Shown: piece by piece, positions 1-33,563 of the stretch | Position numbering within the stretch: position 1 is the stretch's first letter | Layout of the letters: each line of letters opens with the position of its first letter | From: Arthrobacter crystallopoietes BAB-32 | GTDB lineage: Bacteria > Actinomycetota > Actinomycetes > Actinomycetales > Micrococcaceae | Assembly (NCBI RefSeq): GCF_000328305.2 | Contig: NZ_ANPE02000098.1 | Location: forward strand, 1-33,563 | Direction of reading: 5' to 3' | Length of the DNA stretch: 33,563 bases | The notes under the pieces: generated by a model | The model's database searches: none | What the model was told of the DNA's origin: nothing | The model's input: only the letters and a program-made list of their open reading frames with translations | Made by a program: the position numbers and the translations under genes

Positions 1-106
1 CTTCCAGACGGTCGGTCGCTGATGCCACAGCCATTCCTTACCAGAGTGCGTGCGAGGTGTCTCAAGAAATATACTTCAGGAATCTGTCTGTGATACTTAT
101 GACAGC

Positions 107-1450
107 ATGCAGAAATCTCCGACGGAGCAGACGACCCCCGGCGGCGCAGTCCAGCAGGACGGCCGGCTGCCGCAAGGAGCCCGGCGCGCCCTCACAGCCG
201 CGGTGATCGGAACGCTCATCGAGTGGTACGACTATGCCCTCTACGGTGCGGCCGCCGGACTGGTCATCGGACCGCTGTTCTTCAGCGACGCCGTGCCCGC
301 CGCGGCGACGATGGCGGCGTTCGCTACTTTCGCCGTCGGTTTCGTGGCCCGTCCGCTGGGTGGCATCGTGATCGGCCATATCGGCGACAAACACGGCCGC
401 AAGCCCGCCATGATGCTCACCATCCTCCTGATGGGAGCTGCCACCGTCGGCATCGGGCTGCTGCCGACCGCCGCCGCGATCGGCGCCGCGGCTCCGCTGC
501 TCCTGGTGGTCTTCCGCCTCCTCCAAGGTCTCGGTGCAGGCGCCGAGCTGGCCGGGGCCATGACCCTGGTGGCGGAGTTCGCACCGCCCGGGAAGCGCGG
601 CAAGTACACCTCGTTTGTCCTCGCCACGCCGCCGGCCGGCATCGCCCTCGCCACGCTGGCCTTCTTCCTGGCTTCCGCCGCAGGCGACGAGGTCCTGCTC
701 GGCTGGGCCTGGCGGATCCCGTTCCTGGTCTCCGCCGTCCTCTTCTTCGTGGCCCTGTACATCCGCTCCAGCCTCGAAGAGACTCCGGAGTACGTGCAGG
801 CGCTGGGCCAGCGGGCCGGACGGGAGCAGAAGGTGCCCCTCGGCGAGCTCTGGCGTGACAACCGGCGCCAGGTGTTCCTCGGCTTCCTTTCGATCACCGG
901 CCACAACGCCGTCAACTACGTGATGGCCGTCTTCGCCGTGACCTTCATGGCCTCGGAGCAGGTGGGCATGGCGCGGTCCGAGGCGCTGCTGGTCGTGACC
1001 ATCGCCTCGCTCTTCTGCATCGTCGGCTCTCCCCTGGCCGGCCGGGCCGCCGACCGCTACGGAGCCGGGCGGGTGCTCGCCTTCGGCGCAGTCATCGGCG
1101 CCCTTTTCGCATGGCCGCTCTTCCTGATGATGGCGACGGGAAACCCGCTCATCGCCGGCCTGGGCCTGGCCATCGGCTATGCCTTCAGCGTCAGCGCCAG
1201 CTCCGGGGCGCAGGGCGCGTTCCTGACCAACCTGTTCCCGCCGAAACAGCGGTTCTCCGGCGTCGCCCTGGCCAGGGAAACCAACGGGGCGCTGATTGCA
1301 GGACTTTCGCCGCTCATCGCCGCCGCGCTGATCGAAGCCGCCGACGGCGGCACCTGGCTGGCTGCCGCCTACCTCGCGGCCTGCTGCCTCTGCAGCATCC
1401 TGGCTGTCGCCCTCACCCGCGGCCGCGGCGACAACGCTGCCGCCCACTGA
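107..1450 (+). CDS. MFS transporter, metabolite:H+ symporter (MHS) type
   Basis: Integral membrane carrier of about 447 residues with about twelve hydrophobic segments. The first helix carries IEWYDYALYG, and the loop after helix 2 carries GHIGDKHGRKPAMM, the MFS loop 2-3 signature in the form typical of the MHS family (proline/betaine, shikimate and alpha-ketoglutarate type proton symporters). I start it at the ATG at 107; the frame is open back to a GTG at 50, with an in-frame stop at 20-22, but the extra 19 residues look unlike protein. No clear Shine-Dalgarno precedes 107, so a leaderless start is possible. The next gene, an FMN-dependent hydroxyacid dehydrogenase, begins 30 bp downstream on the same strand, which suggests an operon and a 2-hydroxyacid substrate such as lactate. 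The substrate is inference; the family is clear. Confidence 0.88.
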   Translation: MQKSPTEQTTPGGAVQQDGRLPQGARRALTAAVIGTLIEWYDYALYGAAAGLVIGPLFFSDAVPAAATMAAFATFAVGFVARPLGGIVIGHIGDKHGRKPAMMLTILLMGAATVGIGLLPTAAAIGAAAPLLLVVFRLLQGLGAGAELAGAMTLVAEFAPPGKRGKYTSFVLATPPAGIALATLAFFLASAAGDEVLLGWAWRIPFLVSAVLFFVALYIRSSLEETPEYVQALGQRAGREQKVPLGELWRDNRRQVFLGFLSITGHNAVNYVMAVFAVTFMASEQVGMARSEALLVVTIASLFCIVGSPLAGRAADRYGAGRVLAFGAVIGALFAWPLFLMMATGNPLIAGLGLAIGYAFSVSASSGAQGAFLTNLFPPKQRFSGVALARETNGALIAGLSPLIAAALIEAADGGTWLAAAYLAACCLCSILAVALTRGRGDNAAAH

Positions 1451-1480
1451 ACCAACACGACGACAGGAAAGCTAAGCATC

Positions 1481-2695
1481 ATGGCCCTGAAACGCCAACT
1501 ACCGCAGTGGTCCGAGCTGCGCCCGCTCATGCAGTTCGAGCGCCCGGCGCTGGGACGGGAGGCCCGCCTGGCCAAGGCCGCGGACCTGTGGGACCTGCGC
1601 CGCATCGCCCAGCGCCGCACGCCCCGCCCGGCCTTCGACTACGTTGACGGGGCGGCCCAGGACGAGCTGACGTACCGCCGGTCCCGCCAGGCTTTCGAGT
1701 CGGTTGAGCTGCTGCCGCGGATCCTGCACGGCACCGCCGAGGCGGACCTGGCTGTGAAGATCGCCAACGGCTCGTCCGCCCTGCCGTTCGGCATCGCCCC
1801 CACCGGCTTCACACGCTTCATGCATGCCGAAGGCGAAGAGGCCGGAGCGCGGGCAGCCGCAAAGTACGGCATCCCGTTCTCCCTCTCGACCATGGGCACC
1901 CGTTCCATTGAGGAAGTGGCCGCCGCGGCGCCGGCGGCCCGCCGCTGGTTCCAGCTCTACCTGTGGAAGGACCGCGCGAAGAGCCGGGACCTGCTGGACC
2001 GGGCGCAGGCCAACGGCTTCGACACGCTGCTGGTCACCGTAGACACCCCGGTCGCCGGCCGCCGCCTGCGCGATACCCGCAACGGCATGGTCATCCCGCC
2101 GAAGCTGAGCCTGAAGACCGTCCTCGACGCCTCCTACCGCCCCGAGTGGTGGTTCAACTTCCTGACCACGGACTCGTTGAAGTTCGCCTCGCTGTCCAAC
2201 AGCAGCAACAGCCTGCCCGAACTGATCAATTCCATGTTCGATCCGACCCTGTCCTTCGAGGACCTGGAGTGGATCCGCTCGATCTGGCCGGGCCAGCTGT
2301 TCGTCAAAGGTGTGCTCACCCGTGAGGACACCCGCAAGTCCCTGGATGCCGGCGCTGACGGTCTGGTCGTCTCCAACCATGGCGGCCGCCAGCTGGACCG
2401 CGCACCGGTGGCCATCGAGGCGCTGCCGGAAGTGCGCGAGGAAGCCGGCAAGGACGTCGACATCGTCCTGGACAGCGGCATCATGAGCGGGGCCGACATT
2501 GTCGCAGCGCTGTGCGCCGGCGCCGACTTCGTCCTGGTCGGGCGGGCCTACCTGTACGGGCTGATGGCCGGCGGGCAGCAGGGTGTGGAGCGTGCCCTGG
2601 GACTGCTGGCCGAGGAGGTCCGCAACACGATGCTGCTCATGGGCGCAGCTACCGTCGCCGACCTCACCCCGGACATGCTGAGGGTCCGCGCGTAG
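1481..2695 (+). CDS. lldD: FMN-dependent alpha-hydroxyacid dehydrogenase (L-lactate dehydrogenase type)
   Basis: A 404-residue TIM-barrel flavoenzyme that oxidises a 2-hydroxyacid such as L-lactate, glycolate or mandelate to the 2-oxoacid. Family marks are AFDYVDGAAQDE near residue 52, the FMN-site PFGIAPTGF, FQLYLWKD, the catalytic histidine in SNHGGRQLD, and DSGIMSGADIV followed by LVGRAYLYGLMAGG at the FMN phosphate site. The IMSG in place of the usual IRRG is a form I associate with actinobacterial LldD/MftD-like members, so exact substrate choice is open. An AGGAAAG ribosome site lies about ten bases upstream of the ATG. The gene lies 30 bp behind the MFS carrier and is followed at once by a long terminator hairpin, so the two genes form a complete small operon for hydroxyacid uptake and oxidation. 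No mycofactocin genes are visible. Confidence 0.9.
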   Translation: MALKRQLPQWSELRPLMQFERPALGREARLAKAADLWDLRRIAQRRTPRPAFDYVDGAAQDELTYRRSRQAFESVELLPRILHGTAEADLAVKIANGSSALPFGIAPTGFTRFMHAEGEEAGARAAAKYGIPFSLSTMGTRSIEEVAAAAPAARRWFQLYLWKDRAKSRDLLDRAQANGFDTLLVTVDTPVAGRRLRDTRNGMVIPPKLSLKTVLDASYRPEWWFNFLTTDSLKFASLSNSSNSLPELINSMFDPTLSFEDLEWIRSIWPGQLFVKGVLTREDTRKSLDAGADGLVVSNHGGRQLDRAPVAIEALPEVREEAGKDVDIVLDSGIMSGADIVAALCAGADFVLVGRAYLYGLMAGGQQGVERALGLLAEEVRNTMLLMGAATVADLTPDMLRVRA

Positions 2696-2708
2696 ATAAT
2701 CCGGAAAC

Positions 2709-2756
2709 AACGACGGCGGTGCACCCACCTGCGAAAGGTGGGGCACCGCCGTCGTT
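2709..2756. terminator. Two-way intrinsic terminator between convergent genes
   Basis: A 22-base arm at 2709-2730 and a 21-base arm at 2736-2756 are complementary except for one bulged A, with a 5-base GCGAA loop. It lies between the stop of the hydroxyacid dehydrogenase and the stop of the convergent monooxygenase gene. A T-rich tail is lacking, as is common in high-GC actinobacteria. The right arm with its flank (2741-2760) recurs exactly at 25168-25187. Confidence 0.88.
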
Positions 2757-2779
2757 AGCGCCTTAAGTCCGGCCGGAAC

Positions 2780-4186
2780 TCAGACCGCGGCGACCGCGCT
2801 GGCGAGGCGGTAGCGGCTGCCCCGGTGCTGCTCGGGCAGCCGGTCGCCCTGGCCGAAGAGCTTGTTACGCAGCGTGCCCGGCGCGTACTCGGTCTGGTAG
2901 GCGCCGCGCTTCTGCAGCTCGGGGACCACGTATTCGACGATGTCCTCGAAGGTGCCGGGCGTGATGGCGTAGGCGAGGTTGAAGCCGTCGACATCGGTCT
3001 CGTCGACCCAGGAGATCAGTTCCTCGGCCACCTTGGCGCCGGAGCCGACCGTGATCGGGCCGAAGCCGCCGACGCCGACCCATTCGGCCAGCTTGCGGAT
3101 GGTCCACGGTTCGTTGCTGTCGCCGGAGGCCTTGCGGAAGGTCTCCACGGAGGACTGGATGGCGTTGGACTTCACGTTCTCGCCGATGACCTCGTCCGGG
3201 CCGTAGCTGGAGAGGTCCACGCCCATCCAGCCGGAAATCAGCGCGAGGGCACCATTGATGTCCGCGTAGGACTTGTACTCCTCGAACTTGGCCTGCGCGC
3301 TGTCGTTGTCCGGGCCGGTGACGATGGTCTGCATCGCGTAGATGCGCACGTCGTAGCGGCCCCGGCCGGCGGCCTCGGCGGCGTCCCGGATCTTCTTGAC
3401 CGACGCGGCGAGCATTTCCTTGGTCGGGCAGGTGACGAAGACGGCCTCGGCATTCTCCGCCGCGAACTGCGTGCCGCGCTTGGAGGCGCCGGCCTGGAAG
3501 ATCACCGGGGTGCGCTGCGGGCTGGGCTCGGTGATGGCGATGCCGGGCACCTTGAAGTACTTGCCCTCGTGGCGGATCTCGTGGACCTTGGACGGGTCGG
3601 TGAAGATGCTGTTCACCTTGTCCTTGACGACGGCGTCATCCTCCCAGGAGCCTTCCAGCAGTTTGTAGATGACCTCGAGGTATTCATCCGCGTGGTTGTA
3701 CCGCTCGTCATGCTCCATCTGGTCTTCCTGGCCCATGTTCCGCGCCGCGGAGGGCAGGTAGCCGGTGACGACGTTCCAGCCGACGCGTCCGTTGGTCAGG
3801 TGGTCCAGGGTGGCCAGTCGGCGGGAGAACGGGTAGGGGTGCTCATAGGCAGTGCCGGCGGTGACGCCGAAGCCAAGGTTCTCGGTGACGGCGGCCATCG
3901 CGGAAACCAGCAGGAACGGGTCGTTCACCGGGACCTGCGTGCCGGCGCGCAGCGTGGTCTCGTTGGACCCGCCGAACACGTCGTAGGTGCCGAGCACGTC
4001 GGCGATGAACAGACCGTCGAACAGGCCCTTCTCCAGCACCTTGGCAAGGTGGGTCCAGTAACCGATGGTGTTGTAGTCGGCGGACTTGTCCTCCGGGTGG
4101 CGCCACAGGCCGGGTGACTGATGACCCACGCAGTTCATGTCGAAGGCGTTGAAGCGGATGTGGCGTTGCGGTTTGTGCAATGTCAT
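2780..4186 (-). CDS. DmoA/DszA-like FMNH2-dependent monooxygenase (NtaA/SnaA/DszA family)
   Basis: A 468-residue luciferase-like flavin monooxygenase, cytoplasmic, needing reduced FMN from a separate reductase. The N-terminus (FNAFDMNCVGHQSPGLWRHP, residues 12-31) closely recalls my memory of dimethyl-sulfide monooxygenase DmoA. GRVGWNVV at 133-140, HDERYNHADEYLEV at 159-172 and PVIFQAGASKRG further on are family hallmarks; DszA (dibenzothiophene sulfone) and nitrilotriacetate monooxygenase belong to the same family. The start is the ATG at 4186 behind GGAAGGAGCC; the frame is open up to 4300, but that part is riboswitch leader. It is a single-gene unit under a SAM-I riboswitch, so a role in liberating sulfur from an organosulfur compound (thioether or sulfone type) is a strong inference. 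The substrate is unknown, and no flavin reductase lies nearby. Confidence 0.9.
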   Translation of the reverse strand: MTLHKPQRHIRFNAFDMNCVGHQSPGLWRHPEDKSADYNTIGYWTHLAKVLEKGLFDGLFIADVLGTYDVFGGSNETTLRAGTQVPVNDPFLLVSAMAAVTENLGFGVTAGTAYEHPYPFSRRLATLDHLTNGRVGWNVVTGYLPSAARNMGQEDQMEHDERYNHADEYLEVIYKLLEGSWEDDAVVKDKVNSIFTDPSKVHEIRHEGKYFKVPGIAITEPSPQRTPVIFQAGASKRGTQFAAENAEAVFVTCPTKEMLAASVKKIRDAAEAAGRGRYDVRIYAMQTIVTGPDNDSAQAKFEEYKSYADINGALALISGWMGVDLSSYGPDEVIGENVKSNAIQSSVETFRKASGDSNEPWTIRKLAEWVGVGGFGPITVGSGAKVAEELISWVDETDVDGFNLAYAITPGTFEDIVEYVVPELQKRGAYQTEYAPGTLRNKLFGQGDRLPEQHRGSRYRLASAVAAV

Positions 4187-4277
4187 TTCAGGCTCCTTCC
4201 TGACCGTGAAGAGAGCCCGCGGCCGTCCGGGCCCGCCGAATGGCTGCGCCCATGGAACGACCGGAAGATTCTGCTTC

Positions 4278-4364
4278 TCCATCGGTCCTGGCGTTAGCAC
4301 CTTCCTCGAAACGAGGTGGTTGCTGCGGCGTCAACGAGCCAGGTCTCTCAGCCGCTCTGGATGG
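4278..4364 (-). promoter_or_regulatory. SAM-I (S-box) riboswitch upstream of the DmoA/DszA-like monooxygenase
   Basis: Read on the minus strand, the element runs from CCATCC to CGATGGA. It has P1 (CCATC/GATGG), the core GCGGCTGAGAGACCTGGCTC, GACGCCGCAGCAACC, then a short hairpin (ACCTCGTTTCGAGG) and GGTGCTAACGCCAGGACC. CCTGGC in the P2 loop region is complementary to GCCAGG near the 3' end, as in the SAM-I pseudoknot. At 87 nt it is the most compact of the four copies here. The aptamer ends about 92 nt before the start codon, leaving room for an expression platform. An AATAAT -10-like box lies at 4372-4377 just upstream; no good -35 is visible. Expected action: expression off when SAM is plentiful. 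Confidence 0.9.
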
Positions 4365-4429
4365 TTACTGAATTATTCCATCGCATCCGGCCGCGGTTCG
4401 TAAAACCGCATTGTCATACCGGGTAATCC

Positions 4430-4470
4430 GGCATCGGTCGCGGCGTGCCGACGGCAGCGCGACCGATGCC
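4430..4470 (-). terminator. Terminator hairpin at the end of the transporter-monooxygenase operon
   Basis: GGCATCGGTCGC at 4430-4441 is perfectly complementary to GCGACCGATGCC at 4459-4470, extendable by one pair inward. It starts 6 bases past the stop of the upstream monooxygenase gene and precedes the riboswitch of the next unit, so it separates the two transcription units. A smaller hairpin (GCGGTT/AACCGC, 4393-4409) follows. Confidence 0.75.
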
Positions 4471-4475
4471 CTTAG

Positions 4476-5897
4476 CTATGCGGGCAGGCCGTCCCGCACC
4501 GGAACCCGCTCGGTGGCGGCAGCCGAGTTGGCTCCGAACGTCCCGCGGAAGCGTGCCGCCGGGTGCGTCGGCTCCAGGCGCGGCCCACGTCCGAAGAACT
4601 TTTCGCGCAGCGTGCCCGGCCGGTATTCGGTCTGGGCGAGCCCGCGCTTGCGCAGCTCGGGCAGCACTCCATCGATAAATTCGGTGTAGGAGCCCGGCAG
4701 GATCTGGTTCATCACGTTCACGCCGTCGATGCCCGCGTCCTGCCAGCGTTCCAGCTCGTCCACGATCTGTTCCGGGGTGCCGGCAATCTGCTGGGCCTTC
4801 GCCCGGTAGCGGGCCAGGTCTCCGACCGTCGGCTTGCCGCCGGGGACCGAGGCGATTGCCGCTTCCAGCACGCCCCTGGCACCCTCGGTGGACACGTCCC
4901 CCAATGGCGTGTCCAGCGGCAGGCCGCCCAGGTCGACGCCGATTCCGCCGCCAATGTGGGCGATGATCGCGTGCAGGTCGAGGTACTCGTCGTATTCGGC
5001 TTCCTTGCGGCGGACCTCGGCTTCCGTGCTGCCGACAATGAACGAGAGACCTGCGAAGATCTTTACGTCACCCGGGGTCCGGCCGGCTTCGGCTTCGAGC
5101 GCGCGGATGCCGGCGGCCTGCTTGCGCACGTAGTCGGTATGCGGGGCGAACAGGAAGGTCGCCTCTGCGTGTGTGGCGGCAAAGCGCCGGCCGCGCGTGG
5201 AACTGCCGGCTTGGAACAGGAACGGCGTGCGCTGCGGGCTGGGCGTGGCCAGGTGCGGGCCCTCAATCGAGTACCTCGTGCCCCGGTGGTGGATCTTGTT
5301 GACCTTGGCAGGGTCCGCGAAGATGCCGCGCTCCTTGTCGGCGAGCACCGCGTCGTCTTCCCAGGAGCCTTCCCAGAGCTTGTAGGCGGCTTCCACGTAC
5401 TCGTCCGCCCAGTCGTAGCGGTCGTCGTGGGCGGTCAGCCCGTCGGCGCCGAAGTTCCGGTGGGAATTCTCCAGCACGCTGGTGACGACGTTCCAGGCCG
5501 CACGACCACCGGAGATGTGGTCCAAGGTGGACATCTGGCGGGCCAGCTGGAAGGGATCGGACTGGATGACGGAACTCGTCATGGCCAGCCCGATCTCGCT
5601 CGTCACGGCGGCCAGGGCCGAGCACAGCACCAGCGGGTCATGTGCCGGAACCTGCATGCCCTTGCGGACCATCGAGGCCCAGCCACCCTCGTGGTTGCCG
5701 TAAAGGCCAACCACATCGGCAAAGAACATGTTGTCGAACTTGGCGTCCTCGAGCTGGCGAGCCAGGTCCGTCCACAGCGACAGCTCGTTGAAGCGGTGCT
5801 GCTGCGCCTGAGGGTGGCGCCACTGCCCGCCGAGAATGTGGCTGGGCGTGTTCATCAGGAAGCCGCTGAGCAGCAGCCGTGGCCGAGTGGCAGCCAT
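4476..5897 (-). CDS. NtaA/SnaA/DszA-family FMNH2-dependent monooxygenase
   Basis: A 473-residue luciferase-fold monooxygenase of the same broad family as the gene at 2780-4186 but clearly divergent from it. Visible marks: FLMNTPSHILGGQWRHP (residues 13-29), FFADVVGLYG, STLDHISGGRAAWNVVTS (123-140), HDDRYDWADEYVEAAYKLWE and PFLFQAGSSTRGRRFA. The ATG at 5897 follows an AAAGGAGGTG ribosome site, and its first base is the last base of the preceding gene's TGA (TGATG), so translation is probably coupled to the DszC/SfnC-like enzyme. It is the last gene of the six-gene SAM-riboswitch operon. Known relatives include DszA, SnaA, NtaA and the Bacillus enzymes CmoJ and YxeK, which act on modified cysteines; an S-substituted cysteine or sulfone is therefore plausible. 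The substrate is not determined by sequence. Confidence 0.88.
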   Translation of the reverse strand: MAATRPRLLLSGFLMNTPSHILGGQWRHPQAQQHRFNELSLWTDLARQLEDAKFDNMFFADVVGLYGNHEGGWASMVRKGMQVPAHDPLVLCSALAAVTSEIGLAMTSSVIQSDPFQLARQMSTLDHISGGRAAWNVVTSVLENSHRNFGADGLTAHDDRYDWADEYVEAAYKLWEGSWEDDAVLADKERGIFADPAKVNKIHHRGTRYSIEGPHLATPSPQRTPFLFQAGSSTRGRRFAATHAEATFLFAPHTDYVRKQAAGIRALEAEAGRTPGDVKIFAGLSFIVGSTEAEVRRKEAEYDEYLDLHAIIAHIGGGIGVDLGGLPLDTPLGDVSTEGARGVLEAAIASVPGGKPTVGDLARYRAKAQQIAGTPEQIVDELERWQDAGIDGVNVMNQILPGSYTEFIDGVLPELRKRGLAQTEYRPGTLREKFFGRGPRLEPTHPAARFRGTFGANSAAATERVPVRDGLPA

Positions 5898-7150
5898 CAG
5901 GCAGCACCTCCTTTGGTGTCTCCGCCTGCCGACGGAGCTTCGCCGATACTGTTCAGTCCCGTCGGCACGGTGCCGTTAATGTGGAAGTCGCCCACGGAGC
6001 GGGCCTTGAACGCTATCGGATTGTGCGTGGCAACCGTGCGTGCATTGCGCCAATGCCGGTCCAGCGCCTTGCCGCGGCTGGTGGCGGAAGCACCGGTGAC
6101 ATCGAAGAGTTCTCCGGTCGCTGCGAGGACCAGCCCGGGGACGGTCACGTGCGCCTTCTGCACCGCCAGTTCGGCGCGCAGGTAAGCCGCATCGGCATCG
6201 AGTGCGAGCTGTGCGTCGACAGCGGCGTCCAGGTCCCGTGCCGCCGCGGTGACCACGGCCTCGGCGGCATAGACCTTGGACGCGAGCAGTCCAACGTGTT
6301 CCTGGATCAGCGCGTCGTCGCGGAACAACTGGCCCTGGCCCGTGTTGAAGGTGCGGGTGCGGTGACGGACCAACCCGGATGCATCTCGCAGGGCGGCGCG
6401 GCCGATTCCTGCGAGTACCGCCAGCAGGCACATCTGGAAGAACGCCGGTTCCAGGGTGCTGGAAACCTTGCGCTGGATGATGTCCTCCTCGTCCACCTCG
6501 ACGTCGTCGAACACGGCAGTGCCGGTGCCGGTCAGCGGCTGCCCGAAGCCGTCCCAGTCATCCACAATGCGCACGCGCGTATCGTCGGCGCGGACCAGCG
6601 CGTACTGGCGGCCTTCCACGCCGTCGGTACTGGCCATAACTACCACCCAATCCGCAAAAATCGAGCCGGTGGTGTAGTACTTCTCCCCGTTCAGCAGCCA
6701 GCGCCCGCCCTCCTGGCGCAGCTTGGTCTGGGTGGTGCCCAGCGCATTGCCGCCGCGCTCGGTGGCCGCATTGCCGAAGATCTCCCCGGCAGCCACCCGC
6801 GGGAACCAGCGCGCCTGCAATTCGCGCGGCTGGAGGGCGATGGTCTCGACGAAGGAGAAGTGCGAGCGCAGCAGGTGGCTGATGTTGGAATCGGCCTCGG
6901 CCAGCTCGATGAGCAGGCGGAACAGGTGCTCGTGGCTGACCGGGTCGCCGCCGAATTCCGCCGGCAGGCGCAGCGTGGTGAAGCCGGCATCCTTCAGCCA
7001 GCCAATCTGCTCGAAGGGCAGGATGCGCTGCTGTTCGCGCTCAAGTGTTCCGGCGGCAATGCGCGCAAAGACGGGTCGGAAGCGCGCGGCGACGGCGGCA
7101 TAGCGGGCCTCCCCGGTCGCGGTCCCGGGTTCGGTGGCGGTGATGCTCAT
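5897..7150 (-). CDS. DszC/SfnC-like flavin monooxygenase (acyl-CoA dehydrogenase fold)
   Basis: About 417 residues with the acyl-CoA dehydrogenase fold: an N-terminal helical part with TLRLPAEFGG, a mid-domain with ATERGGNALGTTQTK and GEKYYTTGSIFADW, and a C-terminal helical bundle ending in LDRHWRNARTVATHNP. This pattern belongs to the branch that works as an FMNH2-dependent monooxygenase (DszC on dibenzothiophene, SfnC in sulfone use) rather than as a dehydrogenase. A histidine near residue 92, the serine of TTGS near 163 and the histidine of THNP near 375 plausibly match the DszC active-site residues I recall. The start at 7150 follows AAGGAAAC; the frame is open further upstream, but that stretch is the ATPase gene read out of frame. 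It lies 8 bp after the ATPase stop and overlaps the next gene by one base. It needs a flavin reductase not seen here. Confidence 0.88.
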   Translation of the reverse strand: MSITATEPGTATGEARYAAVAARFRPVFARIAAGTLEREQQRILPFEQIGWLKDAGFTTLRLPAEFGGDPVSHEHLFRLLIELAEADSNISHLLRSHFSFVETIALQPRELQARWFPRVAAGEIFGNAATERGGNALGTTQTKLRQEGGRWLLNGEKYYTTGSIFADWVVVMASTDGVEGRQYALVRADDTRVRIVDDWDGFGQPLTGTGTAVFDDVEVDEEDIIQRKVSSTLEPAFFQMCLLAVLAGIGRAALRDASGLVRHRTRTFNTGQGQLFRDDALIQEHVGLLASKVYAAEAVVTAAARDLDAAVDAQLALDADAAYLRAELAVQKAHVTVPGLVLAATGELFDVTGASATSRGKALDRHWRNARTVATHNPIAFKARSVGDFHINGTVPTGLNSIGEAPSAGGDTKGGAA

Positions 7151-7158
7151 CTGTTTCC

Positions 7159-8820
7159 TTACTTGGTTGATGCGGCGAGGGCACGCAGTCGGTGGCCGGG
7201 GTTGGAGTCCAGCAGCCGGCGTGTGTAGTCGTGTTGCGGGTTTCCGAAGATGCTGGCCGTGGGCCCGCTTTCGACGAGCCGGCCGCGGCGCATGACGCCG
7301 ACCTCGTGCGAGATCCGTTCGACCACGTGCAGGTCGTGCGAGATAAAGAGGTAGGTCAGGCCGAGCTCGCGCTGGAGTTCTTCCAGCAGGGCCAGAATCT
7401 GCGCCTGGGTCAGCACGTCCAAGGCGGACAAGGCCTCGTCGAGCACCAGCGTCTTGGCGCCGGCTGCCAGGGCCCGGGCGATCGCAACCCGCTGGCGCTG
7501 ACCGCCCGAGAGTTCCATCGGCCGGGCGGAGGCCACTCGTGCAGGCAGATTCACCTGCTCGAGCAGCTCGGAGACCCGCTCCTGCTGGCCTGCTCTGCCC
7601 CCGAGGCGGAAGTTTGCGATCGGCTCGGCGACGATGTCGCGGATCCGCAGCCTCGGATCCAGGGCAGAGTCGGGGTTCTGGTAGACCAGTTGCAGGGTCC
7701 GCCACAGCTCGCGCTTGCCGCGTCCGTCCAGCCCGGTCACGTCGCGGCCGTCCACCAGGACGGTCCCCTCGGTCGGATCGAGCAGCCGCATGAGCATGCG
7801 GGCCGTCGTCGATTTCCCGGACCCGGACTCGCCGACCAGCGAGAAGGTCGTGCCCGGCCGTACCCCGAAGGAGACTGCGTCCACGGCCCGGTTGGTGCCG
7901 CCGCGGTCAAAGACTTTCACCAGGTCCCGCGCCTCGAGGGCATAGTCGCTGGAGGTGGAAGCTGCCACGCTGGCTGCCGGTACTGCTGCCCGCGCCGGAG
8001 CCGCCTCCTCGAGCAGCCTGACCGTGTACTCGTCCTCCGGGCGGGCCAGGATCTGGTCAACGCCGCGGTCTTCGCGGACGCTCCCGCCTCGCATCACCAC
8101 GATCCGGTCCGCATGGTCGGTTGCAACGGCCAAGTCATGGGTGACGAAGATGACGGCGGTGCCGTACTCCTTCGCCAGTCGGTCGAAGACTTCAAGCACG
8201 GTGCGCTGGACCGTAACATCCAGGGCCGAGGTGGGCTCGTCGGCGATCAGCACCTGGGGGTGCAGGCTGAAGGCGATGGCGATGAGGACCCGCTGCTTGA
8301 GTCCGCCGGAAAGCTCGTGCGGGTACTGCCGCAGCCGTTCCTCCGGCCGGTCGATGCCCACCAGGGTGAGCAGTCGCACGACCTCGGCCCGCAGTTCGCG
8401 CCGGCTCCGCCGCCGCCCGTCCTGGTGCAGCCGGAAAACCTCGGCAACCTGCGAGCCGATGGTCCTGACGGGGTCCAGGGAGGCGCCGGGATCCTGCGGC
8501 ACCAGTCCGATGCGACGTCCGCGGATCCGGCAGAACTCTTTCTCCGACAGGGAGGCCAGGTCGGTGCCGTCGAAGTCGATGCGCCCGCTGATCCGGGCCG
8601 ATGCCGGCAGCAGGCCGAGGACGGAGCGGGCCAGAGTTGTCTTGCCGGAACCGGATTCGCCGACCAGCGCGACGATTTCCCCTGCGTGCAGGGTCAGGTC
8701 CACTCCGCCAACGGCGGTGGTTCCGGATTGGTATTCGACCTGCAGGCCGCGGATGGCCAGCAGCGGGGCGGCCTGCAGGAGTGCCGCCGGTGCGGCCTGG
8801 TCGGCTGTAGTAACGCTCAC
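7159..8820 (-). CDS. Fused double ATPase of an oligopeptide/nickel-type ABC importer (DppD-DppF fusion)
   Basis: A 553-residue cytoplasmic protein with two ABC cassettes in tandem. Cassette 1 has Walker A GESGSGKTTLA near residue 54, signature LSGGLKQRVLIA and Walker B VLIADEPTSALD. Cassette 2, after a linker near residues 260-285, has GESGSGKSTTAR, LSGGQRQRVAIARAL and LVLDEALSALD. Both cassettes look catalytically intact; the usual two subunits (DppD and DppF) are joined. I choose the GTG at 8820 because AGGAGG lies at the right distance before it; the open frame upstream is a shadow of the permease gene. It lies 8 bp after the DppC-like permease and 8 bp before the DszC/SfnC-like gene. It powers the import system fed by the binding protein at 10687-12339. 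Confidence 0.92.
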   Translation of the reverse strand: MSVTTADQAAPAALLQAAPLLAIRGLQVEYQSGTTAVGGVDLTLHAGEIVALVGESGSGKTTLARSVLGLLPASARISGRIDFDGTDLASLSEKEFCRIRGRRIGLVPQDPGASLDPVRTIGSQVAEVFRLHQDGRRRSRRELRAEVVRLLTLVGIDRPEERLRQYPHELSGGLKQRVLIAIAFSLHPQVLIADEPTSALDVTVQRTVLEVFDRLAKEYGTAVIFVTHDLAVATDHADRIVVMRGGSVREDRGVDQILARPEDEYTVRLLEEAAPARAAVPAASVAASTSSDYALEARDLVKVFDRGGTNRAVDAVSFGVRPGTTFSLVGESGSGKSTTARMLMRLLDPTEGTVLVDGRDVTGLDGRGKRELWRTLQLVYQNPDSALDPRLRIRDIVAEPIANFRLGGRAGQQERVSELLEQVNLPARVASARPMELSGGQRQRVAIARALAAGAKTLVLDEALSALDVLTQAQILALLEELQRELGLTYLFISHDLHVVERISHEVGVMRRGRLVESGPTASIFGNPQHDYTRRLLDSNPGHRLRALAASTK

Positions 8821-8828
8821 GGGTCCTC

Positions 8829-9704
8829 CTAGAACCTGAAGATCTTCAGCAGTTGGCGGCCGAACCCAGCCAGCAGCACGACGGCGGCGACGATGACCAG
8901 GCCGGGCAGGCTGGTCATCCACCAGGCGCTGCCAAGGTACTGGCGGCCCTCGGAAATCAGCAGGCCCCATTCCGGCGTGGGCGGCGGGGCGCCGAAGCCG
9001 AGGAAGCCGAGTCCCGAAATCGCCAGGATGGCTGCGCCCAGGTCCACTGCCAGCAGCGACAGCACCGGCCCGGTCGCGTTGGGCAGGATGTGCCGCAGGA
9101 CGACCGACCCGTAGGTGCCGCCGCTGAGGAAAGCGGCCTCGACGAAGTCCAGGTTGCGCACGCGCAGGACCTCCGAACGCACCACTCGGGCGAAGGAGGC
9201 GATGGAGGCAATTCCCACGCCGACCCCCAGGGAGATGGGGCCGGGTTGGAATGCAGTGACGACGATCAGCGAAATCAGGAAGCCCGGAACGGCCAGCAGG
9301 ACATCCACAAGGCGCATGGTCACCGCGTCAGCAGCGCGCCCGGCGGTTGCGGCGATGAGGCCGATGATGGTTCCGGCGACCAGTCCGATCAGCACGGCAA
9401 GTCCGGCCGTGAGCAGGGTCTGCGAGGTGCCGTGGACGACCCGGGCGTAAATATCCCGCCCCAGGTGGTCCGTGCCGAACCAATGCTGTGCACTGGGGGC
9501 CAGGAACTTCTCTGCGCCGACGCCAGCAATCGGATCGGCTGTGGTGAACAGGCCGGGAAACAGCGCCCAGCCGAGCACCAGGATCAGCGGCAGCGCGGTC
9601 AGCCATAGTCCGATACGGGCAGAAGGACGACGGCGGGTGGCTGCGGGCGCCGTCGTAATTTGTGCGGCGGATGCCGCAGCAGGGTTTTCAAGATGCAGGG
9701 TCAT
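8829..9704 (-). CDS. ABC importer permease, DppC/OppC type
   Basis: A 291-residue inner membrane permease. After a hydrophilic N-terminus of about 30 residues come one helix, the family motif HWFGTDHLGRDIYARV, then five further helices. EAAFLSGGTYGSVVLRHILP is the EAA coupling loop that contacts the ATPase, and SGLGFLGFGAPPPTPEWG is the conserved DppC tail. The ATG at 9704 is chosen because the 39 residues readable upstream belong to another frame of the partner permease; its ribosome site is weak (GAAGCGAG). It starts 16 bp after the DppB-like gene and its stop codon overlaps the ribosome site of the ATPase gene, consistent with tight co-expression. Confidence 0.92.
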   Translation of the reverse strand: MTLHLENPAAASAAQITTAPAATRRRPSARIGLWLTALPLILVLGWALFPGLFTTADPIAGVGAEKFLAPSAQHWFGTDHLGRDIYARVVHGTSQTLLTAGLAVLIGLVAGTIIGLIAATAGRAADAVTMRLVDVLLAVPGFLISLIVVTAFQPGPISLGVGVGIASIASFARVVRSEVLRVRNLDFVEAAFLSGGTYGSVVLRHILPNATGPVLSLLAVDLGAAILAISGLGFLGFGAPPPTPEWGLLISEGRQYLGSAWWMTSLPGLVIVAAVVLLAGFGRQLLKIFRF

Positions 9705-9720
9705 GGGGACTCGCTTCGGG

Positions 9721-10680
9721 TCAGACGGCCAGAACGCGCGGGGAGCCCTGCCCGTTGGACTTGAGGATGCGCGGGTCAAGCAGCGGGTAGAGCAGGTCCA
9801 CGACGAGGTTGACGGCCACAAACACGCTGGCGGTCAGCAACACAAGTCCCTGGACCAGTGGCACATCCTGGGTGGTCACCGCTTGAAGCACGACGGCGCC
9901 GAGGCCGGAGCGCGCGAACACCGTCTCGGTGATGACCGAGCCGGCCAGCAGCGTTCCGACGGTGATGCCGGTGATCGTCATGGCAGGCCCGCCCGCATTC
10001 TTCAGCGCGTGGCGGAAGAAGATCCAGGAAGCCGAGGCGCCCTTGGCCCGCAGCACGTCGATGAACGGCTGGCTGTAGACGGTGTCGATGCTCTTGAGCA
10101 GCACCTGGGCGATCGGGGCCGAGACATGCACCCCGAGCACGAACACCGGTACCGCGAGGGACAGGAAGGATCCGTCCGGGAACAGGGACATGACGCCCCA
10201 GCGGATGGACAGCAGTTCCAGCAGCACGAGCCCGAGCCAGATCACCGGCACTGCGGCGAAAAGCGGCGGCAGGTTCAACACGACCTTCCGCAGCACTGCC
10301 GAACGGGTCAGTGTGGCAGCCACCACCACCGCCAACGCGAGGACCACAGCGGTGGCGAAAGCGGACAAGGCCAGCGCCATGGTGGAACCGATGACCCCGC
10401 CGATGCGCAGGGCCACCGGCTCCCCGGAGGCCAGGGAGTAGCCGACGTCGCCGGTGAGCAGACCGCCCAACTGGGCGAAGTACTGGACCAGCAGTGGCTG
10501 GTCATAGCCGTACTGGCGCTTCATGTTGTCGATGGTGGCCTGGTCCACGGCGGAATCCGTGCTCAGGAAGATCGTCACCGGGTCGCTGGGCAGCAGCTGC
10601 ACGGCGAGGAAGATGACGGTATAGGCCAGCCAAATGACAAGCAGCGCCTGTCCGATCCGTTGCGCGACGTAGCGACCCAT
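9721..10680 (-). CDS. ABC importer permease, DppB/OppB type
   Basis: A 319-residue permease opening with GRYVAQRIGQALLVIWLAY, the usual DppB N-terminal helix. It then has QYGYDQPLLVQYFAQLGGLL and GDVGYSL in the periplasmic-side loop, about six helices, and the EAA-like coupling loop FIDVLRAKGASASWIFFRHA. It ends with PLVQGLVLLTASVFVAVNL and LLYPLLDPRI, both conserved in the family. The start codon lies 6 bp after the stop of the binding-protein gene, with a weak ribosome site, so translation may depend on the upstream gene. It pairs with the DppC-like subunit to form the channel. Confidence 0.93.
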   Translation of the reverse strand: MGRYVAQRIGQALLVIWLAYTVIFLAVQLLPSDPVTIFLSTDSAVDQATIDNMKRQYGYDQPLLVQYFAQLGGLLTGDVGYSLASGEPVALRIGGVIGSTMALALSAFATAVVLALAVVVAATLTRSAVLRKVVLNLPPLFAAVPVIWLGLVLLELLSIRWGVMSLFPDGSFLSLAVPVFVLGVHVSAPIAQVLLKSIDTVYSQPFIDVLRAKGASASWIFFRHALKNAGGPAMTITGITVGTLLAGSVITETVFARSGLGAVVLQAVTTQDVPLVQGLVLLTASVFVAVNLVVDLLYPLLDPRILKSNGQGSPRVLAV

Positions 10681-10686
10681 GACTGG

Positions 10687-12339
10687 CTACCCTTCGGCCT
10701 TCCAGGCGCCCTGGAAGATGGGCGCGGTGCCGGAGGTGAACTCAATGTTGGTGCCGGAGTGCGCCCCGTAGACCTGGACTTCATCCCAGAGCACGAGGGC
10801 CAGGGCCTTCTCCACCACCAGGGCCCGCTGTTCCTCGGCGACCAGTTCTTCGTGCTTGGCCTCGTCGGCGGCGGCACGCTCAGCGGCAAATAGCTCGTTG
10901 AGCTCCTCGTCGGCGTTCAACGTCTGGGTGTTGGTCTCGGGGCCGAAAACCGGTCCCAGCCCGCCGTAGGCGAACTGGCGTGTGCCGAAGAACTCGACCT
11001 CGGGATCCTGCAGTGCAGTGGCCAGGAAGGTGTTGTCAGCAGCACGGTTGATGAGCTTGACGCCGATCTCGCGCCACTGCTGTTCGATCAGCTCGAAGGC
11101 CGGTTTGATCACCACGGAGTTGTTGGAGCTCGTGACGGTAACTTCCAGTTTCTTGCCGTCCTTTTCGCGGACACCGTCGGCGCCGGCAACCCAGCCAGCC
11201 TCGTCCAGCAATGACTTGGCCTTCTCGGGGTCGTAGGCCAGGTCCGCCGAGAGGTCCACGAAGCCGGGTGCCTTGTGGTTCAGGACGGATCCGGCGATCT
11301 CGTAGCTGTCCGAAAGGACCGTGTCCTTCAGCGCCTGCCGGTCAATGCCTGCCTGCAGCGCCTGGCGAACCTTCTGATCGGCCAGCTTTCCGCTGCCGAT
11401 GCGCACGGCTGCCACATTGGCGGTCAGATCGATGCCAGGCGCGGGCAGCACCTGGTTGCCACCGGCCGCAACCGCAGCCTCGTCCGCCGGCTGCAGGCCG
11501 CGGACCAGGTCAACCTGGCCGCTCTGCACGGCACCGGCACGGTGCGCCACCTCGGGCAGGTACTTCACAACGACCTTGTCCAGGTAGGCCGCACCTTGGT
11601 TCTCCGCAGTTTCCGGCGCCCAAGCGTAGTCGGCCCGCTTGGCCAGCACGAGTTCCTCGTCCGGTTTCTCCGACTCGAAGACAAAGGGTCCCGAGCCGGA
11701 GATCTTCGCGATGTCGGACTGGCCAGCATTGTCCAATTCCAGCGTCTTGGGCGAGACCAGCCCAGCGGCCACCGAAGACGTGGCGCGCAGGAAGTTCGCG
11801 TCCGCGCTCTTCAGCTGCACCTTCACGGTGTCCTCGTCGACGACTTCCGTGGACTCGTAGGCGGAAAAGTCGACATTGGGCTGGATTTGGGCCTTCTCCA
11901 AGCCCTTCCCAAGGACATCCAGGTTGGCCTTGACAGCCTCGGCGTCAAGCGGAGTTCCGTCGCTGAAGGTCACGTCGGGGCGGATGTCGAAAGTGAACTC
12001 GGTGTTGTCTTCATTGCCGCTGAACTTAGTGGCGATCCACGGCACGAGCTTGCCTGATACGGCATCGAAGTAGGTCAGCCGATCCAGCACGCTGTTGAGC
12101 ACGTTGGCCTTCTCGTAGAAGCGCGCCGACTGCGTCTGGAAGTTATTGATCGGGGTCACTTCGGCGAAGACCAAAGTACCGCCCTGCACCGGCTCGCCGC
12201 TGTTGGCCGCAGGCTGGGCGCCGCCGCCCGCATTTCCTCCGCAGGCGGTGAGTAGCAATGCAGCCGCAGTCAGCAGCGCGGCTGCCCCGGTGCGTCTGAC
12301 GCCGCGGCGGGCACGCGCTTTCTTGTCATTGGTGGCCAT
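10687..12339 (-). CDS. Substrate-binding lipoprotein of the ABC importer (family 5 solute-binding protein)
   Basis: A 550-residue extracellular lipoprotein: a basic start, a hydrophobic stretch and the lipobox LTAC with cysteine near residue 33. Family 5 features follow: GGTLVFAEVTPINNFQT, LTYFDAVSGKLVPWIATKF, FDIRPDVTFSDGTPLDAEAV, FLRATSSVAAGLVSPK, VRQALQAGIDRQAL and YDPEKAKSLLDEAGW. This fold binds peptides, nickel chelates, glutathione and other compounds. The ribosome site GAGGAGCC fits the ATG at 12339. It is the first gene of the operon behind a SAM-I riboswitch and is followed by its permeases, its ATPase and two flavin monooxygenases, so its ligand is very likely an organosulfur compound or sulfur-containing conjugate. 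That is inference from context; the fold alone does not say. Confidence 0.92.
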   Translation of the reverse strand: MATNDKKARARRGVRRTGAAALLTAAALLLTACGGNAGGGAQPAANSGEPVQGGTLVFAEVTPINNFQTQSARFYEKANVLNSVLDRLTYFDAVSGKLVPWIATKFSGNEDNTEFTFDIRPDVTFSDGTPLDAEAVKANLDVLGKGLEKAQIQPNVDFSAYESTEVVDEDTVKVQLKSADANFLRATSSVAAGLVSPKTLELDNAGQSDIAKISGSGPFVFESEKPDEELVLAKRADYAWAPETAENQGAAYLDKVVVKYLPEVAHRAGAVQSGQVDLVRGLQPADEAAVAAGGNQVLPAPGIDLTANVAAVRIGSGKLADQKVRQALQAGIDRQALKDTVLSDSYEIAGSVLNHKAPGFVDLSADLAYDPEKAKSLLDEAGWVAGADGVREKDGKKLEVTVTSSNNSVVIKPAFELIEQQWREIGVKLINRAADNTFLATALQDPEVEFFGTRQFAYGGLGPVFGPETNTQTLNADEELNELFAAERAAADEAKHEELVAEEQRALVVEKALALVLWDEVQVYGAHSGTNIEFTSGTAPIFQGAWKAEG

Positions 12340-12438
12340 GAAGGCTCCTCTCGGTCATTACCGAGGAACGCCATTTCACGCGGAGAGTCCGGCCACGCAC
12401 ACGGAGCGGGCAGGGACCAACGGGAAGATTTGGCTAAC

Positions 12439-12595
12439 TCCATCGGTCCTGGCAGGAGCACCCTACGGAGCATGTCCTACCGCGCTGCGCGGCCCTCGAA
12501 CATGTCCCTTGCTATCGGCGTGGATCCAGGGTGATCTCACGCGACCAGGGTTGCTGCAGCGTCATAGAGCCAGGTCTCTCAGCTGCTCGGGATGG
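12439..12595 (-). promoter_or_regulatory. SAM-I riboswitch heading the transporter-monooxygenase operon
   Basis: On the minus strand it begins CCATCCCGAGC, continues AGCTGAGAGACCTGGCTC and GACGCTGCAGCAACC, has a long variable region of about 90 nt, and closes with GGTGCTCCTGCCAGGACCG and ATGGA. P1 is CCATC/GATGG, and P2 shows compensated changes against the other copies (GCAGC/GCTGC instead of GCGGC/GCCGC), which is good evidence for a real RNA stem. About 100 nt separate the aptamer from the start codon. Just before the ribosome site there is a hairpin CTCGGT-AATG-ACCGAG whose flank CCTC could also pair with GAGG of the ribosome site. Expected action: repression when SAM is plentiful. Confidence 0.9.
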
Positions 12596-12683
12596 TTACG
12601 CGTTCCAGTGTCGCGGCGACGTCCGTCCGGATGAAAGAGGCGGCGTCACACTACGCAACCGGCCGACATATTTAGTCCCGGTG

Positions 12684-12699
12684 GACGTCATATGACGTC
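12684..12699. promoter_or_regulatory. Perfect 16-bp palindrome, probable operator
   Basis: GACGTCATATGACGTC reads the same on both strands. It lies between the divergent riboswitch operon and the gene starting at 12822, in a 226-bp stretch that otherwise holds no gene. An even-spaced perfect palindrome in a divergent promoter region fits a dimeric repressor site. The regulator is not identifiable. A TTATCCACA box stands at 12761-12769. Confidence 0.45.
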
Positions 12700-12821
12700 T
12701 TCTTCCCGTGCCATCCAAGTTGGCCTCTATTATTCGTCGGCCGGACCAGCAAAGCACCCGTTATCCACAGACGCGCGTCCTTTGGTGTTGAGTGTCAGCG
12801 CCGCCGGTTAGCGTTCCTGGC

Positions 12822-13651
12822 ATGAAACGACACCTGACCTGGATCCTTCCGACGTTGTTGGTGCCGGGCTCTTATGTCCTGCTGGTTCTCTGGGCACGGT
12901 CGCTGCCGGAGCCGGGGCCGTCCAACTGGATGGCGTCCTTGGTGTCTGCCACTGCGTTGTGCCTGATGTTCGTTGTTCCCGTGGTTTGCCTGGTCTTCGC
13001 AATCCGGAACGGTTACCGAGCCTTCCGGGCCTATCGCCGGCGCCGAGGCCATTTCACGAGGCCGAACTTGTGGTCCGCGAGCGGGAGCGGGCCCATGTTG
13101 AGTCCTACTCCTCTGCGGCGCACCTGCTACGTGTCCTATCTGCAGGGCAGGTTCCGCCTCCGCTTGAGATCTGGGGCGTGGTGCTGCGCCCTGGGGAACG
13201 TGCCTTGCTGCACCTGCCAGCGGAATATGCGCGCTTCTATGGCGGACCCGGCACGTACACGCATATGAATGGCTTCTACTGGGGCTCTCCGGTTTTCTTG
13301 CTCGCCGGATACGGACTGACGGCGCTGGGCAACAGGTCAAGGCGCCGAGCAGCCGAGGCAGCGGCGGCAACCCAATGGCGCGAGCAACAGACCGTGGACG
13401 TCATCGCGACGGACCAGAGGCTGCTCTGCTTGGCAAACGGACAATGGCTGACTTTCGACTTCGCTGCCGTGACGGCGTGCTACCCGGAGCCGGAACAGCA
13501 CAGCTTGGTCTTCGAGTTCCCGGACACGTCCCCGCTGCTGATCGGCGGCGCGAGTTCTCCCCTGATCGCGGCTGTCGCGGTGTGGGCTCTCCATGGACAG
13601 CGTGGAGTCAATGAGCATCCGGCACTCGCGGGACTGCGGTCGCAGAGGTGA
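12822..13651 (+). pseudogene. Frameshifted gene for a membrane protein of unknown function with PH-like domain
   Basis: Two overlapping frames together make one plausible protein of about 276 residues. The first (from the ATG at 12822) gives two hydrophobic helices (LTWILPTLLVPGSYVLLVLW and ATALCLMFVVPVVCLVFAI) and a basic stretch YRAFRAYRRRRGHF. After that its sequence turns unlike protein, while the frame one base back continues with HEAELVVRERERAHVESYSS. That continuation goes on through GVVLRPGERALLHLP, a third hydrophobic stretch and VIATDQRLLCLANGQWLTFD, which resembles bacterial PH-like domains, to the stop at 13651. The switch lies near 13050 and looks like one lost base, either a real mutation or a sequencing error. 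I do not recognise the family. The ribosome site before 12822 is poor. Neighbours give no functional hint. Confidence 0.6.
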
Positions 13652-13738
13652 GCATCAGCGTCGGCTCACGCGGACGTTTCCGGGGTCAGATGCAAGCAAA
13701 TTCAAAGAGCAGACCGGCTCGGGCATGCGGGCAGGGAT

Positions 13739-13776
13739 GCCGAGGGACTGCGCCCAGGGCGGTAGCCTCGGCGCAG
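13739..13776. terminator. Possible hairpins between two convergent genes
   Basis: GCCGAGG (13739-13745) pairs with CCTCGGC (13766-13772), and an alternative 7-bp pair CTGCGCC/GGCGCAG overlaps it. They lie between the broken membrane-protein gene and the convergent dehydrogenase gene. Stems are short and there is no T-tract, so this is a weak call. The rest of 13652-13905 shows nothing I can name. Confidence 0.3.
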
Positions 13777-13905
13777 CCCCTACTCATTGCCAGCCTCATG
13801 TCGGTGCCGGCCCAGAAAGCTGACCGGAGCACCCTAACCATTGCACTGGCGTTGAAGGTCCCCGGCGCCGGTCCGTCTGACTTGCGCGGGCTCCCGGCAG
13901 GGACC

Positions 13906-14895
13906 CTAAACGGCCAGGGTGCTCGCCGTTCGCTTCGTCACCGTGACGACGCCGCTTGGGATGTCGCCATGCAGAACGGCATTGAAGTTCTGCCAGACGG
14001 TCGCGATCCGACGTTCGACGTTTTCCCAGCCGACGCCGGCCATATGAGGGGTGCAAACTACCTGCTCCAAATTCAGCAGTTCGCTGGCGGTGTCCAGCGG
14101 CTCTCGCTCATAGACATCAAGTCCGGCCCCTGCAATGCGCCCTTCGCGCAGGCATTCGATGAGGGCACCCTCATCCACGACCTCGCCGCGTCCGACATTG
14201 ACGAGCACAGCGCTTCGCTTCATCAGCGCTAGTTCGTCCCGCCCGATCATCTTGTCGGATTCGGCATTCAACGGAACATTCACGCAGACGATGTCGGACA
14301 CGGCCATTAGCTCGTCCAGGGGGACGGGGCAGGCGGGGACGAGCTCGGAAACAGTCAGCGGGATCTCCGCGTTGTCGTAGAAGACCACGTTGGCACCGAA
14401 GCCGTGGTGGACGACCTTGCCGACCCAGCGTCCGATGTTCCCCAGACCGACGATCCCGACTGTCTTGTTGTACAGCTCCGAGTAGGACATCTCGTCCAGG
14501 TCGTGGCGCCATTTCCCTTCGCGCATCAACTGCATGGAGGCCGGAATCCGCCTCAGCAATGTCAGCATCAGGGTGACCGCGTGCTCCGCGACGGAGATCG
14601 AATGGGTCTTCATCTGGGCCACCGGAACACCCAGTTCGTCCAGGACATTCAGTGGCAGCTGCCCGTAGCCGGAGCTCATGTATTGAATGAACTTCACGTT
14701 CTTGGCCGCCCGGAACACCTCTTCGGGAACATTGACGCCCGAAATGAGGAAATCCGCATCCGCAGCTTCACGGCACATATCCGCAACGTCCGCCCCTGCC
14801 GGCATCACCGTGACGCTGAAGCCTTCCGGGGTGGAATCCACAAGACGGTCGATGTAGTCCTTCAAAGGGTTGACGAACAGAACCTTATATGTCAT
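13906..14895 (-). CDS. D-2-hydroxyacid dehydrogenase (NAD-dependent)
   Basis: A 329-residue oxidoreductase of the D-isomer-specific 2-hydroxyacid dehydrogenase family, which interconverts 2-oxoacids and D-2-hydroxyacids. The NAD-binding fold begins at KTVGIVGLGNIGRWVGKVV (glycine motif GLGNIG). The catalytic arginine is in VNVGRGEVVDE, the acid is in the AGLDVYEREPLD segment, and the proton-donor histidine is in CTPHMAGVGWENVERR. I use the ATG at 14895, with an AAAGGTG ribosome site; eight residues further upstream are readable but lack support. It follows the isocitrate/isopropylmalate-family dehydrogenase by 130 bp on the same strand, probably in one transcript, within a carboxylate-use block. 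The exact substrate (glyoxylate, hydroxypyruvate or another 2-oxoacid) cannot be told. Confidence 0.9.
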   Translation of the reverse strand: MTYKVLFVNPLKDYIDRLVDSTPEGFSVTVMPAGADVADMCREAADADFLISGVNVPEEVFRAAKNVKFIQYMSSGYGQLPLNVLDELGVPVAQMKTHSISVAEHAVTLMLTLLRRIPASMQLMREGKWRHDLDEMSYSELYNKTVGIVGLGNIGRWVGKVVHHGFGANVVFYDNAEIPLTVSELVPACPVPLDELMAVSDIVCVNVPLNAESDKMIGRDELALMKRSAVLVNVGRGEVVDEGALIECLREGRIAGAGLDVYEREPLDTASELLNLEQVVCTPHMAGVGWENVERRIATVWQNFNAVLHGDIPSGVVTVTKRTASTLAV

Positions 14896-15025
14896 TGGTA
14901 CGCACCTTTCATGCGTCAAGGGCTGGCGACCGCAACACGAGAATCTGACGGATCAGACAGTGCGCGTCGGTGGAGGACGACCTTCCGGTCACGGCGGCGG
15001 CACGGTCTTCGTGCCCCGCGTGCAA

Positions 15026-16096
15026 CTACGCCGGCAAGGCGCTGATGACGGCGTCCACTACTTCCTGGGTGCCCGCCGTCCCGCCGAGGTCGCGTGCTCG
15101 AGGGCCTGTCGCCAGCGCTGACTCGATGGCGCTTTGAATATTCTGTGCCACCTTGGCGCAACGGTCGTCTCCACGGCGTTCGCCCAGCCACTCCAGCATC
15201 ATCGCAGCCGACAGGATCATCGCCGTCGGGTTCGCGATCCCCTTGCCTGCGATGTCCGGCGCGCTACCGTGAGACGGCTGGAACACGCCATGCGTCAGAC
15301 TGACATCGGCGGAGGGCGCGACGCCCAGACCGCCCACGAGGCCGGCCGCAATTTCAGAAACGATGTCGCCGAAAATGTTCTCCGTGACAACGACGTCGTA
15401 TCGTTCCGGGTCGGTGACCATGTACATCGATCCCGCGTCAATGTAGAACTTCGCACTTCCGATATCGTCGTTCTTCGCCGCGATCTCGTCGAAGACCTTC
15501 TCCATCAGGACGTTGCTGCGCAGGGCGTTGGACTTATGCAGCAGAGTCACATGCCCCGGCGTGCCCCGCTTGCGGCGCGCTCGGGCCTGGGAGAACGCAA
15601 CGTCGAAAAGCTTCTCGCACGTGGCCCGCGTGATCGTCATGCGATCGCTCGCACTCTCATCGCTGGGCTCATGCTTATCTGCCAGCCCCGCGAACATCCC
15701 CTCGGACGTTTCACGGATCACGAGCATGTCGACATTCTTCGCCTTTACAGGGCTCTCAACGCCCGGAAAGAGCCGAACCGGCCGAAGACTTGAGAAGAGT
15801 CCGTAGTGCGCCCGCATTTCAACCTGGGCGCCCAATTCGAGCCCTTCCGGTCCGCGCACGTCGGGCAGCCCCATGGCGCCGAAAAGCACAGCGTCCGCCT
15901 TGCCGATCTCATCCATGTCGGCAGCAGTGATCTTCCGCCCGGTACGGCGGTACAGGTCTGCACTGAAATCACGGAACGTGTAGTTGAGCTTCAGGCCGTA
16001 GCGTGTTTCGCATTCCTTCAGTACGGCCAAGGCTGCGTCAACGACCTCAGGGCCGATTCCGTCTCCTGGAATGACAACAATTTCATACTCAGTCAT
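15026..16096 (-). CDS. Isocitrate/isopropylmalate-family dehydrogenase (LeuB / tartrate dehydrogenase-like)
   Basis: A 356-residue NAD(P)- and metal-dependent oxidative decarboxylase of the beta-decarboxylating dehydrogenase family. Marks in order: VVIPGDGIGPEVVDAAL at the start, LFGAMGLPDVR, SSLRPVRLFPGVESP, VIRETSEGMFAGL, LLHKSNALR, DVVVTENIFGDIVSE with metal-binding aspartates, and HGSAPDIAGKGIANPTAMIL. The RETSEGMF loop, which helps set substrate choice, is not the standard LeuB RELTGG. A role in leucine synthesis is therefore unlikely; tartrate, D-malate or another substituted malate is more plausible. CAGGAGAACC precedes the ATG at 16096. It sits downstream of an inverted-repeat operator and a TctCBA carboxylate transporter, which supports a catabolic role. 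The substrate is inference. Confidence 0.88.
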   Translation of the reverse strand: MTEYEIVVIPGDGIGPEVVDAALAVLKECETRYGLKLNYTFRDFSADLYRRTGRKITAADMDEIGKADAVLFGAMGLPDVRGPEGLELGAQVEMRAHYGLFSSLRPVRLFPGVESPVKAKNVDMLVIRETSEGMFAGLADKHEPSDESASDRMTITRATCEKLFDVAFSQARARRKRGTPGHVTLLHKSNALRSNVLMEKVFDEIAAKNDDIGSAKFYIDAGSMYMVTDPERYDVVVTENIFGDIVSEIAAGLVGGLGVAPSADVSLTHGVFQPSHGSAPDIAGKGIANPTAMILSAAMMLEWLGERRGDDRCAKVAQNIQSAIESALATGPRARDLGGTAGTQEVVDAVISALPA

Positions 16097-16184
16097 GGTT
16101 CTCCTGCCTTGCTCCTTATGAGCACTTTCGCGTCGACGATCACCCGGTGTCGGGAACCTTGATCGTGTGAGGCCCTTGTGGCCT

Positions 16185-16224
16185 AGTTCCCACTACATGG
16201 GAACTAATGATCGGCTAGTGGGAA
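16185..16224. promoter_or_regulatory. Compound inverted repeat, probable operator upstream of the isopropylmalate-family dehydrogenase
   Basis: AGTTCCCA-CTACA-TGGGAACT (16185-16205) is a perfect 8-bp-arm inverted repeat. A further TAGTGGGAA at 16216-16224 is the exact reverse complement of TTCCCACTA at 16187-16195. Three overlapping half-sites lie about 90-110 bp before the start codon at 16096, so this is most likely a repressor or activator site. The same TTCCCACT half-site occurs at 24242, before the CoA-transferase gene. Confidence 0.55.
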
Positions 16225-16340
16225 GACTTTAGCATGGGTGGTACGACTCACACTCACTTGAATGTTGCCCTTTAGGCGTCAACGTCAGCCTGCATCTGTT
16301 TGGACAGGCCGCTACCGATTGCACGGCTCAACCCCATGGG

Positions 16341-16393
16341 GCCGATCCTTCCCTTCCTGGCTGCTCCTTCCGGCCCCTCCCGGAAGGATCGGC
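16341..16393 (-). terminator. Terminator-like hairpin downstream of tctCBA
   Basis: GCCGATCCTTCC at 16341-16352 is complementary to GGAAGGATCGGC at 16382-16393, with a smaller alternative stem (TCCTTCCGG/CCGGAAGGA, 16365-16388) nested inside. It starts about 80 bp after the tctA stop on the minus strand and precedes the operator of the next unit. The rest of 16097-16470 holds no gene I can support. Confidence 0.55.
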
Positions 16394-16470
16394 ATAAAGG
16401 CACCCTACGCAGCGGCCACGCAGGGCATGCTCAACAGAGCAGGACCGAGCTGGCTGGTGTCAGCCACATA

Positions 16471-18195
16471 TCAGTCCTCAGCCCTCCGATCACCCGCATC
16501 GTCGTTGGCACGTTGACCCGTCGATGCCGGCTGTAGCTGGTTGGCGCCGCCGCTAACCGCTTCGCCTTCGGGAACGGATGACTGCGGGCCTTCTCCCGCT
16601 TGGCTGTCGTCCGCCGTGAAGCCGAAGCCAGTCGGCGTGCGGAGGTCCCCGCTCGGATTCTCCAGCTCGCTCGTCGTCACCTGGCGCCGCGAGAACAGTG
16701 CCGTGGCGATGATGCCGCCTTTGCGAAGGAGCGGCAAGAGAGCCGGCGCGGCAATAACCAGCGCAATCAGCACGGCCAGCGTGATGGCCAGCGGTCCATC
16801 GACGAAGGTCGCAGGATCGCCGGCAGAGATCTGGAGCGCTCGGCGCAGGCTCGACTCGAGCATCGGGGCGAGCACGAGTCCGATGACTGCCGGGGCAAGG
16901 GGGAACTCATACTTCTGCATGCCGTAGCCGATAATGCCGAACACGAACATCGTTCCCATGCTGAACAGGTCGAAGCCGAGTGCGTAGGCGCCAAGCGCCA
17001 CGAAGGCCAACACACCGCTGTAGAGCTTCGCGTCCGGGATCTTCAGCAGCTGAACGAACGCTCCTACGAGCGGCAGGTTGAGCACAAGCAGCAGGACGTT
17101 GCCGATGTACATGCTCGCGATGATCGCCCAGATGAGGCCGGACTGCTCCGACATCAGCTGAGGCCCGGGCTGCAGCCCGTACATCGTGAAGACAAAGAAC
17201 AGCAGCGCCAAGGTGGGCGAGCCGGGGATCCCCAGCGTAAACAGCGGCACCAGGCCACCGCCGACGCCGGCGTTGTTCGCTGCTTCGGGACCGGCGACTC
17301 CCTCGATCGCGCCCTTGCCGAATTCGGCCTTGTGCTTACGGGACAGCCGCTTCTCCATGGGATAGGAGAAGAAGGAGCCCAAGGTTCCCATGCCGGGCAG
17401 CAGGCCGACGAAGAACCCGAGGAAGGTGCCGCGGAACCACGGAGCCGTGGAACGGCGCCAGTCGTCCTTGCTCATGAAGACCTTGACCTTGCCGACCTGC
17501 GGCGCGCCTTCCCTACGGCGGCGGGTCAGGTTCGCGAGTGCCTCGGGCACTGCGAACAACGCCATGGCGAAGATCGCGAAGTCGATGCCGCCGTTCAGCT
17601 CCAGGACACCGAGGGTCATGCGTGAAAAGCCAGCCTGGGGATCCATGCCGATCATGGCAACTGCCATGCCGAATACGGTGGCGATGCCCGCTTTGAGCCG
17701 GGAACCGCCAGTGAGGTTGGAGAGCATGATCAGGGCCAGGAGCAGCAGGAGGAAGTAGACATTCGAGCCGAACGCCACCGACACGGAAGCCAATAGCGGA
17801 GCCATCAGCATCAGCAGGACGGTCGAGACGGTGCCGGCGACGAAAGAGCCGACGGCGGCGGTCGCCAGGGCCGGCCCGCCCCGCCCGCGCTTCGTCATCT
17901 CGTAACCGTCGATGGTCGACATGACGGTGCCGATTTCGCCAGGAGTGCGAATGAGGATCGAGGTGATCGACCCTCCGTACATGGCCCCGTAGTAGATGCC
18001 GCACAGCAGGATCAGTCCGCTGACGGGGTCGAGGCTGAACGACACCGGAATCAGCAGTGCGATGGCGGTCGTCGGACCGATGCCCGGGATGACCCCGACC
18101 ATCGTGCCGATCAGCACGCCCAGGAAAGCGAACAGGAGGTTAATCGGGGAGAGCGCGCTGGCGAAGCCGTCAGCGAGGTTGGCGAGGATATCCAT
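16471..18195 (-). CDS. tctA: Tripartite tricarboxylate transporter, large membrane subunit
   Basis: A 574-residue membrane protein with about eleven or twelve helices, the main channel of a TTT-family uptake system driven by an ion gradient and served by a binding protein. Typical marks: [20 protein letters not shown] near residue 26, [40 protein letters not shown] (the internal repeat of the first motif) and [16 protein letters not shown]. About 75 hydrophilic residues follow the last helix, making it longer than the usual 500 or so; this tail is acidic and poorly ordered by composition. The start codon overlaps the tctB stop (TAATG), so the two are translationally coupled. The substrate is probably a di- or tricarboxylate handled by the two dehydrogenases downstream. 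Confidence 0.93.
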
Positions 18196-18683
18196 TACGG
18201 CAGCACCCCCGCCAGCAACCCCTCCGGCAGCGGCACGCGCAGGAGGTACTCAAAGACCACTAACACAATCAGGGGAAACACGATGGCAAAAATGAGGTTG
18301 CTCTTCCACTTGTGCGGCGAGAAGTACGACGCGACACCCATGAGGAACGCGACTGTCGACAGCAGGTATCCAACGGGAATGAAGGCGATAACGTACGCCC
18401 CGAATATCGCTACCGTGACCCACAGCCGCCAACCGCCGTTCTGGGCCGGTTCCGCCTTCGCCCGGGCTGGGCGGAGCCGCAAGCCGCCAATGGCGACTGC
18501 GACTCCCCCCAGGACGAGAAGGACACCGAGAAGGGTCGGAAAGACGGCCGGACCGATAACCGATGCGGAGGACGGATCCGGCGGGGTCTGCAGCGCGACG
18601 ATGGTGTAGGCGGCACCAACGCCGGCGACCACCGCCCCAGCGACTGTGTCCGCTGGCTTCCGTCCGAGTTTCTCAGCAGTCAT
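18195..18683 (-). CDS. tctB: Tripartite tricarboxylate transporter, small membrane subunit
   Basis: A 162-residue membrane protein with four predicted helices (VAGAVVAGVGAAYTIVAL, FPTLLGVLLVLGGVAVAIGG, WVTVAIFGAYVIAFIPVGYL and the C-terminal pair around LIFAIVFPLIVLVVFEYLL). SVIGPAVFPTLLGVLL near residue 40 is the conserved TctB segment. The start at 18683 lies only 2 bp after the tctC stop; the longer readable frame above it belongs to tctC sequence. It forms the membrane complex with TctA. Confidence 0.9.
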   Translation of the reverse strand: MTAEKLGRKPADTVAGAVVAGVGAAYTIVALQTPPDPSSASVIGPAVFPTLLGVLLVLGGVAVAIGGLRLRPARAKAEPAQNGGWRLWVTVAIFGAYVIAFIPVGYLLSTVAFLMGVASYFSPHKWKSNLIFAIVFPLIVLVVFEYLLRVPLPEGLLAGVLP

Positions 18684-18685
18684 GG

Positions 18686-19672
18686 TTATTTCAACGCGTC
18701 GACGCTCTGAAGCGCGGAGGTGAGCTGGCCGTACGAGTCCTCGAGGAATGCGTCCAGCTCGTCGCCGGCCAAGTAGGCCGTCTCCCACTGGTTACGTTCG
18801 GCGATCTCCTGCCAGGAGTCGGACTGCAGGAGTTCCTGCAGCTTCGCCCGCCAGTACTCGACAGCTTCCTCCGGCATGTTCGGCGGGCCGTAGACCCCGC
18901 GCCAGTTGTTCAGTGTGACGTCATACCCGAGCTCAACTGCTGTCGGAATATCGGCCAGAGGCTCCTCGAGGCGCTCCTCGGAAAGGACTGCGAGACCGCG
19001 GAGTTCGCCGGCCTCGATTTGCGGCCCGTACTCCGTGACGCCCGAGACGCTGGCGACCACGTCACCGTTCATCAAAGCTGTGAGGTACTCGCCGCCGCTT
19101 TCGAACGCGATGAAATTGATCGCCGACGGATCGCCGCCGGCAGCCTCGACCAGCAGGGCAAGAGGCAGCTGGTCGTCACCGTCAGCCGCAACCGGCACCG
19201 ACTTCGGATCCTTGACGATCGCATCCAGCAGGGAATCGAGGTCGGTGAACTTGGAATCGGCGGGCACAGCCACCAGGAAGTTCTCGATCAGCAACCGGGC
19301 GATCACGGTGACGTCCTGGTAGTTGACGTCGCACATGCCGCGCAGTTCCATCGACTGCAGCGGCACCGAAGTCATCGCGATCTCGTGGGAAGCGTCAGCA
19401 TTCTTCGTGATCATTTCATTCAGCAGCACGCAGCCCACAGAACCGGGACGGTTCTGCACGTTGACCTGGACGGGGACGGCATCCTCACGCTCCATCACCT
19501 CAACCAGGGCCCTGGCGGTGCCATCCCAGCCCGAGCCGGGCTCGGAGCCCACGCTGAAGTTGATCGGCCGGTCCGGGTAATTGCCTCCGGCGTCACCGCT
19601 TGCGGCGGAACACCCGGTCAGGGCTACAGCGGCGACAAGCACTGCTGTTCCGGCTTTCAGGAGACTCTTCAT
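18686..19672 (-). CDS. tctC: Tripartite tricarboxylate transporter, substrate-binding lipoprotein
   Basis: A 328-residue extracellular binding protein with a signal peptide ending in the lipobox LTGC (cysteine at about residue 21). It then has NYPDRPINFSVGSEPGSGWD, the TctC/Bug N-terminal strand that holds the carboxylate ligand, plus NRPGSVGCVLLNEM and the C-terminal DIPTAVELGYDVTLNNWRG and GPPNMPEEAVEYWRAKLQEL. A GAGAGGAACC ribosome site fits the ATG. It is the first gene of tctCBA, divergent from an IclR-type regulator; the shared intergenic region carries an inverted repeat. Ligand unknown; bound carboxylates in this family include citrate, tartrate, tricarballylate and aromatic acids. 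Confidence 0.92.
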   Translation of the reverse strand: MKSLLKAGTAVLVAAVALTGCSAASGDAGGNYPDRPINFSVGSEPGSGWDGTARALVEVMEREDAVPVQVNVQNRPGSVGCVLLNEMITKNADASHEIAMTSVPLQSMELRGMCDVNYQDVTVIARLLIENFLVAVPADSKFTDLDSLLDAIVKDPKSVPVAADGDDQLPLALLVEAAGGDPSAINFIAFESGGEYLTALMNGDVVASVSGVTEYGPQIEAGELRGLAVLSEERLEEPLADIPTAVELGYDVTLNNWRGVYGPPNMPEEAVEYWRAKLQELLQSDSWQEIAERNQWETAYLAGDELDAFLEDSYGQLTSALQSVDALK

Positions 19673-19708
19673 CGGGTTCCTCTCAAGTTTATGTGCTTCG
19701 AACTTGCA

Positions 19709-19727
19709 ACTCTCATATTTTGAGAGT
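19709..19727. promoter_or_regulatory. Inverted repeat between tctC and the IclR-type regulator
   Basis: ACTCTCA-TATTT-TGAGAGT, a perfect 7-bp-arm repeat in the 67-bp gap between two divergent genes. The position suits the binding site of the adjacent IclR-type regulator controlling tctCBA and itself. It is unlike the TTCCCACT sites elsewhere in the block. Confidence 0.5.
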
Positions 19728-19739
19728 AACTTTCAATTT

Positions 19740-20387
19740 GTGACACCGGACACAGTAACAGGGGTCGGCGTACTCGACAAGGCCATGTCAATAGTGGATG
19801 CCGTTGAGTTCGCCCCGATGACCGCAACTGACCTTGCCCAGCTTCTCGATATGAATCTCTCGACGGTCCACAGGCTGGCGACCGCCCTGACTCAGCATGG
19901 ATTGCTCTCCCGCGGTACCGACGGCCGCTACGGTCCTGGTGTCAGGTTTGGAATGAGCAACATCGCCTGGGCTTCCCGTCCCCTGCTCACGCAGTTGCGC
20001 GACGAGACCTCCGAGACCGCCCAGTTGTGGGTGCGGCGCGGAGACTCCCGCCTGTGCCTGGAATCTGTCGAAGCAACGCAGGAGCTGCGCGTGACTTTGC
20101 CGGCGGGATGGACGCTGCCGCTATCCGACGGCGGCTCGGCGGCATTCATCCTGTTGGATAGGCCAACGCGCCGCGAGGACGGCACGGATCCCGGCTGGCT
20201 CGAGACCGTATCGCAGCGCACCGTCGGGCTGGGGTCTGTCAGCGCCGCGGTGCGCGTGGGCAACAAGGTCGTGGCGGCGGTCTGCCTCGCAATGCCGCTG
20301 CCTCGCGTCCAGACCTCACCTGGCCAGCAGTGGGGCGACCGCGTCGTGGCGATTGCCGGCGAGCTGGCAAGCCGGCTCAACCGCTAG
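19740..20387 (+). CDS. IclR-family transcriptional regulator, short form
   Basis: A DNA-binding regulator of 215 residues from the GTG at 19740. That start is chosen because the conserved IclR opening GVGVLDKAMSIVDAVEF begins a few residues later; the frame is open further upstream but through the divergent tctC gene. The winged helix covers about residues 20-75 (MTATDLAQLLDMNLSTVHRL, then LTQHGLLSRGTDGRYGPGVR). The effector domain follows with LRVTLPAGWTLPLSDGGSAA and RTVGLGSVSAAVRVGNKVVA. It is shorter than the usual 250 residues, with the middle of the effector domain trimmed. No clear ribosome site is present. It is divergent from tctCBA, so probably regulates carboxylate uptake in response to a pathway acid. 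Confidence 0.87.
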   Translation: MTPDTVTGVGVLDKAMSIVDAVEFAPMTATDLAQLLDMNLSTVHRLATALTQHGLLSRGTDGRYGPGVRFGMSNIAWASRPLLTQLRDETSETAQLWVRRGDSRLCLESVEATQELRVTLPAGWTLPLSDGGSAAFILLDRPTRREDGTDPGWLETVSQRTVGLGSVSAAVRVGNKVVAAVCLAMPLPRVQTSPGQQWGDRVVAIAGELASRLNR

Positions 20388-20425
20388 ACGGCCCGGCTGT
20401 CAGCGGGCAGCGGCGATTTGACCGT

Positions 20426-20447
20426 GCCGCAGCCCTTGGACTGCGGC
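20426..20447 (+). terminator. Short hairpin after the IclR-type regulator
   Basis: GCCGCAG (20426-20432) and CTGCGGC (20441-20447) form a 7-bp stem with an 8-base loop about 40 bp past the regulator stop. It may assist the much stronger hairpin 37 bp further on. Confidence 0.4.
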
Positions 20448-20483
20448 GCGTCCCGCTGCGCCTCGCCGTGGGGCACCGGAGGT

Positions 20484-20523
20484 GACAAGTACGACGACGG
20501 TGCGTGCCGCCGTCGTACTTGTC
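20484..20523. terminator. Two-way intrinsic terminator between the IclR-type gene and the 2HCT transporter
   Basis: The 17-base arms 20484-20500 and 20507-20523 are complementary except for one mismatch, around a TGCGTG loop, and are followed by CCCCTT. The hairpin sits between convergent genes. It shares the CGACGG/CCGTCG core with the terminator at 2709-2756, a recurring style in this genome. Confidence 0.87.
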
Positions 20524-20592
20524 CCCTTAATCCCCGCGAAGCCTAAGCTAAGCGTCCGGGGGCGGGTCGGTTCCGAAGATGGGGGCCGGTTG

Positions 20593-21996
20593 TCAGCCCA
20601 TGAAGGGGACGAGCAACGCGGTCACGAACAGGACCAACGCCCCGCCCACCCGGTTGGTCAGCGCCGCGAACGGCATCAAGTGCATGCGGTTGGCCGCGGA
20701 GAGCACCGACACATCGCCGGATCCGCCGGTGTCCGCCATGACCAGGCCGGGCGTGATCGCGGCCTCCACGAAGTGGAATTTCACCAACCAGCCGAGGAAG
20801 CCGGAGGAGAGGGTGGCCACGATGACCGTGGCGACGGTCAGCACGATGAACACAGGGTTGCCCATCGAGGCGAGGACCTCATCGATTTTGATGTAGGTGA
20901 TGGAGACTCCTACCAGCAGGGCGGGGACCAGCACCGAGGCGATCATCTCGCCCCAGTCGGAGGTGGAGTCCTCAAGGTCCTTGGGCAGCAGGCCGAAGAT
21001 CTTCAGGGCTGCTGCAGCGATGATGGTCCAGGCGTACGGGTGCAGGAACTCCAGGTGCGCGCCCAGCAGCTCGCCGAGCACGAAGAGGACTGCTGCAATT
21101 GCCAGCCCCTTGCCCAGCGCGATGAAGGAGGAGGCGTCGCGCTTCTTCGGGGCGCTCAGCTCACCCGCGGTGCCCTTGATGCGCATCAGCTCGCCGTGGC
21201 CGTTGAACCCCACGAACAGCTGCTTGCGCCGCTTGCCCAGCCCGTTGTAGATGCCTGCGATGAGGATGCAGACGACGTTCGCCAGGACGACGGCCGACAT
21301 CAGGTCACCCATGAAGGCGGCGGGGTCGGTGCCGGTCTTCGCGGCATACATCTCCGACATCGGCAGCGCGCCGAGGCCGAGCCCGCCGGCCATGATCGGG
21401 GCGGCGACCAACAGCATTGCGTTGAAGAAGCCCATCCCCATGGCGGCGCCGATCAGCCCGATGATGACGAAGGTGGCCACGAGGCAGCCGAGCAGCGGGA
21501 CAGCGAAACGGGGGCCGGCCTTGAGCAGCAGCGCCCGCGGCATTCCGAGGATGGAGCCGGCGATGATCGCGACGACGAAGAAGTCGAGGAAGCCCTGGGG
21601 GTCGACGAAGGCCTGGACCACAGTCACGAGGTTTTCCGGCAGCAGACCCATGAAGAGCAGCAGGGCAGGCACGAAGGTGCACAGGATGGTTGGCAGTCCG
21701 AAGTCGCGGACCACCGGGAACAGGTTGCCGATCCAGATGAGCAGCCCGCCGAACAGGATGGTCACTGCGAAGCCGGAGACCATGGACTCGGGCAGCGTGC
21801 CGGTCAGTGCGGCGATGAAGACGACGCCGGCAGCCGCCAGGTAGACCGGCAGCGGCAGGCTCGCGATCTTCAGGCCGAGCTTGCCGGGATAATGCGTGGC
21901 CGGCCGGTTGCCGACTTCGGCTTCCACACGGCGGCTCATGCCGGCTCCGTCGGATGCCGTCTGGTCGTTCATAGTGTCCAGTGTCTTCTCGGACAT
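20593..21996 (-). CDS. 2-hydroxycarboxylate transporter (2HCT family, CitS/MalP-like)
   Basis: A 467-residue membrane carrier. A hydrophilic N-terminus of about 45 residues is followed by about eleven helices. GLGALPMSEMYAAKTG near the middle and ADTGGSGDVSVLSAANRMHL near the C-terminus are the two re-entrant-loop signatures of the 2HCT family, whose members move citrate, malate, lactate or citramalate with sodium or protons or by exchange. The ribosome site GGGAGACCACC fits the ATG at 21996. It is the third gene behind a CoA-transferase and an HMG-CoA-lyase-like gene but is separated from them by a strong hairpin, so it may be expressed at a different level. Import of the hydroxyacid that the transferase activates is the natural inference. 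Confidence 0.9.
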   Translation of the reverse strand: MSEKTLDTMNDQTASDGAGMSRRVEAEVGNRPATHYPGKLGLKIASLPLPVYLAAAGVVFIAALTGTLPESMVSGFAVTILFGGLLIWIGNLFPVVRDFGLPTILCTFVPALLLFMGLLPENLVTVVQAFVDPQGFLDFFVVAIIAGSILGMPRALLLKAGPRFAVPLLGCLVATFVIIGLIGAAMGMGFFNAMLLVAAPIMAGGLGLGALPMSEMYAAKTGTDPAAFMGDLMSAVVLANVVCILIAGIYNGLGKRRKQLFVGFNGHGELMRIKGTAGELSAPKKRDASSFIALGKGLAIAAVLFVLGELLGAHLEFLHPYAWTIIAAAALKIFGLLPKDLEDSTSDWGEMIASVLVPALLVGVSITYIKIDEVLASMGNPVFIVLTVATVIVATLSSGFLGWLVKFHFVEAAITPGLVMADTGGSGDVSVLSAANRMHLMPFAALTNRVGGALVLFVTALLVPFMG

Positions 21997-22055
21997 GGTG
22001 GTCTCCCAAGTGGGTGATTGTTGAGGGCAAGGGGGCCCCGCATTTGGGGGCGCGT

Positions 22056-22084
22056 CCCGTGTGCCGGCAGGCCCGGCACACGGG
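22056..22084 (-). terminator. Strong intercistronic hairpin before the 2HCT transporter gene
   Basis: CCCGTGTGCCGG (22056-22067) and CCGGCACACGGG (22073-22084) form a perfect 12-bp stem with a 5-base loop. It lies in the 115-bp gap between the lyase gene and the transporter gene on the minus strand. It may terminate or attenuate read-through, or protect transcript ends. Confidence 0.65.
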
Positions 22085-22111
22085 TGTTGGTGCTTCCGCT
22101 GGCGCTGCTGG

Positions 22112-22984
22112 CTACTTCGCGGCTGGTTCCGGCACGCGCGGTGAGCGTGCCAGAGTGCCGCGAGCCAGCGCTACGGCAGCAGCGAGCCGGTCTTCGTCGA
22201 TACCGGTCTCGTGGCCGGCGGAGTGCAGGTGGCGGACGAGTTCCTCGGTGGCGATGTTGCCGTGCGCGCCGGGCGCGAACGGGCAGCCGCCGAATCCGCC
22301 GAGCGCCGCGTCGAAGCGGGTGATGCCGGCGGCGATCGCCGCGTCCACCGTCTCCAGGGCCAGCCCGTGGGCGTTGTGCAGGTGCAGGTAGTAGGTGAGT
22401 GCGGGTTCGGCGTCCATGACGTACTTCGCACTGGCCATGGCCTCTTCGGGCGGGGTGGTGCCCAGGGTGTCGGCCAGGCCGATGTCGCGCACGCCCATGT
22501 CCTTGAACGCGCGAACGATCTTCAGCAGGTGGTCCTTGTCGATGCGTCCCTCGAAGGGGCACGTGAAGGCGGTGGAGATGCCTGCGAAGAAGTTGGTGCC
22601 AGGGTACTTGACCACTTCGGCAGCCAAGCTCGCCATGGCCTCATCGATTCCGCGGCCGGCGTTGGCCGTGCTGTGCGCCTGGCTGGCCGAGGTGACGATC
22701 TGGATATTCTTCGCCCCCGCCTCCAACGCCCGGGCGACGCCCTTGCCGTTAAGCGTCAGAACCGTTAGCTCCGCCGTCGTGCTCTGCTGTAGTCCGGCGA
22801 GGACGTGCTCGGCGCCGGCCATCTGCGGCACGCGGGCCGGGTTGACGAAGGACGCGACCTCGAGGCGGCCGATCCCGGCCGCGGCGATGGCCTCGCCGAT
22901 CGCGATCCGGTCCTCGACGGAAACGATCCTGTCCTCGTCCTGGAGGCCGTCGCGGAGGAACACATCGGTGACCTGGATGCGCAT
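22112..22984 (-). CDS. Hydroxymethylglutaryl-CoA lyase-like protein
   Basis: A 290-residue TIM-barrel enzyme of the HMG-CoA lyase / DRE-TIM group, which cleaves a branched 3-hydroxyacyl-CoA by retro-aldol or retro-Claisen chemistry. Marks: VFLRDGLQDED at residues 8-18 (catalytic arginine and metal-binding aspartate), ASFVNPARVPQMAG, LHLHNAHGLALETVDAAIAA with the metal-binding HxH, and GGFGGCPFAPGAHGNIATEE with the catalytic cysteine loop. Its start codon directly abuts the stop of the CoA-transferase gene (TAGATG), so the two enzymes are made together. Activation of a free acid to its CoA ester followed by cleavage is implied: 3-hydroxy-3-methylglutaryl-CoA to acetoacetate plus acetyl-CoA, or citramalyl-CoA to pyruvate plus acetyl-CoA. 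Sequence alone does not decide. Confidence 0.9.
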   Translation of the reverse strand: MRIQVTDVFLRDGLQDEDRIVSVEDRIAIGEAIAAAGIGRLEVASFVNPARVPQMAGAEHVLAGLQQSTTAELTVLTLNGKGVARALEAGAKNIQIVTSASQAHSTANAGRGIDEAMASLAAEVVKYPGTNFFAGISTAFTCPFEGRIDKDHLLKIVRAFKDMGVRDIGLADTLGTTPPEEAMASAKYVMDAEPALTYYLHLHNAHGLALETVDAAIAAGITRFDAALGGFGGCPFAPGAHGNIATEELVRHLHSAGHETGIDEDRLAAAVALARGTLARSPRVPEPAAK

Positions 22985-24223
22985 CTAGCGCACCTCCTCG
23001 GGGGTCCGCAGGCGGACGAGCTCGTCCTCGGTGAAGCCGGCGACGTCGCGCAGGACCTCATCGGTGTGCTGGCCAAGGTCGGGGCCGACCCATTGGACGC
23101 GGCCCTCGTGGCCGGGCATCTTCGGGACGACGCCAGGGAAGCGGATGAGCTCGGGCTCGTCTTCGACGACGACCTCGTGCGTCTCGATCATCTTGCGGGC
23201 CAGGTAGTGCTCGTCATTGGCAATGGATGGCGCGTCGTAGACGGGACCGGCGGGAACGCCGGCGGCATTGAGGCCGTCGAGCGCCTCGGACAGCGGACGG
23301 GCGCCGGTCCATGCGGCGATGATGCCGTTGAGCTCCTGCTCCCGGGCGCTGCGTCCCTCGGTGGTCTCCAGGGTGGCATCCTCGGCGAGGTCCTCGCGGC
23401 CGATGGCGTGCATCAGGCGCTTGAAAACGGAGGCGGAGTTGCCGCCGATGACAACTTCGAGTCCGTCGCCGGTCGGGTAGGAACCGGTGGGGACGACGCC
23501 GGGCAGGTGCCCGCCGGTGCGCTTGCGGACCATGCCGTAGGCGTCGTAATCCGGGACCAGGGATTCGAGCAAGCTGAACACGCCCTCGTAGAGGGCGACG
23601 TCGACGGTCTGCGGCCCCTCGGACTTGATGCCGCGGGCCTTCTGCAGCATCAGCATCAGGGCACCGATGACGCCGTAGAGGCCGGCGACAGTGTCACCCA
23701 TGCTGGCGGCGGCGCGGCCGGCAGGGCGGTCCGGCTCGCCGGTGATGTAGCGCAGACCGGCGAAGGACTCGGCCGAGCTGCCGAACCCTGCGCGGTCCTT
23801 GTAGGGACCGGTCTGCCCGTAGCCGGAGATACGCACCACGACAAGGTCGGGGTTGATCCTGGTTAGCTCGTCAGGGCCAAGACCCCATTTCTCCAGCGTT
23901 CCCGGGCGGAAGTTCTCGATCAGTACGTCGGTGGTGGCAACGATCCGCTTCACGGCCTCGCGGCCCAAGTCGCTGCGCAGGTCCAAGGCGACGGACTTCT
24001 TGTTGCGGCCCAGAGTGCGGAAGAGCATCGAGGTCGTGCCGCGGGTCTTGCGCCAGTCGCGCAGTTCGTCACCGCCGTTGGGGCGCTCGACCTTGATCAC
24101 TTCCGCACCGAAGTCACCGAAGAGTCGCGCCGCGAACGGCGCGGCGATAAAACTGCCCAGTTCGAGCACGCGAATACCCTCGAGCGGAAGCTGGTTCTGG
24201 CCAACGTTGAGTGCCTCAGTCAT
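22985..24223 (-). CDS. CaiB/BaiF family (class III) CoA-transferase
   Basis: A 412-residue cytoplasmic enzyme that moves CoA between carboxylic acids through an enzyme-bound anhydride. Marks: PLEGIRVLELGSFIAAPFAA at the start, FGAEVIKVERPNGGDELRDW, LENFRPGTLEKWGLG in slightly variant form, VRISGYGQTGPYKDRAGF and ASMGDTVAGLYG with the catalytic aspartate. A segment near the C-terminus ending GPVYDAPSIANDEHY is also typical. The start at 24223 follows GGAAGGG; the open frame beyond lies in promoter sequence. It is first in a three-gene set with a lyase and a 2HCT carrier, behind an inverted-repeat operator. Its likely job is to activate an imported hydroxyacid using acetyl-CoA or succinyl-CoA. 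Confidence 0.92.
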   Translation of the reverse strand: MTEALNVGQNQLPLEGIRVLELGSFIAAPFAARLFGDFGAEVIKVERPNGGDELRDWRKTRGTTSMLFRTLGRNKKSVALDLRSDLGREAVKRIVATTDVLIENFRPGTLEKWGLGPDELTRINPDLVVVRISGYGQTGPYKDRAGFGSSAESFAGLRYITGEPDRPAGRAAASMGDTVAGLYGVIGALMLMLQKARGIKSEGPQTVDVALYEGVFSLLESLVPDYDAYGMVRKRTGGHLPGVVPTGSYPTGDGLEVVIGGNSASVFKRLMHAIGREDLAEDATLETTEGRSAREQELNGIIAAWTGARPLSEALDGLNAAGVPAGPVYDAPSIANDEHYLARKMIETHEVVVEDEPELIRFPGVVPKMPGHEGRVQWVGPDLGQHTDEVLRDVAGFTEDELVRLRTPEEVR

Positions 24224-24241
24224 GGGGACCCTTCCAAGAAT

Positions 24242-24257
24242 TTCCCACTTAGTGGAA
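24242..24257. promoter_or_regulatory. Operator-like inverted repeat upstream of the CoA-transferase gene
   Basis: TTCCCACTTAGTGGAA contains the odd palindrome CCACT-T-AGTGG and lies 19 bp before the CoA-transferase start, overlapping where RNA polymerase or the initiating ribosome would sit. The TTCCCACT half-site matches those at 16185-16224, suggesting one regulator for both carboxylate modules. The form resembles IclR-type TTCCAC-n-GTGGAA sites. Confidence 0.5.
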
Positions 24258-24514
24258 TATACTGCCAATTGCTGGGATACACCGTACAGTGATGTGCGGC
24301 ACGCCACAACCCTGGATTGGCAACAGAAGAAACAACGCCGCGCAGCGGAAGGACCTGCGGGCTCGTGCCGGCAACGGATGGGAGGGCCTGCTTCCGCAGG
24401 CTTCACCGCAAAACAAGGGCCCGCCGGCAGTCACCGAGGCCGGGCCGACGGCATCGAGGATGGCCGCCACCCGCTCAAGGGTGTGGTTTCTGCCGTTGCC
24501 TTCCTCCTGAAACC

Positions 24515-24649
24515 ATGGACGACCTTCGTGGCGTCGGCGAATGGGTTGCGGCCGGCGCGAGGGGCATTTTGGTGGTGGACCTGCGGATCAGCCACACAGT
24601 CGTCGCGCCCTACATCCTCGAGATCGTCGAAAAGACCCTCAAGAAGTAA
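24515..24649 (+). CDS. Possible 44-residue ORF or 3' remnant of a gene
   Basis: The reading frame from the ATG at 24515 gives a protein-like, partly hydrophobic sequence ending RISHTVVAPYILEIVEKTLKK; the codons before it do not look coding. No ribosome site is convincing. It could be a small gene or the end of a decayed larger gene. The rest of the stretch 24258-24670 shows nothing else I can name. I do not recognise a family. Confidence 0.25.
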   Translation: MDDLRGVGEWVAAGARGILVVDLRISHTVVAPYILEIVEKTLKK

Positions 24650-24670
24650 CCCCGGGCCCCCGTATCGGTG

Positions 24671-25087
24671 CTACAGGCCGAGGGCCGGGGCTTCGATCTT
24701 GGGGCAGGTGTCCATGACGACGTCGAGGCCAGCGGCTTTGGCGCGCTCTGCGGCGGCTTCGTCGATGACGCCGAGCTGCAGCCAGACGGCTTTTGCCCCA
24801 ACCTCGATGGCTTGGTCCACGACCGGGCCTACCTTGTGCGAGTTCACGAAGCAGTTCACCACGTCGATTCCGCCCGGGATGTCGGCCAGCTTCCGGTATC
24901 CCTGCTGGCCGTGCACATCTTCGCCCTTGAGGTTGACCGGGATGACTTCCATCCCGCGCTGGTCCATCATGTACCGCGAGACGCTGAGCGCCACGCGCCG
25001 CGGATTGTTGGACAGGCCGACGACGGCCCAGCGGGCCGGGGTGGTGAGCAGCCGCTTGATGACTTCCGGATCATTGAGGTGCGCCAT
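24671..25087 (-). CDS. CoA-binding domain protein (YccU-like)
   Basis: A 138-residue single-domain Rossmann-fold protein of the CoA-binding family. RWAVVGLSNNPRRVALSVSR near residue 19 is the nucleotide-binding turn, followed by EVIPVNLKGEDVHGQQGYRK, IDVVNCFVNSHKV, AVWLQLGVIDEAAAERAKAA and VVMDTCPKIE at the end, all family-typical. Known relatives bind CoA, but their cellular role is poorly defined. No good ribosome site precedes the ATG; TAGTCT lies about ten bases upstream, so transcription may be leaderless or nearly so. It is divergent from the MetE-like gene and appears to be a single-gene unit. Confidence 0.88.
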   Translation of the reverse strand: MAHLNDPEVIKRLLTTPARWAVVGLSNNPRRVALSVSRYMMDQRGMEVIPVNLKGEDVHGQQGYRKLADIPGGIDVVNCFVNSHKVGPVVDQAIEVGAKAVWLQLGVIDEAAAERAKAAGLDVVMDTCPKIEAPALGL

Positions 25088-25167
25088 CCGGCCAGACTAC
25101 CCCGGGCTCCGGCCGCTGGGCAGGGCCAGGGCCAGGCCCCGCTCGACCGCACCGGGAAAACGCACCC

Positions 25168-25187
25168 GGGCACCGCCGTCGTTAGCG
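25168..25187. repeat. Orphan 20-nt copy of a terminator arm
   Basis: This stretch is identical to 2741-2760, the right arm and flank of the terminator at 2709-2756, but here the complementary left arm is missing. It sits in a divergent intergenic region between the CoA-binding gene and the riboswitch at 25228, where no terminator would be expected. It may mark a past rearrangement joint. Confidence 0.6.
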
Positions 25188-25227
25188 ATTTGCCAAACCA
25201 GCACGAATGCCGTTGAGTATTGCCATC

Positions 25228-25334
25228 CCATCCCGAGCGGCCGAGAGACCTGGATCGACGACGCCGCAGCAACCGACCCTGACGCGTGCCCTAAGGGCAC
25301 TGGAACGGAACGGTGCTACTGCCAGGACCGATGG
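25228..25334 (+). promoter_or_regulatory. SAM-I riboswitch upstream of the MetE-like gene
   Basis: Begins CCATCCCGAGCGGC, continues CGAGAGACCTGG and GACGCCGCAGCAACC, has a hairpin region with GTGCCCTAAGGGCAC, then GGTGCTACTGCCAGGACCG and ATGG. P1 is CCATC/GATGG. The ribosome site AAAGGAAG starts directly at its 3' edge and the start codon follows 14 bases later, so there is no space for a separate terminator; control at translation is most likely. TTGCCA (25190-25195) and GAGTAT (25215-25220) are weak promoter candidates. Confidence 0.9.
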
Positions 25335-25348
25335 AAAGGAAGCCTGCC

Positions 25349-26560
25349 ATGGCCCTAAATACCGACCATATCCGTGTCACCCATGCCGGTTCGCTGCCGC
25401 GCACGCCGGAGCTGCTGGCGGCCAACGAGGCGAAGGAAGCCGACGGCATCACCGAGGAATTCCTTGGGCTGCTGGAGGCCTCCGTGGTGGACATTGTCCA
25501 GCGCCAGAAGGACCTGGGCATCGATATCCCGAACGACGGCGAGTACGGGCACACGATGTCCAGTTCCGTCGACTACGGGGCGTGGTGGAACTATTCGTTC
25601 GCGCGGCTGGGCGGGCTGGAGCCGACCGATGTGGACCGCTGGGCGGACACGGACGTACACCGGTCCTCGCCCGGCAATATCGTGCTGACCACCTTCACCG
25701 ACCGGCGCGACCGGGTGAAGTTCAACGAAGCCTACACGGACCCGTCGTCAGGCATCCTGGCGCACCGCAAGTCCGTCAAGCAGCCCAAGATCGCCGGGCC
25801 GCTGACCTACACCGGGCACGACCTGGTCGCCTCTGACGTAGCCAACCTGAAGAAGGGGCTGGCCGCGGCGGGGCTCGCGGAGGGATTCGTGGCGGCCCTC
25901 TCCCCCGGCTCGTGCGCCCGGATCGCCAACGACTACTACAAGACGGACGAGGAACTGGTCTACGCCTGCGCCGACGCGATGCGCGAGGAGTACAAGGAGA
26001 TCATCGATGCCGGGCTGACCGTCCAGCTGGATGACCCGTCGCTGGCCGAAAGCTGGGACCAGATCAATCCCGAGCCGGCGCTGGAGGACTACCTGAAGTT
26101 CATCCAGCTGCGGGTCGAGGCGACCAACTGGGCGCTGCGCGGCCTGCCGCCGGAGCAGATCCGGCTGCACGTGTGCTGGGGCTCCTGGCATGGCCCGCAC
26201 ACCACGGATATCCCGTTCGCGGACATCATTGGCTCGGTGCTGCAGATCAATGCCGGCGCCTACTCCTTCGAAGCAGCCAACGTCCGGCACGAGCACGAAT
26301 GGCGGGTCTGGGAGGAAACCAAGCTGCCCGAGGGCAAGGCCATCATCCCCGGAGTCGTGTCGCACGCGACCAACGTGGTGGAGCATCCGGAGCTGGTCGC
26401 GGACCGGATCGGACGCTTCGCCAAGCTGGTGGGCCGGGAATCGGTCATCGCTTCCACGGACTGCGGGCTGGGAGGACGGGTGCATCCGCAGATCGCCCTC
26501 GCCAAGTTGGAGGCCTTGGGCGAAGGCGCGCGGATTGCTACCCGCCGGCTCTGGCCCTAG
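25349..26560 (+). CDS. Stand-alone MetE-like (cobalamin-independent methionine synthase C-domain type) methyltransferase
   Basis: A 403-residue protein matching only the catalytic C-terminal barrel of MetE, which methylates homocysteine to methionine; the N-terminal folate-binding half of full-length MetE is absent. It opens with RVTHAGSLPRTPELL. All four zinc ligands known from E. coli MetE have counterparts: the HVC of LHVCWGSWHGPH, the glutamate in SFEAAN and the cysteine in STDCGLGGR. The start at 25349 follows AAAGGAAG; upstream in-frame ATGs lie inside the riboswitch. Control by SAM fits a methionine-forming role. The methyl donor may not be methyl-folate, as short core-MetE proteins are reported to use other donors; thiol transfer to other substrates is an alternative. 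The stop overlaps the convergent hydrolase stop. Confidence 0.88.
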   Translation: MALNTDHIRVTHAGSLPRTPELLAANEAKEADGITEEFLGLLEASVVDIVQRQKDLGIDIPNDGEYGHTMSSSVDYGAWWNYSFARLGGLEPTDVDRWADTDVHRSSPGNIVLTTFTDRRDRVKFNEAYTDPSSGILAHRKSVKQPKIAGPLTYTGHDLVASDVANLKKGLAAAGLAEGFVAALSPGSCARIANDYYKTDEELVYACADAMREEYKEIIDAGLTVQLDDPSLAESWDQINPEPALEDYLKFIQLRVEATNWALRGLPPEQIRLHVCWGSWHGPHTTDIPFADIIGSVLQINAGAYSFEAANVRHEHEWRVWEETKLPEGKAIIPGVVSHATNVVEHPELVADRIGRFAKLVGRESVIASTDCGLGGRVHPQIALAKLEALGEGARIATRRLWP

Positions 26561-27870
26561 GCCAGGGACGACGACGGTGTGCCTGCGGGAGCTTCGGCTT
26601 CCGCCTGCCTGCCGATCCAGCCGCTGACCAGATCCAGCAGCTCTGCGTCCACGGGCTCGCGAACCTGGCGCTTGTAGTCGCTCATGCTGGGGCCGGCCGG
26701 GTCGCGGCGGAGCAGGTGCGACAGGTCCTCGAGGCGGTGCGTGGTGACCGGACCGGGCACCGTAACGGCGATGAGGTCCAGGTCCGCCGGGTCCACTTGC
26801 AGGTCCTTGGTCCCGGTGGCTGCCAGGACCAGGACCTGGATCCGGCGCAGGTAGGGCATCGGATCGAAATCCAGGAACTCGCGCCACCACAGCGCATTCA
26901 TCCGACGGCCCTGCATCCGGGCCACGTCGCCGGTAGTGGCCTGGATCTTGGCGACGGACTTGGCCTGGAGCTTGGCCAGGTCCTGTCGAAGGAGCTTAAG
27001 GAGCATCCTGGGGAAGGCCGGCAGCGTCCGGCTGATCTGCGCAGTCTGCCAGCGCGCCGTCTCAAAACCGGAGTGGGCCGAGGCGGAAAGCAGCACAGCA
27101 CCCGCCAGCGGCACTTCCTGCTCTGCTGCCAGCGCCGCGGCGTGGTAGCTGCCCTCGCTGTGGCCGACCAGGAACACCGGCAGGCCACCGGCGCGCTGGG
27201 AGGTCCAGCGCAGGGCCGCGGTTGCGTCATCGGTGTTCTGCGCGAACCCGGCGGACAGGAAGGTGCCGCCGGAACTGCCGGTGCCGCGCTTGTCATAGCG
27301 CAGCGAGGCGATCCCGCGGGCGGCCAGGGACCGGGCAAGATCGCGGCTGATGCCCAGCGGAATCCGGCGGTGGTCGGCGTTGCGGTCGATCTCGCCCGAA
27401 CCGGGCAGGATCAGGGCGACGCCGAGGGTCCGGCCCTCGGGCCTCATCCAACTGCCGGCCAGGCCAAGGCCGCCAGACTGGAACCGAACCTCTTCCTCGG
27501 TGAACTGCGGCGCCAGCGGGAGGTCCGCGGCCAGGCGGACCTGCTCGGCGATGCCGGCGGGATCCTCCACGCACACCACGACGGTGCTGAAGGCTTCGCC
27601 GGCGAGCTCCATCCGCACCGCGGGCTCGCCCCGGCGGGCCACGGCAAAGAGCTTCCCGCTCCGGCGGCGCCACGTGCCGATCCGGGTCCGTCCGGGAATG
27701 GCCAGCCCAGGCGCACGGAATCCCCGGACCGCGTCGAAGGCGTCCGCAACGACGTCGACCTGCTTCACTGATGCCAGCGGGAAGCGCAGGTCGCCCAGCA
27801 GGCCCGCCAGCTTCTCCCGTGGCTGCAGCCGAACCAGGACTTCATTGTTCTCCAACGCAATTGCCGCCAT
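26557..27870 (-). CDS. Alpha/beta hydrolase with N-terminal PH-like domain
   Basis: A 437-residue two-domain protein. Residues 1 to about 115 look like a bacterial PH-like domain (FPLASVKQVDVVADAFDAVR, then GTWRRRSGKLFAVARRGEPA). From about 125 on it is an alpha/beta hydrolase: GVALILPGSGEIDRNADHRR near the oxyanion site, LAARGIASLRYDKRGTGSSG, nucleophile serine in FLVGHSEGSYHAAALAAEQE, the aspartate in LAATGTKDLQVDPADLD and the histidine in LEDLSHLLRRDP. The full triad is therefore present. Substrate unknown, probably a carboxylic ester or related small molecule. AAGGAGTCGCA fits the ATG. It is divergent from a winged-helix regulator, which probably controls it. Its stop shares the CTAG at 26557-26560 with the convergent MetE-like gene. 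Confidence 0.85.
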   Translation of the reverse strand: MAAIALENNEVLVRLQPREKLAGLLGDLRFPLASVKQVDVVADAFDAVRGFRAPGLAIPGRTRIGTWRRRSGKLFAVARRGEPAVRMELAGEAFSTVVVCVEDPAGIAEQVRLAADLPLAPQFTEEEVRFQSGGLGLAGSWMRPEGRTLGVALILPGSGEIDRNADHRRIPLGISRDLARSLAARGIASLRYDKRGTGSSGGTFLSAGFAQNTDDATAALRWTSQRAGGLPVFLVGHSEGSYHAAALAAEQEVPLAGAVLLSASAHSGFETARWQTAQISRTLPAFPRMLLKLLRQDLAKLQAKSVAKIQATTGDVARMQGRRMNALWWREFLDFDPMPYLRRIQVLVLAATGTKDLQVDPADLDLIAVTVPGPVTTHRLEDLSHLLRRDPAGPSMSDYKRQVREPVDAELLDLVSGWIGRQAEAEAPAGTPSSSLA

Positions 27871-27943
27871 TGCGACTCCTTCCCCAACGCAGGACCACCG
27901 GCCGCTGCTGCCACTCCGAACCGAGCCTCTCTGCCCGGCAATT

Positions 27944-27992
27944 CAATTGTTATCAATTGCGAGAACAATGTCAATAGTGAGAACATGGAGTC
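27944..27992. promoter_or_regulatory. Divergent promoter/operator region between the hydrolase and the winged-helix regulator
   Basis: The 122-bp gap is AT-rich for this window. CAATTG at 27944-27949 and again at 27954-27959 gives a 6-bp-arm inverted repeat, and GAGAACA occurs as a direct repeat at 27961 and 27979. TTATCA (27950-27955) and AATAGT (27973-27978), 17 bp apart, form a plausible promoter for the regulator that overlaps these repeats, suggesting self-repression. Confidence 0.42.
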
Positions 27993-28535
27993 ATGGCACC
28001 CTCCAAAAGCGCCGACCTGATCCTCCATCCGGTCCGGCTGCAGATCCTGCAGACCCTGCTCGGCGGAAGGGAACTGACCACCGCGGAAATCGGCGGCGAG
28101 CTGCCCGAGATCCCGGCCGCCACACTGTACCGGCACGTCGCCACGCTGGCCAAGGCCGGAGTGCTCGAGGTCGTCCGCGAGCGCCCGGTGCGCGGAACCA
28201 CCGAGCGCACCTACCGGCTGGAGCTTGAGCGCACGTCGGTCGACGAGAACGAACTCTCGGCCATGACGCCGGAGGACCATCGCCGCGCCTTCACCGGCTT
28301 CGTGGCCGGCCTGCTGCAGGCTTTCGACCGCTACGTGGAGGACGGCAGCGCGGACCTCAAGCGCGACGGCGCCGGCTACCGCCAGACCGCGCTGTGGCTG
28401 GACGATGAGGAACTCGCCGACCTTGTCGCCAAGATGCAGGGCGCGATCGCGGGCGCCGCAGCCAACGGCCCCGGGGAAGGACGGCGGCGCCGCATCCTCT
28501 CCACCGTGCTCATCCCCACGGGGCAGGAGGGCTGA
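27993..28535 (+). CDS. Winged-helix transcriptional regulator (ArsR-like HTH)
   Basis: A 180-residue regulator with an ArsR-type winged helix over about residues 5-80 (ADLILHPVRLQILQTLLGGR, LTTAEIGGELPEIPAATLYR, HVATLAKAGVLEVV, then the wing RPVRGTTERTYRL). A helical C-terminal domain follows, with TPEDHRRAFTGFVAGLLQAF and LDDEELADLVAKMQGAIAGA. It lacks visible metal-binding cysteines. GGAG lies only two bases from the ATG, so the ribosome site is tight. It is divergent from the PH-like/alpha-beta hydrolase gene across an inverted repeat and is probably its repressor. It stands before, but is not part of, the riboswitch-controlled sulfonate operon. Confidence 0.87.
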   Translation: MAPSKSADLILHPVRLQILQTLLGGRELTTAEIGGELPEIPAATLYRHVATLAKAGVLEVVRERPVRGTTERTYRLELERTSVDENELSAMTPEDHRRAFTGFVAGLLQAFDRYVEDGSADLKRDGAGYRQTALWLDDEELADLVAKMQGAIAGAAANGPGEGRRRRILSTVLIPTGQEG

Positions 28536-28666
28536 AACCGGCAGGACTGAGCCGGACCGGCCTGACGCCGCCGCAACTCCGAGCCACACCGCACCTTCCG
28601 GAGGCGGAACCCGCCAGCCCTTCGCGATCCCCCGCTACGGTTTGTTACGCGGCATGTTGTGCCGGT

Positions 28667-28696
28667 TTGCCGCAGGCGCCCGCTTGCCGCTTAGAT
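28667..28696 (+). promoter_or_regulatory. Candidate promoter of the ssu operon
   Basis: TTGCCG (28667-28672) and TTAGAT (28691-28696) are 18 bp apart. Transcription would begin about 8 bases later, at the first bases of the SAM-I riboswitch at 28705, exactly where it is needed. The rest of 28536-28704 shows only weak hairpins (for example GGCGG/CCGCC at 28603-28615). Confidence 0.4.
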
Positions 28697-28704
28697 GGGC
28701 TTGA

Positions 28705-28863
28705 CCATCCCGAGCGGCTGAGAGACCTGGCTCTACGACGCCGCAGCAACCCTGGTCGCCGCCAGCCTTCCCTGGCCGCCGGCGATATCGAGGTTCACCG
28801 CCGCGGGCCGGTGCAATTGCACCGAAGGCGTGATCCGTAGGGTGCTACTGCCAGGATCGATGG
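28705..28863 (+). promoter_or_regulatory. SAM-I riboswitch upstream of the ssuBAC operon
   Basis: Begins CCATCCCGAGCGGCTGAG, continues AGACCTGGCTC and GACGCCGCAGCAACC, has a long variable arm with a GGTGCAATTGCACC hairpin, and ends GGTGCTACTGCCAGGATCG and ATGG. P1 is CCATC (28705-28709) with GATGG (28859-28863). The only visible ribosome site of ssuB, GGAG at 28862-28865, overlaps the 3' strand of P1. SAM binding, which stabilises P1, should therefore hide the ribosome site directly. Confidence 0.92.
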
Positions 28864-28872
28864 AGTGATTTC

Positions 28873-29715
28873 ATGACTGCAGTAGCAGCTTCCGCCCGGC
28901 CCTCGGCCTCCGCACCTTCGGCCGCGCGCACCTCCGACCTTTCCTCAGCCCTTCCCGTGTCCTTCCGCGGCCTGCGGCGGACGTTCGGCACCGGCGGGTC
29001 CGCCCATACCGTGCTGCGCGACATCGACTTCGACGTCCGAGAGGGCGAGGTCCTGGCGATCCTCGGTCCCAGCGGCTGCGGCAAATCCACGTTGCTGCGC
29101 GCCACGGCGGGACTCGATGCGCCCAGCGCCGGCTCAGTCAATATAGGTACGACGCCGGTCCAAGGCATTGATCCGCGCTGCGCCTTTGCGTTCCAGGAGC
29201 CAAGGCTCCTCCCGTGGCACACGCTGCAGGCCAACATCGCGATCGGCCTGCCAAAGTCCTCCAGCGCCAAGACCGGCAAGGCCAAGGTCGCCCGGTTGCT
29301 GGAACTGGTCGGACTGGACAAGTTCGCCAAGCACCGCCCGCGCGAGGTCTCCGGCGGGATGGCACAGCGCGCATCGCTGGCCCGGGCGCTGGCGCGCAAC
29401 CCGGGTGTGCTGCTGCTCGATGAGCCGTTCGGCGCCCTGGATGCGCTGACCCGGATCAAGATGCAGGACCTGCTGCTGGAGATCCACGCGGCGGAACCGA
29501 CCACGGTCCTGCTGGTCACCCACGACGTGGACGAGGCCCTGCAGCTGGCCGACCGCATCGTCGTCCTCGGCAAGGAACCCGGACGCGAAGGCGACGGGGC
29601 CACGATCGTGCGCACCGTCGTCGTACCCGATGAACGCCCGCGGGACCGCGGCTCCGCCGAACTGGCCCGAATGCGCAGCTCGCTGCTCGAAAGCCTTGGC
29701 GTCGAGGGCCACTAG
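28873..29715 (+). CDS. ssuB: Sulfonate/taurine-type ABC transporter ATPase
   Basis: A 280-residue ABC ATPase. After an Ala/Ser-rich N-terminus of about 30 residues come Walker A GPSGCGKSTLLRA near residue 65, the Q-loop CAFAFQEPRLLPWHTLQANI typical of the nitrate/sulfonate/taurine (SsuB/TauB) group, signature VSGGMAQRASLARALARNPG, Walker B LLLDEPFGALDALTR and the switch histidine in LLVTHDVDEAL. It energises uptake of alkanesulfonates or related anions. It is first behind a SAM-I riboswitch and 90 bp before ssuA. Gene order B-A-C without ssuD is notable: the desulfonating monooxygenase must be elsewhere or replaced by another enzyme. Confidence 0.92.
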   Translation: MTAVAASARPSASAPSAARTSDLSSALPVSFRGLRRTFGTGGSAHTVLRDIDFDVREGEVLAILGPSGCGKSTLLRATAGLDAPSAGSVNIGTTPVQGIDPRCAFAFQEPRLLPWHTLQANIAIGLPKSSSAKTGKAKVARLLELVGLDKFAKHRPREVSGGMAQRASLARALARNPGVLLLDEPFGALDALTRIKMQDLLLEIHAAEPTTVLLVTHDVDEALQLADRIVVLGKEPGREGDGATIVRTVVVPDERPRDRGSAELARMRSSLLESLGVEGH

Positions 29716-29805
29716 CCCGCGCCCGCAACTTCCGAATTTCCGGCACACGCCCCACCTGACCTGCAGCGCCTTCTCCTCTGCTGCGCCTGAACCGAAGGAA
29801 AAACC

Positions 29806-30852
29806 ATGCTGAAAACCAACCGTTTCACCCGCCGTTCCCTGCTCGGTGCCGCCGCCCTGGCCGCCTCCGCCTCGCTGGCCCTGACCGGCTGCGTGGCCGG
29901 CGAAGACTCCGAAGCCGCCGCCGGCGCGACCGCCGCCAGCGACGGAGTCCTGAACATCGACTTCGCCACCTACAACCCGCTGAGCCTGGTCATCAAGGAA
30001 AAGGGCTGGCTCGAGGCCACGCTCGCCGACCAGGGCGTGGAGGTCAACTGGGTCCAGTCGGCCGGCTCAAACAAGGCCAACGAGGCGCTGCGTTCCGGAG
30101 CCATCGACGTCGGTTCCACCGCCGGTTCCGCCGCGCTGCTGGCACGCGCCAACGGCTCGCCGATCCAGACCATCAGCCTGTACTCCCAGCCGGAATGGGC
30201 CGCCCTCGTCACGCTGCCGGACTCCGGCATCGACTCGGTGGAGGACCTGAAGGGCAAGTCCATCGCCGCGACCAAGGGCACCGACCCCTACTTCTTCCTG
30301 CTGCAGTCGCTGGAGGAAGCCGGCCTGTCGCAGGACGACGTGACGGTGCAGAACCTGCAGCATGCCGACGGCTGGACCGCGCTGAACAACGGCTCGGTGG
30401 ACGCCTGGTCCGGCCTCGACCCGATCATGGCCGGTGCCGAGCAGGAGGGCGCCGAGCTGTTCTACCGCAACCTGGACTTCAACACCTACGGCTTCCTCAA
30501 CGCCACCGAGAGCTTCCTCGAGGAGGAGCCGGAGCTGGCGCAGACCGTGGTCAATGCCTACGAGAAGGCCCGCGCCTGGGCCGCCGAGAATCCGGAGGAG
30601 ACCGCGCAGATCCTCGCCGACGTCGCCGGTCTGGACCTGGAAGTAGCGACGACGGTGATCACCGAGCGCAGCAACCTGGACGTTGATCCCGCGCCGGGCG
30701 AGACCCAGCGCGCCGTCCTGGAGAAGGTCGGCCCGGCCTTCGTGGAGACCGGCGACGTGGCCAGCCAGGCGCAGATCGATGAAGCGCTCGAGACGCTCCT
30801 CAATGACTCGCTGGTGCAGGCGGCCGATCCGGCCGCGATCAAGGAATCCTGA
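29806..30852 (+). CDS. ssuA: Sulfonate/taurine-type ABC transporter binding lipoprotein
   Basis: A 348-residue binding protein. The N-terminus has a twin-arginine-like RFTRRSLLGAAALAA and a lipobox LTGC with cysteine near residue 29, so export may be by Tat followed by lipidation. The mature part shows SsuA/NMT1-like features: LNIDFATYNPLSLVIKEKGW, VNWVQSAGSNKANEALRSGA, DVGSTAGSAALLARANGSPI and DLKGKSIAATKGTDPYFFLL. The ribosome site GAAGGAAAAACC fits the ATG at 29806. Its stop TGA overlaps the ssuC start (TGATG). Ligand: an aliphatic sulfonate, sulfate ester or similar anion, by family and by riboswitch context; the exact ligand is unknown. Confidence 0.91.
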   Translation: MLKTNRFTRRSLLGAAALAASASLALTGCVAGEDSEAAAGATAASDGVLNIDFATYNPLSLVIKEKGWLEATLADQGVEVNWVQSAGSNKANEALRSGAIDVGSTAGSAALLARANGSPIQTISLYSQPEWAALVTLPDSGIDSVEDLKGKSIAATKGTDPYFFLLQSLEEAGLSQDDVTVQNLQHADGWTALNNGSVDAWSGLDPIMAGAEQEGAELFYRNLDFNTYGFLNATESFLEEEPELAQTVVNAYEKARAWAAENPEETAQILADVAGLDLEVATTVITERSNLDVDPAPGETQRAVLEKVGPAFVETGDVASQAQIDEALETLLNDSLVQAADPAAIKES

Positions 30853-31775
30853 TGACGCAACTCGGGAATCCCGATCTCACCGGCAACAGTGTTACGCCCA
30901 CGAGCGCGCATGGCCTTAAGGCCACCGGCGTGGACGTGACCACTGCAGGCGCGGCCCAGCCGCCCGCCCCTGATCAGGGCGGCAGCACCCCGGCAAACGG
31001 ATGGTCCCCGGCCGGGGTGCTGGAGAAGGGCTGGGCGCGCCTGCTGCTTGGACTGCTGCTGCCTGCGGCGCTGATCGGCGCCTGGCAGTGGAGCACCTCG
31101 GCGGGCCTGTTCAGCGTGGTCCAGTTGCCGCCGCCGGCGATGGTCTTCGAGGCTGCCGCGGACCTGATCCAGCGCGGCGAGCTCGGCCAGCATGTGGCGA
31201 TCTCCACCCAGCGCGTGCTGATCGGCTTCGCGTTCGGCGCCGGGCTGGGCCTGGCGTTCGGCGCGCTGGTGGGGCTCTCCCGCGTGGCCGACGTGCTGCT
31301 GGCCCCGACCATCGGGGCGCTGCGTGCGGTCCCGTCCCTGGCCTGGGTGCCGCTGCTGATCCTCTGGATGAAGATCGGCGAGGACTCGAAGGTCACGCTG
31401 ATCATGATCGGCGCCTTCTTCCCGGTCTTTACGACGGTTTCGCTGGCCCTGCGGCACGTGGACAAGAACCTGGTCGAGGCCGGACGCGCCTTTGGCCTCA
31501 AGGGACTGAAGCTCCTCACCACAGTCCAGCTCCCCGCCGTCGTACCTTCCGTCTTTTCCGGACTGCGGCTGGCGCTGGCGCAGGCCTGGCTGTTCCTGGT
31601 CGCCGCCGAGCTCATCGCATCCTCGATGGGCCTCGGGTTCCTGTTGACCGATTCGCAAAACAATGGCCGGACCGACCGGCTGCTGCTGGCGATTGTGCTG
31701 CTGGCAGTCATTGGCAAGATCACTGACGCCCTGCTTGGCGTCGCAGAGAAATGGGCAGTAAAACGATGGGCGTAA
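30852..31775 (+). CDS. ssuC: Sulfonate/taurine-type ABC transporter permease
   Basis: A 307-residue inner membrane permease with a long hydrophilic, proline-rich N-terminus of about 55 residues and then about six helices. Family marks are LPPPAMVFEAAADLIQRGEL, a TQRVLIGFAFGAGLGLAFGA helix, LRAVPSLAWVPLLILWMKIG, AFFPVFTTVSLALRHVDKNL and the coupling loop EAGRAFGLKGLKLLTTVQLP. IASSMGLGFLLTDSQN near the end is typical of SsuC/TauC. It overlaps ssuA by one base and the following acyl-CoA synthetase gene by at least ten, so translation of the set is coupled. Confidence 0.92.
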   Translation: MTQLGNPDLTGNSVTPTSAHGLKATGVDVTTAGAAQPPAPDQGGSTPANGWSPAGVLEKGWARLLLGLLLPAALIGAWQWSTSAGLFSVVQLPPPAMVFEAAADLIQRGELGQHVAISTQRVLIGFAFGAGLGLAFGALVGLSRVADVLLAPTIGALRAVPSLAWVPLLILWMKIGEDSKVTLIMIGAFFPVFTTVSLALRHVDKNLVEAGRAFGLKGLKLLTTVQLPAVVPSVFSGLRLALAQAWLFLVAAELIASSMGLGFLLTDSQNNGRTDRLLLAIVLLAVIGKITDALLGVAEKWAVKRWA

Positions 31776-33563
31776 GCATCACCGAACCGGCCTCGGTCCT
31801 CAACTGGCCGGAGCCGCAGACCGAAGAGGAGCGCATCGCGTTCTGGGAGGACGCCGCACGCCGGCTGGAGTGGGCCGAGCCGTGGCACACCGCGCATTCC
31901 GCCACCCCAGTGGATGTCGAGGCCCGCCGCGGGCCGGAGCTGCGCTGGTTCGACGGCGGAAAGCTCAACGCCGCGGTCAACTGCACCGACCGGCATGTGG
32001 CCGCCGGGCGCGGGGACAAGGTGGCGCTGCACTTCGAAGGCGAGCCGGGCGACCGCCGCACCGTGACCTACCGCGAGCTGCAGGAACTGGTCTCGCAGGC
32101 GGCCAACGCGCTGCAGGCCTTGGGCGTCGGCAAGGGCGACCGCGTGGTCATCTACCTGCCGGTGCTGGTGGAAACCGTGGTCATCACGCTGGCGTGCGCA
32201 CGGATCGGCGCGGTGCACTCGCTGGTCTTCGGCGGCTTCTCGGCCGAGGCCCTGCGCTTCCGCGTCGAGGACACCGGCGCGAAGCTGCTGGTCACCACCG
32301 ACGGGCAGTACCGCCGCGGCCAGGCCGTTCCGGTGAAGGACAATGCGGACGCCGCCGTCTCCGGGGACAATGCGATCGAGCATGTGCTGGTCCTGCGCCG
32401 CACGGGCAGCGACATTGCCTGGACCGAGGGGCGCGACGTGTGGTGGCACGACGTCGTCGACACCCAGCCGCGGGTCCACGAGGCCGAGGCCTTCGACGCC
32501 GAAACACCGTTGTTCATCATGTACACCTCCGGCACGACCGGGCAGCCGAAGGGCCTGGTCCACACCACCGGCGGCTACCTCACGCAGGCCTCGTTCAGCC
32601 ACGAGTACCTGTTCAGCCACCCGGATCCGGCACAGCGCGACGGCGACGTCCACTGGTGCACGGCGGACCTCGCCTGGGTCACCGCGCACACCTACGAGAT
32701 CTACGGGCCGCTCTCCAACGGCGTCACCCAGGTCATCTACGAGGGTGTGCCCAATGCGCCGCACCCGGGCCGCCACTTCGAGATCATCCAGCGCTACGGC
32801 GTCACCAGCTACTACACCGCGCCCACGCTGGTCCGCTCGCTGATGGGCTGGTTCCCCGAGGGCATCCCGGCCGAGTACGACCTCTCCTCCATCCGCCTGT
32901 GCGGCACGGTCGGCGAGGCCGTGAACCCCGAGGCGTGGCGCTGGCTGCGCACGCAGGTCGGGCGCGATGCGCTGGTAGCCGGCGATCCGTCGTCGGGCGT
33001 TCCCATGGTGGATACCTGGTGGCAGTCCGAATCCGGCGCCACCATCCTCTCCCCGCGCCAGACGGACTCCTCCTTCAAACCCGGCTGCGCCACCCGCGCC
33101 CTGCCGGGTGTGGCCACGGATATCGTTGACGACGGCGGAGCCGGGTGGGTGCCAACGTGCAGGGCAACATCGTGGTCACCAAGACCGGCCCCTCGATGGC
33201 CCGCACCGTCTGGGGGAACCCTGAGCGGTACTTCACGTCCTACTGGGAGAAGTATGCTGCGCAGGGCTGGTTCCTCGCCGGCGATGGCGCCCGCTTCGAC
33301 GAGGACGGCGACACGTGGATCCTCGGCCGGACGGACGACGTCATCAACATCTCCGGGCACCGGCTGTCCACGATCGAGATCGAGTCCGCGCTGGTGTCCC
33401 ACCCGGCTGTGGTGGAGGCCGGGGTGTGCCCCACCTACGACGCGAAGACCGGGCACGCCGCGACCGCGTTCGTGGTGCCCCTGGACAAGTCGCTCATCGG
33501 CACCACCCTCGCCATCCCGGCCGCTGCCCCCGGCGCCGACGGCTCCGCACCCGCCGCCCAGCC
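31766..33563 (+). pseudogene. acs: Acetyl-CoA synthetase-like (AMP-forming) gene, frameshifted and cut by the window end
   Basis: The frame from the ATG at 31766 (31751 is an alternative) gives an acetyl-CoA-synthetase N-terminus, VFGGFSAEALRFRVEDTGAK, the P-loop YTSGTTGQPKGLVHTTGGYL, DLAWVTAHTYEIYGPL, GTVGEAVNPEAW and VDTWWQSESGAT. The WV-T, GTVGE and WWQ positions match the acetate-pocket residues I recall for Acs, so a short acyl substrate is likely. Near 33143-33149 the frame breaks: the family continuation (VGANVQGNIVVTKTGPSMAR, ARFDEDGDTWILGRTDDVIN, ISGHRLSTIEIESALVSHP) is in the frame one base back. One G missing from a G-run explains it. It may be a true mutation or a sequencing error. 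It is fourth in the ssu operon, overlapping ssuC, suggesting that the acid left after desulfonation is activated to a CoA ester. Confidence 0.8.

Follow-up and report, generated by a model that had tools for sequence, protein, structure and literature searches.

We lean towards reading a short MetE-like gene of Arthrobacter crystallopoietes BAB-32 as a folate-independent methionine synthase, that is, a zinc-dependent homocysteine methyltransferase that would consist of the MetE barrel alone. The gene lies in a stretch of 33,563 nucleotides that was analysed whole and is called the window below. It is under SAM control in many actinobacteria, some of which have no other recognisable synthase, and probably makes methionine from a methyl source other than methyl-folate. 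A search of titles and abstract openings found, among the matches listed, no description of this actinobacterial family. The available part of Price 2021 (PMC7857596) leaves open the methyl donor of the core methionine synthases of aerobes (MesX chemistry). As the only recognisable synthase in genomes where no methylene-tetrahydrofolate (methylene-THF) reductase was found, the gene offers a direct genetic test of that question. If the reading is true, predictions from actinobacterial genomes that a strain is a methionine auxotroph or depends on B12 would have to be corrected.

Gene anatomy, conserved residues and leader

Meth_synt_2 (PF01717, residues 171-381) is the sole Pfam domain of the protein (Table 1). 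The N-terminal PF08267 was not found at E 1e-5, and the two-domain layout of MetE (PF08267 plus PF01717) is absent. The initial annotation, which had seen a core-only MetE with four zinc ligands, was right on this point: H274, C276, E308 and C372 align with H641, C643, E665 and C726 of E. coli MetE, the E. coli numbering being that of the available part of Price 2021 (PMC7857596). The closest named relatives of the protein are from Arthrobacter, and its own genome (4.35 Mb) holds a single match to it. The AlphaFold2 model has a mean pLDDT of 87.7, and the best PDB matches of the predicted fold are MetE (1xpg, E 9.9e-19) and MesD (3rpd, TM 0.79 by target length). Seven NCBIfam methionine synthase models match the protein, all with scores far under their cut-offs.

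Conservation was followed in an alignment of 78 rows, made of the window protein and 77 orthologues out of 80 fetched loci; three loci with short reading frames (L054, L057, L073) were dropped from the residue count and from the trees. None of the seven residues, four zinc ligands and three that bind homocysteine, varies in any row. All seven are likewise retained in more distant relatives (34-39% identity), yet several of these sit in catabolic-looking operons, so that these residues are no proof of methionine synthesis. The family also carries an insertion with the motif D[YF]GAWW, of which D75, G77, A78, W79 and W80 are invariant across the 34 rows of alignment A3. It is gapped in the broader-clan, MesD and MetE rows of the alignment, among the rows displayed, and it overlaps residues 67-78, which are poorly modelled (pLDDT under 50). 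A donor-site role for the insertion would be a guess.

Table 1. Features of the core gene, its leader and the other SAM-I matches of the window
Feature	Position	Strand	Basis
Core MetE-like methyltransferase P0001, 403 aa	25349..26560 (start ATG at 25349, stop codon ends 26560)	+	ORF, Pfam, own-genome match
SAM-I riboswitch aptamer (RF00162)	25225..25337	+	covariance match 44.2 bits, E 3.5e-9 in a search of 271 bases
P1 helix 5' strand (CCAUC)	25228..25232	+	sequence and Rfam alignment, inferred pairing
P1 helix 3' strand (GAUGG), overlaps ribosome-binding site	25330..25334	+	inferred pairing
Putative ribosome-binding site GGAAAGGA, first two G within P1	25333..25340	+	read from sequence
Ser15, homocysteine carboxylate binding (E. 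coli S433)	25391..25393	+	78/78 rows, predicted role
Glu65, homocysteine amino binding (E. coli E484)	25541..25543	+	78/78 rows, predicted role
Asp75-Trp80, motif D[YF]GAWW in family insertion	25571..25588	+	34/34 rows of alignment A3
Asp228, homocysteine amino binding (E. coli D599)	26030..26032	+	78/78 rows, predicted role
His274 and Cys276, zinc ligands	26168..26176	+	78/78 rows
Glu308, zinc ligand	26270..26272	+	78/78 rows
Cys372, zinc ligand	26462..26464	+	78/78 rows
SAM-I match before oligopeptide-type importer	12437-12598	-	genome search
SAM-I match before second LLM monooxygenase	4276-4367	-	genome search
SAM-I match before NMT1-type importer	28702-28866	+	genome search

The gene is preceded by a predicted SAM-I riboswitch, placed identically by the own-genome search. 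Its score falls 0.2 bits short of the gathering score of 44.4, and it is therefore missing from a gathering-level scan of the window. The free energy of the leader (25228-25348) is no lower than that of shuffled sequences (z -0.52), which makes folding uninformative and leaves the covariance match and conservation as the evidence. The leader is indeed kept at 45 of 80 related loci, and the tie between expression and SAM that the initial annotation had proposed is, to judge from these matches, likely. This count comes from model R1, trained on 26 leaders (the window and 25 loci), and rests mostly on sequence, since the RNAalifold structure behind the model missed P1. It comprises the 25 training rows and 20 others, one of them marginal (L024, E 0.0095); 43 matches lie directly upstream of the gene and two upstream of a tandem pair. 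The window leader, itself a training row, scores 109.1 bits.

Rfam models were applied to 27 of the 80 loci. They place RF00162 directly upstream at or above the gathering score in six of the 14 loci of one set (47.6-59.3 bits), and under it, at 39-44 bits, in five of the six loci of another. In two Arthrobacter, a SAM-IV match takes its place directly upstream of the core gene (L036, 4859-4982, 65.3 bits; L040, 4861-4985, 64.1 bits), apparently a switch of riboswitch class, with the same ligand, inside one gene family. No SAM riboswitch was found at 33 of the 80 loci, the SAM-I model having been run on all and the other classes on 11 of the 33. Among Arthrobacter relatives, the leader seems shortened or decayed in L004, L005, L008, L020, L023 and L024, with a weak riboswitch match or none. 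In A. cheniae (L073, features at 4506-4631 - and 4926-6239 +), the core gene is in two pieces and a SAM-I-type leader persists upstream; a SAM-IV match lies nearby on the opposite strand, and that genome has a canonical metE.

The overlap of P1 with the putative ribosome-binding site, which is retained in most of the 26 aligned leaders, suggests control of translation. With SAM plentiful, the aptamer would close P1, hide part of the ribosome-binding site and turn translation off; when SAM falls, the core enzyme would be made. It would bind homocysteine through S15, E65 and D228, activate its thiol by zinc held on H274, C276, E308 and C372, and take the methyl group from a donor other than 5-methyl-THF. 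While the anatomy of the gene, the conservation of its residues and riboswitch and its phyletic distribution are observed, we infer the enzyme activity, the translational mode and the independence from methyl-folate from sequence comparison.

Phyletic pattern and gene neighbourhoods

In the window genome, metF-metE stands behind a SAM-I riboswitch, metE being apparently split over two contigs; a MetH domain, PF02574 and MesX (DUF1852, present in two of 51 genomes searched) were not found there. The core gene is therefore a second synthase candidate in this genome, and the core enzyme would work alongside metF-metE, while certain relatives would depend on it as their sole methionine synthase. 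A second methylene-THF reductase homologue, of a divergent type, lies on another contig (C248:19149-19988). At least six SAM-I matches occur in the genome, from 150 scored out of 320 first-look candidates; three exceed the gathering score, and the 33.5 kb contig of the window contains four of the six. Behind the oligopeptide-type importer match, the run of genes extends to an SfnB-like gene and an LLM monooxygenase, and the sixth match precedes SfnG. The organosulfur genes of the window do share SAM riboswitch control with the core gene.

Other synthases were sought in 50 genomes, picked from the 80 loci for taxonomic spread before the synthase searches; all carry the core gene, so that the sample has no comparison group free of it. 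The MetE N-domain is present in 40 of them, as just a 42-residue fragment in one (G065). Among the ten others, two have the MetH activation domain, and the same two and Tersicoccus have the homocysteine-binding PF02574. In seven of the 50 genomes, the MetE N-domain, the MetH activation domain, PF02574 and MesX were all not found, and the single PF01717 gene of each is the core gene. These sole-candidate genomes are those of Arthrobacter zhaoxinii, A. yangruifuii, A. luteolus, Arthrobacter APC 3897 and Arthrobacter ATA002 (whose record is titled complete genome), together with Glaciihabitans tibetensis and Varibaculum cambriense. A SAM riboswitch precedes the core gene in five of the seven (L036, L040, L066, L068, L074); none was found before it in Glaciihabitans and Varibaculum.

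All seven retain a nearly full-length MetX homologue scoring 376-425 bits, against a model cut-off of 500 bits that no genome reached, controls included. A MetY-type sulfhydrylase adjoins MetX in each, metY being broken into two frames in ATA002; an Rfam scan of nine metX loci gave no riboswitch. The MetF-type PF02219 is absent in five and weak in two. A profile of the divergent reductase, A2, matches A. zhaoxinii, A. yangruifuii and A. luteolus and not the other four; built partly from two of the seven genomes, it matches those by construction. With PF02219 and the divergent actinobacterial profile, no methylene-THF reductase was found in APC 3897, ATA002, Glaciihabitans tibetensis and Varibaculum cambriense. 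Divergent reductase homologues with weak PF02219 scores occur in many of the actinobacterial genomes checked (L174-L179, L187).

Folate independence is likely, judging from gene absence in subclades other than that of the window protein. Its own subclade contains none of the seven sole-candidate members, which all fall in neighbouring ones; there, Tersicoccus lacks the MetE and MetH domains but possesses a homocysteine methyltransferase with PF02574, and MetH occurs in Piscicoccus and Agilicoccus. The seven strains may be methionine auxotrophs: a literature search found no growth data for them among the matches listed. Draft genomes can miss metabolic genes.

Around the core gene, no partner conserved beside it across subclades was found in the neighbourhood search, in which the neighbour count omits L038, L063, L069, L071 and L073, where the gene caller missed the core gene. 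The neighbours of the window that recur in relatives are a CoA-binding gene (24671-25087) and one transporter cluster only. A conserved 230-residue protein without Pfam match stands directly downstream in 24 Arthrobacter-type loci (one member examined), a purA cluster one or two genes upstream in 21 loci and an fba cluster at most four genes downstream in 19 (Pfam was run on one member of each). In 16 loci, the 5 kb around the core gene include a metZ-type cluster, whose L033 member was named by NCBIfam. An acyl-CoA dehydrogenase follows closely on the core gene in L068 and L074 and, in eight Sinomonas loci, precedes it by one or two genes; none was seen elsewhere (two members overall were named by Pfam). 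Five Kocuria loci (L034, L035, L037, L053, L055) carry tandem copies, 63-69% identical within a locus, which both keep all seven residues and stand behind one SAM-I leader.

The methyl donor and rival explanations

The gene could encode an accessory methionine synthase that dispenses with the N-terminal domain and uses 5-methyl-THF from metF or the divergent reductase, which we hold to be unlikely. The SAM-controlled metF-metE and the second reductase homologue of the window genome agree with it, as do the reductase homologues of either type in 14 of 18 genomes checked and the order in Rhodococcus PD04, where the core gene follows metE after 29 bases. The core protein has, however, no folate domain, and four of the seven sole-candidate genomes yielded no reductase of either type. 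Somewhat more doubtful is a salvage methyltransferase that would act only when its substrates are present, moving methyl groups from methanethiol, S-methyl-cysteine, DMSP- or methylthio-compounds to homocysteine. SAM control is common to the core gene and to the organosulfur uptake and oxygenase genes of the window, the SfnG gene is likewise behind a SAM riboswitch, and the core gene accompanies a MetE N-domain in 40 of the 50 genomes; these facts would suit such a role. The initial annotation had in the same spirit imagined methyl groups released by the neighbouring organosulfur modules, a view that finds no support: these modules do not recur within 5 kb of the core gene in the relatives examined, and purA and fba are nearby instead in many Arthrobacter loci. 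The same observations count against the salvage reading. Organosulfur monooxygenases of this kind release formaldehyde, not a transferable methyl group.

That the protein acts on another thiol or substrate, in the manner of epoxyalkane:coenzyme M transferase (EaCoMT), and is not a methionine synthase, seems to us the least probable of the three. Broader-clan members at 34-39% identity lie in SDR/cupin/RraA or dioxygenase operons with the same residues kept, which is what one would expect of it. The presence of two classes of SAM riboswitch before the core gene family argues the other way, as do the EaCoMT and XecA rows, in which Asn replaces S15 and Lys or Arg replaces E65 and which stand apart at 100/100, at a split where long branches meet. 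A folate-independent synthase, which the initial annotation had put forward as a possibility, is thus the reading we prefer; residues, SAM-I and SAM-IV leaders and sole-candidate genomes favour it and do not prove it. The retained MetX and MetY homologues, the metZ-type neighbours, the gene order in Rhodococcus PD04 and the predicted fold also speak for it.

One step further, and tentatively, for we think it a little less probable than its contrary, this may be a fifth family of core methionine synthases: actinobacterial, marked by the D[YF]GAWW insertion, often under SAM-I or SAM-IV control, working without methyl-folate, MetH or MesX, using a new donor or partner, and free of a MesD-like need for oxygen. 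Varibaculum, a sole-candidate host, is an anaerobe, and the fifth family would for this reason not share the oxygen need of MesD.

Comparison with known systems

A maximum-likelihood tree of 53 rows, including 33 of the 77 orthologues and leaving out Paracocc, separates the family, together with distant haloarchaeal, roseobacterial and other relatives, from EaCoMT, MesD, split MetE and MetE by a split supported at 100/100; the tree program warns that long branches meet at this split, which makes the finer order unsure. The placement suggested in the initial annotation is thereby obtained in part, relative to EaCoMT, MesD and MetE, and the clustering with epoxyalkane:thiol transferases that it named as a refutation is seen neither in the residues nor in the tree. 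A quick tree of 87 rows has several subclades, the window protein falling in one of 31 rows (SH-aLRT 93) that holds most Arthrobacter and Pseudarthrobacter loci. Three contigs with the core gene (L072, L043, L044), filed under Vibrio cholerae, Sporosarcina and Acidobacteria, are probably contamination or misbinning, since their GC content is 61-66% and their kin are actinobacterial. A likely catabolic MetE-like branch is seen among the distant relatives L157, L160, L159 and L170, whose operons recur and hold either SDR, cupin, alpha/beta hydrolase and RraA genes or genes for 2-oxoglutarate and phytanoyl-CoA dioxygenases.

Epoxyalkane:coenzyme M transferase (XecA, EtnE) belongs to the same superfamily and has the same zinc ligands, but it is 22-27% identical to the core protein, two homocysteine residues are replaced and it forms a separate clade. 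This identity is ruled out by the residues at the S433 and E484 positions and by that clade. The rows compared are XecA of Xanthobacter Py2, annotated as 2-hydroxypropyl-CoM lyase, and proteins of Mycolicibacterium NBB4 and Nocardioides JS614, which we take to be EaCoMT from their alkene monooxygenase neighbours.

MesD, which with MesX is the folate-independent synthase of aerobes (Price 2021), is also a single MetE-type barrel without the folate domain and has the zinc and homocysteine residues in common with the core protein, but the two are 25-27% identical over about half their length. A DUF1852-linked MesD reaches 701 bits on PRK09121, whereas the core protein has 60.4 for a cut-off of 392; this score and the absence of MesX rule out a MesD identity.

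Two traits general to core synthases are found in the present family: a MetE catalytic domain without the folate N-domain, and conserved zinc and homocysteine residues. A third, the making of methionine without MetF or methyl-THF, may hold in the four genomes where it is the sole candidate and no reductase was found. Its hosts are mainly aerobic actinobacteria. MesA, MesB and MesC, predicted to use the corrinoid proteins of anaerobes according to the available part of Price 2021 (PMC7857596), likewise have the core barrel without the folate domain; the comparison with them covered NCBIfam models, and the scores of those matched are all far below cut-off. A MetE-like core protein of Phaeobacter, comparable to the window family by its description, speaks against the preferred reading. 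In the available part of PMC12366255, it has no role in the DMSP-driven shortening of the lag phase, and the residual growth of a bmt mutant is ascribed to a possible second synthase. The same strain is reported auxotrophic once its split MetH-type genes are lost (PMC12478193, available part).

YxjG/YxjH of Firmicutes are, like the present family, short MetE-like genes under methionine-responsive RNA control; PRK06233 gives the core protein 41 bits against a cut-off of 576. We take this model to cover YxjG/H. In B. subtilis, yxjG/yxjH is preceded by an S-box. Elsewhere, yxjH is placed under a Met T-box in the available part of PMC6004538. Finally, canonical B12-independent MetE has the catalytic fold and the zinc and homocysteine residues in common with the core protein, which is about 24-25% identical to its catalytic half and lacks its N-terminal folate half.
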